From the NCBI GenBank assembly GCA_028874215.1, contig JAPPLF010000061.1, positions 1 through 64,000 of the forward strand: a stretch of DNA of 64,000 nucleotides, given 5' to 3'. Below are positions 1 through 64,000 of the stretch, one piece after another. This DNA is from Acidobacteriota bacterium (GTDB taxonomy: Bacteria; Acidobacteriota; UBA6911; RPQK01; JAJDTT01). Each line of letters opens with the position of its first letter. Within the stretch, counting starts at the first letter, position 1. The translations under genes and the position numbers were made by a program. The notes beneath the pieces are model-generated. The model worked only from the letters and a program-made list of their open reading frames with translations, ran no database searches and was not told where the DNA came from.

Positions 1-2
1 TC

Positions 3-53
3 ATCGACAAAGTGGAGCGCCTTGCTACACGTATTTGCGGGACATCACACTAG
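3..53 (+). CDS. 3' end of a truncated gene, product unknown
   Basis: An open frame runs from the window edge to a TAG at 51-53 and would encode the last 16 residues (IDKVERLATRICGTSH) of a plus-strand protein. The stop is followed immediately by a stem-loop and by the hairpin family found after other genes in this window, in the matching orientation, which supports a real gene end here. The remnant is too short to assign a family. It could also be chance coding. Confidence 0.3.
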   Translation: MDKVERLATRICGTSH

Positions 54-56
54 GAG

Positions 57-207
57 GAGGGGACTGTTAGTCCCCCTCTGCGGCGACTTTCCTGTCGCCC
101 ACTGGGACAGGCAACTATCTTGTCGCTTGGTCTTCTTGCCGGAAAGTGTAAAGGGGGGACTACCGTCCCCCCTACCCCCCCTGTCGGCGGTTGGAAACCG
201 CCGCTCC
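57..207 (+). repeat. Composite intergenic hairpin element, copy A
   Basis: This intergenic block holds a chain of stem-loops: 57-78 (GAGGGGACT...AGTCCCCCTC, one bulge), 82-99 (GGCGAC-TTTCCT-GTCGCC), a degenerate relative at 110-126, 153-172 (GGGGGGAC-TACC-GTCCCCCC) and 186-202 (GGCGGTT-GGA-AACCGCC). From 82 to 207 it is collinear with the reverse complement of 30247-30369, including the shared linker TGCCGGAAAGTGTA (137-150 here). It lies between the presumed end of an upstream plus-strand gene and the end of the minus-strand SDR gene, so it may end transcription from both sides. Confidence 0.8.
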
Positions 208-234
208 AAGTCGCCGCTCCAAGGCGTCGTTCCC

Positions 235-981
235 CTAATACATGAACCAGCCGCCGTTGACGTCGAGGGTGGCTCCGGTGAAATAGGAGGCTTCCTCCGA
301 GGCCAGGAAGACGACGACGGAAGCGATCTCCTCCGGGTCGCCCAGCCGTCCCAGGGGAATCTGGTCGACGATCGCCGCCACCTGCTCCGACGGAATCCGC
401 ATCATGTCCGTATCGACAACTCCAGGCGCGATGGCATTCACGGTGACATTGGGAGCCAGTGTCCGGGCGTACGACTTGGTGATGGCGATGATCCCCGCCT
501 TGGTGGCCGCATAGACCGACGAGGCAGCCACGCCTCCGGTCCGGGCGCCGACGGAGCTGATGTTCACGATCCTTCCCGAGCCCTGCCGGACCATCACCGG
601 CGACACCGCCTGCGACACGAAGAAGGTCCCCTTGAGGTTGATCCCCACGATGCGATCGAAGTCCGCCTCGGTCACCTCCTCCAGAGGGATTCGCGGGCAG
701 ATGGCGGCGTTGTTCACCAGCACGTCGATGCGCTCGTGCTCCGTCACGATCTTCTCGACGACAGTCGAGATCTCCGATGGCCGGGAAATGTCAAGAGTGT
801 AGGCGGCGGCCGACTTCCCTTCCCGGGTCAAACAATCCGCCAGTCGCCGGACTCCCTCGGTGTTGATGTCGCAGAGCACGACCTTGGCGGACTCATTGGT
901 GACAGCCCGGGCGATGGCCGTCCCGATCCCGCCCGCGGCACCTGTGATCAACACGACCTTGCCGGTTAGCGTTCCCTTCAT
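235..981 (-). CDS. SDR-family NAD(P)-dependent oxidoreductase (FabG-like)
   Basis: This is a classical short-chain dehydrogenase/reductase of about 248 residues. It carries the nucleotide-binding TGAAGGIG motif near the N-terminus, the NNAA motif, and the catalytic serine with the YAATK (Tyr-x-x-x-Lys) pair. The C-terminus ends in the usual TGATLDVNGGW. I chose the ATG at 981 because GGAGGA lies about 10 bases upstream; the frame extends a little further but overlaps the preceding gene. It is the last gene of a minus-strand operon, 22 bases after the ceramidase-like gene. The substrate is unknown; oxidation of a sugar or acyl alcohol released by the upstream enzymes is an inference. Confidence 0.9.
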   Translation of the reverse strand: MKGTLTGKVVLITGAAGGIGTAIARAVTNESAKVVLCDINTEGVRRLADCLTREGKSAAAYTLDISRPSEISTVVEKIVTEHERIDVLVNNAAICPRIPLEEVTEADFDRIVGINLKGTFFVSQAVSPVMVRQGSGRIVNISSVGARTGGVAASSVYAATKAGIIAITKSYARTLAPNVTVNAIAPGVVDTDMMRIPSEQVAAIVDQIPLGRLGDPEEIASVVVFLASEEASYFTGATLDVNGGWFMY

Positions 982-1003
982 TCCTGTATTCCTCCGTCGC
1001 CGA

Positions 1004-2446
1004 TCAGACAAGCCGCCGGATCAGGTTGGACACCCGCTCGACGACGGTCTGTTCTGCGTCCGGGCGCAATGCCACCGGCATGGAATGGCTCTGCACCAGC
1101 AGGTCCGGTACGGCGTACCGTTCGTGAACACTCCAGCCTCCTTGAGGATAGTCTTCGGCACGGGGCAGATAGGCGACGAGGCCGTTGGAGAACCCCAGGA
1201 ACTGGGTATGCTCGAAGGGCGATCGCGCCTTGACGTCCTGTCCGGTCTGAAAGAAGGCCTCGACGCTGGCGCTGGCCAGGACGATGTCGTTGATCCGAAT
1301 CGCCTGGATGAGCGTATCCAACGGCGGGTTCCCGGCGTGCACGGCTTCGACCAGTTTTTCGGCCCAGTCGGTAAAGCGCATCGCGACGCTGATCTCCCAG
1401 TTTCTGGCGTCGCCGGCCCGGGCTTGGTCCAACTTCTGTCGCCACTCGTCACGGATGGCCTCCGCTTCCTCCAACGGCGGCAGTTCCCCGAACTCCAATT
1501 GGATGATCTCGTCGACGGCGCCCAAATAGGTGCAGGTATCGCCGTCGACCGGCTCCCACGGCCAGAACAGGATGTTGGGAATGACCCCCATGGGCCGGCG
1601 CTCTTTCCCGCGCCGGACGTCGGTGCGGATGTCGGCGGCCACCTTGACCACTTCGGCGCCCAGAATCAGGCCGGTCCGGTTCTTGGTGTCCCGGCAATCC
1701 ACCTCGTAACCAATCCCATGGACCGGATTGACGTTTCCGCCGCAGGCCTGCAGGAAGACTGAAAGCCCGCCTAAAGTGTCTTCCACCAGATCGCGGGCCG
1801 GACCGGGAAAGTCGGAGGAGACCAGCGAGGAGCGGGGTCCCATGGTCACGGTGTGGCAGCCGTAGCTGAAGCAGGTGGCGATGGGCCGGCCCTCCAGATC
1901 GTCGATTCTGAGGACGCCGACGGCCGAATCGATGGGAACGCTGGGATCTTCTCCCAGCACGTCGCGGCCGTCGGGACCCGTCTCCCTCCTGTAGATACCG
2001 ATATGGGCTTCACCCCATCCCGCCCCGATCCGGGCCGGTTGCGAAGACTGGTCCGCCTCCACGCACGTCTGCACCAGCCATTCGATGAGCCGATCCTGGT
2101 AGGCGCGTTGAAGCCTCATCTGCCCGGGCGAGTCGGGCAGGAAATCGGGCAGGGCCGGACCGCTGTGGGTGTGGTTGAAATTGATCAGGACATGGGACGC
2201 CGGCGTTCCCACCGCCTCGCCGATGCGCCGCCGGATCTCGAGCGCGACAGGCAGAAAGATGACGCAGATGTCGATGCCGACGATGACCACCTTGCTGGCC
2301 TGATTGGAAAGCACAACGGCGGTCGCCGACAGATCCGATTCGACGGCCTGGAGCGGTTCGGCGAACAGCCGGATCCCCGGCCGCTTCGTTCCCAGGGGAG
2401 GGTTGATGATTCTTCGGGCGGCGCCCGCGCAGAGGACCTTCGACAT
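1004..2446 (-). CDS. Neutral/alkaline ceramidase-like hydrolase
   Basis: A protein of about 480 residues resembling the N-terminal catalytic domain of neutral/alkaline non-lysosomal ceramidases, which are zinc amidases that split ceramide. Family-like motifs are NHTHSGP around residue 90, GCHTVTMGP with SSDFPG, and QACGGNVNP. It is shorter than full ceramidases (600 or more residues) and seems to lack the C-terminal beta-sandwich domain. No signal peptide is obvious. Many bacterial relatives have no proven ceramidase activity, so the substrate is open. The ATG at 2446 has AGGGAG seven bases upstream; a TTG two codons earlier is the alternative. It sits between the propeller protein and the SDR in one operon. 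Confidence 0.8.
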   Translation of the reverse strand: MSKVLCAGAARRIINPPLGTKRPGIRLFAEPLQAVESDLSATAVVLSNQASKVVIVGIDICVIFLPVALEIRRRIGEAVGTPASHVLINFNHTHSGPALPDFLPDSPGQMRLQRAYQDRLIEWLVQTCVEADQSSQPARIGAGWGEAHIGIYRRETGPDGRDVLGEDPSVPIDSAVGVLRIDDLEGRPIATCFSYGCHTVTMGPRSSLVSSDFPGPARDLVEDTLGGLSVFLQACGGNVNPVHGIGYEVDCRDTKNRTGLILGAEVVKVAADIRTDVRRGKERRPMGVIPNILFWPWEPVDGDTCTYLGAVDEIIQLEFGELPPLEEAEAIRDEWRQKLDQARAGDARNWEISVAMRFTDWAEKLVEAVHAGNPPLDTLIQAIRINDIVLASASVEAFFQTGQDVKARSPFEHTQFLGFSNGLVAYLPRAEDYPQGGWSVHERYAVPDLLVQSHSMPVALRPDAEQTVVERVSNLIRRLV

Positions 2447-2498
2447 TCTCAAACTCCCTTAGCGGACCGTTTCCCGGATACGAGAGAGGACCGGTTCT

Positions 2499-4088
2499 TC
2501 ATTCACCGCGAACATACACCGCGTAGAGCCTGGGGTCGCCTTCAGCCGAGGTGAGCCGGATGCGAAGCCGCACCTGCCGGCCCGCAAGGTCGGAAAGCTG
2601 ACCGCCGGGCCAGACCACGGAACAGTCGAGCCCTCCGCTCCGCTTCTGTAGCCACCCCGCGCTTCCGGTACAGGAGACCGTGCCGGCATTGGCATCGGAG
2701 TAGCCGGGGAGCAGATTGAAATCGACGCCGGACACCTCGACCCGCATTTGCGATGCGAAATCGGCGTTCAGAAAGACCTGGGCCTCCCCCTCCGGCAGGC
2801 GGAAGGGCGCCGACCAGACCCAGCCCTCCGAGACGCCCCGAATCAACCCCACGGCGCCCCATCGATCGCGAGGCAAGGTGGCAAGGGCGACCTCGCCATA
2901 ATATTCGGGGCCCACCGGCGCGTTCCGCCAGCGGCCATGGTAGATCCAGGTCTCGTCGTCCACGTTCAAAATGCCGTTGGCCTGGCACAGGATCGTGGGG
3001 TATTCCTTCCCGGCCACCGGCGTGACCGGAGAATCGTGCCGCGAGATGTAGACATGCTTCTTCACCGGCTCGCGAAAATGGATCCCGTCATTGCTCACCA
3101 CCAGTCCCAGGTCGCAGGTGGTCCCGCCGACTCCCGCGCCGCCCTGGCGCCAGATGCCGTAAAGACCCACCGCCACCGAGCCGTAGCTGGCCCCGCCGAC
3201 ACCCAGGTGGACCTGGTCGTACTCCCCGGCGGCTCCTCTCGGACCCAGGGTCCGGGGCTCCGGTAATCCGAAGGTCTCGGCCTGGCCCGCCAGCCAGTTT
3301 TCGAAGTCGGTGGACACCCAGGCGTAACCCCGGCGTTCGTGCAGCTCTCCCCCCTCACCAAACAGTTTCCCCTGGCCGTGGGCCAGATAGAGCCCGTTGT
3401 GCTTGAAGAAGGAGGAGAGCTCGACGAAGACGTCGAGCGGCAGGTCGGGTCTCGCAGTCCAGGTCAATCCGTCGCGACTGGTGGCGGTTCGGAGGGTGGA
3501 TCGGGCCAACCCGTTCAACTTCGGTTCGGCCCACCGATCCCGCGTAGCGACGGGATTGTAGACCATCTTGTAGCGTCGTTCGGGGTCGGTCTCCTCCTCG
3601 TCCTTGATGACCGTGACCCCCATGACCCTGTCGTCGGGCAAACGGATGGCGTTGTTTTCCAGGTTCCCCTTGATGGAGACCTGCTTCAGCGACGGCTTGA
3701 TCCAACGAATGCCGTCCTCGCTCTCGGCGTAGGCAGCGGGACCCAATTCCAATCCGGAAGGCCGGGCGCCCAAACGGACCGGGTAGTACCACATGCGAAA
3801 TCTGCCCTCGTCCACCATCACCGTCCCGTAGAAATGGGCCGCCAACTGGTCGGCCGCGACGGGGTCGTCGCCACTGGGGACCAGCACCGGATCCTTTCGG
3901 ACCTGCGGCCGGGACAGGTAGTAGCAGAGGTTGCGCCGGAAGGGGAGCAGGTGGTCGTCGATGGCCAATAGAACGGTGTCCGGATGCCGTTGGGGCGCCG
4001 GTTCGACACCGCAGGCGAAACCGAAGGCTACTGCGCCGCAGAATAGGCTCGCGGCGGATCGGAGAATCATCCGCTTGAGTTTCCCCAT
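2499..4088 (-). CDS. Secreted glycosidase-like beta-propeller protein
   Basis: The N-terminus has a signal-like segment (MGKLKRMILRSAASLFCGAV...). The body follows the pattern of secreted GH32/GH43-like five-bladed propellers common in Acidobacteriota and Planctomycetota: IDDHLL near the N-terminus, SEDGIRWIKPSL, NNAIRL, and EEETDPERRYKMVY. A C-terminal beta-rich module (FLNADFASQMRVEV ... LAGRQVRLRIRL) is shared with the proteins at 25961-27493 and 35487-37052. The start is uncertain: ATG at 4088 or 4070, or TTG at 4106. It is the first gene of the operon with the ceramidase-like and SDR genes. Activity and substrate are unknown. Confidence 0.75.
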   Translation of the reverse strand: MGKLKRMILRSAASLFCGAVAFGFACGVEPAPQRHPDTVLLAIDDHLLPFRRNLCYYLSRPQVRKDPVLVPSGDDPVAADQLAAHFYGTVMVDEGRFRMWYYPVRLGARPSGLELGPAAYAESEDGIRWIKPSLKQVSIKGNLENNAIRLPDDRVMGVTVIKDEEETDPERRYKMVYNPVATRDRWAEPKLNGLARSTLRTATSRDGLTWTARPDLPLDVFVELSSFFKHNGLYLAHGQGKLFGEGGELHERRGYAWVSTDFENWLAGQAETFGLPEPRTLGPRGAAGEYDQVHLGVGGASYGSVAVGLYGIWRQGGAGVGGTTCDLGLVVSNDGIHFREPVKKHVYISRHDSPVTPVAGKEYPTILCQANGILNVDDETWIYHGRWRNAPVGPEYYGEVALATLPRDRWGAVGLIRGVSEGWVWSAPFRLPEGEAQVFLNADFASQMRVEVSGVDFNLLPGYSDANAGTVSCTGSAGWLQKRSGGLDCSVVWPGGQLSDLAGRQVRLRIRLTSAEGDPRLYAVYVRGE

Positions 4089-4210
4089 TTTGAATGGAGA
4101 TGGCAATCTCGTCCGCTGAGTTGCAGGCCCGATAGAATGCCAAAACGACCTTTTGCCTCCGGCTGAACGCCTGTTTCGGGTAGATTTCCGATGTGAGGCG
4201 ACTCAGATGC

Positions 4211-4240
4211 TTGTCACGCAACCTTGAAAGAAGCTAGAAT
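4211..4240 (+). promoter_or_regulatory. Sigma-70-type promoter of the toxin-antitoxin pair
   Basis: TTGTCA at 4211-4216 and TAGAAT at 4235-4240 are separated by 18 bases, a good housekeeping-type match. The expected start of transcription near 4247 rules out the upstream ATG at 4224 as the antitoxin start and favours 4263 or 4278. Confidence 0.55.
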
Positions 4241-4262
4241 TGAAAGCAATGAAGGCACTTCT

Positions 4263-4514
4263 ATGCAGGCACTTCCCATGGCACAACTAACTGTTCGGAA
4301 CGTCACCCAGCAAGTGGTTCGTGCTCTTAAGCGGAGGGCTGCGGCCCATGGCCGATCCGCTGAAGCCGAACACAGGGAGATTTTGCGTCGGGCGCTGCTC
4401 GAAAGAGATGAGAACTTCGCCTCCCGCGCCAAGAACCTACGACAACGTCTTCGATCCTCCGTCGACAGCACCGAGGTCATCAGGGCCGACCGGGATCGGG
4501 ACACTTCGGAATGA
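4263..4514 (+). CDS. Type II antitoxin, ribbon-helix-helix (FitA/VapB-like)
   Basis: A small basic protein of about 83 residues with the FitA-type Arc/MetJ pattern: a short strand (MAQLTVRNVTQQVVRALKRR), then AAAHGRSAEAEHREILRRAL. The N-terminal ribbon-helix-helix would bind DNA and the variable tail would block the toxin. The start at 4263 has GAAGG seven bases upstream; the ATG at 4278 (MAQLTVRN) is equally plausible. The last four bases overlap the toxin start as ATGA, so translation is coupled. Like related modules it probably represses its own promoter. Confidence 0.88.
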   Translation: MQALPMAQLTVRNVTQQVVRALKRRAAAHGRSAEAEHREILRRALLERDENFASRAKNLRQRLRSSVDSTEVIRADRDRDTSE

Positions 4515-4939
4515 AGGGCTATGTCGTCGATGCGAGCATCGTTGTGAAATGGTTCGTGGAGGAAAAATGGTCCGACGAGGCATCGAGCCTGCTGGAAGCC
4601 AAAGCCACACTGATCGCTCCGGAACTCCTGTTTGCCGAAGTTTCCAACGCGCTTTGGGCCATGCGCCGCCGCGGCGATATCGACAGCGCCGATCTTGCCG
4701 ATGCTATCGATGCGTTGAGAGCGGTTCCGGTCGCGGTACCCTTCTCGATGCGCCAGCTTGCCGCCGCGGCAGCCCGGCTTGCGGTCGATCTCGACCATCC
4801 GGTCTACGACTGCTTCTATCTCGCGCTTGCGGTTCAGGAACAATACCCTGTGATCACCGCCGATGCGCGATTCCACCACAAAGTGCGGGATCACCCATAC
4901 CTTTCGGACCGGATCATGCACTTGGCAAGTTTGGCCTGA
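4511..4939 (+). CDS. PIN-domain toxin (VapC/FitB-like ribonuclease)
   Basis: A 142-residue PIN-domain protein. The acidic residues expected at the metal site are visible: Asp in VVDASIVVKWF near the N-terminus, Glu in LLFAEVSNALW, Asp in HPVYDCFYLALA and Asp in VITADARFHHKV. Such toxins are magnesium-dependent RNases that cut tRNA or other RNA. The gene starts inside the antitoxin stop codon, as in typical FitAB/VapBC modules. The full set of acidic residues suggests it is intact. Confidence 0.92.
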   Translation: MKGYVVDASIVVKWFVEEKWSDEASSLLEAKATLIAPELLFAEVSNALWAMRRRGDIDSADLADAIDALRAVPVAVPFSMRQLAAAAARLAVDLDHPVYDCFYLALAVQEQYPVITADARFHHKVRDHPYLSDRIMHLASLA

Positions 4940-4989
4940 CTGCGAGTCTGTGGGGTGAAGACCACCACTCCGTTACTCCCATTCCCGGC

Positions 4990-5019
4990 TTGACCTTGCC
5001 TCCGGTTCGGGCCTAAACT
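4990..5019 (+). promoter_or_regulatory. Possible promoter of the GWxTD gene
   Basis: TTGACC at 4990-4995 and TAAACT at 5014-5019 are 18 bases apart. Transcription would start near 5026, only about seven bases before the ATG at 5033, giving a very short leader with no clear Shine-Dalgarno sequence. Confidence 0.4.
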
Positions 5020-5032
5020 GCTTGAAACCAGG

Positions 5033-6697
5033 ATGATCTTCTCCTATTCCAAATCGAGATCAGCGACCTCGTTGCTCCTCGTCCTGACACTGACCCTCGC
5101 AGTCGTCTGGGCCGGCCCCAAGGAAAAGGACGCCTCCAGCGAAGAGGCCGTCGACTACTACAACAAGTGGTTGAATGACACGGTCGTCCACATCATCGCC
5201 CATGATGAGCGGGCGGTCTTCGAGAAGCTGACCAGTCCCGAGGAGAAGGAGAACTTCATCGAACAATTCTGGCGTCGCCGGGATCCCGACCCGCGCACCA
5301 TGATCAACGAGTTCAAGGAGGAGCACTACCGCCGGATCGCCTATGCCGACGATCACTTCTCCAGCGGCCTCGCGGGCCGGAATACGGATCGGGGCCGAAT
5401 CTACATCATGCACGGTCCGCCGGCCGAAATCGAGAGCTTTCCTGCCGGCGGCCGCTACGACAGGACTCTGGAAGAAGGACTCGGCACCACCATCGTCTTT
5501 CCCTTTGAGCGCTGGCGCTACCGGAACCTGGAGGGCATCGGATCGAACATCATCATCGAGTTTGTCGACCAGTCCATGACGGGAGACTACAAGCTCGCCT
5601 ACCACCCCGACGAAAAGGACCTGATGGACGACAAGGGATTCGGGGGCATGAAGTGGGCCGAGGTACAAGGATGGACCGACAGGTCCGAGCGCTGGCTCAG
5701 GCACGGTTACCCCATGATGGACACGAGCGGCGCCGGCGACTGGCTCCAGGTGCAGAAGTATTTCGACCGGCTCCGCGTCACTACCGCCACCATGGGACAG
5801 ACCAAGGGCAAGTACGACGACCTGAAAAAGTTCGTGAGGACCCGTGTCTCGTATGAGCCGCTTCCCTTTCGGCTCAGGAACGACCAGTTGGAGCTGAATG
5901 GCGAGGAAGTTCTGGTGCTGCTGACGCTGGAAGTGCCCAAGAAGGAGCTCAACTTCAAACCGGGCGGTGCGGACACGGCTACGGCCACGCTGGACCTGTA
6001 CGGGGTGGTGACCAACATGACCAACCAGCATGTGGCCGAGATCGACCAGGAGATCGCCGTCCACGTGGCCACGGACGAGTTGGCGGGAGGGCTGAACGAC
6101 CTCTCCCTGCACCAGGTGGTCCTTGCCCTGGACAGGGGGCAGCGCTGCAAGCTGGAACTCTTTCTGCAGGACCTGGAGAGTGGAAAGGTGGGCAGCAAGA
6201 CCCTGGCGATCAATCCTTTTCGACCCCGGGATGAAGGTCTGGGAGCCAGTACCCTGCTGCTGTCGGATCACGTGAGACAGTTGGGTTACGTCCCGGAGCA
6301 ATACGAGATGTTCGTCATGGGAGACCTGGTGATCCGCCCCAGTGTCTCAAGGAGTTTCGACGGCGAGAATCCGCTATGGGTTTACCTGGAAATCTATGGA
6401 TTGGAACTGGACTCAGCCTCCAGCAAACCCTCCATCAAGGCGGACTACTTCATCCTTAAAGACGGTCAGATCGTCTTCGAGATCCACGACTCCCTGGGCA
6501 AGTCGGTCTACTTCTCCTCCAATCGCCGCACCATGTTGCTGCAACGGTTTCCCCTGGACCGGCTGCAACCGGGGAAGTACACACTCAGTGCGCAGATCGC
6601 AGACCGGATCGGAGGAAACAGCACCAGCCGCGAGGAAAAGTTTACTATTCTGAAGCCGGCCGTCGACGCCGGCCAAGCTCAGGTGTTGAAACGCTGA
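5033..6697 (+). CDS. GWxTD domain-containing secreted protein
   Basis: A 554-residue protein with an N-terminal hydrophobic signal (SATSLLLVLTLTLAVVWA). Next comes the layout known from GWxTD proteins: an acidic segment with YYNKWLNDTVVHIIAHDE, FIEQFWRRRDPDP, then NTDRGRIYIMHGPP, followed by a long beta-rich C-terminal half. The name-giving Gly-Trp-x-Thr-Asp is changed to Gly-Arg-Asn-Thr-Asp here. The family is typical of Acidobacteriota and some Bacteroidota and has no settled biochemical role; most members are exported. The gene stands alone between the toxin-antitoxin pair and a convergent TPR gene. Confidence 0.85.
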   Translation: MIFSYSKSRSATSLLLVLTLTLAVVWAGPKEKDASSEEAVDYYNKWLNDTVVHIIAHDERAVFEKLTSPEEKENFIEQFWRRRDPDPRTMINEFKEEHYRRIAYADDHFSSGLAGRNTDRGRIYIMHGPPAEIESFPAGGRYDRTLEEGLGTTIVFPFERWRYRNLEGIGSNIIIEFVDQSMTGDYKLAYHPDEKDLMDDKGFGGMKWAEVQGWTDRSERWLRHGYPMMDTSGAGDWLQVQKYFDRLRVTTATMGQTKGKYDDLKKFVRTRVSYEPLPFRLRNDQLELNGEEVLVLLTLEVPKKELNFKPGGADTATATLDLYGVVTNMTNQHVAEIDQEIAVHVATDELAGGLNDLSLHQVVLALDRGQRCKLELFLQDLESGKVGSKTLAINPFRPRDEGLGASTLLLSDHVRQLGYVPEQYEMFVMGDLVIRPSVSRSFDGENPLWVYLEIYGLELDSASSKPSIKADYFILKDGQIVFEIHDSLGKSVYFSSNRRTMLLQRFPLDRLQPGKYTLSAQIADRIGGNSTSREEKFTILKPAVDAGQAQVLKR

Positions 6698-6777
6698 CCA
6701 GGATTGGAGGAACGAATTTTTGGGCGGTCCATCGTCTTCGCCCGGTGCCGTTTCTTTGGTCTGTTGATTTGGCGATC

Positions 6778-6819
6778 GGCGGCTGGAAAGCCGCCGGTCC
6801 GGGCGACAAGAATGTCGCC
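6778..6819 (-). repeat. Pair of loop-conserved 3' hairpins
   Basis: Two stem-loops lie 20 bases beyond the TPR gene stop. They are 6778-6795 (plus-strand reading GGCGGC-TGGAAA-GCCGCC) and 6802-6819 (GGCGAC-AAGAAT-GTCGCC). Read in the sense of the TPR gene the loops are TTTCCA and ATTCTT. No T-tract follows, so they are not textbook rho-independent terminators. Confidence 0.8.
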
Positions 6820-6838
6820 GCTCCAGACGCCGCTCCTA

Positions 6839-7867
6839 CTATTCAGTCTTCGGCATTTGTCTCAGCGCGTCCAGGAGCGCCCGGGCATCATCGGCGGTAG
6901 AACTCTGGGGGGCGAGTTCCAGGTGTTTTTCCAGATGTTCCAGGGCTTGGGCCAGCCTATCTTCCTGAAGTAGCAGAACGCCGACGTAGTAGTGTGCATC
7001 TGCGTGTTGGGGGTCGGCGGCGAGGGTTTCTCGCAAAGCCTCCATGGCTTGCGCTTCTCTCCCCGAGTTGAGGTGGTTCACGGCGATGAAGTATTGGGAT
7101 TTCGCCGTTTCCTTGGGGTCCTGATCCCCGGTCAACTTCGCACCCTTCTGGTACATCTCCGTGGCCTTCTCGGCCTCCCCCATGTCCGAGTAGACGTGTC
7201 CCAGGTCCTGGTAGAAGGAGGCGTTCTCGGGATCGAGCTCGATGGCCTTCCGGTAGGCGGCCACTGCATCCGAGGGCTTTTTCAGCTTGTTGTAGACGTG
7301 TCCCAGGTTGGCCCAAGTGGGCGCCAGAGTCGGTTGCATCTCCACCACCCTGCGGAACGCCTCCGCCGCCTCCGCGTATCGACCTTCGTCGATGAATCGC
7401 ATGGCCACCTTGTGGCTCTCGTCAATGACCTTCACTGTCCGTTTCATTTCCTCCGCCTGGCGCAGCTCTCGGACCAGCTTGTCTCTCTCCGCTCGGGTCA
7501 TCTCGGCGTCAGTGGAGTGGCCGGGTCTCATGGTGAAGTTGTTGACGCCGCCGCTTTGTGACCGTGAGGCTCGGACACCCACCGACTCCTCAGTCCAGTA
7601 GCCTTCCTTGATGGCCACGATTCGATAGGACAGATAGGGGTCGACGGCGATGTGAAAATATCGTCCTCCCTTGTCGGTCTTGAGCTGGTACGTTTGCTTG
7701 CCGTTGAGTCCATCGATCCTGACCGCGACGTCCTTAAGAGGCTTGCCCTCATGGTCCTTGATCTGACCCTGCAGCGTTCCACGGTGGACTTGGGCATCGG
7801 CTGGGCCCGAGACCAGCAGGAAGAATGCTCCCAATAAAGACGACAGGCAGTGACTCGTTCTGTTCAT
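6839..7867 (-). CDS. Secreted TPR protein with carboxypeptidase-regulatory domain
   Basis: About 342 residues. A signal peptide (ending ...SGPADAQ) is followed by a CarboxypepD_reg/CNA-B-like sandwich (LQGQIKDHEGKPLKDVAVRID ... GRYFHIAVD). After a charged linker (TRAERDKLVRELRQAEEMKR) come five or so tetratricopeptide repeats, recognisable by A..A.Y.KAIELDPENA and similar periods. TPR arrays mediate protein-protein contact, here probably in the periplasm or on the outer membrane. The ATG at 7867 is preceded by GAGGTG. It lies 88 bases downstream of a TonB receptor on the same strand and may be co-transcribed. A partner role with that receptor is inference. Confidence 0.85.
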   Translation of the reverse strand: MNRTSHCLSSLLGAFFLLVSGPADAQVHRGTLQGQIKDHEGKPLKDVAVRIDGLNGKQTYQLKTDKGGRYFHIAVDPYLSYRIVAIKEGYWTEESVGVRASRSQSGGVNNFTMRPGHSTDAEMTRAERDKLVRELRQAEEMKRTVKVIDESHKVAMRFIDEGRYAEAAEAFRRVVEMQPTLAPTWANLGHVYNKLKKPSDAVAAYRKAIELDPENASFYQDLGHVYSDMGEAEKATEMYQKGAKLTGDQDPKETAKSQYFIAVNHLNSGREAQAMEALRETLAADPQHADAHYYVGVLLLQEDRLAQALEHLEKHLELAPQSSTADDARALLDALRQMPKTE

Positions 7868-7955
7868 GGCCTGCACCTCGTAACAAAAAAAGGGGGGAAG
7901 GGAACTGCTTCCCTCCCCCCTGTCAAATCAACCTTTGTCGGCTTGGGACCCCGAC

Positions 7956-10900
7956 CTACCAGACGATTTGGAACTGGAAGTGGACGTTACGGGGAGCCGA
8001 CCCGAACCGCAGCAGGCCTCCGCCCCGTGAAGGGATTCCGAAGCGAGCCGGACTCGTGACGTAGAGGCCGCGGTCTCTCGACGCCACCACGTGGTGGAAT
8101 GGGTTGACCATGGTCATGGAGAGCCGGGCTCTAATGTCTTCATGGAGCATCCGGATGGGGAAGAATTTGTACAACGTCGCGTCAAAGGCCCAGCCCGGCA
8201 GCCGGCTCACGGCGTCGCGCGGAGTCGTACCGTAGGTGCCCGGATCCGGGACCTTGAAGCAGTTGATGTTGACGGTCGTCGGCCGCGTATAGCTGTGGGG
8301 GCGGACCTGCGGGTCGCAGCCAGCCTTGGACATGCTGGCCCGGCCGCTGAAGCGGCCGGTGTTGGTGGGATCGAATCCGCTGTAGTACTGGTGGTAAGGA
8401 CGTCCAGTAGCGGCATCGAAGATGCCCGCGAATTCCCAGCCACCCAACAGGGCGCTCAGGATCGAGCCTTTCCTCAGGTGCGACAGGTAAGGCTGATCCG
8501 GACCCCACGGGAGCTCCCAGATGAAGTTGATGCGGATTGAGGCCGGGTTCAGATAGGCGTCGGCCCGATCCCGGTTCCGGTCGTAGGGATCCTCGATCCC
8601 GGCATAGCCTCCGAGGCGCGGCGCTATGCCCCGCCCGTAGGCGGACGCGAACGCCGTAGTGTCGTCCACATCCTCGATCTCTTTGATCCACTGGAATATT
8701 CCGTCGAACATGAGCCCGCCGATAGGAGTCCGGGACATTCGGCGAGTGAACTGCCACTGGAACTGGCTATGGCTCATGTGGCCGCCGCTGTCCAGGTAGA
8801 TGATGTCGTCAAAACCCGGGTTGTGGGGGTAGTTGAGCCGCTCTTCGGTAAAGGGAGTCAGACTCGCCGTAGGAATGTTGATGTCCCTGGAGTACCAGAG
8901 GCTCGTAGCCGAGGAGCCGACGTAGGAGAAGCGGAAGGAGGTTTCGCGTCCCAACTGCCGCTCCAAGGTCACGTTCCACTGCTGCAGGTAGGGCTCCTTG
9001 ATCTTGGGGTTCACGCCCTGGATGTTGAAGGTGGCCGGAGCCGAGCCCCCGACGGTCGCCCGGGGAAAGGGCCGGTCGGTGGTGACCAGGGGGACGCCGT
9101 CGGTGATGGTATTCCGAAAGGTCTCGTCCAGAGCGAAAGGCCCGCCCGTGAGCAGCGTCGCGAAGTAGTTGTTGGTGCTCCCGGCGTCGTGCATGAACAT
9201 GCCGTAACCGACCCGCAGGACGGTCTTGTCGTCGAGCCGGTAGGCGAAGCCCAGACGCGGCGACCACTTGGTCAAGGAATTGACCAGGTGGTTGGGGAAG
9301 CGGGCCTCGCTGGCCGTCTCGATGGGGATGGCGGGATGGAAGGCCGGGGCGATCAGACCCCGTCCGGCTTCCGGCACCACCAGGGCGCCGGTGGCCATGT
9401 TGAAGTTGTACCAAGCTCCGTTGGCGTCCGTGCGCGGGGAGATCCGGTCGTAGCGGACCCCGATGTTCAGCTTCAACCTGGAGCTGACCTGAACGTCGTC
9501 CTGAACGAACAACCCGAACTCGCTGTAGCGCCCCTCCACGGCCGGCCGTGGGGTGTGGCGCCCGGTCTGGGTGGGAAGTCCCAGCAGGAAGTCGGCGAAG
9601 GGATCGCCGGTAAAGAAACCCGTGTGATTCCAGTCACCTGCCACCGACCTGAGGGCCCGGAGGTCGGAAATGCGCCGGATGGCGTGGTCATAGCCCAGCT
9701 TCCAACTGTGGATTCCGGTGCGATAGCTGAGGTTGTTGCGGATGCTGTAGTAGTTGCTCACCGTCTCGTTGGTGGCGGCGGCGCGGGTACCGATGGTGTG
9801 GAGGTTGTCGACCCTGATGTAGGGGAGAGTGTTGAACGCCTTGCGGGTGGCGGCGTCATCGCCCAGGTCGATCCCCAGCGAGTCGATGAAGAGGGCAGCG
9901 GAGTGCTCGGTCCGGTTGTAGTTGTCCCGGCGGAACAAGCCGAAGCGGAACTCGTTGATGAGACCGGGAGTGAAGATATGAGTATCGAAGACGTTGATGA
10001 CGTCATTGAGACTGCCGAACCAGTCCTGTCCGGTGGCGGGATGGCGCTGGCCGAAAAAGGTGGAACCCCCGCAATGGCAAGTCTCCCAGTTATCTCTCTG
10101 GGTGTGCATGATCCCGAAGGTGTTCCGGTTGAGGATGCTCTGGTCGAAGCGATAGATCCACTGCTTGTTGGCCCCCTGCTGGCTTCCGGTATACTGCAAA
10201 TTCTGCTCCGGGATGTCGGGGTCGCCGAGGTTGGATCCGGTGGGCTCCAGGAGCCACTTGTCGATCATGTTGATGGCAACCGGGTTCCAACGGGAGCGGG
10301 GAATGATGTTCCCGGCGAAGGTCTCCCCGGTGAGGGGATCCTTCAATTCCCCCAATTGGGGCCGGACCTTGGCCAGATACGCGGAAAGGTCGCCCCTCCG
10401 CATGGCCTGGGTGGGGGTGTTGAGCCAGGTTCCCTGCCCGAAGGTGATGTTGGTGGGCGGATTCTGCTCGAATGAAATGAAGAGCCAGCTCTTGTCCCGT
10501 CCATCGTAGATTTTCGGGATGTAGATGGGACCGCCCCCGGTGAAATTGTAGCGAAATGCCCACACTGCGTTGGGATTCCGCACCGCGCCGGGAGGGCCGG
10601 GCCAGCGGGCTTGCAGCCGAGGGTGGCGCATGTTCAGCGTGAACATCCCATGGGGCCGGTTCTCACCGCGCTTGGTGACGGCGTCGACGGTCAGCGGAGC
10701 CCGGAATTCGGCGGCGGCGTTCAAGGCAACCGTCTTCTCTTCGGCGATGGCCGAGAAGGGAGGCCCCACCTGCTCGCCGTTCATGGGAGTCCCGTCCACC
10801 GAAGTCTGGGTCATGGTGGTTCGCGAGCCGTTGCTCTTGTAGCTGTCGGCCACGTCGGCGTTGATGAAGGCCAGGCTCAGGGGCCGGGTGCCGTGGCCGA

Positions 10901-11375
10901 AGCGACTCATGACCATGGTCCCACGCGGTCCCGCGTTGATGAGCCGGTCGGTCCGGGTCTCACTCCATTGGGGCGTGTCGGTGTTGATCACCGGCGCCGC
11001 GCTCCGCACGGTCACCTGCTCGGCCACCTCACCCACTTCCAGTTTGACGTCGAACCGCTGGGTGACCCGAGTGGCCAGATAGTTGTCAACGTTGACATAC
11101 TTCCTGAAACCGGGCAGCTCCGCGCTGAGGGTGTAGATGTTCGGCGCCTGCACCACGGCGAACTCGAAGTCCCCGCGATCGTCGCTGATGGTCTCGCGGA
11201 TGAACCCAGTGTCCTGGTTGGTCAAGGTCACCGTTACCCCTGGGACTACCGCCCCCCCGGTGTCGGTGACGGTTCCCAGCACGGTGGCGGCCGTGGTCTG
11301 CGCCTGTGCTGGTGTCAGCAGGAGGGGGATAAGCGCCGGGATCAGCAGAACCCGGAAAAATCGTCTGTTGTTCAT
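7956..11375 (-). CDS. TonB-dependent receptor, large Oar-like type
   Basis: A 1139-residue outer-membrane receptor. It has a signal peptide (ends ...TPAQAQ), a carboxypeptidase-regulatory domain at about residues 28-115 (ATVLGTVTDTGGAVVPGVTVTLTNQDTG), a TonB-box-like EQVTVRSAAP, a plug, and a long beta-barrel ending in QFQIVW, whose terminal aromatic residue is the usual barrel-assembly signal. AGGAGAGG sits just before the ATG. This architecture is greatly expanded in Acidobacteriota, and ligands are mostly unknown. The plug lacks the LPLNGRN string seen in the receptor at 58913-62542, so the two are different subfamilies. Confidence 0.92.
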   Translation of the reverse strand: MNNRRFFRVLLIPALIPLLLTPAQAQTTAATVLGTVTDTGGAVVPGVTVTLTNQDTGFIRETISDDRGDFEFAVVQAPNIYTLSAELPGFRKYVNVDNYLATRVTQRFDVKLEVGEVAEQVTVRSAAPVINTDTPQWSETRTDRLINAGPRGTMVMSRFGHGTRPLSLAFINADVADSYKSNGSRTTMTQTSVDGTPMNGEQVGPPFSAIAEEKTVALNAAAEFRAPLTVDAVTKRGENRPHGMFTLNMRHPRLQARWPGPPGAVRNPNAVWAFRYNFTGGGPIYIPKIYDGRDKSWLFISFEQNPPTNITFGQGTWLNTPTQAMRRGDLSAYLAKVRPQLGELKDPLTGETFAGNIIPRSRWNPVAINMIDKWLLEPTGSNLGDPDIPEQNLQYTGSQQGANKQWIYRFDQSILNRNTFGIMHTQRDNWETCHCGGSTFFGQRHPATGQDWFGSLNDVINVFDTHIFTPGLINEFRFGLFRRDNYNRTEHSAALFIDSLGIDLGDDAATRKAFNTLPYIRVDNLHTIGTRAAATNETVSNYYSIRNNLSYRTGIHSWKLGYDHAIRRISDLRALRSVAGDWNHTGFFTGDPFADFLLGLPTQTGRHTPRPAVEGRYSEFGLFVQDDVQVSSRLKLNIGVRYDRISPRTDANGAWYNFNMATGALVVPEAGRGLIAPAFHPAIPIETASEARFPNHLVNSLTKWSPRLGFAYRLDDKTVLRVGYGMFMHDAGSTNNYFATLLTGGPFALDETFRNTITDGVPLVTTDRPFPRATVGGSAPATFNIQGVNPKIKEPYLQQWNVTLERQLGRETSFRFSYVGSSATSLWYSRDINIPTASLTPFTEERLNYPHNPGFDDIIYLDSGGHMSHSQFQWQFTRRMSRTPIGGLMFDGIFQWIKEIEDVDDTTAFASAYGRGIAPRLGGYAGIEDPYDRNRDRADAYLNPASIRINFIWELPWGPDQPYLSHLRKGSILSALLGGWEFAGIFDAATGRPYHQYYSGFDPTNTGRFSGRASMSKAGCDPQVRPHSYTRPTTVNINCFKVPDPGTYGTTPRDAVSRLPGWAFDATLYKFFPIRMLHEDIRARLSMTMVNPFHHVVASRDRGLYVTSPARFGIPSRGGGLLRFGSAPRNVHFQFQIVW

Positions 11376-11699
11376 GACCTCTCCTTATTTCAGAAGAAAA
11401 CGGATTGAAGAGAGCGCCTGGGAATGCACTCGGTCGTGGCAGGAGACAAAAAGCTGCATGCAGCCGGGTTGACTGGGGGTCGCCTGAATGGGCTAACTCC
11501 TACCAAAATGGTTCCTGGTCTATTTCGTCCAGGAAAAAATGAGTTTCGAGCCCCCTGGGATACGGACCCGAGCAGTGATCGAAAGGTATCATGTGTCATC
11601 CAGGATTGCAATATCGATTTTTGAATCACTATTTAGCTCGCATTTTTCACCATTGAGCGCTTGGGAAACCAGATTTCCGGAGTTGGGAGGACGGATCAA
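11376..11699. other. Divergent intergenic region with hairpin
   Basis: This non-coding stretch separates the TonB receptor from the divergent SDR gene and must hold both promoters. It contains a stem-loop at 11512-11535 (TTCCTGG ... CCAGGAA) followed on the plus strand by an A-run. It also holds a fairly A/T-rich segment at about 11600-11650 with a promoter-like pair, listed separately. I see no small gene or known riboswitch in it. Confidence 0.6.
11606..11635 (+). promoter_or_regulatory. Possible promoter of the SDR gene
   Basis: TTGCAA at 11606-11611 and TATTTA at 11630-11635 have an 18-base spacing within the A/T-rich part of the intergenic region. Transcription would begin near 11642, leaving a leader of about 58 bases before the GTG start. 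Confidence 0.35.
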
Positions 11700-12476
11700 G
11701 TGAACATGAGAGGCAAGGCGGCAGTCGTCACCGGCGCCGCCGCCGGCATCGGCCGGGGGGTGGCGTTGAAATTCGGCGAACACGGGGCCAGTGTGGCGGC
11801 TATCGACATCAATTTCGGCACGGCCCGGGAGACGGCCCGCGAGATCCGGCAGAGCGGTGGAGAAGCGCTGGAGCTGCAGGCCGACGTCGGCGAGGAGAGC
11901 AGCACCGACGCCGCATTCGAGAGGATCCTGGACAAGTTCGGCGCCGTCGACGTCCTGGTGAACGTCGCCGGCATCGAGCACTACCAGGAATTCCTGGAAT
12001 TTACGGACCAGGAGTTCGACCGGCAGATCGCCGTCAACCTGAAGAGCGTGTTCTTCTGCAGCCGGCGGGTGATTCCTTCCATGATCCGGAACGGGGGCGG
12101 CAGCATCGTCAACACCGCCTCGGTGCAGGCCCTGGCCACCACCGGACAGATCGCACCCTACGCCGCCGCCAAGGGAGGCATCCTGGCCATGACGCGGGAC
12201 ATGTCCCGCGACCTGGGCCAGTACAACATCCGCGTCAACACCATCTGTCCCGGATGCATTCAGACCCCCATGCTGGACCGGTCCTTCACCAGCACCGCCG
12301 ACCGGGACGCCTACATGGAAAGGCTGGAGGCCTCCCTGCCCTTGGGACGGGTAGGTTTGCCGGAAGACATCGCCAACGTGGCCCTGTTTCTGGCCTCCCC
12401 TCTGTCCGCCTACGTCACGGGAATCGCCATCAACGTGGACGGAGGGATGATGAGCAAGTTGCCGCTGCCGGAGTAG
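11700..12476 (+). CDS. SDR-family NAD(P)-dependent oxidoreductase
   Basis: A protein of about 258 residues with the SDR motifs TGAAAGIGRG, NVAGIEHY in place of the NNAG loop, and the catalytic Tyr/Lys in APYAAAKGG. The C-terminus has YVTGIAINVDGGM. The GTG at 11700 has GGGAGG nine bases upstream; the ATG at 11706 (MRGKAAVV) is the alternative. It is only distantly similar to the SDR at 235-981. It stands as a single gene ahead of an FG-GAP protein gene, and a hairpin directly after its stop suggests a separate transcript. The substrate is unknown. Confidence 0.9.
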   Translation: MNMRGKAAVVTGAAAGIGRGVALKFGEHGASVAAIDINFGTARETAREIRQSGGEALELQADVGEESSTDAAFERILDKFGAVDVLVNVAGIEHYQEFLEFTDQEFDRQIAVNLKSVFFCSRRVIPSMIRNGGGSIVNTASVQALATTGQIAPYAAAKGGILAMTRDMSRDLGQYNIRVNTICPGCIQTPMLDRSFTSTADRDAYMERLEASLPLGRVGLPEDIANVALFLASPLSAYVTGIAINVDGGMMSKLPLPE

Positions 12477-12483
12477 TTGGGAG

Positions 12484-12503
12484 GGGGGACCTTCCTGTCC
12501 TCC
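12484..12503 (+). repeat. Loop-conserved 3' hairpin
   Basis: Seven bases after the SDR stop is GGGGGAC-CTTCCT-GTCCTCC, a 7-bp stem with one G-T pair and a 6-nt loop CTTCCT. It has the same loop type and gene-sense orientation as the other family members but a G-run stem instead of the GGCGAC stem. Confidence 0.65.
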
Positions 12504-12648
12504 AGTCCTCTACTCTCCGATGCCGCGTCGGGAGTCCGGCGGCCTATTCTCCACGGTCGCATCCCGGCGGAATAGTTGGTGCTCCCCCGGACGCGGAGCC
12601 GATATCTTCCGGGTGGACCGGCGTCCGACGGGGGAGAGGAGATTGGCA

Positions 12649-15420
12649 ATGCTGAATCCAAGTCGCGGAACACCCTTTGTCCCCCTACTCCTGGCCCTCT
12701 GGTTGGGGGCCGGCTTCCCGTCACTGGCGGCCCAGAGTTGGTACGAAGACAGCTACGAGGACTTTGCCGACGGCCGCCTGGACGCCTCCGGCCAGAACAT
12801 CTACGTGTCTCGGAACGGGACCGTCCGCACCATCCACCGCTTCGATCTGAATCAGGACGGCCACCTGGACCTGATCTTCAACAATACGCATGACAGCATC
12901 ACCTACGTCGATGCCACCTGGGCCGGCTTCGACTCCGCCCGGACACTCACCCATTCTTCGCTGGCGGTGTTGGGGAGTCTCCGGGCGGCCGCGGGAGACC
13001 TGAACCGGGACGGCATCACCGACCTGGTCTTCTGTCCCAACCCCGACGGGATTCAACACCCCCGCAGGTTCATTTCCATCGCGTGGGGCGGTGCGGAGGG
13101 CTGGACTTCCAACCGGATCAGTGGGGTCCTGCCGGCCTGGAACCCCCGGGCGGTGGCCGTCGCCGACCTGAACCGCGACCATTGGCCCGACATCGTGGTC
13201 CTGGCCCAGGCGCCCCGGAGGCAGCCGGACGGGACACCGGTCAAGAGCATGGTGATGAAGGTGTTCTGGGGCGGTCGACTGGGTTTTTACCTGGCCCGGC
13301 GTCAAATCCAGGAACTCCCCATTTCGGTCGACATGAAGGCGGCCGATTTCGACGCCGACGGAGCACGGGACATCGCGGTGCTGACCGCCGAAAGCGAGAT
13401 CCGGATCTTCTGGGCGTCTTCCGAGCCGTCCGCCGTGCCCGTGATCTTGAACGCCACTCGCATTCCTCTCTCCGGCCCTGCGGCCGGCTGCGTGGCGGCC
13501 GGGGACATCGACGGAGACGGGCGCACCGACCTGGTGGCGGGAACTTTCGACGGGACCCTCTACACCGTCACCGCCGGCGCCCATCGAAAATGGAACCAGC
13601 CGGCACGGAGGCAAGCGGCGCCGGCTTCCCACATCTCGGTCGGCGATCTGGACGGCGATGGACACGCCGACCTGGCGTTGACGGAGTTCGGTATCCGGCA
13701 TGCTTCGGGAGGAGAACGGGGCGCCGCCGACAGTCCGGGAGGGATCCGGATCCTCTGGGGAGAGGCGGGAAAGTTCGATCCTGCGCACTCGCTCCACCTG
13801 GAGGTGGATCACCCTTCGGCCTCGGCCATCGGCGATCTGGACGGCGACGGAAGGTCCGATCTGGCGGCGGCCGTCTACCAGGGAACGTCAAACTTTGCCG
13901 CGGAGTCCGCCGTCTTTTTCGGAAACGGCGACCGCTCCTTCCGGCGGGCAAGGCGCGGCATCCCCTCCTCCGGAGCCGCGGACGTGCTGGTGGTCCCGGC
14001 GGAAGAAGACCTGCCGGCCCGGGTCGTCGTCTGCAACAGCCAGGGCGGCACTCTCAACGAGAGGGTTCCCCTCTACGTCTACTGGGGCGGCAAGGGGGGC
14101 TTCCACCCGGACCGCCGCTGGGTGATCCCCTTCAGCGGCGGCTACGGCGCCGTCGGCGCCGACCTGAACGCCGACGGCATCACCGATCTGGTGGCCATGA
14201 ACTCCGGACACAGCGGACGGGCGGACCCCGACGTGGGAGCCCACATTCTCTGGGGGACATCCCGGGGGTTCGACCTGGACGGACACCGAACCATCCTCTC
14301 GGAGAATCATCTCTCTTCCGGCAACGTCGCCGACTTGAACCGCGACGGCTACCTGGACCTGATCCTGAACGGTTTCGATCCGGCCCAAACCACCCTCTAC
14401 TACGGATCGGAGACTGGATTCCACCGGAGCCGGCGCCTGGTCGTGCCCTCGGTGCTGACCGTGGCCGACTTCAACCGGGACGGCTGGTTGGACCTGTCCG
14501 GGAGCGCGCCGAGCGGAGCGGTGGGGATCCTCTGGGGCGGCCCGGAGGGACCGAGCCGCGAACTGGAATCCATAGGATACGTCCCCTGGGCGGCCAACCA
14601 GGAAACGGCCGACCTCAACGCCGACGGACACCTGGATTTGATCGTGGGCGGCTACGCCGATCCCACCACCCGGATCTCCGATGTCGGACTCTTCATCTTC
14701 TGGGGATCGGTCGAGGGCTTCACTCCCTGGAACGCCCAGTGGCTGCCCGGCATGGGACAACTGGGCCCGTTGGTGGCCGACTTCGACCGGGACGGCTTCC
14801 TGGACCTGTTCGCGCCCTCCTATCACGGAACCGGCGTCCGGGAGTCCATGCCCTCATACCTGTTCTGGGGAAGCCGGGACGGCCTGCGCGCCGAGAACAA
14901 GACCCGGCTCGTCTGCGACAGCGCCAGCGACGCCATGGCGGGAGATTTCGATCAGGACGGGCTTCTCGACCTGGCGGTCGTCTGCCATACCCGCCACGGG
15001 GACCACCGCGTCGACTCGAAGGTGTTCTACAACGATGGAAATCGCTTTGCCGCCCCCAGGACGGTGGGGCTTCCCACCCTGGGGGGACACACCATCTACC
15101 TCACCGACGTCGGGCACATCTACGATCGGAGCTGGCGCCAGACCTACGATTCCTCCCTGTTTCTCTGGGACGGTGAGCGTAGCGGCGGCCGGCTGGAGGC
15201 CAAGGCGGAAACGCCCGCCCACAGCCGGCTGAGGTTCCGCGTCCGTTCGGGAGCCGAACCGTCCGGACTGGAGCAAAAACCCTGGCGTCAAGTGAACGGG
15301 GACCGATTCCCCCTGGAGAGCGGCGACCGCGTCCTGCAGTACCAGGCCGTCTTCGAGTCCGGCAATGGAGACAGCTACCCGATCCTGGACCGGGTGAGCA
15401 TCGAGCTGAACTCCGAGTAG
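12649..15420 (+). CDS. Secreted FG-GAP/VCBS repeat protein
   Basis: About 923 residues starting at an ATG preceded by a purine-rich GGGGAGAGGAGA. A signal peptide (ending ...GFPSLAAQ) leads into some thirteen FG-GAP units with the calcium-loop pattern D-x-(D/N)-x-D-G-x-x-D-L (for example AGDIDGDGRTDLVAGT, IGDLDGDGRSDLAAAV, VADFDRDGFLDLFAPS). Many repeats are separated by a WGG or WGS turn (ILWG, YWGG, FWGS). The number of repeats suggests two propellers. The protein is probably exported and calcium-stabilised. A role in adhesion or glycan binding is inference. It ends convergently 10 bases from the symporter fusion gene. Confidence 0.88.
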   Translation: MLNPSRGTPFVPLLLALWLGAGFPSLAAQSWYEDSYEDFADGRLDASGQNIYVSRNGTVRTIHRFDLNQDGHLDLIFNNTHDSITYVDATWAGFDSARTLTHSSLAVLGSLRAAAGDLNRDGITDLVFCPNPDGIQHPRRFISIAWGGAEGWTSNRISGVLPAWNPRAVAVADLNRDHWPDIVVLAQAPRRQPDGTPVKSMVMKVFWGGRLGFYLARRQIQELPISVDMKAADFDADGARDIAVLTAESEIRIFWASSEPSAVPVILNATRIPLSGPAAGCVAAGDIDGDGRTDLVAGTFDGTLYTVTAGAHRKWNQPARRQAAPASHISVGDLDGDGHADLALTEFGIRHASGGERGAADSPGGIRILWGEAGKFDPAHSLHLEVDHPSASAIGDLDGDGRSDLAAAVYQGTSNFAAESAVFFGNGDRSFRRARRGIPSSGAADVLVVPAEEDLPARVVVCNSQGGTLNERVPLYVYWGGKGGFHPDRRWVIPFSGGYGAVGADLNADGITDLVAMNSGHSGRADPDVGAHILWGTSRGFDLDGHRTILSENHLSSGNVADLNRDGYLDLILNGFDPAQTTLYYGSETGFHRSRRLVVPSVLTVADFNRDGWLDLSGSAPSGAVGILWGGPEGPSRELESIGYVPWAANQETADLNADGHLDLIVGGYADPTTRISDVGLFIFWGSVEGFTPWNAQWLPGMGQLGPLVADFDRDGFLDLFAPSYHGTGVRESMPSYLFWGSRDGLRAENKTRLVCDSASDAMAGDFDQDGLLDLAVVCHTRHGDHRVDSKVFYNDGNRFAAPRTVGLPTLGGHTIYLTDVGHIYDRSWRQTYDSSLFLWDGERSGGRLEAKAETPAHSRLRFRVRSGAEPSGLEQKPWRQVNGDRFPLESGDRVLQYQAVFESGNGDSYPILDRVSIELNSE

Positions 15421-15430
15421 GGGCGCAGGG

Positions 15431-17887
15431 TCACGAGCTCAGCAGCAGGAAGACGATGGCAATGGGAGCCCCGGCGGCGAGGCTGCAGAGAAGGAGGTAA
15501 CGCCAGGATCGGCCCCGCGTGGGCAGCAGGCTCGCCGCCGAACCCACCACGACGTGGACGATGAAGGGGAACAGATAGATCCATTGGAAGCTGAGACTGG
15601 GGCCACCGGTCAAAATGTCCCAGAAAGCCCACAGGATGGCGAAGGAAAAACCGTAGACGGCCCCCACGATCGCTCCGAACGGAGTCGAGAACGGCACGAA
15701 CAGGCACATGAAGAAGAGCCCGAACAGGGGAGCGACGAACAGCCCGTTGGTCTTGTTGGTCACTTCGGTGATGTTGCCGGGGACGTTACCCACCGGCGCA
15801 CTGAGAAGGACCACGGCGATGCCGATGCCCAGCACCAGCGCCCGGGCCAGCTTGACGCTGTGTTCCTTCCGCAGTTTCCGGCGGCGGAAACGGCCCAGGA
15901 AGTCGACGTGGAACACGGTCACGATGGAATTGATGCCCGAGTCGAGGCTCGACATGGCGGCGGCGAACATGGCCGCGATGACCAGGCCGGCCAATCCGTG
16001 CGGCAGATAGTTGGCGATGAAGTGGGGAAACAGGAAATCGGCGTCCGCCAGCAGGTCCTTGCCGTCGGCGATGGCGTGGGGGTGGGTCTGGAAGAAGCCC
16101 AGGACCGAGAAGCCCAGCCCGGCGAGCAGCACGGAGACGGCGAAGCCGGCGCCGACGTTGATGTACAGGGCGCGCCGGGCGGCCTTGGCGTCCCGCGTCG
16201 CCAGGTAACGCTGAATGGCCACCTGATCGGAACCGTAGGTGAAGATGGTCCACACCGCCCCGGAGAGAATCGAACCGATCACCGTCACTCGTATTGCCGG
16301 ATTCCAGTCGAAGACAGGAATTTGGTCCCAGTGCGGCGCCCATGAAGTCGGCACCCAACCACCGAGACCGATGTCCATGGTCACCATCGCAATCGTGATC
16401 AGACCTCCGGCGAAGAGGATGAGGAACTGAATGACGTCGGTGATCACGACGGCCCGCAGACCCCCGAGGGCGGTGTAGAGCACCGCGACCGCCCCGGCCA
16501 CCATCACCACCGTCGGCGTCATCGACTCGGGCCAGCCCACCATGACCACCACGGCCTTGGCCGCCAGATAGATGAGCAGAGCCATCCAGACCAGGCGCGT
16601 CAGGATGAAGATCACCGCCGCCGTCAGCCGGACCCCGATTCCCAGACGGCCCTCCAGAAGCTCGTAGGCGCTGGTGATGGGCAGCTTCATGAAAACGGGG
16701 ATGAGAAAGAAACCGCAACAGACGACGATCAGCGGTATCCCCAACGTTCCCCAGACCAGGATGCCCGGCCCGTGCTTGACCAGCTCCCCGGGAACCGCCA
16801 GATACGAAATCGTGCTCAGCAGGGTGGCGTACAGCGAAATCCCGATCACGAACGAACCGAGGCTGCGGCTGCCCAGGAAATACTCCTCGGTGTCGGTCTG
16901 GCGGCGCGAGTAGTGCCAGCCCACGCCGAGCATGAAGGCGCCGTAGGCGACGACCACGAACCAGTCCAGCCATCCCAGGCCCCGGAAGTCCCTCCGCTCG
17001 ATCCGTAGCAGGGCATTGGCGGCGGCGGCACGGATTTCCGAATCGATTCCCTGGTGGACCAGTAGCGGCTCCAAGAGCGGAATCTGGTCCTTGCCTCCGG
17101 CGTGGGCCAAGGCCTCGATGGCTTCCAACCGTTGTTCCCGGGTCCCGTTCCGGACGTAGGACTGGAGTTCGGACTTCGAAACAGGAGTACCGGACCCGTG
17201 CACGTAGAGCGCGCTCAGCAGGTAGACCCGGACGCTTGAATCCACGTCCTCCCCGGAGAGAGCCCGCTCCAGAGCGGCACGGACCTCGGGACCGGCGCTT
17301 TCCAGGCGGCGGAGCGCATAGGCGGCGCGAGCGCGGACGGACGCGTCGCCGGATTCCAGACGGGAGGCCAACCCGGTTTGGTCGTCGACCGTTCCGGATC
17401 CGGCCAGCACCCAGAGGGCGTCCACTTGCCGGACCCCATCGCCTTCGTCAGCCAGCCTCAGCAACTCGGCTGGCCGGTCGGCATAACCCAGCTTGGCCAA
17501 GGCTTCTGCGGCCCGGCTGCCCCGTTCGCCCTCGCTTGACAGGAAGGCCTCGAGGATCCGATCCACATACTGCTGCCGCTCCAGCTCATGTTGGCTTTTC
17601 CGGAACGTCGCCTGAGCCAGGATCTGCCAGACGCCGATCTCGTGACTCGAGCCGGGCTCGGCCGTCTCGTGGGAGAAGGCTTCCCTGACGCCTTCGCTGG
17701 AGTTGTTCCAGAGCAGGGCTTCAGCGGCCCGAATGCGAACCCATTCCGTCTCTTCCTCCAGCGCTTGCCGCAGAATCTGGACGCTTTGCTCCCTGAGGAG
17801 CCGCGCGGGGTCCTCCGCAAAAACGGGAGCCACTCCAAGGCACATCAGGACGAATAGAGCCGCTGCGCGACAAGCACCAAATCTCAA
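15431..17887 (-). CDS. HEAT-repeat / sodium:solute symporter fusion
   Basis: An N-terminal signal-like segment (RFGACRAAALFVLMCLGVAPVFA) is followed by roughly 280 residues of HEAT-like helical repeats (ALEEETEWVRIRAAEALLW, GDASVRARAAYALRRLE, REQRLEAIEALAHAGG). The rest is a full sodium:solute symporter: the LGSRSLGSFVIGISLYATLLSTISYLAVP region, many hydrophobic helices, and a terminal TM segment. The usual SSS protein has no such extracytoplasmic repeat domain. The start is uncertain: the TTG at 17887 gives a clean signal peptide, and a GTG at 17947 would prepend about 20 residues encoded partly by low-complexity DNA. It lies downstream of the GH38-like gene on the same strand, which hints at import of a sugar product. 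Confidence 0.82.
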   Translation of the reverse strand: MRFGACRAAALFVLMCLGVAPVFAEDPARLLREQSVQILRQALEEETEWVRIRAAEALLWNNSSEGVREAFSHETAEPGSSHEIGVWQILAQATFRKSQHELERQQYVDRILEAFLSSEGERGSRAAEALAKLGYADRPAELLRLADEGDGVRQVDALWVLAGSGTVDDQTGLASRLESGDASVRARAAYALRRLESAGPEVRAALERALSGEDVDSSVRVYLLSALYVHGSGTPVSKSELQSYVRNGTREQRLEAIEALAHAGGKDQIPLLEPLLVHQGIDSEIRAAAANALLRIERRDFRGLGWLDWFVVVAYGAFMLGVGWHYSRRQTDTEEYFLGSRSLGSFVIGISLYATLLSTISYLAVPGELVKHGPGILVWGTLGIPLIVVCCGFFLIPVFMKLPITSAYELLEGRLGIGVRLTAAVIFILTRLVWMALLIYLAAKAVVVMVGWPESMTPTVVMVAGAVAVLYTALGGLRAVVITDVIQFLILFAGGLITIAMVTMDIGLGGWVPTSWAPHWDQIPVFDWNPAIRVTVIGSILSGAVWTIFTYGSDQVAIQRYLATRDAKAARRALYINVGAGFAVSVLLAGLGFSVLGFFQTHPHAIADGKDLLADADFLFPHFIANYLPHGLAGLVIAAMFAAAMSSLDSGINSIVTVFHVDFLGRFRRRKLRKEHSVKLARALVLGIGIAVVLLSAPVGNVPGNITEVTNKTNGLFVAPLFGLFFMCLFVPFSTPFGAIVGAVYGFSFAILWAFWDILTGGPSLSFQWIYLFPFIVHVVVGSAASLLPTRGRSWRYLLLCSLAAGAPIAIVFLLLSS

Positions 17888-17969
17888 ATTTGAAATCCCA
17901 CTTGCTTCTTGCTTCTTGCTTCGTTTTGGTCCGAAGAGGGCGTCCACGAGGGGCGCCCCGACGTAAGTT

Positions 17970-20900
17970 TTATCCGACCCCCAGGTATTGCGAGGTGCCG
18001 GTGATGGGTTCTTCCGGCTCGCCTCCGCTGCCTTCCGGTTCGGGCGGGGCCTTCTCGAGCCGGTAGACGGTTCGCTCTCCCAGATCCGCGCTGACGTCGC
18101 CCCGCAGAACTTCGGGAAGGACCAGCCTGAGGGTCTTGATCTCAGCGGCGGCCAGGGGTACTCCTTGGGCCGGCGCTTCCCGGCCCAGCTTTTTCAAATT
18201 GTCCTCCAGCAGATTGCTCTCCCAGGCTTCGACCACCGGCAACGGATCGAACTGGCGGGGGATCAGCGGCGCCCCTCCGCGGTGGTGCAGGGCCAACTCA
18301 TAGGGGCGGAAGGTGACGAAGGGGGCCAGGATCTCGCAGGTCATGTTCACCGGGCGGCCCTCGGCTTCGAAGACCCGGGCCACCAGGTCTTCTCCGTCCT
18401 GCGACAGCTTCAACGCCGAGAGCACCACGTTGTCCGGCCCCACGGCCAACAGGCTCGCCTGCTCCGGAAGAATGTCGTAGCGGCAATCGGGAACGATGGG
18501 CAGAAGCCGGTTCCATCCTGCCAGATGCTCCCAGCCGAACCGCCAGTCCCGTCCGCTCTTCCAGTCCCCGGCGTGGGAGGTCAGCGAGAGTCGAGCCTCC
18601 TGTTCTCCCGGAAAGAAGTTGAAGGTGGGCGCGTAGATGCTGCAATTGCTGGAGAGCTGGGCGCAGAGGACGCCCCGGTCGAACCGCATCATGCTCTTGG
18701 GCGGAGTGACGGTGACGCAGAAATCGCGCCGGCGGTCCCGGACGCTGAGGAAACGGCCCGTCATGCGGGGGTCCCGGTCGGCCTTCGCCTTCTCGCCAGC
18801 CAGCCAGACCTCGTCGGCTCCCAGGCGGTCGGTCAGGTGCCGCTCGTGCTCCTGAGTGGCAAACAGTGTGTCGAAAACGATTTCGGGTTTCTCCAGGTTC
18901 AGAGGAAAGAACCAACGCAACCCGTGAAGCGGACGGTTGTCCCAGTGCCAACGGAAGAAGAAGTCCACGCGCCGAAGACCGGCGTAGAGGACGCAGCGCT
19001 GGCTCCAGTAGCCTCCGAAAAACGCGGATCCGTCTTTCGGTGTCAGGAGAGGACGGCGCACCTCGATGCTCGCAGATACGGCTCCTCCCGTGACCCGGAC
19101 TTCCGCCGGGCCATGATCGCGGCTGCGGTACTCCCGCCCTGCGGGATCGAAGTCGATGCAGCTCCGGCCGCTGTCCTCCTCGATGAGCAGCTCACCGGCG
19201 CCGAAAAGAGCCGACCCGTCCACCAGCTCGATTCCCGAGGTCTTGTCGTAGAGGCTCTCGCAGAAGCCGGTCGCCGGGTCGAAACGGACGCGGTAAAACT
19301 CATTTTCGATGGAGCGCCGACCCGTTTTGAGGGGGCTGTCGATCTCCTCCCGTTTCCCGTTCCCAGTCAGATAGAAGGTCTCGTATCCCATGGCGGGGAC
19401 CCGGGCGCTGAAACGCAGCGCGCCGTCCTGCCCCAGCTCGTGCGGGACCGGGGAACCAGTGGAATCGGAGATTGCCAGCCGTCCCGTGTCGACGGAGCCG
19501 GGAAGCGGAAGCTCAACCACGTCCCGGCGGTCCCAATTCAGGAGGTTGAAGACCACGACGGCCGGGTCCTCCCGCCGGAAGGCGATCTTGGAGGCGATCC
19601 GGTGCGCGGCCGAAGCGGCCACATCGTCGGCCGCTCCCTGGACCCGCCTCAAGATGTCCCGGGTGTGCTGGATGGTCTCGTCGCCGGACCAGCCGATCTG
19701 CTCGTGCTGCTGGGTGAACAGCAGGTCGGACCAGAGGGCGGACAGCAGGTCCCGGGGATAGAGGGCGCCGGTGACGCAATAGTCGAGGGCGGCGGCCTTC
19801 TCCGCGGCCGCCAGGGCGTAGCCGGCTCGATGGGACTGCTCCATGATGGGGTACATCCCATGGGCGTTCAGCGCGAAGTGGGGCAGGTAGCCCTGGTGGG
19901 GATCCCGCCGGACCCGGGAGTCGGCGGCGACCCGGTCCGAGAACCGGCTCAGGGTATTGAACCGCGCCTGGGGAGTGACGAAGCTTCGGTTCCAGGCCGC
20001 CACCCGGTTGATCAGGGCCCGCCTGGATTCGGCCTGGTCCCGGGCCGCAGCGTGACCCACGTAGGGGGCGTCCCAGGCCGCGAGCACCGCGCGAATGGAG
20101 GCCGCCGTCTGGCGGACCACCTTGCTCCGGGAGGCGAAACTTCCCTCGATCAGTTCGTCGGTCCGCCAGAGGGCGGAGATGGTGGGCGTGGTGTACCCGG
20201 CCAGGACCCCTTCCTGCGGAACGAAGCTGGGATGGCGGGTGCCGTCCGCTCCTTCGACGTCGAGCAACTGACTTCCCGAGGGTCGAGGATAGATCCCCCC
20301 GTAGCGCCCGCGCCAGAAGAAGGAGATCCCGCACTTGTCCAGGATCTGCGGCATCTGCGGGTCGAACCCGGGACTGTCGCAGGAGTAGAGGACGCGGCCC
20401 TGCGCCCCCAGTCGGCGGCGGAGCCACCATTGGCTTTCGGCGAATTGCCGGATGTAGGATTCCCCCTCATAGAAGTCGGCGTAACTCGGCGCCAGGGTGG
20501 GGCTGATGTCCAGCCGACCCTCCCGAATGAAACGTTGCACGCTCTCCAGCAACTGCGGCCGCTTGTGCAACAGGTTCTTGAGTCCGTAGAGAAATTCCAC
20601 GTTGTAGGTGTAGTCGTCGTCCTCCGAGATCAACTGGACGGCGTCGCGCAACGAGCGGAACGCCTCCCAGTGTTCGGGCAGACCGGTAAAATAGCCGAAA
20701 CAGAGATGGGAGGAGGGCATCAGGTGGTATTCGAAGTGGGGGACCGGCCCGGTCTCGAACTCGGCCGCGGCCAGAATCCGGTCCCCGGCAAGCAGCCGGA
20801 TCGAGGCCCGAACGGTGCTGGCGACGTCCTTCACCACTGCCAGGAGCGACAACCTGCCGGCTTCCCGCAAAGGCTCGGCAGGACAGCGCAGGGTTGCGCC

Positions 20901-21053
20901 TCCCGCCGTCGTCTCCAGTCTCAGGGCGGGCGGGAACGGAGCCCCCGCATCTTCGATCACCACCTCGATCCAGCGATGCGGGTGAGACAGATCCGCACTC
21001 GGCCGGCCCACCACCGGCAGCGGGTCCACTCTCAGAATCTTCCACTCCTTCAT
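17970..21053 (-). CDS. GH38-like (alpha-mannosidase family) protein
   Basis: A 1027-residue protein with the GH38 layout: an N-terminal catalytic domain, a middle helical part, and a long C-terminal beta domain. YSCDSPGFDPQMPQILDKCG matches the region of the catalytic aspartate (DPFGHS in the family), and QQHEQIGWSGDE lies at the middle helices. The N-terminal zinc motif His-x-Asp seems altered: the string reads MPSSHLCFGYF, with Cys where Asp is expected. That may mean changed metal binding or loss of activity. No signal peptide is visible. It is 22 bases upstream of the symporter fusion frame and divergent from the phosphatase-like gene. Confidence 0.78.
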   Translation of the reverse strand: MKEWKILRVDPLPVVGRPSADLSHPHRWIEVVIEDAGAPFPPALRLETTAGGATLRCPAEPLREAGRLSLLAVVKDVASTVRASIRLLAGDRILAAAEFETGPVPHFEYHLMPSSHLCFGYFTGLPEHWEAFRSLRDAVQLISEDDDYTYNVEFLYGLKNLLHKRPQLLESVQRFIREGRLDISPTLAPSYADFYEGESYIRQFAESQWWLRRRLGAQGRVLYSCDSPGFDPQMPQILDKCGISFFWRGRYGGIYPRPSGSQLLDVEGADGTRHPSFVPQEGVLAGYTTPTISALWRTDELIEGSFASRSKVVRQTAASIRAVLAAWDAPYVGHAAARDQAESRRALINRVAAWNRSFVTPQARFNTLSRFSDRVAADSRVRRDPHQGYLPHFALNAHGMYPIMEQSHRAGYALAAAEKAAALDYCVTGALYPRDLLSALWSDLLFTQQHEQIGWSGDETIQHTRDILRRVQGAADDVAASAAHRIASKIAFRREDPAVVVFNLLNWDRRDVVELPLPGSVDTGRLAISDSTGSPVPHELGQDGALRFSARVPAMGYETFYLTGNGKREEIDSPLKTGRRSIENEFYRVRFDPATGFCESLYDKTSGIELVDGSALFGAGELLIEEDSGRSCIDFDPAGREYRSRDHGPAEVRVTGGAVSASIEVRRPLLTPKDGSAFFGGYWSQRCVLYAGLRRVDFFFRWHWDNRPLHGLRWFFPLNLEKPEIVFDTLFATQEHERHLTDRLGADEVWLAGEKAKADRDPRMTGRFLSVRDRRRDFCVTVTPPKSMMRFDRGVLCAQLSSNCSIYAPTFNFFPGEQEARLSLTSHAGDWKSGRDWRFGWEHLAGWNRLLPIVPDCRYDILPEQASLLAVGPDNVVLSALKLSQDGEDLVARVFEAEGRPVNMTCEILAPFVTFRPYELALHHRGGAPLIPRQFDPLPVVEAWESNLLEDNLKKLGREAPAQGVPLAAAEIKTLRLVLPEVLRGDVSADLGERTVYRLEKAPPEPEGSGGEPEEPITGTSQYLGVG

Positions 21054-21135
21054 GTCGCGCTCCGTATCTTTTTTCGCAAGCTCGGCCGGGATGGCTTTGA
21101 TTCGAGCCTATCAACATCCGGAATCAGGAGAAACC

Positions 21136-21612
21136 ATGAGCATAGAAGGCGCCGTCAACTATCGGAAAATCAGTGAGCGGGTCGCGACCTCCGGATCGGT
21201 CTCCGAAGACCGCCTCCGCCGTCTCGGGGCAGAGGGATTCGATGCGGTGGTCAACCTGTTGCCCGATTCATCGGAGGTGGCGGTCGCCGACGAACGTGAA
21301 ATTGTCGAGGGTCAGGGATTGGAATACCATTACATTCCGGTAGACTTCGGGAACCCGACGGAAGCGGACTTCAGCCTCTTCAGACGCGTCATGAAGAACG
21401 CCGGGGACAAAAAGATCCTGATCCATTGCGCGGCGAACTACCGGGTCAGCGCCTTTTATTCTCTCCATGCCATGCGAGATCGGGACTGGTCCTGGGAGGA
21501 CGCCCGCGCACATATCGCTTCGATCTGGGACACCGCCGATTATCCGGTCTGGAAACGGTTTATCAACGAGTTGAAGTCTCAGTCGAGCCGGACTCTACCC
21601 TGCGGCGGATGA
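21136..21612 (+). CDS. Small tyrosine-phosphatase-like protein (DUF442-like)
   Basis: About 158 residues. The core is GFDAVVNLLPDSSE, IPVDFGNPTEADF and the P-loop HCAANYRVSA. The loop has Cys-x4-Arg spacing as in DUF442/beta-lactamase-hydrolase-like phosphatases, rather than the Cys-x5-Arg of classical tyrosine phosphatases. It appears cytoplasmic. The ATG at 21136 is chosen because AGGAGA lies just upstream; the longer frame reading through 21052 would overlap the divergent GH38-like start. The substrate is unknown. The gene ends 10 bases before the propeller/CRTAC1 gene, so they may be co-transcribed. Confidence 0.8.
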   Translation: MSIEGAVNYRKISERVATSGSVSEDRLRRLGAEGFDAVVNLLPDSSEVAVADEREIVEGQGLEYHYIPVDFGNPTEADFSLFRRVMKNAGDKKILIHCAANYRVSAFYSLHAMRDRDWSWEDARAHIASIWDTADYPVWKRFINELKSQSSRTLPCGG

Positions 21613-21622
21613 TGGCGGAATC

Positions 21623-24600
21623 GTGAGGAAACCGGTTCGGCGCTCACGCACGACGGCAGGCGTTTTCGCCAATCTCACGCTGCTCCTCCCGCTGATCCTG
21701 CCGGCTGCCCATCTTTCCGCCCAGACCACCACCCGAGTCAGCGTCCACGGACCCAACCGGGGAAACGGTCCCAGCCAGTACGCACAGATCAGCGCCTCCG
21801 GACGCTTCGTCGTCTACACCTCCACCGCCTCCAACCTGGTGGACGGAGATACCAACTGGGCGTCGGACGTCTTCGTTCACGACCGTGAAACGGGGGAGAC
21901 CACCCGCGCCAGCGTGGACGACGCGGGAAACCAGGGCAACAGTCTGAGCCAGTTTCCCAGGATCAGCGCCGGCGGCCGCATCGTCGCCTTCGAGTCGCTC
22001 GCTTCCAACCTGGTGGACGGCGACACCAACGGCGCGCTGGACGTCTTCGTCCAGGACCGCAAGTCAGGCAGGACCACGCGAGCCAGCCTCGGCAGCGGAG
22101 GGGACCAGGGCAATAGCGCCAGCGGGGTGCCCTGCCTCAGTTCCGACGGCCGTGTCGTAGCTTTCGAGTCGCTCTCGTCCAACCTGGTGGATGGCGACAC
22201 CAACGAATCCACCGACGTCTTTGTCCGTGATCGCCAGACGGGGGAGACCACCCGGGTGAGCGTCGACAGCCGGGGACGCCAGGGCAACGGCTCCAGTGCC
22301 GGCTCCAGCTTGGACGGCAGCGGCCGATACGTCGCCTTCGAGTCGCTGGCCACCAACTTGGTGCCTGGAGACACAAACCGGGTGTCGGACGTCTTCGTCC
22401 ATGACCGCCGGACAGGGAAGACCACCCGGGTGAGCGTCGACAGCCGGGGACGCCAAGCCAACGGGGGCAGCTCGGCCCCGAGTCTCAGCGCCGACGGACG
22501 TTTCGTGGGCTTCGGCTCCTACGGATCCAACCTGGTGGACGGCGACACCAACCAGGAAATCGACGTCTTCGTCCACGACCGCCAGACGGGGGAGACCACC
22601 CGGGTGAGCGTCGACAGCCGGGGAGGACAAGCCAACGGGGGCAGCGGAATCGCCGCCCTCAGCGCCGGCGGACGATGGGTCGCCTTCCACTCCTTCGCCT
22701 CCAACCTGGTGGACGGCGACACCAACGGAACGCTGGACGTCTTCGTGCACGACCGGCTGACGGGACGGACGACCCGGACCAGCCTGACCGAAAAGGGCCG
22801 GGAAACGAACGGTCCGAGCCGCGATCCCACCATCAGCGCCGATGCCCGCTTCGTCGCCTTCGAGTCCTACGCCTCCAATCTGGTGTCCCGGGACGACAAC
22901 GGGAACGTCGACGTCTTCGTCCGGGACCGGGGCGGCGCCGATCCATCCGCTGCACTTGGCAGGCCACAGAAATTCGAGTTGGCGGGTCGGCTCCTGGGAT
23001 GGCTGCGGCGAGGCTGGGACGGCCTCGTCTCCGAAACCCGCGTGAGAGCCGAAGCCTTCACCCGGGAGCGGTTTCGGATGCCAGCCGCCGCCCTGGCCCA
23101 CGCCGAATCCGCTCCGGTCCGGTTCACCGACGTGACCGAAGCAGCGGGCATCCGCTTCCGGCATTACAAGGGGGAGACGGGAAAACGGTACCTGCCCGAA
23201 ACCATCGGCTCGGGAGTGGCGGTCCTGGATTTCGATCAGGACGGGTGGATGGACCTCTTCTTCGTCAACGGTTGGCGCCTGGAAGGGGGGAGACCCGAGG
23301 GGGTTGGATCCGTCCTCTACCGCAACCGGGGCGACGGCACGTTTGACGACGTGACCCGGGAGGCCGGGCTGGAGGTTCGGGCCTACGGCATGGGGGCGGC
23401 GGCCGGAGACTATGACAACGACGGGTTTCCGGACCTCTACGTGACGATTCTGGGCCTCAACCGGCTCTACCGGAACAACGGCGACGGGACCTTTTCCAAC
23501 GTGAGCGTTGATGCCGGCGTCGGAGACCCCTCCTGGGGGGCGAGTGCGGCTTGGCTGGACGCCGACAATGACGGCAAGCTCGACCTCTTCGTGACCAACT
23601 ACGTGCGTTGGAGCCCCTCCCAGGATCAATGGTGCGGTTACGGCCCCGGGGTCAAGCACTACTGCACTCCCGAGATCTTCACCGGTGACACGTCGCGCCT
23701 CTTTCGCAACTTGGGCGGCGGGCGCTTCCGGGACGTCACCAGGGAGGCGGGACTGTTCAACCCCTCGGGCAAGGCCTTGGGAGTGGCCCTGTGGGATTTC
23801 GACGGGAACGGGCTGATGGATCTCGTGGTGGCCGAGGACACTCAGCCCGACAAGATCTACCTGAACCGGGGCGGCTTCCGCTTCGAGGAGGTGGGAACTC
23901 GCAACGGATTCGGCTTTTCCGAATCGGGCCTGGCCCGGGCCGGCATGGGAGTCGACGTGGCCGACACCGACAACGACGGCCGAGGAGCGGTGGCCGTCAC
24001 CAACTTCTCCTACGAGGGGATCGGATTCTACCGCTGGGGCAGCGGCCTGAACTTCATCGATCGGGCCGTCCCGGCGGGCATCGGGCAACCCAGCCTATTG
24101 ACCCTGGGCTTCGGACTCCTCTTTCTGGACTACGATCTGGACGGTTGGCAAGACCTGTTGGCGGTCAACGGCCACATCGACGACCTGGTGGAGACGGTTC
24201 AGACCCGGCTGACCTACCGGCAACGGCCGCTCCTGTTCCGCAACCGGAGGGACGGCCGCTTCCTGCCCATGGGCGGGGAGGCGGGCCCCGCTCTGGAGCA
24301 GGCTTATGCGGGCCGCGGCGCCGCAGCCATCGACTATGACAACGACGGGGACCTGGATCTGGCCGTGACGGAGAACGGAGGTCCGGGTCGCCTGTTTCGC
24401 AACCAGGGGGGAAACCGAAACCACTGGCTCCAGATCCGGCTCGTCGGCGGCAGCTCCAACCGGGACGGCATCGGCGCCCTGGTCACCGTGAAATCGGGTT
24501 CCACAACCCAACGGCGCTACCGCCGAAGCGGCTCCAGCTATCTCTCCGAGAGCGATCCGCGGCTGACCTTCGGCCTGGGTGATGCGACCCGGGCGGACCG

Positions 24601-24700
24601 CCTGGAGGTCCGCTGGCCCAGCGGCGCCACCCAGGTCCTGAAGGACGTTGCGGCCGGACGCCTGCTTGTCGTGCAGGAGCCGGTCGAAACGGATCCATAA
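21623..24700 (+). CDS. Propeller-CRTAC1/ASPIC-UnbV fusion protein
   Basis: A 1025-residue exported protein (signal ends ...AAHLSAQ, GTG start). Residues about 57-436 are seven near-identical blocks of 58 residues with the signature SNLVDGDTN...DVFVHDRxTGxTTR, predicted to form a seven-bladed propeller of the TolB/PD40 kind. Residues about 490-930 hold a CRTAC1-like part beginning FTDVTEAAGIRFRH, with about seven FG-GAP loops (DFDQDGWMDLF, DYDNDGFPDLY). The end is a UnbV/ASPIC domain (NHWLQIRLVG ... LTFGLGDATRADRLEVRWPSG). CRTAC1 proteins are common in Acidobacteriota; their fusion to this propeller is unusual. Function is unknown; calcium binding is likely. Confidence 0.88.
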   Translation: MRKPVRRSRTTAGVFANLTLLLPLILPAAHLSAQTTTRVSVHGPNRGNGPSQYAQISASGRFVVYTSTASNLVDGDTNWASDVFVHDRETGETTRASVDDAGNQGNSLSQFPRISAGGRIVAFESLASNLVDGDTNGALDVFVQDRKSGRTTRASLGSGGDQGNSASGVPCLSSDGRVVAFESLSSNLVDGDTNESTDVFVRDRQTGETTRVSVDSRGRQGNGSSAGSSLDGSGRYVAFESLATNLVPGDTNRVSDVFVHDRRTGKTTRVSVDSRGRQANGGSSAPSLSADGRFVGFGSYGSNLVDGDTNQEIDVFVHDRQTGETTRVSVDSRGGQANGGSGIAALSAGGRWVAFHSFASNLVDGDTNGTLDVFVHDRLTGRTTRTSLTEKGRETNGPSRDPTISADARFVAFESYASNLVSRDDNGNVDVFVRDRGGADPSAALGRPQKFELAGRLLGWLRRGWDGLVSETRVRAEAFTRERFRMPAAALAHAESAPVRFTDVTEAAGIRFRHYKGETGKRYLPETIGSGVAVLDFDQDGWMDLFFVNGWRLEGGRPEGVGSVLYRNRGDGTFDDVTREAGLEVRAYGMGAAAGDYDNDGFPDLYVTILGLNRLYRNNGDGTFSNVSVDAGVGDPSWGASAAWLDADNDGKLDLFVTNYVRWSPSQDQWCGYGPGVKHYCTPEIFTGDTSRLFRNLGGGRFRDVTREAGLFNPSGKALGVALWDFDGNGLMDLVVAEDTQPDKIYLNRGGFRFEEVGTRNGFGFSESGLARAGMGVDVADTDNDGRGAVAVTNFSYEGIGFYRWGSGLNFIDRAVPAGIGQPSLLTLGFGLLFLDYDLDGWQDLLAVNGHIDDLVETVQTRLTYRQRPLLFRNRRDGRFLPMGGEAGPALEQAYAGRGAAAIDYDNDGDLDLAVTENGGPGRLFRNQGGNRNHWLQIRLVGGSSNRDGIGALVTVKSGSTTQRRYRRSGSSYLSESDPRLTFGLGDATRADRLEVRWPSGATQVLKDVAAGRLLVVQEPVETDP
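21791..22930 (+). repeat. Seven 174-bp in-frame tandem repeats
   Basis: Repeat starts fall at 21791, 21965, 22139, 22313, 22487, 22661 and 22835, exactly 58 codons apart, with the last copy shortened. The period never slips, so there are no frame changes between copies. Copies 3 to 5 are the most alike in DNA, which suggests recent duplication or gene conversion in the middle of the array. Confidence 0.9.
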
Positions 24701-24731
24701 TCCTTCCCCGGCTCGTTGCCGATCTCTCCGT

Positions 24732-25943
24732 TCAGTTTGCCGACGACCGCGCCAGACGCCAGAAGACACCCTTCACGGCCCGGCTCTCCCACCCTGGATG
24801 CCGGGTGTTGTAGACGGTCAGGAAGTGGTCCGGCTCCAACTCCACCGTCGGGGCCGTAAAGGAGTGGCCCGGCGGATTGGGCACCAGCAGGAACCGGGTG
24901 GAATCGGCCATGGAGGGGGTCCCCGATTCCGTATCGTTCACCCAGGTCCGTCCCCCGTCCAGGCTGACCCGCGCCAGCACCGTGCCGTCAGGGGCGCTCT
25001 TGCCCGGGACGCCTCCCTGGTGGGTGATCGCGACCACGTTTCCCGGGGTCCAGAGGATGGTCCCGCGGTGCCCGTAGTATTCGTTCAGGCTTCCCGGCAC
25101 CTCCCGGAAGGTCCGTCCGCCGTCGCTGGATTCCAGGAGGATTCCCTGCTTGTAGATGGCCCCGGCCCCCGGAGGAGCTCCGCTTCGCTTCGACATCGCC
25201 TCCACGTCTTCTCCCGGAAACGAGGGCCGCTGGATGCGGGTCATGGCCAGGACCCGCATCGGGTCGTTTGGATCCACGGCATAGCCGGTTTCAGCCACGT
25301 GCTGGTGCACTTCGGTGGGGTCGCTCCAGGTTTGTCCGCCGTCCCGGGAACGGATCAGCGTCTCGTGAAATCCCGGCCGTGACCGGTCCTCCTGCTGATA
25401 ATCCCTATGGTTCGGGTAACGCAGGCCCACCCCCAGCACGATGGTCCCGTCCGCCTCCTGGAAGAAGGTGTTGTAGTCGTTGAAGCAGAAAGCGTACGGG
25501 TCCTCGGACCCGCCCGGTGAGAAAGGCCCGAAATCGATGGCGGTGGTCTTCCAGGTGATCCCGGAGTCGCTCGAAACCGAGACGAACAGATCCTTGCCGC
25601 CGGGGGACTGGTGCATCAGCCAGAGATTTCCGTCACGGCCGGCATAGAGTCCGTGCTGAACCTGGCCGGGTGGTGCGCCGGAAAGATTCACCGGCAGCAT
25701 GGTCCAACTCCGGCCCTGATCGACACTCCTGTAGAGCCTCTGCTGGGTCTGAGTGTTGACGTAGATGCTTCCGTCCGGATGGGTGACCATGCCCAGCATG
25801 GAACGGCTCAGCCCTGACTCTACGGGGTCCAACAACACCTCGCCTTCGATCTCGATCGTCGCTACAGGAGCGACTTCACCCGGGCTGCAGGCGACGGCAA
25901 GCGCCAACAGGACGAGCCCAATCCATCCCAGTTTCTGTGTCAT
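24732..25943 (-). CDS. BNR/Asp-box (sialidase-like) lipoprotein
   Basis: About 403 residues with a lipoprotein signal (LALAVACSP). Five Asp-boxes of the S-x-D-x-G-x-(T/S)-(W/F) type are visible (SVDQGRSW, SSDSGITW, SRDGGQTW, SSDGGRTF, SLDGGRTW), as expected for a six-bladed sialidase-fold propeller. I do not see the Phe/Tyr-Arg-Ile-Pro motif of true sialidases, so sialidase activity should not be assumed. The ATG at 25943 follows AGGA. It begins 17 bases after the stop of the glycosidase-like gene at 25961-27493, so the two form an operon. Confidence 0.82.
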   Translation of the reverse strand: MTQKLGWIGLVLLALAVACSPGEVAPVATIEIEGEVLLDPVESGLSRSMLGMVTHPDGSIYVNTQTQQRLYRSVDQGRSWTMLPVNLSGAPPGQVQHGLYAGRDGNLWLMHQSPGGKDLFVSVSSDSGITWKTTAIDFGPFSPGGSEDPYAFCFNDYNTFFQEADGTIVLGVGLRYPNHRDYQQEDRSRPGFHETLIRSRDGGQTWSDPTEVHQHVAETGYAVDPNDPMRVLAMTRIQRPSFPGEDVEAMSKRSGAPPGAGAIYKQGILLESSDGGRTFREVPGSLNEYYGHRGTILWTPGNVVAITHQGGVPGKSAPDGTVLARVSLDGGRTWVNDTESGTPSMADSTRFLLVPNPPGHSFTAPTVELEPDHFLTVYNTRHPGWESRAVKGVFWRLARSSAN

Positions 25944-25960
25944 TTTCCTACTCTCCACTA

Positions 25961-27493
25961 TCAATCTCGAAAACCGAACGAGAAGAGCTTGGCGTTCTCC
26001 AGATAGAACTTCAGCCGTACCGGCTGCCCCTCCAATCCCTTCAGATTACCCTGTCCGCTCCACGAAACGCGATGGCGGACGGCGTCCGATTCCAACACGT
26101 CACAATCGCCCCGGCCGAAGCTTTCCAACGGCTGGCCTTCCGTGGAGAGAATCTCGACTTGAACCCGGCCCGACCCCGCGTCCGCGTTGATCAGCAGTTC
26201 ACCGCCCCGGAAGCGGAAGGGCTTGGTGGTCAGGACACCCGCCTTCGCTCTGGCATCGACGGAAACGAACCCGTCCAGGCGCAGCTTAGACAGCGCGATG
26301 CCGCTCTTGAAACCGGCGAACCCGTCCGGCGGCTCCGAGTTGTGGTCCGCGCCCCAGCCCACGTAGTAGATCCAGATCTCGTCATCCCGGACCAGCGGTC
26401 CCTGCACCGGCCAGATGAATCCCCAGTCGAAGTCCCCCGGCCGCTCCGAGAGGGGCAGGAAGACCTCCCGGCCACCGCCTCGATGCCAGTTCAGGCCGTC
26501 GCGGCTGTAGGTGAGCTGCACCGGTCCCCGGGGACGTTCGTACCCATAGCTGAAAACGGTCATCAACCCGATCCGCAGTTCGTCGTGGAGCATGACCTGC
26601 ATGTTGTAGAACTGGTCCCGGTGCATCGGGTCGCGGTCGTCGGCCGCCACCACCGTCCGCATGGGAGTCCAGTGGACGAAGTCGTCGCTCTCCACCTGGC
26701 CCACCCGGCGCAGGCTGTGGTTCTCGGGAACCCGGTCCTTCTTGGGCCCGCCCCAGAGCTGGGCGTAGACCTTCCGCGCCCAGGGATCGCTGACCATCTT
26801 CTTGCGCACCTCTTTGATCATCCCGGTGCGGTCCCGGATGATGGCCACGTACTTGCCCAGCCGGCCGTCCCAGTAGGGAACCGGCTGGCTGTCATGCCCC
26901 GGCGCGTGGAAGATGACCTTCTCCCCGCCCTTGTAGTCGGTCCAGCGGATTCCGTCCGCCGAGTAGGCGGCCCGAATGCCCTGGTAGAGCATCTTGTACC
27001 GTTTGGCGGGATCGGTTTCCCGGGGATCGATGAAGACACCCGTTTCGAGCCCGTCCTTGTCCATGATGATGTTGTTGTCGCGGCTGCCCCGGTGCTCGAC
27101 GATGCCGAGGGAGGGCTTCACCCAGCGGATTCCGTCCCGGCTGTAGGCGTAGGCCAGGATCATGGACTGGTCTTTCGCTCCCCAGAGGCTGTACCACATC
27201 TTGTACAGCCCGTCCGATTCGTCGAATAGGATGGTGATGAAACAGAAGTGCATCCCCGCTTCCCAGGACGGGTCTCCTTCGGGAACCATGGGCAGCACCG
27301 GGCCGGCTCCGTACTTGACCGGCTGGTTCAGGGTCTTGGCGACGCCGTCCAAGGACTCGATGATGTAGTCGTCGATGAACAACTGCCGGTTCTGCGCCAC
27401 GTCCAACGTGGACCCGGCTGAGGCCGTGACCCAGCCGGCGAGAACGTATCCCAGCAGCAGGAACCCGTACTTGGAATTTCGCAGTGATTGCAT
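25961..27493 (-). CDS. Secreted glycosidase-like beta-propeller protein
   Basis: About 510 residues with a signal peptide (YGFLLLGYVLAGWVTASA). Family marks are LFIDDYIIE, YSRDGIRWVKPSLG, GSRDNNII and RETDPAKRYKMLYQG. A C-terminal module (FRFRGGELLINADAGSGRVQVEI ... LEGQPVRLKFYL) is shared with the proteins at 2499-4088 and 35487-37052. The blade pattern resembles GH32/GH43-like propellers, but I cannot point to catalytic acids with certainty. The ATG at 27493 has AGGAGA six bases upstream; the longer frame to 27553 is less likely. First gene of a two-gene operon with the BNR lipoprotein at 24732-25943. Confidence 0.8.
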   Translation of the reverse strand: MQSLRNSKYGFLLLGYVLAGWVTASAGSTLDVAQNRQLFIDDYIIESLDGVAKTLNQPVKYGAGPVLPMVPEGDPSWEAGMHFCFITILFDESDGLYKMWYSLWGAKDQSMILAYAYSRDGIRWVKPSLGIVEHRGSRDNNIIMDKDGLETGVFIDPRETDPAKRYKMLYQGIRAAYSADGIRWTDYKGGEKVIFHAPGHDSQPVPYWDGRLGKYVAIIRDRTGMIKEVRKKMVSDPWARKVYAQLWGGPKKDRVPENHSLRRVGQVESDDFVHWTPMRTVVAADDRDPMHRDQFYNMQVMLHDELRIGLMTVFSYGYERPRGPVQLTYSRDGLNWHRGGGREVFLPLSERPGDFDWGFIWPVQGPLVRDDEIWIYYVGWGADHNSEPPDGFAGFKSGIALSKLRLDGFVSVDARAKAGVLTTKPFRFRGGELLINADAGSGRVQVEILSTEGQPLESFGRGDCDVLESDAVRHRVSWSGQGNLKGLEGQPVRLKFYLENAKLFSFGFRD

Positions 27494-27619
27494 CAGAATC
27501 TCCTGAACCGGCTCAAAACGAGAGAGATCCGTTCGGACAATTGACCTCATCATAGAGGAAATCTCAACACGCCGACGACGGCAGACCCGGTCCCAATCTG
27601 AAACAGGGGAAGACAGCTC

Positions 27620-28897
27620 ATGTCAAGACGACTCGATTCCATGATCATGCTCGTGGCGCTCGCCCTGGCGGGGTGCGCTCCTCCGGCGGGAGGAAGCCTG
27701 GCGGACGTCCAGCTCTTCATCGAAGACGAAGTGATTCTCGCCCCTGCGAGCGCCCGTCTGAACGCCCATAACGTGGTTCGGGGACCGGACGGCGCCATCT
27801 GGCTCAACACCGGCGAACCGGACCCGGGCCTCTTCCGGAGCACGGATCAGGGCCGGACCTGGGAGACGATTGCCGTGAAGCTCTCCGATGTCCCGCCCGG
27901 ACAGCATCTGGGAGGATTTCACGCCGCCCGGGACGGCAGTCTCTGGCTGGTCCACCAGGCCGCCCCTTATCGAATTGTCGACGGCGAGTCGATCGAGTCC
28001 ACCGACCGGCGGGGTTTCTTCTCGATCTCGACGGACGGCGGCCAGACGTGGGAGACGCGGGAGCTCGACCAGGCCCGCTTCGCTCCCGACCCCGAGGCGG
28101 ACCCTTATACGTCCATTGACATCGCCTGGTGCCACCCCAATTTCGTGGAACGGCCCGACGGGAGCGCCTTCTACTCCATCAGCATGCGCTACGACGACTG
28201 GGAGGACTACTCCCAAGCGGATCAGACGCGCCCCGGAGTCCGCGACGTGATGGTTCGCACCCGGGACGGGGGGCGGACCTGGGGAGATCCCACCATCGTC
28301 CACCAGCACGCCACCGAGACCGCCTACGCCGTGGACCCCAACGACCCGGACCACATCTTTGCGGCCACCCGAATTCAGAGGAAAGGTCTGCCGGGCGAGG
28401 ATCTGCAGGCGATCCGTAAGTTGACCGCCATGGACATGACCCCGCCCAACTACATGCCCGACTGGGCCTACAAGAACGGAATCCTGCTGGAATCGACCGA
28501 CGGCGGCCGATCCTTCCGGGAAGTGCCCGGCGGCTTGTTCGGCTTCGGCAGCTACCGCTGGTCCGCGATCTGGACGGAGGAAGACTGGTTGATCCTGGCG
28601 AGCACCGCGGGTCAGGACCCGGGACAACGAAAGAGTCCTGGCGACCAGGTGCTCCGAATCAGTCTGAACGGAGGGAAGACCTGGCTCGACGGCACCGAAA
28701 AGGGGACATCCACGGCGGCGAAGGCGAAGAAATTCATGGTGGTTCCAGGGTACCGGGACGTGGGCAAGGCGGACCACTACAGCGCCTCGGTGCCGGCGAC
28801 CATCCAGATCGCCGAGAACCGGTTCCTGACCTTCTGCACCTACAAGAAGGACCGGATCCTCCGGGGCCGGTTCTGGCGCCTGGAGAACTTGCCGTAA
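27620..28897 (+). CDS. BNR/Asp-box (sialidase-like) lipoprotein, tandem copy 1
   Basis: 425 residues with a lipobox (ALALAGCAP). Asp-boxes are STDQGRTW, STDGGQTW, TRDGGRTW and STDGGRSF; a fifth is degenerate with Asn for Asp (SLNGGKTW). It is the same length as the next gene and highly similar, including the upstream GGGGAAGACAGCTC that carries the ribosome-binding site, so the pair arose by tandem duplication. The catalytic sialidase motifs are not evident. Copy 1 keeps the lipoprotein cysteine; copy 2 has lost it. Confidence 0.83.
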   Translation: MSRRLDSMIMLVALALAGCAPPAGGSLADVQLFIEDEVILAPASARLNAHNVVRGPDGAIWLNTGEPDPGLFRSTDQGRTWETIAVKLSDVPPGQHLGGFHAARDGSLWLVHQAAPYRIVDGESIESTDRRGFFSISTDGGQTWETRELDQARFAPDPEADPYTSIDIAWCHPNFVERPDGSAFYSISMRYDDWEDYSQADQTRPGVRDVMVRTRDGGRTWGDPTIVHQHATETAYAVDPNDPDHIFAATRIQRKGLPGEDLQAIRKLTAMDMTPPNYMPDWAYKNGILLESTDGGRSFREVPGGLFGFGSYRWSAIWTEEDWLILASTAGQDPGQRKSPGDQVLRISLNGGKTWLDGTEKGTSTAAKAKKFMVVPGYRDVGKADHYSASVPATIQIAENRFLTFCTYKKDRILRGRFWRLENLP

Positions 28898-28903
28898 CGG
28901 AGC

Positions 28904-28947
28904 GGCGACTTTCCTGTCGCCGATTGGAGCGGCGGATTCCAACCGCC
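28904..28947 (+). repeat. Pair of loop-conserved 3' hairpins between tandem paralogues
   Basis: Six bases after the stop of copy 1 is GGCGAC-TTTCCT-GTCGCC (28904-28921), then a second, decayed member at 28931-28947 (GGCGGATTCCAACCGCC, one arm base off a perfect stem). Both follow the GGAGC lead-in found elsewhere and are in gene-sense orientation. They fill most of the gap between the duplicated genes. Confidence 0.8.
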
Positions 28948-28965
28948 GATGGGGGAAGACAGCTC

Positions 28966-30243
28966 ATGACAAGACGACTCGACTCCGCAATTGTTCTGTT
29001 CGTTTTCAGTTTGGCGGCCGTGACCGCTTGGGCCGGTGGAAGCCTGGCGGACGTCCAGCTCTTCATCGAAGACGAGGTGATCCTCGCCCCCGCGAGCGCC
29101 GACCTGGATGCCTACAACGTGGTTCGCGGTCCCGAAGGAGCCATTTGGCTCAATACCGGCGAACCGAAGCCGGGCCTCTTCCGGAGCAAGGATCAGGGCC
29201 GGACCTGGGAGACGATTCCGGTCGAACTGCCGCAGGCCCCTCCCGGCCAGCATACGGCAGGCTTCCACGTCGCCCGGGACGGCAGTCTCTGGTTGCTCCA
29301 TCAGGCCCCCCCGACCTACACTGCCGACGGCAAGTCCATGGAGTACAAGGACCGGAGGGTCTTTTTCTCGAAATCCACGGACGGCGGCCGGACCTGGGAG
29401 AGCCGGGAGATCGACTACGGCCGCTTCTCTCCCGACCCCGGGGCGGACCCCTATACGATGATGGAGACCGCCTGGTGCCACCCCAACTTCGCGGAGCGGC
29501 CCGACGGGACCACCTTCTTTTCCCTCAGCATGCGCTACCCCGATTGGGATGACTGGCATCAGGAGGATCAGTCCCGGCCCGGCATCCGCGACGTGATGGT
29601 CCGCACCCGGGACGGAGGGAAAACCTGGGGAGATCCCACCATCGTCCACCAGCACGCCACCGAGACCGCCTACGCCGTGGATCCCAACGACCCGGACCAC
29701 ATTTTCGCGGCGACCCGAATCCAACGGAAAGCCCTGCCGGGCGAGGACCTGCAGGCGATCCGGAAGCTGAGCGCCATGGATATGACGCCGCCCAACTACA
29801 TGCCCGATTGGGCCTACAAGAACGGCCTCCTGCTGGAATCGACCGACGGCGGCCGATCCTTCCGGGAAGTGCCTGGCGGATTGTTCGGATTTGCCAGCTA
29901 CCGCTGGTCCATGGTCTGGACCGAGGATGACTGGCTGGTTCTGGCCAGCCACGCGGGTCAGGACCCGGGACAACGAGAGAATCATATTGATCATGTGGTC
30001 CGAATCAGTCTGAACGGAGGGAAGACCTGGCTCGACGGCACCGAAAAGGGCACCAAGTTGCCGGCGAAGGCCAAGAGGTTCATGGTGTTCCCGGCGTTCC
30101 GGGACGTGGGCAAGGTGGACCACTACAGCGCCTCGGTGCCGGCGACCATCGAAGTCTCCAAGAACCGGTTCCTGACCTTCGGCGCCTACAAGCGGGACAA
30201 GATCCTCCGAGGCCGGTTCTGGCGCCTGGAGAATCTGCCTTGA
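28966..30243 (+). CDS. BNR/Asp-box (sialidase-like) secreted protein, tandem copy 2
   Basis: 425 residues, a close paralogue of the preceding gene along its full length. Asp-boxes are SKDQGRTW, STDGGRTW, TRDGGKTW and STDGGRSF, with the same degenerate SLNGGKTW. The leader is an ordinary signal peptide (VFSLAAVTAWAGG) without a lipobox cysteine, so this copy is probably released or periplasmic while copy 1 is membrane-anchored. The ATG at 28966 has GGGGGAAGA upstream; the longer frame from 28924 runs through the hairpin DNA and is rejected. Confidence 0.83.
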   Translation: MTRRLDSAIVLFVFSLAAVTAWAGGSLADVQLFIEDEVILAPASADLDAYNVVRGPEGAIWLNTGEPKPGLFRSKDQGRTWETIPVELPQAPPGQHTAGFHVARDGSLWLLHQAPPTYTADGKSMEYKDRRVFFSKSTDGGRTWESREIDYGRFSPDPGADPYTMMETAWCHPNFAERPDGTTFFSLSMRYPDWDDWHQEDQSRPGIRDVMVRTRDGGKTWGDPTIVHQHATETAYAVDPNDPDHIFAATRIQRKALPGEDLQAIRKLSAMDMTPPNYMPDWAYKNGLLLESTDGGRSFREVPGGLFGFASYRWSMVWTEDDWLVLASHAGQDPGQRENHIDHVVRISLNGGKTWLDGTEKGTKLPAKAKRFMVFPAFRDVGKVDHYSASVPATIEVSKNRFLTFGAYKRDKILRGRFWRLENLP

Positions 30244-30246
30244 TGG

Positions 30247-30369
30247 GAGCGGCGGTTTTCTTACCGCCGGTTGGAGATTAGGCGGACGGAGTCCCCCTGT
30301 ACACTTTCCGGCAGGAAGAGCAGGCGACAGGAAAGTCGCCTGTCCCAATGGGCGACAAGAATGTCGCCC
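30247..30369 (-). repeat. Composite intergenic hairpin element, copy B
   Basis: Between two convergent genes lie 30251-30268 (plus reading GGCGGT-TTTCTT-ACCGCC, sense to the upstream BNR gene), 30321-30342 (CAGGCGAC-AGGAAA-GTCGCCTG) and 30350-30369 (GGGCGAC-AAGAAT-GTCGCCC), the last two sense to the TauD gene. Read on the minus strand the block is collinear with copy A at 82-207, including TGCCGGAAAGTGTA (here 30313-30300). The last hairpin begins three bases after the TauD stop. Confidence 0.85.
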
Positions 30370-30372
30370 CTC

Positions 30373-31197
30373 CTAACGCGGCCTCTCTCCCTTGATGGTC
30401 ACGCGCAGGCCGCGGCGGCGGTTGGGATAGTAGTCCCACAGGGCGTAGTGCTGGGCGCAGCGGTTGTCCCAGAACGCCACCGATCCGGGGCTCCACCGGA
30501 AACGGCACTGGAACATGGGGCTGGCGGCGTGCTCCACCAGGAATCCGAGGACGGCGTCGCTCTCACTCTTTGAAAGCTGGACGATACGGGTGGTGAACAG
30601 GCGGTTGACGAAGAGCGCCTTGCGTCCGCTCACCGGGTGCGTCCTGACGACGGGATGCTCCGATCTGGGAAAGGTCTTCCCCTCATCGTCGGAGTCGTCG
30701 TAACGGCCGCGGTAGACCTGCTCCCCGTCGTGGACGGCGGTCATTCCTTCGAGCATCCGCCGCATCGGCGCCGAAAGGGACTCGTAGGCCGCGTACATGT
30801 TGGCGAACAGAGTGTCGCCCCCCACCGGCGGCACCTCCAGCATCTGAAAGATCGTCCCCAGAGGCGGCTCCCGGTCGCAGGAGACGTCCGAGTGCCAGTC
30901 CTCTCCGGCGATCCGGCGGGTGTTCTCGTCGGCGTAGATTTCCATGACTTCGGGATGGCCGTCGACCAGGCGGGGCCATGCGGGATGAATATGCAGTTCA
31001 CCGAAATTGCGGCCCAGCGCCTTCTGCTGGGCCGGGGTCATGGACTGGCCGCGGAAAAAGAGGACGCAGTGTTCGGCAAGTGCGTTGGAGAGGGCATCCA
31101 CCAACTCCGCCCCAAGCGGCCGGGAGAGGTCGATGCCGTGCACTTCGGCGCCGCAATGACCGGTCACTTTCCTGAATTCAAGATTGGGAGCCGGCAT
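30373..31197 (-). CDS. TauD/TfdA-family Fe(II)/2-oxoglutarate dioxygenase
   Basis: 274 residues with the family iron ligands: WHSDVSCDREPP (His-x-Asp) at about residue 115 and a distal His in DNRCAQHYALWDY. The 2-oxoglutarate-binding Arg is probably in RRRGLRVTIKGE. The N-terminal GAEVHGIDLSRPL and VLFFRGQ are also typical. Members hydroxylate taurine, alkyl sulfates, aryloxy acids and similar compounds, and the substrate here is not predictable. Start at 31197 by homology; the ribosome-binding site is weak. It is a single gene between hairpin elements. Confidence 0.9.
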   Translation of the reverse strand: MPAPNLEFRKVTGHCGAEVHGIDLSRPLGAELVDALSNALAEHCVLFFRGQSMTPAQQKALGRNFGELHIHPAWPRLVDGHPEVMEIYADENTRRIAGEDWHSDVSCDREPPLGTIFQMLEVPPVGGDTLFANMYAAYESLSAPMRRMLEGMTAVHDGEQVYRGRYDDSDDEGKTFPRSEHPVVRTHPVSGRKALFVNRLFTTRIVQLSKSESDAVLGFLVEHAASPMFQCRFRWSPGSVAFWDNRCAQHYALWDYYPNRRRGLRVTIKGERPR

Positions 31198-31264
31198 GGG
31201 AGGAGCCTGGGTTCGGTCGGCAGTCTATCGGAAACATCGGGTTCCGTTCCAGCCAAGAATGAAT

Positions 31265-31284
31265 GAGGGACAAGACTGTCCCTC
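31265..31284 (-). repeat. Loop-conserved 3' hairpin, GAGGGAC stem
   Basis: GAGGGAC-AAGACT-GTCCCTC on the plus strand, a perfect 7-bp stem with a 6-nt loop (AGTCTT in minus-strand sense). It lies about 48 bases beyond the stop of the CocE-type gene and upstream of TauD. It is the same design as the GGCGAC hairpins but with a different stem. Confidence 0.65.
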
Positions 31285-31331
31285 CTCCCAACTGTCCAGG
31301 ACCTATTTGTCTATGCATAGATAATTAGAGG

Positions 31332-33059
31332 TCAGGGTTTACTATTTATAGTAAATTCAAGAGCGACTGGGAGCACGATCCGGGAAGGATGGCACCGGGA
31401 GTGGTGGATCACCTGGCGGGCCGTCACCAGTTCGGTCTCGGCCAGATCCTTCCCTCCGGTGTTGTGGTTCCGATCGTGATTCGGGAAGTCGCTGCTGGTG
31501 ATCTCCACCCGGATTCGATGTCCCTCGAGGAACCGGCAGGCGGTCGGTCCCAGCCTGATGCGGTACTCGACAACCTCGCCCGGAGTCACCAGGTCCTCCC
31601 GATCCATGGAGATCCGGTGCCGGGCGCGGACCATGCCGTAACCGACGTCCAGGGCCCGGCCGTCGGGATGTTCGTCCACGAGCCGGACGAAGAAGTCCGT
31701 GTCCCGGGCCGAGGTCGAGGCGAAAAGAACGGCTTCGGGATAGCCGACGACTTCCACCTCCTGCTCCAAGGGGTCGGTCCGGTAGTTCAGGATGTCCCGG
31801 CGGTGGGCGAGGGCGGACCGGTCGGAGGGTTGCGTGAACATCTCTTGGCTCCAGAGCGTCGGGACCGGATCCTTGGGATCGTACTCGTAGGCATCTTCAC
31901 GGGACCGCGCCGGAACCGACGCCGAAAGCCGCCCTGAGCCGTCCGGGCGGTGGGCGTCCCCGCCGCTGTCCAGATAGAACTCGCGCCAACCGACGCCATC
32001 CTCCGGAGGCCAGGTCGCCGCCCCTTTCCAGACCTGCGAACCCATGACGAAATACCGCACCGGCGGTTCCCCCCGCAGACCGTCTCCGTCTCCCTTGAGC
32101 CAATGATCGAACCAGCGAATCATCACCTGGGTCAGGTCGACCCGGGCCTCCGGTCCGTAGTCCATGGAGCCGAGGGACCGCTCCCCCAGGTGCTTGTGGT
32201 TCCAGGGTCCGATGACGAGCCGGGTCTGTTCCCTGGCTGCCTTCGTCCGGGCGTTTTGCTGCATCAGTCGAAGGTGCCTCATGGAGCCGTTGCAGTGGTC
32301 GTACCAGCCGCTGAAGTCCAGGTTGGGGACCTCCACCTCCCGGTGGATCCGGTCGAATCGCCAGGCGCGGCGGGTCGGATTTCGGAGCCAGTCCCGAGCA
32401 TATTCCCGAAGCCCCGGCGGAAGATAACCGGGGAGATCCATCCAGGGCAGGAACCAGATCCAACGCATCTGCTCCTGCTCGTCCCAGATCTTCTCGGCCT
32501 CCTCCGGAGTGTGGGGCGGAGGCAGCCCATGGCGGCGGCGGAGGTCCGGGGCCATGCTGTTCATCCACCATTTGACCCGCCGTCCCGGACGGAAGGAACC
32601 CCACCAGTCCAGATCGGTGATCTCCAGGGGGATGGAATTGGCGCACATGGCCACCAGGTGAGGCGGCCGGAGCCGGGCCAGGGACCACTGCATCCAGCCG
32701 TTGTAGGAGACTCCGAAGGTGCCCACCTTGCCGTTGCAGAATGGCTGCGCGGCCAGCCACTCCACGCTGTCGTACCCGTCCTCCCCGTCCTGAGTCCGCT
32801 CCACCGTGAACGGAACGTACTCCCCATCGGAGGCATATCGGCCCCGGCTGTCCTGGGCGACCACCGCGTAGCCGGCCCGCACCAGCGGCTCCAATCCGCT
32901 CTCCGCCTTCCCGTAGGGGGTCCGCGTCAGCAGACCGGGACAGGGAGAGGGAACATCAGGGCGAAAGATGTTGGCGCGGAGGACGACGCCGTCCCGGACG
33001 GGGACCCCGACGTTCATCTCGATGAGAATACCCGGGGTTTCCGGGCCGGCTTCAGGCAT
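31332..33059 (-). CDS. CocE/NonD-type alpha/beta hydrolase (X-Pro dipeptidyl-peptidase S15 family)
   Basis: 575 residues. The N-terminal MNVGVPVRDGVVLRANIFRPD opens the alpha/beta hydrolase fold. The nucleophile serine is in GTFGVSYNGWMQW, the catalytic His is probably in VIGPWNHKHLGERS, and the C-terminal jelly-roll is recognisable from SARDTDFFVRLVDEHPDGRALDVGYGMVRARHR. The family includes cocaine esterase, glutaryl acylases and Xaa-Pro dipeptidyl-peptidases. There is no signal peptide. It overlaps the end of the preceding BNR gene by 8 bases and is last in a three-gene coupled operon. Confidence 0.9.
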   Translation of the reverse strand: MPEAGPETPGILIEMNVGVPVRDGVVLRANIFRPDVPSPCPGLLTRTPYGKAESGLEPLVRAGYAVVAQDSRGRYASDGEYVPFTVERTQDGEDGYDSVEWLAAQPFCNGKVGTFGVSYNGWMQWSLARLRPPHLVAMCANSIPLEITDLDWWGSFRPGRRVKWWMNSMAPDLRRRHGLPPPHTPEEAEKIWDEQEQMRWIWFLPWMDLPGYLPPGLREYARDWLRNPTRRAWRFDRIHREVEVPNLDFSGWYDHCNGSMRHLRLMQQNARTKAAREQTRLVIGPWNHKHLGERSLGSMDYGPEARVDLTQVMIRWFDHWLKGDGDGLRGEPPVRYFVMGSQVWKGAATWPPEDGVGWREFYLDSGGDAHRPDGSGRLSASVPARSREDAYEYDPKDPVPTLWSQEMFTQPSDRSALAHRRDILNYRTDPLEQEVEVVGYPEAVLFASTSARDTDFFVRLVDEHPDGRALDVGYGMVRARHRISMDREDLVTPGEVVEYRIRLGPTACRFLEGHRIRVEITSSDFPNHDRNHNTGGKDLAETELVTARQVIHHSRCHPSRIVLPVALEFTINSKP

Positions 33060-34182
33060 CCGGATCCAGGCGGGCCCAGTAGCAGTTCATGGAACCGGCG
33101 TCACCGGCGTAGTAGGCCACCATCACCGTCCCGTCCGGCAGGGTTTCGGCGAACGGCAAGCCAAAGCTCCAGAGGGACATTTCCGAAAGCAGTTCCCCGG
33201 TCTCGTCCTCCGGCGAGTCCTGCGATCCCGAAGGGCCATGGGTGTAGAGAATCACCTCGGTGTCCGGATCGAAATCCGCATCTACGCTCCCGGCCAGCCG
33301 CGCCCGGATGGAGTGGGTCCCGTACCGGTCCACCCAGGCCAGAACGACCCTCCCGTCGGGGAGCATGGCCGGATGGGCCGCCTGGTCGGGGAAACCCAGA
33401 TCCTGGGCGCGGGACCAGGTGCAGCCGCCGTCGGCGCTGAGGCGCCGGTGGACGTTCAGGTATTTCCTGGTTTCGCTGTCGTAGGTCCAGAGGAAGGCCG
33501 CGATCCGGCCGTCGGCCGCCACCCCCACGCGCTGGTCCCAGTTGAAGATGCGTCCGGTCGGATCTTCACCGGCAACGACTGGATCTTCCCAATTCAGACC
33601 GCCGTCCCGGGAGTGGAAGAGGACCACCTTCTGGTACCACTTGGACCCGTCGTCGTAGTGCTTGTTGGTCTCGATGCTCATCCCCAAAGTGCCGTCGGCG
33701 AGGCGAAAGACGGGACTGGTGAGACTGGGCGGACCGATCTCCTCCGGCATGGGAACGACCCGCCAGGGCGACCACGTTCTCCCCTCGTCGTCCGACTCGG
33801 CCAGGACCACCGCCATGGGGAGGCAGCCCTCGGTCTCCGCGTTGAACAGGCCCTGGCCCGGGTAGGTCTGGCGATCCACCCACATTCCGGCGGCCAGAAG
33901 ACGCCCCGGCGCCGTCTCCGTGAGGTAGCAGATCTTGAGCGTCCCCCCGACTCCGTCCACGGTGGGAGCGTTCCAGGGACGGCTCGGAGCGCTCCAACAC
34001 CGCTCCTCCCCGTCCCAACGAAAGAGCTCGGCACACTCGTCGGCGCCGTCCTTGCTGGAACCGGCGCGGCAGGTGGCCAGAAGGCCGCCGTTTGCCAGGA
34101 CGGCAAGCGCCGGAAAGGTGGTCACGGCACGATGGGTTCCGGGTTCGCTCTCGGCCAGGACGCCTCTTTCCACGACCTTCAT
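33052..34182 (-). CDS. BNR/Asp-box (sialidase-like) protein without signal peptide
   Basis: About 376 residues. Asp-box-like strings SDDEGRTW, SRDGGLNW and SADGGCTW mark the propeller, and FPALAVLANGGLLATCRAG resembles the start of the sialidase fold. No export signal is visible, unlike the other BNR proteins here, so it may be cytoplasmic. The start at 34182 overlaps the stop of the FG-GAP gene (ATGA), and its end overlaps the CocE gene start by 8 bases. Translational coupling on both sides implies a joint function with those two. Confidence 0.78.
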   Translation of the reverse strand: MKVVERGVLAESEPGTHRAVTTFPALAVLANGGLLATCRAGSSKDGADECAELFRWDGEERCWSAPSRPWNAPTVDGVGGTLKICYLTETAPGRLLAAGMWVDRQTYPGQGLFNAETEGCLPMAVVLAESDDEGRTWSPWRVVPMPEEIGPPSLTSPVFRLADGTLGMSIETNKHYDDGSKWYQKVVLFHSRDGGLNWEDPVVAGEDPTGRIFNWDQRVGVAADGRIAAFLWTYDSETRKYLNVHRRLSADGGCTWSRAQDLGFPDQAAHPAMLPDGRVVLAWVDRYGTHSIRARLAGSVDADFDPDTEVILYTHGPSGSQDSPEDETGELLSEMSLWSFGLPFAETLPDGTVMVAYYAGDAGSMNCYWARLDPDA

Positions 34183-35456
34183 GGCTGTCTCCCCTGGTTC
34201 CGCCACCAGCGGAATTCCAGCGTGCCCCGTTCCGCCACGGCGGCGAGGTCCGGATCTGCGTCTCCGTCCAGGTCGGCGATGATGACCTGGTTGGCCCGGC
34301 GCCAGTTGTCCTTCAACACATGCATGGTCCATGCGCCCTTGGGATCTCCGCCGTTCTCGAACCAGGCGACACGGCCCGGGTCGCCCCAACCGGTGGCCAC
34401 CACGTCCACGTCTCCATCACCGTCCAGGTCCGCGGCATCCGCCTCGAACGCATTCTGGTAGGGCTCGCGGATGACGTGGACCGGCCACGGGCCTTCGGTG
34501 GGATCGCCGGCGTTCTCGTACCAGAGGACCGAGTGGGTCGATTGCCCCGGCGTGAGCTCCCGTCCGCCGGCCAGGACCACGTCCAGATCGCCGTCCAGAT
34601 CCATGTCCACCGGCTGTCCGTGAAGGGCCCGGGGAGCTTCGGCGATCAGGCGCCTCGTCCAGGTTCCGGACGATGGCCGGCCGCTGTTCTCGTACCAGAC
34701 CACGATGGCGTTGCCCGCTTCGGCAGTGTGGATGGGAACGATCTCCTCGAGAGCGGCGGTGGCCAGCAGATCCCAGTCGCCGTCGGCGTCGAAATCCGCC
34801 GCCCGGATGGCGGTGGTCTCCCGAAGATCGCCTTCGATCAGATGCTGCTCCCAGGCTTCGACCTCCGGGTCCGCCGGGTTCCCCGGATTTTCGAACCAGG
34901 CGAACTGGTAGCCCAACCACCAGGAAGAGCCCGCCACGTCCAGATCGCCGTCGCCGTCCAGATCGGCCAGGGCCACGTCATAGGCGCCCGGCAGCGTCCC
35001 CTTGGCGATGTTCCGCCGTTTCCAAAGCTGTCCGTCCGCCGGATTGCCGTTGTTCTCGAACCAGAGCAGGTCTCCGTGCAGGTTCTTCACGATCACCACG
35101 TCCGGATGTCCGTCGCCGTCGACGTCCCCCACGGCGTGGCGCTCGAGCCGCTCGGGGTCGTCCTGCTGGATGAAACGTCGCGTGAACTCGCCCGCGCCGT
35201 TGTTTTCGAACCAGTACAGGTCGTTGTGCGGAAGCGCGTCGGCGCTGGTCAGATCCAGGTCGCCGTCGCCGTCCAGATCGGCGGCCGCGATTCCGAAGGG
35301 ATAGGTGTATCCCTCCATGATCAGATGTTCGCTGAATTGAATGGCGGGAGGCGGTTCCTCGTCTCGCGGCGCCCCACAAGAGAGGAAACCGGCCGCTGCC
35401 AAAAACAGGGGGATGTGGATTCTCGGGGTTGTCTTACGCATGGCTTGCAGTATCAT
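34179..35456 (-). CDS. FG-GAP/VCBS repeat lipoprotein
   Basis: About 425 residues. A lipoprotein-type leader (FLAAAGFLSCGAP) is followed by seven FG-GAP calcium loops (AADLDGDGDLDLTSAD, VGDVDGDGHPDVVIVK, LADLDGDGDLDVAGSS and others) alternating with WFENNG/WYENSG turns. This predicts a seven-bladed integrin-alpha-like propeller. An ATG at 35441 is an alternative start. It is first in the operon with the BNR and CocE-type genes. Its start is about 30 bases from that of the divergent gene at 35487, so the two promoters must overlap. Confidence 0.85.
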   Translation of the reverse strand: MILQAMRKTTPRIHIPLFLAAAGFLSCGAPRDEEPPPAIQFSEHLIMEGYTYPFGIAAADLDGDGDLDLTSADALPHNDLYWFENNGAGEFTRRFIQQDDPERLERHAVGDVDGDGHPDVVIVKNLHGDLLWFENNGNPADGQLWKRRNIAKGTLPGAYDVALADLDGDGDLDVAGSSWWLGYQFAWFENPGNPADPEVEAWEQHLIEGDLRETTAIRAADFDADGDWDLLATAALEEIVPIHTAEAGNAIVVWYENSGRPSSGTWTRRLIAEAPRALHGQPVDMDLDGDLDVVLAGGRELTPGQSTHSVLWYENAGDPTEGPWPVHVIREPYQNAFEADAADLDGDGDVDVVATGWGDPGRVAWFENGGDPKGAWTMHVLKDNWRRANQVIIADLDGDADPDLAAVAERGTLEFRWWRNQGRQP

Positions 35457-35486
35457 GAGCCGAATTCTCTACCAGAGAAACCCCAA

Positions 35487-37052
35487 ATGATGCGATTCCG
35501 GCTTTTCTTACTTCACTTGTTCCTGTTCGTATTCCTGACGGTCCAAGGAGCCGTTGCCGGCACTCCCGGCCTATTGAACCGTCCCGCCCTGGTCGAGATG
35601 GGAGACCGCTTGGAGTTGTTCGTTGACCATCACCTCATCGATCGTCTGGAGGGCGCTCGCCTCAAGCTCCATCACCCCAGTCCCGCGGAGACGGTGATCC
35701 GGGGAGACCGCCCCTGGGAAGGCGAACTCGGTTTCGGCCAGACGGTGATCCTGCACCAGGGCAAGTACCTCCTGTACTACCACGGGTCCAACAAGCTCTG
35801 CTATGCCGAGAGCGGGGACGGGGTCCACTGGACCAAACCGGCGCTGGGCCTCATCGAGGCCGGCGGGAGCCGGCAGAACAACCTGGTGGGAACGGCCGGT
35901 GGCGAGTATCTCTACGATCACCTGGAGGAACCTGCCGCCAGGGTCTATCTCGACACCCGGCCCGGTGTGCCAGCCGGACGGCGCCTGATAGCGCTCAAGT
36001 TGGACGAAGGACACCGTGCGAATCCCACCGAAGAGGAACTGGCCCGCAGGCTCACGGTGAATCAGGAGGGTTTCTGGCAGGGAAGCCCCACCGACGTCAT
36101 CCCCTGGGTCTCCAAAGATGGGAGGGCCTGGGAGAGGCTCGGAGACAAGCCGCTGTTCCGGAACAACCTTTACGGAACGCTCGACGGAGACTTTTCCTTC
36201 TTCTGGTCGGAGGTTGAGCAGCAGTACGTCATCTACTCGCGTTACTTCACCTCCCCCAACCGATCGGTGGGACGGCGGGCCATCGCCCGGCTCACGGCTC
36301 CCAACCTGTACGAGTGGTCCGAATTCCAACCCATGAGCTATGGGGATGGCGGGACCATTCCCGAAAATCACCTCTACATCAACCTGACGCTGCCCTACTA
36401 CCGGGCGCCCCAGATCTATCTCGCGTTTCCGGCCCGGCTCATGGTGGGCCGGCAGGTGCTGACCGATGAGGATGCCCAGGCGGCCGGGGTACCGGAGGGA
36501 AGGTGGATGGACACTTCCGAGACGGTCCTCATGACCACGCGTGGACCCGGCAACCGTTACGACACGACGTTCCGGGAGGGTTTCATTCGTCCCGGACCGG
36601 GAGCCCGGAACTGGATCACGCGCACCACCTTCGCCCTTCGCGGCGTGGTGCCCACCGGCCCGCGGGAGATCTCCATGTACGTCAGCCGCGAGACCGGCAC
36701 CCGACACTGGCACATCCGCCGGTACGTGTTGAGGGTGGACGGGTTCGCGTCGGTCAACGCTCCCTATGACGGCGGAGAAATGGTGACCCGCCCGCTCACC
36801 TTCTCGGGCAAGGAACTGCTGCTCAACACCTCCACGTCGGGCGCCGGAAGCGTCCGGGTGGAAATTCAGTCCTCCAACGGCGAGCCCGTCGCCGGCTACG
36901 CGCTGGAGGACTCCATGGAAATCGTGGGAGATGAGATCGAGCGTGTCGCCGCCTGGCAAAACGGGACGGATGTCTCCCCCCTGGCGGGGCAACCGGTCCG
37001 CCTCTGCTTCGTCCTCAAGGACGCGGACCTCTACTCGATCCGTTTCAGATAG
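35487..37052 (+). CDS. Secreted glycosidase-like beta-propeller protein
   Basis: 521 residues with a signal peptide (LFLLHLFLFVFLTVQGAVA). It is related to the proteins at 2499-4088 and 25961-27493: LFVDHHLIDRLEGARL, ESGDGVHWTKPALGLIE, GSRQNNLVG and a C-terminal module (LTFSGKELLLNTSTSGAGSVRVEIQ ... LAGQPVRLCFVL). The start is the first of two adjacent ATG codons. TTGTCT at 35429 and TATCAT at 35451 could be its promoter. That pair would overlap the first codons of the divergent FG-GAP gene. Substrate unknown. Confidence 0.8.
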   Translation: MMRFRLFLLHLFLFVFLTVQGAVAGTPGLLNRPALVEMGDRLELFVDHHLIDRLEGARLKLHHPSPAETVIRGDRPWEGELGFGQTVILHQGKYLLYYHGSNKLCYAESGDGVHWTKPALGLIEAGGSRQNNLVGTAGGEYLYDHLEEPAARVYLDTRPGVPAGRRLIALKLDEGHRANPTEEELARRLTVNQEGFWQGSPTDVIPWVSKDGRAWERLGDKPLFRNNLYGTLDGDFSFFWSEVEQQYVIYSRYFTSPNRSVGRRAIARLTAPNLYEWSEFQPMSYGDGGTIPENHLYINLTLPYYRAPQIYLAFPARLMVGRQVLTDEDAQAAGVPEGRWMDTSETVLMTTRGPGNRYDTTFREGFIRPGPGARNWITRTTFALRGVVPTGPREISMYVSRETGTRHWHIRRYVLRVDGFASVNAPYDGGEMVTRPLTFSGKELLLNTSTSGAGSVRVEIQSSNGEPVAGYALEDSMEIVGDEIERVAAWQNGTDVSPLAGQPVRLCFVLKDADLYSIRFR

Positions 37053-37086
37053 CAGTCCGTGGGGACGGCCCGGTTCGGCTTCGGTT

Positions 37087-38325
37087 TCAGTTGGGCAGAC
37101 GCCACCGGACGACTTGGGCCGTGTAGCTTCCGACGGGGCGTCCTCTCTCGTCCAGCGGTGTGTTCCCCAAGGCGGTCACGATGGTGTCGTCCTCCAGGAC
37201 GACGCTGGCGCCGTAGCCGTGACCCGGGCTCAGATGGTAGACCTCGGGCAACCAGGTCTGTCCGCCGTCCCGGCTGATCCGGGCCCTGACGTCCCCCTCC
37301 GGATAGGGGTAGCGGTCTTCCACCACCAGGACCACCGTCCCGTCGGAGAGCTGGACCATGTGCCCGTGGGCCTGGCCGAACTCAAGATCCATGGGCCCGT
37401 CGGTCTGACGCCAGACGGGGCGGAAATTCTGCCAACTCCTGCCGCCGTCTGCGGAATCGGACAGGAAGACGCGTTTTCCCACGGTGGATTTCTGTATCTC
37501 CCGCCGGGCGTGATCCTCGATCAGGGACGGCGGTTCGTTCTGCGGGGGAGGAGCCTCGTATCTGCGCTGGTAACGGATGGCGGCCAGAAGGCGGCCGTCG
37601 TGAAGTTCCAGCAGATTGGTCTCGGTGCCCCACTGCTGCAAGGAATGCTTCTCCTCCCAGCTCTTTCCACCGTCGGTGGAACGGAAGACATAGGTGGTGG
37701 GCGGCGGTTTCGAGGCGTCCTCTCTGTCATAGGCGTGTTGGGCAGCCATGATGGTGGGCCACAGAAGTGTTCCGTCCCGAAGCTCCAGCAGGCAGTTCTG
37801 GTTCCCCCCCGCCCGCATGAAAGGAGACAGGTTGTCCAAACGGCTCCAGGAGTGCCACGACTCGCCGCCGTCGGTGCTGCGCAGCAGGAAGTCGGTGGGC
37901 GGATCGTCGGCGCGGTAGGCCCAGAGCAGGGTGCCGTCCCGCAACACTCCGAAGGAGTCATAGTTCTTGGCCCGCATGGGCGGGTCCAGAGAATCGACGT
38001 CGATGGAGCGGCTCTCCCAAGTCTTTCCAGCGTCGCGGGAGAGGAAAACCCGAGCATAGAGGGAGACGTAGATACGTCCGTCCCCGGTCATGCCGATGCC
38101 GGGGTCGCCCCGCCAGGGCATATCGGGATAGTCGAGGGGGATGTATTCGGCGGGGAGGGTTCCGATTTCCTGGTGGTCCCGGGTGATCCGGATTTCTCCG
38201 TTGGGGGTGAAGGGGGCGGGAGGGGCCGGCGCGTCCCGGGTCTCGCCGGCGGGGCGCGTCGACGGACTGCAGCCGAAGCTCAACATGAGCGCCCACAGAA
38301 AGTGGATTATGTGAAATCGGTGCAT
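37087..38325 (-). CDS. BNR/Asp-box (sialidase-like) lipoprotein
   Basis: 412 residues with a lipoprotein leader (LWALMLSFGCSP). Asp-boxes are SRDAGKTW, STDGGESW, STDGGKSW, SADGGRSW and SRDGGQTW, all with the Asp intact. A long acidic/proline linker follows the lipid-anchored cysteine (RDAPAPPAPF). The ATG at 38325 is preceded by AGGGAG; the longer frame to 39171 runs through hairpin DNA and into the neighbouring gene, so it is rejected. It lies downstream of the Tat-secreted BNR protein, from which it is separated by a four-hairpin array. Confidence 0.83.
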   Translation of the reverse strand: MHRFHIIHFLWALMLSFGCSPSTRPAGETRDAPAPPAPFTPNGEIRITRDHQEIGTLPAEYIPLDYPDMPWRGDPGIGMTGDGRIYVSLYARVFLSRDAGKTWESRSIDVDSLDPPMRAKNYDSFGVLRDGTLLWAYRADDPPTDFLLRSTDGGESWHSWSRLDNLSPFMRAGGNQNCLLELRDGTLLWPTIMAAQHAYDREDASKPPPTTYVFRSTDGGKSWEEKHSLQQWGTETNLLELHDGRLLAAIRYQRRYEAPPPQNEPPSLIEDHARREIQKSTVGKRVFLSDSADGGRSWQNFRPVWRQTDGPMDLEFGQAHGHMVQLSDGTVVLVVEDRYPYPEGDVRARISRDGGQTWLPEVYHLSPGHGYGASVVLEDDTIVTALGNTPLDERGRPVGSYTAQVVRWRLPN

Positions 38326-38394
38326 GTTGACTCCCTGAGAAAGGCGAATTTCGAGTCTCCCGCAACTCGTATCGCGTGTTGTTCCTCCGGAGAC

Positions 38395-38497
38395 CGGCGG
38401 CAAGAAAGCCGCCGTTCCCAGTGGGCGACAAGAAAGTCGCCCCTCCGATCGGCGGCAAGAAAGCCGCCGCTCCCGATGGGCGGCTAGGATGTCGCCC
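38395..38497 (-). repeat. Tandem array of four loop-conserved hairpins
   Basis: Four stem-loops at 38395-38414, 38423-38442, 38450-38469 and 38478-38497, each with a 7-bp stem and a 6-nt loop. Stems alternate CGGCGGC/GCCGCCG and GGGCGAC/GTCGCCC; the fourth is GGGCGGC/GTCGCCC with one G-T pair. Plus-strand loops are AAGAAA three times and TAGGAT. Spacers of 7-8 bases alternate as well. In gene sense (minus strand) the array follows the BNR gene at 38484-39659, and its first unit overlaps that gene's last codons. Confidence 0.88.
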
Positions 38498-39659
38498 CTC
38501 CGAGGCGCCAGTGGAGGGCTGCCATGGTGCGGCTCCCCACCACCCGGCCCCGGTGGTTCAAGTCCGTATTTTCGCAGACGGTGACGATGGTGCCGTCGGG
38601 GTAGACGACGCTGTCCGGGTAGCCGTGCCCGTGCATGAGCGAATAGGTCGTCGGGTCCCAGGTCCGTCCTCCGTCGGAGCTGATGCGCGCCCGGATCCCG
38701 GCCAGCTCGTAGGGGTAGCGCTGCAACCAGATGGCCGCGATCCTTCCGTCGGGAACCTGGACGAACTCGCCGGGGATGCTGCCCCGCAGGTCGAAAAGCC
38801 TGGGGTTGACCCAGGTTCGGCCGCCGTCGGAAGACTCGGCGATCACCCCGTTTTTCAGTACCCACTGCTCGGTGGGGCTGGCTCCGGTCTTCTCCCGGAA
38901 GTCGGGTGGGTCCTCCTGGAGCATCGGTCTCTGGGCTCGGATGTAGGCCAACATCCGGTTCGAGTCCTTGACCGCCATCAAGGTGCTCTCGGCCGAATAG
39001 GGTAGGATCAGGGTCCGGTCTCCCCAGCTCCGGCCCCCGTCCCGGGACCGGAAGATGTGGTCGTGGAAACCCCGAATTCGAGGGTTGTCCCATTCGTCGA
39101 CCCCGTCGCGGTGGCGGAGGGTCACGGTGATCATGGCGGTTCCGTCCGGATGCTGGTAGACGTCGCTCCACCCGGAGCCGCTGAAGGTGTAGGGGCTCAC
39201 GTCCAGGGGAAAGGGCTCGCTCCAGGACTCACCGTAGTCCGTGGAGCGCTGGACATAGGTCACCGAGTGGTCCGGCGCGTCGTGGATCAGGATGAAAACG
39301 TCGTCGTCCAGTATTCCGAACCCGCCGCCGGTGCCCACCGGGAGCTTTCGCATGGTCCAGGTCCTGCCGCGGTCCGTGGACTCCCACAAATAGCCGCTGC
39401 CCGCCGCGAAGACGCGGCCGTCCGGGGTCAGGCCGGTCCGCGTGTCGGTCCGGGAGAAGGGGCTGGACATGGGGTAGATCCTGGCGCCCTGGATGGGAAT
39501 CGCCTTTCGGGTGTGGGGAATCTCGTACGAAAAGGGGACGGGAACGGCGGTTCCCTGGTCTCCTCTGCCGGAAGCGGCGGCGCCTGGAACCACCTTCCCG
39601 CTCATGGCCAGGACCCCTGCTGCGGCAGTCTTCCGGAGGAAATCTCGGCGCCTGATCAT
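38484..39659 (-). CDS. BNR/Asp-box (sialidase-like) protein, Tat-exported
   Basis: 391 residues with a twin-arginine leader (RRRDFLRKTAAAGVLAMSG). Five intact Asp-boxes are seen: STDRGRTW, STDYGESW, SRDGGRSW, SSDGGRTW and SSDGGRTW. Tat export suggests folding before transport. The last five codons (Gly-Gly-Ala-Thr-Ser) and the TAG stop are encoded by one unit of the downstream hairpin array, so the repeat shaped the C-terminus. Sialidase catalytic motifs are not evident. It lies 160 bases upstream of another BNR gene on the same strand. Confidence 0.84.
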   Translation of the reverse strand: MIRRRDFLRKTAAAGVLAMSGKVVPGAAASGRGDQGTAVPVPFSYEIPHTRKAIPIQGARIYPMSSPFSRTDTRTGLTPDGRVFAAGSGYLWESTDRGRTWTMRKLPVGTGGGFGILDDDVFILIHDAPDHSVTYVQRSTDYGESWSEPFPLDVSPYTFSGSGWSDVYQHPDGTAMITVTLRHRDGVDEWDNPRIRGFHDHIFRSRDGGRSWGDRTLILPYSAESTLMAVKDSNRMLAYIRAQRPMLQEDPPDFREKTGASPTEQWVLKNGVIAESSDGGRTWVNPRLFDLRGSIPGEFVQVPDGRIAAIWLQRYPYELAGIRARISSDGGRTWDPTTYSLMHGHGYPDSVVYPDGTIVTVCENTDLNHRGRVVGSRTMAALHWRLGGATS

Positions 39660-39792
39660 TTCACGGGTCTCGTTCAGGTGGGTCTTGCCGCACCCCGGCC
39701 CGAAGTACTAATGTGAACGCTGTTCCGGTCGGCGTTCAGCAAGAAAATCTGGCCCCGATCCTACCATCGTCCAGAGGAAAGGTACTACTGCA

Positions 39793-40755
39793 ATGGCAAA
39801 GCAACCCTTGATCGTGGTTCCCGGTGACCACCCGGTGCAACTGGCCGGATCACCTCACTTGGAGCGGCTGCGCCCCTATGGAGAGGTGGCCCTCTACTCC
39901 ACTCGTCCCGACGGCGACGCCGAGAAACTGGCCCGCGTCCGGGACGCGCAGGCGATGATCAATTCCCGGGGCGCCGTCAAATGGCCCGGGCACCTGTTGA
40001 AGCAACTTCCCCGCCTGCGTTTCATCACCGTGTGTGGGATCGGCACCGACTCCATTGATCTGGAGACGGCACGGGAGCAAGGCATCATCGTCTCCAACAT
40101 TCCCGGGATGACGGCCGCGGTGGTGGCCGAGCATGCACTGGCTCTCATGCTGGCCGCCTCCAAGCGGGTCTCCTACCAGACGGCCGAGCTGCGGGCGGGC
40201 CGATGGATCGGCATGAACAACGTCTACCTGCGGGGCAAGACCGCCGGCGTCATCGGGACCGGCGCCATCGGAGCCAAGATGATCGAGCTCTGCCGGGCGC
40301 TGGGAATGGATGTGGTTGCCTGGACGTTCAATCCGACCGACGAGCGGGAGCGAAAGCTGGGGGTGCGCTTCCTGGAGCTGGACGAGCTGTTGCAACTGGC
40401 GGACGTGGTGACGCTTCACCTCAAACTGACCCCGGAGAGCCGGCATCTGATCGGCCCCCGGGAGCTGTCGCTGATGAAACCGGGGAGTCTGCTGGTCAAT
40501 ACGGCACGGGGAGCCATCGTCGACACGGCTGCGCTGGTGGAATCCCTCGACTCAGGGCATCTGGGCGGCGCCGGTCTGGATGTGTACGACACCGAGCCGC
40601 TCCCCGGAAACGACCCGTTGTTTGAGTGCGAGCAGGTGGTCCTGACCCCGCACAGCGCGGACCAGACCCCCGAAGGCTACGACCTCCTCAATCAGGGGGT
40701 CGTGGACAACGTCATCGCCTTCCTCGAGGGGCGTCCGCGCAACATCGTCACCTGA
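39793..40755 (+). CDS. D-isomer-specific 2-hydroxyacid dehydrogenase
   Basis: 320 residues. The NAD-binding fold has VIGTGAIGAKMIEL. The catalytic residues are visible: Arg in VNTARGAIVD, Glu in YDTEPLPG and His in LTPHSADQTPEG. It is typical of phosphoglycerate-dehydrogenase-like or hydroxypyruvate-reductase-like enzymes without an ACT domain, so it acts on small 2-hydroxy/2-keto acids in the cytoplasm. AGAGGAAAGG precedes the ATG. It converges with the ABM-type gene 16 bases away. Exact substrate not predictable. Confidence 0.92.
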   Translation: MAKQPLIVVPGDHPVQLAGSPHLERLRPYGEVALYSTRPDGDAEKLARVRDAQAMINSRGAVKWPGHLLKQLPRLRFITVCGIGTDSIDLETAREQGIIVSNIPGMTAAVVAEHALALMLAASKRVSYQTAELRAGRWIGMNNVYLRGKTAGVIGTGAIGAKMIELCRALGMDVVAWTFNPTDERERKLGVRFLELDELLQLADVVTLHLKLTPESRHLIGPRELSLMKPGSLLVNTARGAIVDTAALVESLDSGHLGGAGLDVYDTEPLPGNDPLFECEQVVLTPHSADQTPEGYDLLNQGVVDNVIAFLEGRPRNIVT

Positions 40756-40771
40756 CGGCTCGAAGAAAGCT

Positions 40772-41164
40772 TCAGACGACGTCGTAGAGCAGGACACCGT
40801 ACTTCGACCCGGTGAGGGTCTTCTCGATGGTGGGCCAGACCCTCTGGTGTTCATCCGTGGCCACCCAGGTCTGGCGCTGCTCCTCGGTTTTGAAGCTGAT
40901 GAGGAGCCGGTACTTGAAGTTGCCGGGAGCCGGACCCGCCAGGGCCTGCCGCAGCTTCATCAGGCGGACCTCGACGAAGCCGGGCTGGGCGCTGATGGCC
41001 GGCCGGAAGATCTTGTGGAAGTTCTCCACCATCTCTCCTTCCCGGGCCGGGTCCACTTCCAGGTCCACGTGAAGCTGGATCGGCTTGTGATGGGCAGCAG
41101 CGGAAGCGCGGCCGGAAAAGAGGCCGATTCCCAGAAAACCAAGAAGACAGTTGCGACGATTCAT
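40772..41164 (-). CDS. Exported antibiotic-biosynthesis-monooxygenase (ABM) fold protein
   Basis: 130 residues. A short Tat/Sec-like leader (MNRRNCLLGFLGIGLFSGRASA) precedes a ferredoxin-like dimeric alpha/beta-barrel domain (IQLHVDLEVDPAREGEMVENF ... YRLLISFKTEEQRQTWVATDEHQRVW). ABM proteins include quinol monooxygenases and heme-degrading enzymes; the small size and export signal do not decide the role. It stands alone, divergent from ThiI. The start at 41164 has no strong ribosome-binding site. Confidence 0.75.
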   Translation of the reverse strand: MNRRNCLLGFLGIGLFSGRASAAAHHKPIQLHVDLEVDPAREGEMVENFHKIFRPAISAQPGFVEVRLMKLRQALAGPAPGNFKYRLLISFKTEEQRQTWVATDEHQRVWPTIEKTLTGSKYGVLLYDVV

Positions 41165-41305
41165 GCGGTGATTCTACCGCACGCCGATCGGACTCGCCGT
41201 CTGCGCCAGGTTTTCGAGGCAGGATGGACGATTGAAGGGACGCGATTGAAGGCACGGGTGTTTTGTCGTCCGGTTCCACGTCGCTACGTGTGCGGTGCGG
41301 GATTT

Positions 41306-41323
41306 GGCGGTTAGGAAACCGCC
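41306..41323 (-). repeat. Loop-conserved hairpin in a divergent region
   Basis: GGCGGT-TAGGAA-ACCGCC (or a 7-bp stem with a 4-nt loop), followed by GCTCC. It is the one clear family member that lies between divergent gene starts (ABM-type and ThiI) rather than after a stop codon. Confidence 0.7.
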
Positions 41324-41337
41324 GCTCCGGTTCGGTC

Positions 41338-41343
41338 TATAAT
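41338..41343 (+). promoter_or_regulatory. -10 box directly before the thiI-like gene
   Basis: A perfect TATAAT lies eight bases before the GTG start at 41351. No good -35 is visible. If used, transcription would start at or next to the first codon, giving a leaderless message. Confidence 0.4.
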
Positions 41344-41350
41344 TGCCTTC

Positions 41351-42568
41351 GTGCGCCGCTTCTTCCTCTGCCACTATCATGAGGTCGGCCTCAAGAAGGG
41401 GAATCGCGCCTTCTTCGAGAGGCGACTCTGCGAGAACATCCGCAAGGCTCTGGCAGAGTATCCGTACAAGTCGGTCCGGCGAATCTCCGGGCGGATTCTG
41501 GTGGAAGTGCCGGAGGATGCCCCTCACGAGCGGATTGGACAACGCCTCCAGAAAGTCTTTGGGGTGGCGTCCTGTTCTTCCGCGTGGCTCTCCGGGCAAT
41601 CTCTGGAGGACCTGGAGCGAAACCTCTGGACGCTGGTCCGGGACCGGGAGTTCGACACCTTCAAGATCGAGGCCCGGCGCGCCCATAAGAGCTTTCCGTT
41701 GACGTCACCCGAACTGAACCGACTGCTCGGTTCCCATGTGGTGGAGCGTTCGGGCAAAGGGGTGAACCTCACCGCTCCCGATCTGACCTGCCACGTCGAC
41801 ATCGTGGAACGGTACGCCTTCCTCTACTTCACCCGGTTGCCGGGCGCCCGCGGCCTTCCCGTCACCACTTCGGGCCGGGTCGTCGTGCTCCTCTCCGGCG
41901 GGATCGATTCACCGGTGGCGGCGTACAAGATCATGAAGCGGGGCTGCCCGGTGATCTTCGTCCATTTTCACAGCTATCCCTTCACCAACCTGGAATCCCA
42001 GGAGAAGGTCCGGCGCCTGGTGAGGTTGTTGAACGAATTCCAGTTCGAGTCCGTCCTTTACCGAGTGCCCTTCGCCCACACTCAGCGGCAGATCGTCGCC
42101 CTGACTCCGCCGGAGACCCGGGTGGTCTTCTACCGTCGATTCATGCTGCGGATCGCCGAAAGGCTGGCTCTCAAGGAGGGCGCGCTGGCCCTGGTGACCG
42201 GAGACAGCATCGGCCAGGTGGCTTCCCAGACGCTGGCCAACCTGTCAGTGATTTCCAGTACCGTGAGCATGCCCGTGCTCCGTCCGCTGGTGGGAGACGA
42301 CAAGGAGGAGATCATTCAGACGGCCAGGCGGATCGGGACCTTTCCCGTCTCCATACTGCCCGACGTGGACTGTTGCTCCCTCTTCGTTCCCAAGCACCCC
42401 GAGACTCGCGCGCGAGCGGCCGCCATCGAGGAGATCGAGGCCGCACTGGACGTGGAAGAGTTGGTGGCGGCCGCACTGGCCGGCGCCGAACGGGAGATCT
42501 TCGAATCGATTCCCTCGGAATTGCCGGCGGCCAAGACCGTCCTCAGCCACGGGAACGGCCCCTCATGA
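41351..42568 (+). CDS. thiI: tRNA 4-thiouridine synthase (ThiI)
   Basis: 405 residues. The N-terminal ferredoxin-like part begins HYHEVGLKKGNRAFFERRL (family VRYGEIGLKGKNR). A THUMP domain follows (to about residue 165), then the adenylating PP-loop VVLLSGGIDSPVAAYKIMKRG. Conserved FHSYPFT, GDSIGQVASQTLANL and the C-terminal DVDCCSLFVPKHP complete the core. There is no C-terminal rhodanese domain, as in Gram-positive and many other ThiI proteins. It makes s4U at tRNA position 8 and can serve thiamine thiazole synthesis. GTG start. Its stop overlaps the next gene (ATGA), so they are coupled. Confidence 0.95.
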   Translation: MRRFFLCHYHEVGLKKGNRAFFERRLCENIRKALAEYPYKSVRRISGRILVEVPEDAPHERIGQRLQKVFGVASCSSAWLSGQSLEDLERNLWTLVRDREFDTFKIEARRAHKSFPLTSPELNRLLGSHVVERSGKGVNLTAPDLTCHVDIVERYAFLYFTRLPGARGLPVTTSGRVVVLLSGGIDSPVAAYKIMKRGCPVIFVHFHSYPFTNLESQEKVRRLVRLLNEFQFESVLYRVPFAHTQRQIVALTPPETRVVFYRRFMLRIAERLALKEGALALVTGDSIGQVASQTLANLSVISSTVSMPVLRPLVGDDKEEIIQTARRIGTFPVSILPDVDCCSLFVPKHPETRARAAAIEEIEAALDVEELVAAALAGAEREIFESIPSELPAAKTVLSHGNGPS

Positions 42569-43170
42569 TGCGGTTCGCTGGGACTCTTCGCGGAGCCGCC
42601 GGGTTCCTGCTCTCAGCCGCGTTCCTGGCTACCGTCTCCGGAGGCGCCTTCGGGGAGGCGGACGAGGCGGCCGCCCGGGTGGAGCGGCTCTTCCAGCAGT
42701 TGGAGACGCGTTCCGAGTCTCCCGGGTCCCCTCCCGAAACCTACGTCCTCAGCGAAGAGGACCTCAATGCGTTTCTGGCCTTTCGCTTGCGGAAATACAA
42801 TCCCAAGGGGGTCGAATCGGTGAGGGTGGTCTTCCGCCAGGATCGTCTGCTGGTTCGGGCCGACGTCGACCTCAGCAAGGTCGTTTCGAGCCGGAAAGCT
42901 CCCGAAGCGGGTCTCCTGGCGGCGCTCCTCGGCGGGCGCCACCAGGTGGAAGTGGACGGAGTCCTGGAGGTGGAGGATGGGCGCGGCCAATACCGGCTGG
43001 TGGGATTGAATCTGGATGGGGTGCCCTTTCCCGCCATGCTGTTGGACTCCCTCGTGGACCGCCTCATGGAGGCGACCCAGCTCTCCGACGATCCCCGCAA
43101 GCCTTTCACCATGCCGTACGGCATCAAAGATGTCACAATAAGTCCGGGCCGGGCCACGATCCGAACCTGA
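42565..43170 (+). CDS. Secreted protein of unknown function coupled to thiI
   Basis: 201 residues with a signal peptide (GFLLSAAFLATVSGGAFG). The mature part reads YVLSEEDLNAFLAFRLRK, RVVFRQDRLLVRADVDLSKV, a glycine-containing beta stretch, and MPYGIKDVTISPGRATI at the end. This pattern of a long amphipathic beta-sheet is reminiscent of LmeA/DUF2993- or YpmS-like lipid-binding proteins. I do not recognise the family with certainty. It starts inside the ThiI stop codon and is 48 bases from the CCA-type gene, so it is part of that transcript although the other genes act on tRNA. Confidence 0.75.
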   Translation: MMRFAGTLRGAAGFLLSAAFLATVSGGAFGEADEAAARVERLFQQLETRSESPGSPPETYVLSEEDLNAFLAFRLRKYNPKGVESVRVVFRQDRLLVRADVDLSKVVSSRKAPEAGLLAALLGGRHQVEVDGVLEVEDGRGQYRLVGLNLDGVPFPAMLLDSLVDRLMEATQLSDDPRKPFTMPYGIKDVTISPGRATIRT

Positions 43171-43218
43171 CGAGGAACCCGATCCTTCCATCCTGAAATC
43201 GAACCGAAGGGGCGGCGA

Positions 43219-44541
43219 GTGCTGGAACGAATCGAGGCGCGTCTTCGGGAGGGCGCCCTCCACATCCACGACATTCTGGCCGCGGAGGGCTATCGGACCT
43301 ATTTCGCGGGAGGCGCCGTCCGGGACCTTCTCCTGAACCGCCGCTTCGACGAGATCGACATCGCGACCGCGGCTCCTCCCGACGTTGTCGAGAGACTTTT
43401 TCCCCGGACCATCGGAGTGGGGCGCGAATTCGGCGTCGTCGTGGCCGTGGTCGGCGGCACCAACTACGAGATCGCCACCTTCCGGGCCGAGTCGGGGTAC
43501 ACGGACGGAAGGCGTCCGGACCAGGTCCGCTTCACCCACGCCCGGCAGGACGCCCTGCGCAGGGACTTCACCGTCAATGCCCTCTTCCTGGACCCGGTCA
43601 CCGGGAAAGTCATCGACTACACCAATGGACGGAAGGACCTGGACCGGGGCCTGATCCGGACCGTCCGGGACCCCCTGCTGACGTTCGAAGAGGACAAGCT
43701 CCGGGTGCTCAGGGCGATCCGGTTCGCCTGCCAGCTCGGCTTCCGGATCGACGGCCCCACCTACGACGGCGTGACCCGCTACGCTCATCGGCTCTCGCAG
43801 ATCAGCCGGGAGAGGATCCGGGACGAACTCCTGAAGATTCTCTGCGGTCCCGCACCGGCGCGGGGCCTGTCGCTGCTATCCGACTCGGGCGTGCTGGAGG
43901 AGGTGCTGCCGGAGGTCTTCGACATGCACGGCGTGATGCAGCCGCCGGCATTCCATCCGGAAGGGGACGTCTTTCAGCACACACGGCTCATGTTCTCCCT
44001 GGTTCGGAACCTGAGTCCGACCCTGGCTCTGGCAGTGCTGTTTCACGACGTGGGCAAGCCCGGCACCTTCGCCTTTGGGGACCGGATCCGGTTCGACGGC
44101 CACGCCGAATTGGGGGCCCGGATGGCCGAGGAAATCTGCCGCCGGCTCAAGCTCCCGGGCGTTCAGATTCAGCACGTGGTGCGTCTGGTCAAGGATCACC
44201 TCCGCTTCATGCACGTCCGGCAGATGCGGGAGAGCACGCTTCGCCGCTTTCTTCGCACGGAAGGTTTCGAAGAACACCTGGAGTTGCATCGCCTGGACTG
44301 CCTGGCCAGCCACGGCGATCTTTCCAACTATGACTTCTGCCGGGAGAAACTGAGCGAACTGGATCGGGAGGCGCTGGCTCCCCCGCCGCTCATCAACGGG
44401 CACGACCTGATCGCGCTGGGGTTGGAGCCGGGGCCCCTGTTCTCGGAGATCCTGAAGCAAGCCGAAGACCTCCAACTGGAGGGGATCCTGACCGCGCGGG
44501 ACGAGGCTTTGTCATGGGTTCGGAAGACGCATGGAACATAG
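43219..44541 (+). CDS. CCA tRNA nucleotidyltransferase / poly(A) polymerase family with HD domain
   Basis: 440 residues. The class II nucleotidyltransferase head has GGAVRDLLL and the metal-binding DEIDIAT (Asp-x-Asp), followed by the RRDFTVNAL and RAIRFA motifs. A C-terminal HD-type phosphohydrolase region is marked by HPEGDVFQHTRLM, LAVLFHDVGKPGTF and VKDHLRFMHVRQM. Such proteins add CCA to tRNA 3' ends; some HD-containing forms are poly(A) polymerases or A-adding enzymes. The tRNA gene nearby encodes its own CCA, so a repair role is possible. The start is a GTG with GAAGGGGCGG upstream. Confidence 0.92.
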   Translation: MLERIEARLREGALHIHDILAAEGYRTYFAGGAVRDLLLNRRFDEIDIATAAPPDVVERLFPRTIGVGREFGVVVAVVGGTNYEIATFRAESGYTDGRRPDQVRFTHARQDALRRDFTVNALFLDPVTGKVIDYTNGRKDLDRGLIRTVRDPLLTFEEDKLRVLRAIRFACQLGFRIDGPTYDGVTRYAHRLSQISRERIRDELLKILCGPAPARGLSLLSDSGVLEEVLPEVFDMHGVMQPPAFHPEGDVFQHTRLMFSLVRNLSPTLALAVLFHDVGKPGTFAFGDRIRFDGHAELGARMAEEICRRLKLPGVQIQHVVRLVKDHLRFMHVRQMRESTLRRFLRTEGFEEHLELHRLDCLASHGDLSNYDFCREKLSELDREALAPPPLINGHDLIALGLEPGPLFSEILKQAEDLQLEGILTARDEALSWVRKTHGT

Positions 44542-44567
44542 CCGGCGGCACTGACGATTCGGGGCCG

Positions 44568-44585
44568 CGCAACTATCTTATCGCC
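44568..44585 (+). repeat. Degenerate hairpin fragment
   Basis: GCAACTATCTTATCGCC matches the degenerate hairpin inside copy A (110-126, GCAACTATCTTGTCGCT) at 15 of 17 positions. It lies 27 bases after the CCA-type gene stop in gene sense. The stem is no longer perfect. Confidence 0.45.
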
Positions 44586-44611
44586 GAGTCGGGTGTTATA
44601 AATGGGACACC

Positions 44612-45457
44612 ATGATACCCAGAATCCCGTTCTTCGTTGTTCTCGTGATCGGATCGCTGGCTTGGTTCAGTTGCTCGGAACCGCCGCCACCGGAGCCTGA
44701 GGCTCCGGTCGATCTACCCCCGCCCCCGCCCAAACCGGGAGACATGGTCCTGATCCCCGCCGGGGAGTTCATGATGGGGACCGACAGCGTCCCGAATAAC
44801 GCTGCAGGTCTGGAGACGCCGGCTCACAAGGTGACTTTTGACAACCCCTACTACATCGATGTCTACGAGGTGACCAACGGCCAGTGGATCAAGTTCCTGA
44901 CCGAGAGCCGCACCAAGGTGGAAAGCAACTGGCGTCCCATGTACTCCATCGGCAAGGAGGACGTTCCCGTCGCCAATCTGACTCTGGACGACGCCAAGGC
45001 CTACTGCGAGTGGGCCGGAAAACGCCTCCCCACCGAGGCGGAGTGGGAGCGGGCCGCCAGGGGGCCGGAGAACCTCCGGTTTCCGTGGGGAGACGTCTAC
45101 GATCCGAGCAAGTCCAACACCAACGACATGAATTTCAACGGCTTGGTCGAAGTCGGCAGCTTCGAGACGGACAAGAGCGGTTACGGCGTCTACGACATGA
45201 TGGGCAATGTCCAGGAGTGGACCAGCGATCGGCTCCGGCCTTATCCGCAGAGCACGAGAAAGGTCCGCAACAATCCTGCATTCACGTCCCGGTTCAGGCT
45301 CTACTCCTTGAGAGGTTCGTCCTTCGCCTTCAAGGGAAGCAGCATGAATCTGTTGACCCGTAGCGGATACCCGGCCAAGGCTCAGTACGGGACCGGTTTC
45401 CGCTGCGCCAAGGATGCCGAAGAAGAGGCTCCCGCGGAGGGTGGCGGAGAGCAGTAG
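44612..45457 (+). CDS. FGE-sulfatase-domain (SUMF1-like) lipoprotein
   Basis: 281 residues. A lipoprotein leader (IGSLAWFSCSEP) and a proline-rich linker precede a formylglycine-generating-enzyme-like domain: MVLIPAGEFMMGTDS, YYIDVYEVTNGQW, KRLPTEAEWERAARG, YDMMGNVQEWTSD, LRGSSFAF and GTGFRCAK. True FGE needs a pair of copper-binding cysteines in the active site. I see only the Cys in GTGFRCAK and one in AYCEWAGK, so this is more likely a structural or C-type-lectin-like relative than an FGE. TATAAA at 44597-44602 sits 9 bases before the ATG, with no Shine-Dalgarno sequence. Confidence 0.87.
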   Translation: MIPRIPFFVVLVIGSLAWFSCSEPPPPEPEAPVDLPPPPPKPGDMVLIPAGEFMMGTDSVPNNAAGLETPAHKVTFDNPYYIDVYEVTNGQWIKFLTESRTKVESNWRPMYSIGKEDVPVANLTLDDAKAYCEWAGKRLPTEAEWERAARGPENLRFPWGDVYDPSKSNTNDMNFNGLVEVGSFETDKSGYGVYDMMGNVQEWTSDRLRPYPQSTRKVRNNPAFTSRFRLYSLRGSSFAFKGSSMNLLTRSGYPAKAQYGTGFRCAKDAEEEAPAEGGGEQ

Positions 45458-45495
45458 CCGCAGCGATCGGCCCATGACCCAGGCGACCGGAGAAC

Positions 45496-45525
45496 TTGAC
45501 AAGCTCTCCCGCCTTCGACTACGAT
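45496..45525 (+). promoter_or_regulatory. Promoter of the initiator tRNA gene
   Basis: TTGACA at 45496-45501 is a perfect -35 and TACGAT at 45520-45525 (18-base gap) a good -10, placing transcription start near 45532, a few bases before the tRNA 5' end. It overlaps nothing coding. Confidence 0.65.
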
Positions 45526-45538
45526 TTCCCGTCTCTGT

Positions 45539-45615
<77 letters not shown>

Positions 45616-45729
45616 ACCTCACCCGTTTTTTTCCGTCCGGTATTTTCCACCCATTCAGTCAGGTGCTCACACTGCGGCCTCATAGGTTCGGGCCGTATTG
45701 CGTTTTACGGAAAGCGAGGAAAAGCGAAA

Positions 45730-48510
45730 ATGAAAGGAAGACTGACCGGCCCCACAACCGGTTTATCGACTCTGCTCATGCTCGCCTTGATGTTACCCGC
45801 GTTCGGGCAACAGACAGGTGGACAGGAAGAACGATGCCTCGAGGTTCGGGTCCTGGACCCTTCCTCCGCCTCCATACAAGGCGCCACGGTCACCATCGGG
45901 GAACGGGAGGAGAGGACCGGCAACTCCGGCGTCGCCACATTCTGCGGTCTCGGCTCCGGGCCACACTGGGTCATCGTTTCGGCGGAGAACTTTCAGGTCG
46001 ACGAACGCTCCGTGGACCATTCGGAGGGCATGGTCGCCATCACCCTCCAGGCCCTCCTGGAGACGGAGCTGGTGGTGGTCGGGAGCCGAGCCCAGCCGCG
46101 GTCGGTGACCGAATCTCCAGTCCCCATCGACGCCATCCCCCTGGAGGATGTCATCAGCCAAGGCTCAACCACCCTCGACTACCAGTTGCGCACACTGGTT
46201 CCCTCCTTCAACGTCGCCACCCATCCCATCAGTGACGCCGCCACCCTGGTGCGGCCGGCCAGCCTGCGAAACCTGGCGCACGATCACACGCTGGTGCTGG
46301 TGAACGGCAAGCGCCGCCACCGCTCGTCGGTCATCGCCTGGTTCTCCGGCGTCACGGACGGCGCGCAGGGTCCGGACATTTCGACGATTCCCGCCATCGC
46401 GCTGCGCCAGGTGGAGGTGCTGCGGGACGGCGCGTCGGCCCAATACGGCTCGGACGCCATCGCCGGCGTCATCAACTTCCTGCTCAAGGACGCCCGGGAA
46501 GGAGGCAGCGTCGAGTTCAACACCGGCACCTACCACGCGGGGGACGGTGATTCCTACACCTTCGCCGGCAACGTGGGACTGCCGCTGGGCGAAACCGGCT
46601 TCGCCAACCTCAGCCTGGAGTACGGCAACTCCGACCCGACGAACCGAAGCGTGCAACGCGCCGACGCGGCGGCCCTCATCGCGGCCGGCAACACCCAGGT
46701 GGCCGATCCGGCCCAGATCTGGGGCAACCCGACCATCGAGGACGACCTGAAGTTCTTCGGCAACTTCGGCCACCTGTTCTCCAATGGCACACAGATCTAC
46801 GGCCACACCAATTTCGCGGAGAAGAAGGTGACGGAGGGTTTCTATTTCCGGAATCCCAACAACCGGGCCAACATCTACAGCCTCGACGGCGGCGAGACCC
46901 TGATGATCGCCGACCTGCTGGACGCGCGCGACGGCGTCGTGGACGGATCGGCAAACTGTCCCGTCGTGCGAATCACCGGCAACGTACCCGATCAGGAAGC
47001 CCTGGCGCGGGTGTCCGCAGACCCGAACTGCTTCTCCTTCCGGGAGTTGTTCCCAGGCGGCTTTACACCCCAGTTCGGCGGCGTGGTCACCGACATGTCG
47101 GTGGTGGGAGGCGTCCGTGGAGTCCTTGCCAACGGGCTGAACTGGGACGCCAGCGCCAGCTACGGCGCCCACGAGTCGGATTTCTTCTTCAAGAACACCG
47201 TCAACGCCTCGCTCGGACCCGAAACTCCCACGGAATTCGATCCGGGCCTCTACCGTCAGGAGGACGTGAACCTCAATTTCGACGTCTCCTACGCCGCGAC
47301 CGACATGATCAACATCGCCGCCGGCAGCGAGTGGCGAAACGAGCGTTTCGAGATCGGCGCCGGCGGCCGGCCGTCCTGGGAGGTGGGACCGTACGCGGCC
47401 CAGGGATTCGTCTCCGGTTCCAACGGATTTCCGGGCTTCCCCGACTATACGGCCGGCGCCTGGAATCGCAGCAACGTGGCGCTCTACGGCGACCTGGAAC
47501 TGCGGGACCCGGGGGACCGGTGGACGGTGGGCGGCGCCCTCCGGTTCGAGCACTTCGACCTCTTCGGCTCCACGACCAACGGGAAGCTGTCCGCCCGCTT
47601 CGGGTTGAGCGACGCGGTTTCGGTGCGGGGCGGCGTCAGCACCGGGTTCCGCGCTCCGACGCCCGGCCAGCAAAATACGCTCAACGTGCAGACCACCATC
47701 GACCCGGACACTCTGCAACTGGTCGACAGCGCCAACGTGCCCTCGACTTTTCTGGCGGCGGAGCTGAAGGGGGGCAAACCGCTGGAGCCGGAGACGTCGG
47801 TCAACACCACGGCCGGGCTGGTGATCGACAACGGACCATTCACGCTGACGGCTGACTACTTCCGCGTCGACCTTTCCAACCGCCTCGCTCTTTCGCAAAC
47901 GTTCACCCTCACGGACGACGAACGGGCGCTGCTGATCTCGGAGGGAATCGCCTCGGCCGGCACGCTGGCCTTCTTCCGGTTCTTCATCAACGATTTCTCG
48001 AGCCGGAACCAGGGAATCGACCTGGTCTCGACCTATACTCCGCCCGGGTTGGGCGGCGGCACGGTGCTCAGTTTCGCCATGAACTACACCCACACGGAAC
48101 TGACGGAAGAATCGGAGCTCCTCACCCCCGGCGACGTCCTGGGCCTGCAGCGCGGCGTGCCCCGGATCCGCTGGAACGCCGCCGTCAACCAGAGGGTGGG
48201 CCGGGTCGGCCTGCTGGGCCGCCTGAACTACTTCGGGTCATGGGTCGACCATTTCGACGCCAGGTTCGTCCGAGGCGCCGACTCGCCACTTCTGGAGGGC
48301 CGCTACATCGTCGACCTGGAGGCGAGCATCCGGTTCGGAGAAGGCGTGACCTTGGCATTTGGCGGCCAGAACGTGTTCAACACATTCTCCCAACGGATGG
48401 ACCTCTTCGCCGACATCTTCGGGCTCCCCTACAGCCAGTTCACCCCCTGGGGCCTGAGCGGCGGCTATTACTACGCCCGCCTCAACTATTCGTGGGGAAG
48501 CAGTTTCTAG
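45730..48510 (+). CDS. TonB-dependent receptor
   Basis: 926 residues. A signal peptide (ending ...MLPAFGQQ) leads to a short carboxypeptidase-regulatory-like domain whose two cysteines (RCLEVRVLD ... ATFCGLG) are conserved in the paralogue at 54365-57256. A TonB box ETELVVVGSRA comes next, then the plug (VNGKRRHRS, IALRQVEVLRDGASAQYGSDAIAGVINF) and a barrel ending WGSSF. GAGGAAAAG lies before the ATG. The plug is of the type seen in siderophore- and carbohydrate-related receptors, but the ligand is unknown. It is divergent in orientation from its paralogue and separated from it by four genes. Confidence 0.94.
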   Translation: MKGRLTGPTTGLSTLLMLALMLPAFGQQTGGQEERCLEVRVLDPSSASIQGATVTIGEREERTGNSGVATFCGLGSGPHWVIVSAENFQVDERSVDHSEGMVAITLQALLETELVVVGSRAQPRSVTESPVPIDAIPLEDVISQGSTTLDYQLRTLVPSFNVATHPISDAATLVRPASLRNLAHDHTLVLVNGKRRHRSSVIAWFSGVTDGAQGPDISTIPAIALRQVEVLRDGASAQYGSDAIAGVINFLLKDAREGGSVEFNTGTYHAGDGDSYTFAGNVGLPLGETGFANLSLEYGNSDPTNRSVQRADAAALIAAGNTQVADPAQIWGNPTIEDDLKFFGNFGHLFSNGTQIYGHTNFAEKKVTEGFYFRNPNNRANIYSLDGGETLMIADLLDARDGVVDGSANCPVVRITGNVPDQEALARVSADPNCFSFRELFPGGFTPQFGGVVTDMSVVGGVRGVLANGLNWDASASYGAHESDFFFKNTVNASLGPETPTEFDPGLYRQEDVNLNFDVSYAATDMINIAAGSEWRNERFEIGAGGRPSWEVGPYAAQGFVSGSNGFPGFPDYTAGAWNRSNVALYGDLELRDPGDRWTVGGALRFEHFDLFGSTTNGKLSARFGLSDAVSVRGGVSTGFRAPTPGQQNTLNVQTTIDPDTLQLVDSANVPSTFLAAELKGGKPLEPETSVNTTAGLVIDNGPFTLTADYFRVDLSNRLALSQTFTLTDDERALLISEGIASAGTLAFFRFFINDFSSRNQGIDLVSTYTPPGLGGGTVLSFAMNYTHTELTEESELLTPGDVLGLQRGVPRIRWNAAVNQRVGRVGLLGRLNYFGSWVDHFDARFVRGADSPLLEGRYIVDLEASIRFGEGVTLAFGGQNVFNTFSQRMDLFADIFGLPYSQFTPWGLSGGYYYARLNYSWGSSF

Positions 48511-48665
48511 GAGTCAGTCGAGGATCCCTGCAGCGGCAATCTGGGCTGGTTTCGACCGCTTCCTTACACTCCGGTTCCTATGTACCCGGCCATACGCCTG
48601 ACCTCATTTGGATCGGGTGCATTTCGGCGAGAAAAACAAGACTGCAAACGAAGACTTGAATCTCA

Positions 48666-49874
48666 TCACGGACCCACCCAGCTTTCTATCGGTTTCGACA
48701 GGAATTCCTCTACACTGATGCCATCCCACCCGATCAACAAGCAACGGGTCGGGTGAAATACTTTGGTGAAGGCTGCCATTCCCGGCAGTGACTGGCGACC
48801 GCTGGTGCTTTTGACTTCAATCGCCGTTAGCGTCCGGCCGGCACTTGCGACGAAATCGACCTCGCGGTTTCGGTCTCGCCAGTAGAAGACCTGGCAGGAG
48901 CCGGCAGCTGCCGCATTCGCCAGATGAGCCCCAACGGCTGACTCAACCAGTCTTCCCCAGAACTCGGTGTCTGCGCGGGCCTGCTGCAGAGTGAGGCCGC
49001 AACCGGACGTCATCAGGGCCGTGTTGAGGACCTGCAACTTCGGGCTGGAGCTTCTTCGGCGAACAGCAGCACCGGCGTACTTCTGCAGACCGGTCAGCAT
49101 GCCGGCACCCGCCAACAGATCGAGGTAGTGAGCGAGGGTCGTGGTGTTCCCGGCATCCTGGAGCTGCCCCAGCATCTTGGTGTAGGAAAGGATCTGACCC
49201 GAATACGTACAGCCCAATTCGAACAACCGTCTCAACAGGGCGGGTTTATCCACCCGGGAGAGCAGCAGGACGTCCCGGGAGATGGTGGTTTCGATGAGCG
49301 AGTCGCGGATGTAACGTGACCACCGTTCCGGCTGTTTGATCAGCGGAGCTGCGCCGGGATAGGCGCCGTAGAACAGGAATTCCTCCAAGGACCAACCGAA
49401 GGCGGTCTGCATCTCGGGGAATTCCCAGTGCGGCAGATGCAGTATTTCGAATCGTCCGGCCAGACTTTCGGTGAGGCCCCGGCCGATCAGGAGCGGTGCC
49501 GAACCGGTCAACACCACCTTGAGCCGGCGCCCGCGCCGCGTATCTTCATCCCACAGGCGCTTTACGGCCTCGGCCCAGTTGGGCACCTTCTGCGCTTCGT
49601 CCAGTACAAAAAGACCACCCCCGGCTTTCGCACCGCCAGCCAGGAGCCGCGCAACATCCCACTGTCCGGCGATCCAATCCGGGCCGCGCAAAGTCGGCTC
49701 ATCGGCGCTGGCATAGTGATGGGGCAAACCGCACTGTTCGGCGACTTGTGTGACCAGGGTGGTCTTGCCGACTTGGCGAGCCCCGGTGACGATCTGGAGG
49801 AAACGGCGCGGTTCGCGTAGACGAGAGTGTAATTCTGCAGCATGAGGGCGCGTATATCCCAAATTACTCAACAC
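48666..49874 (-). CDS. AAA-type ATPase with DUF4143 domain
   Basis: About 402 residues. Walker A is VTGARQVGKTTLVTQ, Walker B is GGLFVLDEAQK, and sensor-1-like VVLTGSAP follows. The C-terminal DUF4143 half ends with VFYWRDRNREVDFVASAGRTLTAIEVK, a PD-(D/E)xK nuclease-like signature. Such proteins occur scattered in bacteria and archaea and are often linked to mobile or defence loci, with no settled role. Start codons GTG 49874 and TTG 49871 lie within a 44-bp palindrome; upstream starts to 49970 exist but lack support. It is on the opposite strand to its neighbours. Confidence 0.85.
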   Translation of the reverse strand: MLSNLGYTRPHAAELHSRLREPRRFLQIVTGARQVGKTTLVTQVAEQCGLPHHYASADEPTLRGPDWIAGQWDVARLLAGGAKAGGGLFVLDEAQKVPNWAEAVKRLWDEDTRRGRRLKVVLTGSAPLLIGRGLTESLAGRFEILHLPHWEFPEMQTAFGWSLEEFLFYGAYPGAAPLIKQPERWSRYIRDSLIETTISRDVLLLSRVDKPALLRRLFELGCTYSGQILSYTKMLGQLQDAGNTTTLAHYLDLLAGAGMLTGLQKYAGAAVRRRSSSPKLQVLNTALMTSGCGLTLQQARADTEFWGRLVESAVGAHLANAAAAGSCQVFYWRDRNREVDFVASAGRTLTAIEVKSTSGRQSLPGMAAFTKVFHPTRCLLIGWDGISVEEFLSKPIESWVGP

Positions 49875-49906
49875 AATGAGTAATATTACTCTTTCTATTG
49901 AGTAAT
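49863..49906. promoter_or_regulatory. 44-bp dyad of GAGTAAT motifs at the ATPase start
   Basis: ATTACTCAA (49863-49871) and TTGAGTAAT (49898-49906) are perfect outer arms around the perfect 14-bp palindrome GAGTAATATTACTC (49878-49891), all centred on the same point. The result is four GAGTAAT half-sites in A/T-rich DNA standing out from GC-rich surroundings. The gene's GTG/TTG start candidates lie in the left arm. An autoregulatory operator is the simplest reading. Confidence 0.7.
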
Positions 49907-50054
49907 TGGAAACGATAGTCTGGCAATCTTCATCGGTGACCGGAGTCTCAAACCAGCCGGCGGGCAGCAACGATTCCGAAGCTGGATCACTATTGCGACA
50001 GGTTGCCGCCGGCAGCGTCTATTGCCGCCCAGCTTTGCCCCTGCAGGTGGAACC

Positions 50055-50555
50055 TCAGGGCCAATAGCCATCGAAGTTGAAGGAAATGAGCGCCCCTTTC
50101 CATCCATCGGGTCCCCGCTTCCAAATGAAGATCACCTTGCCCCGCCGGCTTTGTTTCTCGCCTCCGGCGGACGGACTCGACTCCAGCAGGTAGACCCCGT
50201 TTTCGAAGGCCCAGTCGCCGGCTACGGTCTTGGACCCGGTGAAGGCGAAATCGTGGATCCGGTGCTCCTGCAGGAACCTTCGGGCCCAGACGGCCACCTC
50301 CTGCCGCGACGAGATCGTCGGTTGCTGCGGGGGCATGACGGCCACGCCCGCGTCCAGGTGGGACCGGATCCATTCCTCCACTCCTCCTTCGTTCATGGCG
50401 CGAATGAAGGCGGATCGCATGCGGCCCAACTGGGCCCCGTCCTCCTCCAGGCCGGGTCTCGGACCCGCTTCGGGCATCGGGGTCTGGAGTCCGCCGGTAC
50501 ACGCGCAAAGGAGAGTCGCGGCAAGGACGAAGATTCGTTCCAAAAGGTGTTTCAT
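50055..50555 (-). CDS. NTF2-like (SnoaL/DUF4440-type) lipoprotein
   Basis: 166 residues with a lipoprotein leader (VLAATLLCACTG). The mature sequence has an NTF2-fold pattern: RSAFIRAMNEGGVEEWIRSHLD, VAVMPPQQPTISSRQEVAVWARRFL, VAGDWAFENGVYLLES, and a terminal GKVIFIWKRGPDGWKGALISFN. Family members are small cone-shaped domains with diverse ligands or isomerase activity, so function is not predictable. The ATG at 50555 follows GGGAGA. It lies upstream of and divergent from the barrel lipoproteins, separated by about 250 bases. Confidence 0.8.
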   Translation of the reverse strand: MKHLLERIFVLAATLLCACTGGLQTPMPEAGPRPGLEEDGAQLGRMRSAFIRAMNEGGVEEWIRSHLDAGVAVMPPQQPTISSRQEVAVWARRFLQEHRIHDFAFTGSKTVAGDWAFENGVYLLESSPSAGGEKQSRRGKVIFIWKRGPDGWKGALISFNFDGYWP

Positions 50556-50808
50556 CTTGGTCTCCCAGGCTCGGCCCGGCGTCCTCCGTCCAGGGACCCA
50601 GGAAGAGCTGTTTCGTGCTCCCCGCATGCAGCGGAGACTCTCCGCCCCCGAGAAGAGACCCGCAACTCAACGCCGCGGCCAGCACCAGATGCAGGCAACG
50701 AGTTTCCGACTGGAGCCCACGGCCCTGGAGTATGTCTCACAGAGACTACACTTCGGGCTGTGACGTTCCTATACTCACCCCCGACGGACACCTGCCGGGA
50801 GGGTTTCG

Positions 50809-52467
50809 ATGGACAAGTTTTTCCGCCTGATGCCGACCCTTGTCGTGATTCTCGTGACGTCGAGTTGCGCCGTCCAAAAGCCGGCCTCTTCCGAGACCCG
50901 CGGCGAAACCCGGCGCCAAGGCCAGTTGCGGCTCCTCTTGAACAGCGACGGCGGCGACAGCGCGTTGATGGCCTTCGAGCCGCCCATCACTCCGGGCCAG
51001 CTCTGCCGGGTGGTGAACGAGGCCGAAGGAACCCAAGTGGACGTCTTCATCCAATGCGTCCAGTGGAGCGACGAGCAGATGCTCTATCCCACCCGGGTCG
51101 CCGAAGTTTATGCCAAGCCCATCAGCGAGGAACACGAGCGGGACTTCGAGGAGTATCCCGGAATCCGGCGCTGGGCCCGGAACGTCGGCTCCTTGCTGGA
51201 CGCGGGCCGGGACCCCCTGGAGATCTGGAGCCGGCGGAGCCGTGAGGCGGGAATGCAATTCTGGCCCAGCCTGAGGATGAACGACATTCACAAGGACTGG
51301 TCGGAGCGTTGGCCCTCCTTCCGGAGCCGGTGGGAACGGGACAATTCTCATGTGCGGCTCGGATCCGCCGTCCCCGACCGTTATCTGCACCAGGCGAACC
51401 GCTCGCCCCAACCCTCTCACGGCTACTCCTGGGCCATGGACTACGCCTTGGAAGAAGTTCGGACCCGAAAGCTGGCCATCATCGCGGAAGTGTGCGCCGA
51501 CTACGACGTGGACGGCTTCGAAATGGATTTTCTGAGCCACCCCTACTACTTCAAAAAGGGACAGGAAGCCCATGGCCTGCCCTTGATGAACGATTTCGTG
51601 CGCCAGGTCCGCGCGCGGCTGGACGAGATCGGCCGGGCCAAGGGGCGCAAGCTGACGCTCATGGCGCGGGTCCTCCCTTCTTTGGAACTCAACCGGAAGA
51701 TCGGGCTGGACCTCCCCACCTGGATCCGGGAGGGGTGGGTGGACCTGATCGCGCCGGCGACCCGAGGCTACCTGGACATCTCGGCGGACCTGACTCCTTT
51801 CGTGGAGTTGGCCGGGGGGACCGGTGTCGAGATCTCCGGGGGCCTGTCCGACCTCTACGTGCGAGATTACACCGGACAGAAGACCGGCCGGGCCACCATC
51901 GAAATGCTGCGGGCGGCAGCGTCGGCCGCCTGGCAGTCCGGCGTGACGAGCCTGCACCTCTTCAACTACGACTGCCACGCCACCGGCAAGGGCAAGCCGG
52001 GAGTGCTCTTCAGTCCCGGCGAGCTTCAGGCTCTCAAGGAGATCGGAGATCCGTCCGTGATCGCCCGCAAGGACAAGCACTATTTCGTGACTCGCGAAAT
52101 GGGGGGGCTGACCCCGGAGGCGGGAGGTGAGATGCAGCTTCCCACGGAGATGGTCCGGGGCGACACCCGGGAACTCCGGTTCCTGGTGGGGGACGACGTG
52201 GCGGCGGCCCGTGAGGAGGGAACTCTGGAATCCACCTCCCTGCTGGTTTCGCTGCAGGGATACGATCGCTGGGACGACGATCTGAGGGTGCAGTTGAACG
52301 GCCACAGGCTACGGGGGAGGTTCGAGGGGGGCGCCCTCCGTTTCGAGGGCGTGACCCCGAAGCGGGGAAAGAACCTGCTGTCGCTGAACCTCCGGAACCG
52401 GCCGGCCTCTCGTCAGGCACCCATCCGGGTCCAAGGCGTCGAAATGTTCATCGATTACCGGGATTGA
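50809..52467 (+). CDS. Barrel-type glycosidase-like lipoprotein, tandem copy 1
   Basis: 552 residues with a lipoprotein leader (VVILVTSSCAVQ). The body looks like a (beta/alpha)8 barrel of the GHL/GH10-like kind: LLLNSDGG at the start, QFWPSLRMNDIHKDW, ADYDVDGFEMDFLSHP with acidic residues where a retaining glycosidase has its acid/base, MARVLPSLELNRKIGLD, IREGWVDLIAPATRGYLD and a C-terminal beta module (VQLNGHRLRG ... PIRVQGVEMFIDYR). It starts with GGGAGGG upstream. It is paralogous to the next gene over its whole length. Substrate and activity are not known. Confidence 0.8.
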   Translation: MDKFFRLMPTLVVILVTSSCAVQKPASSETRGETRRQGQLRLLLNSDGGDSALMAFEPPITPGQLCRVVNEAEGTQVDVFIQCVQWSDEQMLYPTRVAEVYAKPISEEHERDFEEYPGIRRWARNVGSLLDAGRDPLEIWSRRSREAGMQFWPSLRMNDIHKDWSERWPSFRSRWERDNSHVRLGSAVPDRYLHQANRSPQPSHGYSWAMDYALEEVRTRKLAIIAEVCADYDVDGFEMDFLSHPYYFKKGQEAHGLPLMNDFVRQVRARLDEIGRAKGRKLTLMARVLPSLELNRKIGLDLPTWIREGWVDLIAPATRGYLDISADLTPFVELAGGTGVEISGGLSDLYVRDYTGQKTGRATIEMLRAAASAAWQSGVTSLHLFNYDCHATGKGKPGVLFSPGELQALKEIGDPSVIARKDKHYFVTREMGGLTPEAGGEMQLPTEMVRGDTRELRFLVGDDVAAAREEGTLESTSLLVSLQGYDRWDDDLRVQLNGHRLRGRFEGGALRFEGVTPKRGKNLLSLNLRNRPASRQAPIRVQGVEMFIDYRD

Positions 52468-52503
52468 AGAGGTGAAGGATCCGGCGGTCCAGGAGAGGTG
52501 GAG

Positions 52504-54174
52504 ATGAGACTCGTGAACCGGAAGATGGCGGCCTGCGGGCTGGTGGCTCTGCTCCTTCTCGGAAGCTGCGGAGGCGCCGGGCCCGAGCGGAACTCGATCG
52601 ATTCAGAGGAATCGGAGGTGCCGTCCCCGAAGATGGCTCGCCTCTACCTCAACAGCGACGGGGGAAGCGGAGCCCTGTACGCGAACGGCCCTCCCATCAC
52701 GCCCGATCAGGTCTGCCGCGTCGTCAACGAACTGGAAGGGACCCAGGTGGACGTCTTCATCCAGTGCGCATCGTATGGGACATACGTGCTCTATGACACT
52801 CAGGTCGGCGAAGTGTACGGCCGCGGAATGACCGAGTTCGAGAATCCCAACTTCGGGCGTTTGGCCCAAAACGTCCTGGGCCTCCTGGAACAGGGGACAG
52901 ACCCCCTGGAGATCTGGGCGGCCCGGACCCACGAGCTGGGTATGAAATTCTGGGCCAGCCTCAGGATGAATGACATCCACAAGGACTGGGTCGACCGCTG
53001 GCCCTCGAAGCGGGGGCGGTGGGAGCGGGAGCGGCCACACGTGGCCATCGGCAAGGACGTCCCGGACCGTTACGTGAGCCTTTACGGACGGGATTTCAGC
53101 TACGCCTTCGACTACGCCCGGCAGGAGGTCAGGGACCTGAAATTCGGACTGGTGGAGGAGATCTGCCGCGACTACGACGTGGACGGAATCGAACTCGACT
53201 TTCTGAGCCACCCCATGGTCTTCAGGAAGGGGCAGGAGGAAGCGGGCATGCCCATCATGACCGGCTTCGTGCGGCGGATTCGCGACCGGCTGGAAGAGAT
53301 CGGGCGCCGGAAGGGGCGCCGGATCACCCTCATGGTCCGGGTTCTGCCGACCGTGGGCCTGAACCGGGAGATCGGTTTCGACGTCGTGACCTGGATTCGG
53401 GAGGGACTGGTGGACGTGATCGCTCCTGCCACTCGAGGTTACCTGGATATGAACCCGGATCTGGCCAGCTTCGTGGAGGCGGCCCGAGGGACGCAGGTTC
53501 AGGTGTTGGGCGGGATCTCGGACCTCTACGTCAGAGACTACACCGGCTCCAAGACGGGACGGGCCAGTCCGGAGATGATGCGCGCGGCGGCCCAGAGTTT
53601 TTGGGGGCAGGGCGTGAGCGGGCTGCACCTGTTCAACTTCGACTGCCACGCCAGCGGCATCCAGGGGCACAGTGCCGTCAATTCCTTGATCGATACCTCC
53701 CGGCAGCCGCTCCTGAGTCCTGAAGAGCGGCAGATGCTGACGGAGATCGGCGATCCGGAGCTCATCTCGCGGAAGGACAAGCATTACTTCATCACCAGGG
53801 ACATGGCGGGCCGGACGCCGGAGGAGGGGGGAGAGATGCAGCTTCCTGTCGATCTTGACGAGGACCGGGAGAGGATTCTCCGCCTATTTGTGGGCGACGA
53901 CGTGGAAGCAGCGAGTCAGGATGGGGTCCTGGAATCGCTGCGTCTGGTGGTGAGTTTGAGCGCAAACAGCCGGTGGGACGACGACCTGCGACTGGTGCTG
54001 AATGGGCGGAGGTTGCGGGGAGAGATGGGAAACGGTCGGTTGCGCTTCGAGAATGCGCCTGTCCGGCAGGGCCTCAATGAGCTGACGATTCGGCTGCGGC
54101 GACGGGGCGGGCGGGGACCGCTCCAACCGGTGCGGGTTCAGGGGGTGGAGGTGTTTATCGATTACCGGATGTAG
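52504..54174 (+). CDS. Barrel-type glycosidase-like lipoprotein, tandem copy 2
   Basis: 556 residues with a leader ending LLLLGSCGG (lipobox). Shared marks with copy 1 are LYLNSDGG, KFWASLRMNDIHKDWVDRWPS, DVDGIELDFLSHP, IREGLVDVIAPATRGYLD, SDLYVRDYTGSKTGRA, HLFNFDCHAS and RVQGVEVFIDYR. These strict matches, in loops likely to form the pocket, suggest the same ligand. The ATG at 52504 has AGGAGAGG upstream; a GTG at 52498 is possible. The gap from copy 1 is 36 bases, so they are one operon, closed by a strong terminator right after this stop. Confidence 0.82.
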   Translation: MRLVNRKMAACGLVALLLLGSCGGAGPERNSIDSEESEVPSPKMARLYLNSDGGSGALYANGPPITPDQVCRVVNELEGTQVDVFIQCASYGTYVLYDTQVGEVYGRGMTEFENPNFGRLAQNVLGLLEQGTDPLEIWAARTHELGMKFWASLRMNDIHKDWVDRWPSKRGRWERERPHVAIGKDVPDRYVSLYGRDFSYAFDYARQEVRDLKFGLVEEICRDYDVDGIELDFLSHPMVFRKGQEEAGMPIMTGFVRRIRDRLEEIGRRKGRRITLMVRVLPTVGLNREIGFDVVTWIREGLVDVIAPATRGYLDMNPDLASFVEAARGTQVQVLGGISDLYVRDYTGSKTGRASPEMMRAAAQSFWGQGVSGLHLFNFDCHASGIQGHSAVNSLIDTSRQPLLSPEERQMLTEIGDPELISRKDKHYFITRDMAGRTPEEGGEMQLPVDLDEDRERILRLFVGDDVEAASQDGVLESLRLVVSLSANSRWDDDLRLVLNGRRLRGEMGNGRLRFENAPVRQGLNELTIRLRRRGGRGPLQPVRVQGVEVFIDYRM

Positions 54175-54195
54175 GGGCACCCCTTTTGGGTGCCC
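54175..54195 (+). terminator. Rho-independent terminator
   Basis: GGGCACCC-CTTTT-GGGTGCCC, a perfect 8-bp GC-rich stem starting at the base after the stop codon, followed by TCTTTATT. It ends the two-gene barrel-lipoprotein operon. Confidence 0.85.
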
Positions 54196-54216
54196 TCTTT
54201 ATTCGGGAAATGGAAA

Positions 54217-54347
54217 GGGGGGACTGACGTCCCCCCTGGAAATCCCTCGCGGAGCCTGAAGCACGCCATTCCCGGCGACTGGTCAATCGCCGCTCCATAT
54301 CGCCGGGAATGGGTCGCTCCGCTCCCTCGGCGACAGGAATGTCGCCG
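54217..54347 (-). repeat. Intergenic hairpin cluster between convergent genes
   Basis: Three palindromes: 54217-54236 (GGGGGGAC-TGAC-GTCCCCCC, almost the same as 153-172), long arms 54268-54278 and 54300-54310 (ATTCCCGGCGA / TCGCCGGGAAT), and 54328-54347 (CGGCGAC-AGGAAT-GTCGCCG). The last one is 18 bases past the TonB receptor stop in its sense. The cluster lies between two convergent transcripts. Confidence 0.8.
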
Positions 54348-54364
54348 CTCCATGTCGCCGCTCC

Positions 54365-57256
54365 CTAGAAGTTGTTGCCCCAGGTGTAGCCGACCCGGAC
54401 ATAGTAGTAGCCGCCGTTGAAGCCGAACGGCCCGAACTGGCCGTAGCGGTTGCCCACTCCGGCCAGGGCGCCCGGATTCTCGTCCGGGTAGGTATTGAAG
54501 ACGTTCTGCGCTCCGACCGACAGCGTGACGTTTTTGATCGGGATGCCGAGCTCGACGTCGACCAGCGGTTTGCCGGCGTACAGCGGATACAGGTGCGAAT
54601 TTGCCACGCCCATCGCCGAGCGCGCGTCCTCCCGATCCCAGTACGAACCGTAGTAGTGCATCCGGGCCATCAGGGTCCAGTGGCTTGTGGTGTGGGTGGC
54701 CCCGAAGTTCCAGCGAATCCTCGGCAGCCCCAGGGTCAGCGACGTGACCCGGTCCGTGTCGAAGTGCTCCGCGCTGAACTCGGTCACGTCCGTGTCGGTG
54801 AAGTTGAAGACGCCGGTGAACGTGGTCCGCCCGCCGATGGCCAGCGGCGTCCAGGACGCGACGAGATCGACCCCCTGCGTGAGGGTCGAGAAGTCGTTCA
54901 CGAAGAAGCGGAACGCGGCAAGGTTGCCGGCTTCGGTAATCCCGTCGGCCAGCAGCGTCTCGACCTCGTTTTCCGAAAGGTTGTAGTTCCTCGTGATGGT
55001 GAGCCGGTCCGACACGTCGACGCGGAAAAAGTCGGCGGTGAAGGTGAACGGCCCACCGGTGTCGACAACCGCCCCGAGCGAGTAGTTGATCGACTGTTCC
55101 GGCTGCAGTGCCACCCCGCCCCGAAGCGCCGCGACCGGCGACGTGGACGGGATGGTGCCGTTGTTGATCAGGTCGTTCAGCGCGTAGTCGAACTCGGTCG
55201 TTACGTTCAGCACGTTCTGCTGACCCGGCGTCGGGGCGCGGAAGCCGCTGCTGACCGCGGCACGCAACGCGAAGATGTCGGTGAAGCCGTAGCGCGCCGA
55301 CAGCTTGCCGTTTATGGTCGTGCCGAAGCTGTCGTAGAAGTCCTCGACGCGTACCGCGCCACCGACGTTCCAGTCGTTGGCGCCGCCGTGCAGTTCGACA
55401 TCGCCGTAAAACGCGTAATTGGCGCGGTCCCAGGTGCCGGCGTTCTCGGGCCGCGTGCCGTTGTAGCCGTTGGAGGCGGAGCTGAAGCCCTGAGACCCGT
55501 AAGGGCCGATCGCCCAGGACGCCGGATCACCTTCGCCGAGGTGGTACTGCTCGTTCCGCCACTCGAAGCCCCCGGCGACGTTGACCATGTCGCTCGCGGC
55601 GTACGACAGGTCCGTGTTGAAGCTGTTTTGAGTCTGCTGCAGCAGGTTCGGCTCGAACCGGGTCGGGCTGTCGGGGCCGAGAGAGGCGTTGACCGTGTCA
55701 AAGATGAAGGTCTGCACGTGGTTCCGGCCGGTGGAACCGCTGACGTCCCAGTGCAGTCCGTTCGCCAGGGTCCCGCGCAAGCCGGAGACAAATGAGTAAT
55801 CGTAGACGTCGCCGCCGAACTGGGGCGTGAAGCCGCCCGGCAGGCCGTTCGGTGCGCCAAGGAACGGCTGGTGGAATGTGAAGCAGTTCGGATCGTTGCG
55901 GACCGCCGCGAAGGCGGCCGGATCCGGCGTGCCGTCGACGACTCTGACCGTCGGGCAATTGGACACGCCCACGCCCAGGCCCTTCGCCTCCTGCACGTCG
56001 CCGACCAACAACGTCTCGCCGCCGTCGATCGAATAAACGTTGCTGCGGTTGTTGGGATTCCGGTAGTAGAACCCGCCGGTCACCAGTTTACTGGCGTAGT
56101 TCGTATGGCCGTAGAACTCCACCTGGTCCCCGCCGGTGCCGAAGTTGGCGAACAGCTTCAGGTCGTCCTCGACCAGCGGCACGCCCCAGACACGCGACGT
56201 GGTGCGCACGTTGGTGTTGCCGCCGTTGATCACCGCCGCCGTACCGCTGTCATTGATGGCCCGATTGGTGGGGTTCGTGCCGCCGTACTCGACACTGACG
56301 TTCAGGAACCCTTCGGGGCCGAGCGGCAGACCCACGTTACCGGCGAAAGCGAAGTTCCTGCCGCGACCGCCGATGCCGTTGCACGAGCGGCCGATGGCAC
56401 CGCACGAGCCCGCGTCCCCGTCGTTCTCGTCGAAGTACTGGCCGGTGCGGAATTCCATGCTGCCCCCGGAGCGGGCGTTCTTCAACTCGAAGTTGATGAC
56501 GCCGGCAATGGCGTCGGAACCGTATTGCGCGGCCGCGCCGTCGCGCAGCACCTCGACCTGCCGCAGAGCGATGGCGGGTATGGTGGACAGATCCGGCCCC
56601 TGCGCTCCGTCGGCGATACCATTGCCCAGCCAGGCGATGACGGCCGCGCGGTGGCGGCGCTTGCCGTTGACGAGGATCAGCGTGTGGTCCGGGGCCATGT
56701 TGCGCAGGTTGGCCGGCCGCACGATGGTGGCCGCGTCGCTGATGGGCTGGGTGTTGACGTTGAAGGAGGGTGTCAGCGTGCGCATCAGGTCGGTGACGTC
56801 AGTCGCCCCCTGATTGGTGAAATCCGTGCCGCCGATCACGTCGACGGGAACCATCGACTCGGTGCTGGACCGCGCTTCGGCACGAGTCCCGACCACGATC
56901 AGTTCGGTCTCCAGCAAAACCTCCAGTGTGAAAGAGACTCTGCCCTCGGACTTGTCCACCAGGTCTTCCAGCACCTGGAAGTTGGGTGCGACTATCACGA
57001 CCGCATGGGGAGCCGGGCCCAGATCGCAGAATTCCACCGTACCGGATTCGTCGGTGGTCTGTTCCTGATCTCCAATCAGGACCGACGCGCCCGCTATTGC
57101 CGCGGCTGACTGATCCAGGACCCGGACCTCAAGACATTGGCCGGCAACAGAACCCGTAGCCATTACCGTTGCCAGAATCGGTATTGCAAGTACGCCGGCT
57201 GCGCGCAAGCACAGCCATTCAGGAAACCACTGCTTTCGCGGAAACGATGACGCCAT
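54365..57256 (-). CDS. TonB-dependent receptor, paralogue of the one at 45730
   Basis: 963 residues. A long leader (AGVLAIPILATVMATGSVAG) leads to a CLEVRVLD ... FCDLG cysteine-bearing N-domain, the TonB box ETELIVVGTRAE, the plug (ILVNGKRRHRAAVIAWLGN, RQVEVLRDGAAAQYGSDAIAGVINF) and a barrel ending GYTWGNNF. It is the closest relative of the receptor at 45730-48510 in the window, with matching N-domain, plug and barrel end. GGAGG precedes the ATG. It converges on the two barrel lipoproteins, which suggests it takes up their product, although that is inference. Confidence 0.94.
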   Translation of the reverse strand: MASSFPRKQWFPEWLCLRAAGVLAIPILATVMATGSVAGQCLEVRVLDQSAAAIAGASVLIGDQEQTTDESGTVEFCDLGPAPHAVVIVAPNFQVLEDLVDKSEGRVSFTLEVLLETELIVVGTRAEARSSTESMVPVDVIGGTDFTNQGATDVTDLMRTLTPSFNVNTQPISDAATIVRPANLRNMAPDHTLILVNGKRRHRAAVIAWLGNGIADGAQGPDLSTIPAIALRQVEVLRDGAAAQYGSDAIAGVINFELKNARSGGSMEFRTGQYFDENDGDAGSCGAIGRSCNGIGGRGRNFAFAGNVGLPLGPEGFLNVSVEYGGTNPTNRAINDSGTAAVINGGNTNVRTTSRVWGVPLVEDDLKLFANFGTGGDQVEFYGHTNYASKLVTGGFYYRNPNNRSNVYSIDGGETLLVGDVQEAKGLGVGVSNCPTVRVVDGTPDPAAFAAVRNDPNCFTFHQPFLGAPNGLPGGFTPQFGGDVYDYSFVSGLRGTLANGLHWDVSGSTGRNHVQTFIFDTVNASLGPDSPTRFEPNLLQQTQNSFNTDLSYAASDMVNVAGGFEWRNEQYHLGEGDPASWAIGPYGSQGFSSASNGYNGTRPENAGTWDRANYAFYGDVELHGGANDWNVGGAVRVEDFYDSFGTTINGKLSARYGFTDIFALRAAVSSGFRAPTPGQQNVLNVTTEFDYALNDLINNGTIPSTSPVAALRGGVALQPEQSINYSLGAVVDTGGPFTFTADFFRVDVSDRLTITRNYNLSENEVETLLADGITEAGNLAAFRFFVNDFSTLTQGVDLVASWTPLAIGGRTTFTGVFNFTDTDVTEFSAEHFDTDRVTSLTLGLPRIRWNFGATHTTSHWTLMARMHYYGSYWDREDARSAMGVANSHLYPLYAGKPLVDVELGIPIKNVTLSVGAQNVFNTYPDENPGALAGVGNRYGQFGPFGFNGGYYYVRVGYTWGNNF

Positions 57257-57512
57257 GATGTGCCTCCAAATAGTTAGTACTGTTCAGTCCGGGTGCGTGT
57301 GCAAGTTGGTCAACATTATGTACGATGCCTCCGACGCAATCCCATGAGATGGGGATGGTTCGATGCGCTCAGCCCAGTCATGAGAAAATCACGCCAGCGC
57401 CACAATAATTTCATATTGCGTCCGGGTTTGAAACCGGCACCTGCGAACGGCCTGGGCCGCATTTGAAACAGGATCGAAGTTCCTGCCCGGACCGCGGGGC
57501 CCTGGCGCTTTG

Positions 57513-58808
57513 TCAGCCGGCATGAATGATCCGTGTTTTCGGATCGAACACCATGCGCTTTCCGCTCCAGTAGGCGTCGGTCGCCATGATGCACGCGATG
57601 GAGTGACCGTAACCGGCCTCGACGGGACAATACAGCCTCTTGGAGTCGCGGCTGCGGACGGCGTCCAGCCAGTTGTTCATGTGAGCCATTCCCATTTCGT
57701 CCATGTCCACGGACTCTCTGGGAACCACGATGCGATCCTGGATCTTGCCGTCGGCGTTCACACCCTGGCCGGAAAACAGCCAATCGGAGTCGGGGTTGGA
57801 GAAGGACTCCCCCTCGAAGCTCCCCAGGGTGCCGTGGACCCGGGTGCCGTTGCCGTAACCGTTGATCCAGTTGGTGGAGTAGACGGCGAGGAACTTGCCG
57901 TCCCCCTTCCGGTACTCCAGGGTGACCTCCTGGGTGTCGGGATTCTCCCGGTAGTCCTTCCATTTGTAGATCCCGCCGTGGGACACGGCGCTCACCGGAT
58001 AGGAGACTCCGGTCAACATGTGGGCCAGATCGATCCCGTGGCTCATCCACTGGTCGATGATTCCGCTGGAAAAGTCCTTGAACAGTCGGAAGCTGCGAAA
58101 GATGCGGGGATCGAAGGGCCGCTGCGGCCGTCCCATGAGCCAGGTGTTCCAGTCCAGGTCGCTCTCCCGGGCCATCAGGAGGTCCTTTTTCTTCCGGGCC
58201 CAGCGGTAGGGGCTGTAGAAGCTCCAGTGGAGATCCACCTTGACCACGTCGCCGATCAGTCCGTCGGCAATCATCCGGGTGGCCTTCCGGTACCGGGAAT
58301 TGGCGCGCCTCTGGGTTCCGATCTGGACAATGACGCCCGCCTTGCGCACTGCGTCCAGGGCCTCGTTTGCCTCGGAGAGCACGTTGGACATGGGTTTCTC
58401 GCAGTAGGCGTCCATCCCGGCGTCGGCGGCCAGCTTGAGAATCTGGGCGTGCGCGTGGTCGGGAGTGGCGATGATGAGGGCATCGATCTCCTTGTCCGCC
58501 AGGATCTCCTCGTGGTGACGGTAGATCTTGGGCGCCCGGCCCTCCTTCTCCTCCACCAGCGAAGCGGCCCGGTCGCGGCGGTAGTTCCAGAGATCGCAGA
58601 CCGCCGTCATGCGGGCTCCGTATTGGTCTCCGCTCTTGAGGAACTGCTTCAGGAGACCAGTGCCGCGCCCGCCCGGACCGACGATCCCCACGTTGATGTT
58701 GTTGTTGACGTTGCGGGCGCTGAGGATTCCGGGAAACCCCGCCAACGCCAACCCTGCCCCCGCCGAACGGGACAGGAAGGAGCGCCGGTGAATGGACGAT
58801 TGACTCAT
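57513..58808 (-). CDS. Gfo/Idh/MocA-family oxidoreductase, Tat-exported
   Basis: 431 residues with a twin-arginine leader (HRRSFLSRSAGAGLALAGF). The Rossmann fold begins NVGIVGPGGRGTGLL. The family's conserved YCEKPMSNV (Glu-Lys-Pro) and the sugar-binding-side HGIDLAHML are present. Tat-secreted Gfo/Idh proteins are frequent in Planctomycetota, Acidobacteriota and Bacteroidota glycan loci, where the cofactor is bound before export; some are NAD-dependent hydrolases. GGGAGGAAA precedes the ATG. It lies on the minus strand between two TonB receptors and may oxidise a sugar taken up or released there. Confidence 0.92.
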   Translation of the reverse strand: MSQSSIHRRSFLSRSAGAGLALAGFPGILSARNVNNNINVGIVGPGGRGTGLLKQFLKSGDQYGARMTAVCDLWNYRRDRAASLVEEKEGRAPKIYRHHEEILADKEIDALIIATPDHAHAQILKLAADAGMDAYCEKPMSNVLSEANEALDAVRKAGVIVQIGTQRRANSRYRKATRMIADGLIGDVVKVDLHWSFYSPYRWARKKKDLLMARESDLDWNTWLMGRPQRPFDPRIFRSFRLFKDFSSGIIDQWMSHGIDLAHMLTGVSYPVSAVSHGGIYKWKDYRENPDTQEVTLEYRKGDGKFLAVYSTNWINGYGNGTRVHGTLGSFEGESFSNPDSDWLFSGQGVNADGKIQDRIVVPRESVDMDEMGMAHMNNWLDAVRSRDSKRLYCPVEAGYGHSIACIMATDAYWSGKRMVFDPKTRIIHAG

Positions 58809-58912
58809 GAAACGATTTCCTCCCTGGGATCAGATTGGATCGATCAACGAAACTTGCCTTATGCTATCGATACCCTCCAGCGGAATACAACCACCTCGAT
58901 TGAATCTTCACA

Positions 58913-61900
58913 CTAGAAACTGATCTTCATCCCCACCTGGATCGTCCGGGGAGAGAAGGCGGAGCTGATCTGGCCGAACAGCGGGCTGTTGGGATTGTGC
59001 ATGTTGGTGACGCCGAGGCCGGTGATGCCGATGCCCTTGTTGGTGACGGCGAAATTGGTGCGATTGAGACTGTTGAAGAAGTCCAACCGGAGTTGGAGCC
59101 GCGATTCCTCCGTCACCGGGATCGGGAAGCTCTTGCGCACCCCGAGATCCAATGACGCGTACCAGGGCCCACTGACGGGGGACAGTCCCAGCGACCCCGC
59201 TTCGAGCATCGCGGGATTCGCAAAGTACCTCGATTCCATTCCTCCGCCGTCTGCAATCAGGCGGTGGTCGAACAGGATCACGCGGCCCTGCGAGTCGCGG
59301 AAGGACCCGGTCTTGTTCTGGAGCTCGCGGTTATCCATTCCCAGGAGATGAACCGTATTGGTCAACGCTCGGGAGCCGCCGCGGTTGATGGTTCCTCTTC
59401 CGGAGATGAGGTTGACGACCTCGCCGGAACGGATCCTCAAGAATCCGCTGAGGTCCCATCCGCCGGCAATATAGTCCATGAATCCGCCGCCGCTCATCCA
59501 CCTGCGCCCTTTGCCGAAGGGAATCTCCCAGACCCAGTTGGCGTTGTAGGTGTGGGTGATGTCGAAGTCGGGGCGCATGATCTCCAGGTGCTGCTGGGCG
59601 TTGTCGAAGTAACCGCGGAAATTGGACTGGGAGCCGGCGAAATTCGTCAGCACCTTGCCCCAGGTGTAGTTGAACTGGCCCGAGAATCCGCCGCGGAATT
59701 GCCGCCGGATCTCGAACTGGAGCCCATTGTACTTGGAGAACGCATTGTTACCGACCACGTCGGCGACGAAGGCGTTGGGATTGCGCAGGAAGAAGCTGAT
59801 GGGCAGGGTTGCTCCGAACCTCTCTCCCCCTTCGCCGTTGAAGAAGAACACCCGGTTCGGCGCCAGGAACCCGCCGATGTACTGCCCGATCTCACCGTTC
59901 CGAATCCAGTTCTGGACGCCGCCGGACTGAAGGAATCCGGCAAAGCCGAGTTGGGGAAAGATCTGCAACGGTTCGCCGGCGTAGGGACTTCCATAGGCGG
60001 CCAGATTCCTCTGAGCGCGCCTGAAGTCCGCCACGAATTCCGGCGGCAGCAGGACCTGATTCAGGTCGATGGCGCGGGTCAGCTTGATGCCGTGGTTCCC
60101 CACGTAGCGCAACTCCACGGCAGTGTTCTGCAGGAACTCGTGCTGGAGGCCGATGTTCCATTGCTGGACATACGGGGTTCTCATGTTCTCGTCGATAGTG
60201 AAAAGGGCCGTCGTGGGATCGGCCAGAACCTGGTCGCGCGCGGTTCTGGGGACCTTGAACTCGGGTACCGGAATCGGCACCAGGCCGCCGCTGCTGACGG
60301 TGCCGCTGATCCCGGTGACGGTTTGCGTCAGGCTCAAACCATCGTTGCCCCGCATCGCGTTGAGCACCGTGGTGATGTTGTTGTCGACCACGTAGTTCAA
60401 GCCGTATCCGGCACGGAGGACCGTATTGTCCGAGATTCGCCACGCGAACCCGATGCTGGGAGCATAATTGTTCATGTCGTTCTTGAAGAACGGCCTGCCG
60501 TTGGAAGCTCCCGCGAAATCGATGACGGCATTGGGATCGAGCACGGACTCGGGGCCTCCCACCGGCAGCAGGGCCAATCCCCGGGTCTCGTCCGGGACCG
60601 AATGAAATTCCCATCGAAACCCGAAGTTCAAGGTGAATTCGGGGGTGACGCGCCAGGTATCCGCGAGATAGATGTTGACGAAATTCTGATTCAGGATGCT
60701 GGTTTCAGAAGCCCCGTCGACGTAGCCGGAACCGACCGCCGCGGCGTTGAACGTCTGATCCGCCTCGTCGACGACTCCGGCCAGCGTCGCCAGGATCCCG
60801 GAGGCCGCGCTCAGGTCACTGGAAGAGATCCCGCCGGGGAAGAGGCCGGGAACCAGCGGGTCCGGATTTCCGGGGCCGAAACCGAGATAGTAGGTCGGCA
60901 CGATTCCTTCATCGTTGAAATTGTCGACCTGGGTCCAGCGAACGCCTCCCCCGAATTTGATGGTGTGATTTCCGGTGACCCAGGTCAGGTTGTCCATGGC
61001 GTCCAGGTTGCGGGTGTCGCGGCCCTGGGCCATGAAGTCCTGTACCGGATTCGAGAATCCGCCGGCCAAACTGAGCCGGTACCCCGGCGCAAATGTCTCG
61101 TTGGTGAAGAAGCCGACACTGGCGACCTGGAAACCGAACCGCCCCTCGTTGGTGACGGTCGGACTCAGCCCACTCCTGAGGGAGAAGGATCCCAGCCGGC
61201 GGTCGGAGCCCTGGCCCGCGCCCGGAAGACCCGGGAAGACGGCATCGATACCGTTGAACGCGGAGTTGGGAACATCCAGCGTGAACTGGTGAAACGTGCC
61301 GGCGAGGGAGTGGCTGGCGTTGATCTCGTAGTCTCCCCGGAAGACGATCCATTCGCCCGTGGAGGAATCGGGGCTGTTGAACCGGAAGCCGGCGGTGTTT
61401 CTTCCGTCGCCCACGGTGGCGTCATTGGGCGGCGGGGTCAGGCTCACCAGGGACTGGATGGCCGGGTCCGGACTCAGTCCCGTGAGCTCGAACAGGTTCA
61501 GCGTGGCCGGCTCGCCGGTGTCCTGCCGGACGTAGGTGAAATTCCCGGCGCGGGCCGAGTTCCTCAGAACCGTCCGGACGACGGAGACGGTCGAAGGGCT
61601 GGGCTCCCGCTCATAGTTGACGAAGAAGAAGAGCTTGTCCTTCAGGATGGGACCGCCCAGGCTGAAGCCGTACTGATGGTTCAGAAGCCTCTCCTTGGGC
61701 ACGCCGGCCGCGTTGTTGAAGAAGTCGGTGGCGTTGAGGGCGTCGTTCAGATGATAGTAGTACAACTCCCCATGGAACTCATTGGTGCCGGAACGGGTCA
61801 CGAACTGCGTCTGAGAGGCTCCCATACCGGCGTCGACCTCCGAGTTGGCGGTGGTGATGTTGATCTCCTCGATGAAGCTCTCACGGACCGGAATGACGCC

Positions 61901-62542
61901 GAACAGGGAATCGGTCCGGATGAACGTGTCCTGGTTGTTGATCCCGTCCAGGGTGAAGTTGTTGAAGGTCCCCCGAGTGCCGTTGATGGAGGCTGTTCTG
62001 GCCCCGCCTACGCTGGTCACTCCGGCCTGGGTGAGCGCCAGTTGGGTCACGTTGCGGCCGTTCAGGGGAAGTTCCTTGACCTGCTCCCGGTTGAGGTTGG
62101 TGTTGATTTCGGCGTTGACCTGGTTGATGACGGCCTGCGTCGCAGCCGCGCTCACCGTCACCTGTTCGTCAACCCCGCCGACCTCCAGCACCACGTCCAC
62201 CGAGGCGGGAGTGTCCAACTCGACCCGGACCCCTTCGACGACCGCCGTCTTGAACCCGGGCAGTTGGGCCGTGATCCCGTAGATGCCGCGGGGCACCTGC
62301 GGAAACACGTAGAGGCCGATGTCACTTGTGACCGCGTCCACGGCGGCATTGGTGCCGGCGTTGGTCAGCGTCACCGAAACCCCGGGCAGGACGGCGCCGG
62401 TCTGGTCCCGCACCGTCCCGTCGACCCGGGAGGTGAGAACCTGCGCCGCCGCCGGGATGAACGCGGCCAGCAGGATCGGTATCAGCGCGATCCAGCTGTT
62501 TCGTGATTTGTGACCTGGCGATTTGGCTCTTTCATGGCACAT
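58913..62542 (-). CDS. TonB-dependent receptor, giant LPLNGRN type
   Basis: About 1209 residues. The signal peptide ends IPAAAQ; the carboxypeptidase-regulatory domain is RVDGTVRDQTGAVLPGVSVTLTNAGT. The plug region carries LPLNGRNVTQLALTQAGV and NNFTLDGINNQDTF, hallmarks of the Acidobacteriota-expanded receptors, after a TonB-box-like EQVTVSAAA. The barrel ends PRTIQVGMKISF with the terminal aromatic. The ATG at 62542 follows GGGAGACGTGCA. The ligand is unknown. It is divergent from the gamma-glutamyltransferase gene and followed by the Gfo/Idh gene after 104 bases. Confidence 0.94.
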   Translation of the reverse strand: MCHERAKSPGHKSRNSWIALIPILLAAFIPAAAQVLTSRVDGTVRDQTGAVLPGVSVTLTNAGTNAAVDAVTSDIGLYVFPQVPRGIYGITAQLPGFKTAVVEGVRVELDTPASVDVVLEVGGVDEQVTVSAAATQAVINQVNAEINTNLNREQVKELPLNGRNVTQLALTQAGVTSVGGARTASINGTRGTFNNFTLDGINNQDTFIRTDSLFGVIPVRESFIEEINITTANSEVDAGMGASQTQFVTRSGTNEFHGELYYYHLNDALNATDFFNNAAGVPKERLLNHQYGFSLGGPILKDKLFFFVNYEREPSPSTVSVVRTVLRNSARAGNFTYVRQDTGEPATLNLFELTGLSPDPAIQSLVSLTPPPNDATVGDGRNTAGFRFNSPDSSTGEWIVFRGDYEINASHSLAGTFHQFTLDVPNSAFNGIDAVFPGLPGAGQGSDRRLGSFSLRSGLSPTVTNEGRFGFQVASVGFFTNETFAPGYRLSLAGGFSNPVQDFMAQGRDTRNLDAMDNLTWVTGNHTIKFGGGVRWTQVDNFNDEGIVPTYYLGFGPGNPDPLVPGLFPGGISSSDLSAASGILATLAGVVDEADQTFNAAAVGSGYVDGASETSILNQNFVNIYLADTWRVTPEFTLNFGFRWEFHSVPDETRGLALLPVGGPESVLDPNAVIDFAGASNGRPFFKNDMNNYAPSIGFAWRISDNTVLRAGYGLNYVVDNNITTVLNAMRGNDGLSLTQTVTGISGTVSSGGLVPIPVPEFKVPRTARDQVLADPTTALFTIDENMRTPYVQQWNIGLQHEFLQNTAVELRYVGNHGIKLTRAIDLNQVLLPPEFVADFRRAQRNLAAYGSPYAGEPLQIFPQLGFAGFLQSGGVQNWIRNGEIGQYIGGFLAPNRVFFFNGEGGERFGATLPISFFLRNPNAFVADVVGNNAFSKYNGLQFEIRRQFRGGFSGQFNYTWGKVLTNFAGSQSNFRGYFDNAQQHLEIMRPDFDITHTYNANWVWEIPFGKGRRWMSGGGFMDYIAGGWDLSGFLRIRSGEVVNLISGRGTINRGGSRALTNTVHLLGMDNRELQNKTGSFRDSQGRVILFDHRLIADGGGMESRYFANPAMLEAGSLGLSPVSGPWYASLDLGVRKSFPIPVTEESRLQLRLDFFNSLNRTNFAVTNKGIGITGLGVTNMHNPNSPLFGQISSAFSPRTIQVGMKISF

Positions 62543-62833
62543 TGCACGTCTCCCCATTTGAGAGTGTTCCCGAGGATCTTGTCGAGAAATTTCGCTTTGG
62601 TGGGCCGAAAATTGTCATTCTGCGGACCGATATAAATTCCATTTTTATTATATCTCACGATACCGGCGTGTCGAATGAATATTGGACGGCGGCCGTTCTT
62701 GCAACCGTCGGTGCCCCCCAATAGACTCGGCGAGCGATTCGAATGCCGCCTCCAACGCCTTCGCGGCTCGCAGTCGAGCAGACCGGTTCAACCGGATCTT
62801 CCCCCGGATCAATGGATACATAGGAATAAAACG
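62543..62833. other. A/T-rich divergent intergenic region
   Basis: This gap separates the giant TonB receptor from the divergent gamma-glutamyltransferase and is markedly A/T-richer at about 62600-62660 (ATATAAATTCC, TTTTTATTATAT). It presumably holds both promoters. I see no gene or clear structured RNA. Confidence 0.5.
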
Positions 62834-64000
62834 ATGTTCGACAGAAAAACGCCGGCGGCTTTGATTCTGACGGCAACTCTCCTGCTGGAGACGACCCTCC
62901 CGTCCGGATCTCTCATGGGCGCGAAAGGCACTCGGACCGAGGCCCGGGGACTTCGGGGCGCGGTGGCGGCCGGGCATCCCCTGGTGGCCGGCATCGGAAT
63001 GGAGATCTTTCATCAGGGAGGCAACGCCGTGGACTCGGGCGTGGCCATGATCCTGGCGGCCTCCGTGGTGGAGTTCAATTCCTTCGGATTCGGGGGCGAG
63101 ATGCCCACCCTCATCTATTCCCCCCGGGAACGGCGGGTGGTGGCGGTCAACGGCAACACCCGCACCCCCCGGGCGGCCAGCATCGAATGGTTCCGCCAGC
63201 AAGGATACCGGCTGATTCCGGGAGACGGCTTCCTGCCGGCGGGAGTCTGCGCCGTACTGGCGGCGGTGGTCCTGAGCCTGGACCGGTACGGGACCCTCAG
63301 CTTCTCCCAGATCGTTCAGGGCGCCATCCGCCTGGCCGACGGGTTTCCGGTGGACGAACGCTGGCGCCGGGGCGTGGGCCGGAAGAAATCGGAAAAATAC
63401 CGGGGAGCCGAGACCTTCCGCCGGGAGTGGCCCAGTTCGGGCGAGGCTTTTCTTCACGACGGCCGGGTCCCCGAGGTGGGGGAGGTGACCCGTCTCCCCG
63501 ATCTGGCCCGCACCTTCCGCCGGTTGGCTGACGCCGAGAAGAGGGCGTTGAAGAAGGGAGCCGGCCGCAGCGAGGCGCTACGGGCCGTTCACGATTACTT
63601 CTACAAGGGCCCCATCGCCCGGCAACTGGTCCGATTCTCCCGGGAGTTCAAGGTTCGGGACAACGAAGGAGGCTATCACCACAGCCTTTTGACGGAGGAG
63701 GATTTCGCCGACTACGAAGCCCGGATCCAGGAGCCGTGGAGCTTCGACTACCGGGGATACCAGGTCTACAAGTGCGGACCCTGGACCCAGGGACCGGTCT
63801 TCCTGCAGCAGTTGGCGCTACTGGAAGGCTACGACCTGGCGGCGCTCAAGCACAATAGCGCCGACTACCTGCACCTCTGGTTGGAAACCGCCAAGCTGGC
63901 CCACGCCGACAAGGAGAAGTACTACGGGGATCCCGACTTCGTCTACGTTCCCCGGCAGGGCCTCCTCTCCCGCGCCTATGCCAAGCTGAGGCGGAAGCTC
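62834..64000 (+). CDS. Gamma-glutamyltransferase family protein, 3' truncated by window end
   Basis: 389 codons are visible and the frame runs off the window. A signal-like leader (PAALILTATLLLETTLPSG) is followed by the family start RGLRGAVAAGHPLVAGIGMEIFHQGGNAVDSGVAM and NSFGFGGEMPTLIY, NGNTRTPRAAS, and VPEVGEVTRLPDLARTFRRLAD. The autocatalytic threonine and small subunit would lie beyond the end, so activity cannot be judged. Family members cleave gamma-glutamyl bonds such as glutathione in the periplasm. AGGA lies 8 bases before the ATG. Confidence 0.87.
   Translation, partial: MFDRKTPAALILTATLLLETTLPSGSLMGAKGTRTEARGLRGAVAAGHPLVAGIGMEIFHQGGNAVDSGVAMILAASVVEFNSFGFGGEMPTLIYSPRERRVVAVNGNTRTPRAASIEWFRQQGYRLIPGDGFLPAGVCAVLAAVVLSLDRYGTLSFSQIVQGAIRLADGFPVDERWRRGVGRKKSEKYRGAETFRREWPSSGEAFLHDGRVPEVGEVTRLPDLARTFRRLADAEKRALKKGAGRSEALRAVHDYFYKGPIARQLVRFSREFKVRDNEGGYHHSLLTEEDFADYEARIQEPWSFDYRGYQVYKCGPWTQGPVFLQQLALLEGYDLAALKHNSADYLHLWLETAKLAHADKEKYYGDPDFVYVPRQGLLSRAYAKLRRKL

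Follow-up and report, generated by a model that had tools for sequence, protein, structure and literature searches.

The window, a stretch of 64,000 nucleotides from an Acidobacteriota bacterium (contig JAPPLF010000061.1), harbors two look-alike hairpin clusters with collinear parts, copy A (about 53-207, plus strand) and copy B (30246-30373, minus strand). Read in the direction of copy A, the element starts with a GGAG head and a REP hairpin (H1), followed by CATTGGGACAG, a second REP hairpin (H2), TGCTCTTC, and a spacer of variable length. Then come the linker TGCCGGAAAGTGTA, a G-run hairpin (H3), and a C-rich stretch, and a terminal inverted REP (H4) closes the element with CTCC. Copy A is led by a G-run REP (53-75, plus; GGAG head at 53-56 and again at 56-59, stem GGGGACT/AGTCCCC, loop GTT), and a similar G-run unit also precedes composites at other loci. 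Its H1 (82-99, plus; GGCGAC-TTTCCT-GTCGCC) has a degenerate head, with TCTG as the tetranucleotide directly before the hairpin, and the stem of H2 (109-128, plus; consensus head GGAC) is degenerate. The conserved core linker (137-150, plus), H3 (153-172, plus; GGGGGGAC-TACC-GTCCCCCC), and H4 (186-207, plus) follow; the loop of H4 is one base short, and its CTCC tail reads GGAG in the complementary direction. At 208-232 (plus), copy A is adjoined by relics of additional REPs (AAGTCGCCGCTCC, AAGGCGTCGTTC), where the sister genome G002 has whole units. Copy B consists, on the minus strand, of a GGAG head with H1 (30351-30373; GGCGAC-ATTCTT-GTCGCC), an intact H2 (30322-30341; AGGCGAC-TTTCCT-GTCGCCT, head GGAC at 30345-30342), the core linker (30300-30313), H3 with one mismatch (30281-30297), and H4 with its CTCC tail (30246-30268).

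A first-pass annotation had described both clusters as collinear and the second hairpin of copy A as degenerate, and both statements hold. Its limits are revised: copy B extends from 30373 to 30246, including the GGAG head and the CTCC tail, and cluster A begins near 53 with the extra GGAG-headed G-run hairpin instead of at 82. With copy B as the query, blastn retrieves copy A at an E-value of 4.4e-23 (81% across bases 18-140 of the query). In the window, the linker TGCCGGAAAGTGTA has just two exact copies, at the two positions given; at up to three mismatches 3 matches stand against 3.2 expected, so that only the exact pair is meaningful. Across the genome, 2 exact occurrences are found among the matches listed and 3 at one mismatch (control, 3). 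The right flank of copy A (209-1400) matches neither flank of copy B (best E-value 0.08); this comparison refers to the right side of A, as only about 50 bases separate its left side from the contig start. Thus, no segmental duplication is seen, and such an origin of the two copies is not supported.

The window contains further REPs: a hairpin at 6802-6824 (minus), which a second one adjoins (6778-6833 overall); one between two similar genes at 28899-28921 (plus); a tandem array of four hairpins at 38396-38501 (no strand assigned), where G002 and G003 are shorter by about 56 bases, near two units; and a single hairpin in a convergent gap at 54329-54351 (minus). Another hairpin, GAGGGACA-GTCT-TGTCCCTC with a T-rich tail, lies at 31265-31284 between two codirectional genes. 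At the place corresponding to the 28.9 kb REP, G002 (L127, near 2683) carries a GTAG-headed hairpin, GTAG GGGCGGCC...GGCCGCCC, which resembles the REPs beside the transposase genes L068 and L070 and whose first 12 bases are absent from the window; it perhaps belongs to a second REP family in the genus. By eye, a stretch like ATCTCGTAAGTATATGATAATAA...AGTTAT...TCTATTCTCC recurs beside the REPs at L032 and L013 and also after the L037 gene (past 2376), possibly as another repeat family.

A third complete composite is found at C42:168112-168242 and is 88% identical to copy B. When 12 selected composites, taken from three species of the genus, are aligned, the order of parts is kept. Exceptions are L044 (G002) and L139 (G003), which have a different core linker, and L033 of the own genome, in which H2 lacks the GGGACAG linker; about 20 extra bases precede the core in three of the five aligned G002 copies and in L033. 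The aligned composites open with GGAG and close with CTCC, i.e. REP units in inverted orientation as in BIMEs and REPINs, and the ends pair with each other in the consensus fold. Mosaic or one-sided forms are common. In composite cores (e.g. L009, L033, L039), GTAG often stands a few bases before the stem of H3 (GTGTAGAGGGGGGAC), a canonical REP head within a GGAG-headed element. Overlapping blast matches about 28 bases apart at G002:C15:19557-19812 suggest a long head-to-tail REP array in L133.

The single REP unit comprises a GGAG head, a stem of 6-7 bp with paired changes, and a TTTYYT loop. It was surveyed in the window and 70 loci of the own genome (273 kb), namely 30 loci retrieved by blast and 40 regions surrounding pattern or blast matches; the loci were selected for head and loop, and the pattern part was not selected for stem pairing. 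Distinct sites defined as GGAG, one base, six free bases, [AT]TTC[CT]T, and six free bases number 104, and in 82 of them the stem pairs at all six positions (G-T allowed). In total, 573 of 624 stem positions are paired, compared to a mean of 498 after shuffling of the 3' arms (sd 6, highest of 1000 shuffles 520). Stem position 3 swaps between C-G and G-C, position 5 between A-T and G-C, and position 6 between C-G and T-A; the next outward (seventh) pair swaps as well, with 51 C-G and 17 G-C among the 82 sites. When the head is left free, the 5' foot tetranucleotide is conserved as GGAG in 77 of 98 cases (GGAC 6, GGAA 4), a share inflated by loci partly chosen for GGAG and counted on stems of common types. 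With head and loop constant and the stem paired but variable, the sequence is fixed in head and loop, and the stem mainly in shape. The GT[AG]G head of canonical REPs is replaced by GGAG and by some GGAC and GGAA. The hairpins are a REP-like family of another head type.

The family is dispersed in its genome, as blastn, a pattern search, and a covariance model agree in showing; a genome-wide search had been proposed by the first-pass annotation, which had named two copies confined to a larger duplication as the outcome speaking against a modular element, a situation that did not arise. In the own genome, blastn with copy B reports at least 71 matches up to an E-value of 10, with 40 out of 211 candidates scored, and the pattern GGAG-N7-TTTYYT occurs 147 times, compared to 25 for the reversed control. 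These numbers characterize a dispersed short palindrome, as REPs and BIMEs are, and reject a chance origin of the likeness. Among 100 relatives, blastn (E up to 1e-5) detects copies in four genomes, exactly the four members of the genus, so that the proposed search of relatives did find the element, confined to the genus by this method. The covariance model was built from 8 composites of the own genome, G002, and G003, and 40 genomes were searched, with at most 82 candidates scored in each. It gives at least 38 matches in the own genome and at least 50, 52, and 56 in three genus mates; matches are not equivalent to distinct copies, as some places are matched on both strands, and those in the three source genomes arise partly by construction. 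Beyond the genus it matches seven times in a member of the class (G019) and once in a member of the order (G013), with no match in 34 of the 36 non-genus relatives. Rfam matched no family in the window except a tRNA.

Two Y1 transposase genes are present in the own genome, and one of them reads as the REP-associated tyrosine transposase (RAYT) that had been suggested as a partner to look for, with hairpins of this kind on both sides. This gene (C53, L036/L047) encodes a predicted HUH transposase with the motifs NHVH and YIRENP, the latter of the Y---NP type. Its product matches Pfam PF01797 (Y1_Tnp) above the cut-off; the best NCBIfam match, NF047646 (REP-associated tyrosine transposase), scores 74.6 bits and stays below the cut-off of 80 bits. 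Its similarity to TnpAREP (PDB 4ER8) has an E-value of 0.002 for the single sequence and 4e-6 as a profile. The gene is of low copy number, as is typical of RAYTs: the own genome has one copy with flanking hairpins, and its genus mates have two or three matches each. RAYT and element co-occur in all four genus genomes, and GGAG hairpins lie beside five of seven RAYT gene places (own genome, L048, L074, L075, and L213; GGAG- or CTCC-edged). Of the other two, L049 (G002) lacks flanking REPs that convince, and L050 (G003) has a single weak one. At L075 (G001), compact inverted pairs, about 52 bases in length, directly adjoin the gene. Immediately upstream of the RAYT in the own genome stand two full-length hairpins with GGAA heads and GGCGATT stems, unlike the GGCGAC/GGCGGT of the composite. 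The RAYT family extends to 27 of 100 relatives (E up to 1e-10) and to 58 of 396 genomes of the phylum (E up to 1e-15); RAYTs of the wider kind are thus common without this element. Identity amounts to 59-68% within the genus and to at most 53% elsewhere, with one exception, G371 from another family (62% over 111 residues), whose RAYT (L149, G371:C4) groups with the genus RAYTs in trees, a placement for which horizontal transfer is a possible explanation. The second Y1 gene (L037 1459-2376, C11) encodes 305 amino acids with the motif GNHYH; by eye, no hairpins of the family adjoin it in 1.5 kb, and it was set aside as a partner of the element. Its product could be of the REP-less subclass 2.1 or 2.3 type.

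The element is very probably a BIME, i.e. a REP mosaic with inverted GGAG heads at both ends, belonging to a RAYT-REP system of the genus. Anatomy, association, and turnover indicate that it is probably mobilized by the RAYT, the related single-strand transposase encoded in this genome. The first-pass annotation had considered a miniature mobile or REP/BIME-like unit, a reading supported by the dispersal, the RAYT, and sites without hairpins. Each REP would fold on single-stranded DNA, and the RAYT (HUH motif NHVH, tyrosine in YIRENP) would read head and loop, the stem supplying shape only. The enzyme would then cut near the hairpin and copy or move single REPs and whole BIMEs. In the published cross-pairing model, CT is selected by guide bases A3 and G4, so that cleavage at CT would still be expected with a GGAG guide.

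Turnover between species was followed at nine sites for which both sides were available for a comparison with G002, some of them chosen as G002 carries elements there. Empty sites and target-site duplications had both been proposed as checks. The former exist: a script search finds no family hairpin in G002 at five of the nine sites (6.8 kb, 28.9 kb, B, L083, and L029). Two of the five places carry hairpins of another kind, that of L029 CTCC-edged ones with another stem and loop and that of 28.9 kb the GTAG-headed hairpin mentioned above; as far as seen, only those of 6.8 kb, B, and L083 have neither family hairpins nor others. At the remaining four (A, 38.4 kb, L033, and L021), G002 carries family hairpins in other unit numbers, so that part of the change is gain or loss of units at old sites. 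Convincing target-site duplications are absent by eye at A, B, and C42, as a Y1 single-strand mechanism predicts. The L083 insertion is bordered on both sides by a 7-base direct repeat, GAAAAGC, which may be due to chance.

For copy B alone, a different history is possible, if somewhat less likely than an insertion: it could be the scar of a repeat-to-repeat recombination that deleted a gene. At the place of B, G002 (L127 4859-6735) has 1877 bases with a reading frame of 541 codons and no family hairpin, the window lacks this frame, and G001 shows the start of a stretch similar to that of G002. G001 also speaks for this history, as its left junction carries a GGAG hairpin and a REP pair is located some 50 bases ahead of its right border. 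However, the two G001 sides lie on different contigs, no G003 contig was obtained for this place, and B is as complete as its 88% identical counterpart on C42 and need not be a hybrid. Within the preferred BIME reading, local gain and loss of units, and perhaps the gene loss at site B, would proceed via recombination or slippage between repeats.

The hairpins are mostly extragenic. According to a simple codon-score gene caller, 89 of 102 lie outside called genes, compared to about 20% expected, and the remaining 13 are all within about 130 bases of an end of a called gene. Of 53 clusters with both neighbors (14 further clusters lie at an edge), 27 occupy convergent, 22 codirectional, and 4 divergent gaps; the 29 window gaps of at least 20 bases comprise 6 convergent, 14 codirectional, and 9 divergent ones. 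Divergent gaps are thus rarer among clusters (4/53 vs. 9/29, p 0.01), and copy B itself takes up the space that separates two convergent reading frames (30243 and 30373). This distribution would also suit hairpins that are kept as RNA or DNA signals, such as bidirectional terminators or stabilizers of mRNA 3' ends, and that have spread because they are useful, the RAYT being incidental. Paired stem changes are in line with RNA as well as with DNA, and the 28.9 kb REP has one terminator-like match overlapping it. Yet no such match falls on B, and the 2.6 kb around it contain 3 compared to 1.9 in shuffled sequence, by which intrinsic terminators are rejected. In addition, Rfam reports nothing but the tRNA in the window, a terminator needs neither a constant loop nor a constant unpaired GGAG, and RAYTs of other lineages are hairpin-flanked as well, so that conservation as signals is an improbable account of the family. 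Least credible is a MITE derived from a DDE insertion sequence, whose terminal inverted repeats would be the outer hairpins: the ends do form inverted repeats that pair with each other in the consensus fold, but they are REPs that also stand alone, the units occur singly or in variable mosaics, and target-site duplications are missing by eye at A, B, and C42.

As a BIME, the element resembles the REP/BIME/REPIN-RAYT (TnpAREP) systems of E. coli and Stenotrophomonas in its short intergenic palindromes with a conserved 5' foot tetranucleotide, its inverted pairs and mosaics, and its REP-flanked RAYT gene. It differs from them in the head (GGAG instead of GT[AG]G), the 6-base TTTYYT loop, and the long composite of about 130 bases with a separate G-run core, and its RAYT has Y and R at the columns of F98 and H101 of the E. 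coli enzyme. A perfect stem and an informative loop are shared with group 3 TnpAREP, for whose cleavage the foot motif and loop bases matter and a perfect stem counts for more than most stem letters (PMC8266576). Palindromes with a foot tag that occur as singles, dimers, and groups are also known from the GTAG and CGTC super-families (Di Nocera 2013, PMC3733652); their tags are GTAG (variants GYAG, GYRG, GTRG, GTMG, GTGG) and CGTC (TGTC, CCTC), and no word in the main text begins with GGAG. High-copy atypical hairpins beside a Y1 gene have a parallel in class 3, with about 600 CnGA-footed hairpins in Solibacter usitatus; in contrast to class 3 (Y----Q), the RAYT here is of the Y---NP type, i.e. 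class 2, and by eye nearest to 2.7 (PMC6006769). That source assigns GT[AG]G feet to subclasses 2.2, 2.4, 2.5, 2.7, and 2.8, gives no such foot for 2.6 and class 3 (CnGA in the latter), and no REPs for 2.1 and 2.3. REP heads are elsewhere described as GT(A/G)G (PMC2817692), and a study that counted candidate REPs in three Acidobacteriota contains no word beginning with GGAG (PMC12306157). No published report of GGAG-headed REPs was found in a search that covered few subscription papers; the listed extragenic-palindrome papers mentioning GGAG look like strain-typing and similar studies. The family is a real REP/BIME family with a RAYT, of a known kind, with a head type not found in print and a long composite form.

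Head type and RAYT residues were compared at 102 distinct RAYT loci, 100 from the phylum of the window and two from Verrucomicrobiota MAGs. Heads of the flanking repeated hairpins were called blind to the protein, and the column of E. coli H101 was set by alignment to 4ER8, with the roles of residues taken from PMC6006769. H at this column is accompanied by GT[AG]G in 13 and by GGA[GAC] in 2 loci, R by GT heads in 5 and by GGA heads in 48; the other rows have mixed heads (4 R, 3 H), no call (12 R, 7 H), or another residue or a gap (8). The link has a Fisher p of 2.4e-8, a statistic free of phylogeny, and as it was first noticed on 32 of the 102 loci, the larger test is not independent of those. 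Stricter head calls leave 45 loci (H-GT 10, H-GGA 0, R-GT 2, R-GGA 33). When 167 columns were ranked on 72 loci by their association with the head, own positions 62, 57, 208 (E. coli 101), 215 (108), 205 (98), and 68 came out on top, forming two stretches, one around E. coli 98-108 and one just before or at the strand beta1. For the E. coli enzyme, contacts to GTAG are described in beta1, in the surroundings of beta4, and at the C-terminal end (PMC8266576). Positions 98 and 101 follow the head about equally well, and the sisters L150 and L052 (100/97) differ in head and at 98, not at 101, so that no single residue is the switch. The occasional R at 101 in subclasses 2.5 and 2.7, which are associated with GT[AG]G (PMC6006769), also counts against 101 alone.

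A quick tree computed after removal of the motif columns puts the genus RAYTs (R, GGAG) into a group of 20 rows, mostly H with GT[AG]G, apart from a clade of 52 rows that are mostly R/GGA (supports 96 and 99). A careful tree of 51 hand-picked rows of the 102 separates the genus RAYTs (100/97) from the R/GGA rows (97/97) and resolves no nearest group for the former; the quick-tree placement is thus not confirmed. A topology that unites every R/GGA RAYT in one clade is compatible with the data (AU p 0.068), and shared ancestry may still lie behind the link. Only three independent residue changes fall on supported branches; over these, the head changes on average the same way 1.6 times and the other way 0.1 times, with no difference 1.3 times. 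A search with an H-type RAYT in 38 genomes of the class gave no new gene place for the test. With somewhat less than even confidence, it is proposed that RAYTs use at least two guide codes, most in the phylum GGA[GAC] and fewer GT[AG]G, that the choice resides in few residues, and that the genus represents a natural specificity swap. Some residues of the proposed code would sit before and at the beta1-aligned strand and others around the W...R stretch close to beta4 (E. coli 98, 101, 108), and the genus would have shifted both RAYT residues and REP heads away from GTAG-reading relatives.

The link between head and residues is the part most worth specialist attention. The matching of individual RAYTs to their REPs is only partly known, with three enzymes studied (PMC8266576), and a large natural collection of loci at which guide tetranucleotide and a few protein residues co-vary suggests direct mutants to test. 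Screens based on GT[AG]G, e.g. the RNAMotif rules quoted in PMC6006769, would miss REPs of this type. As published elements mostly start with GTAG, the GGAG start tag of this family may help to show how RAYTs choose their DNA.
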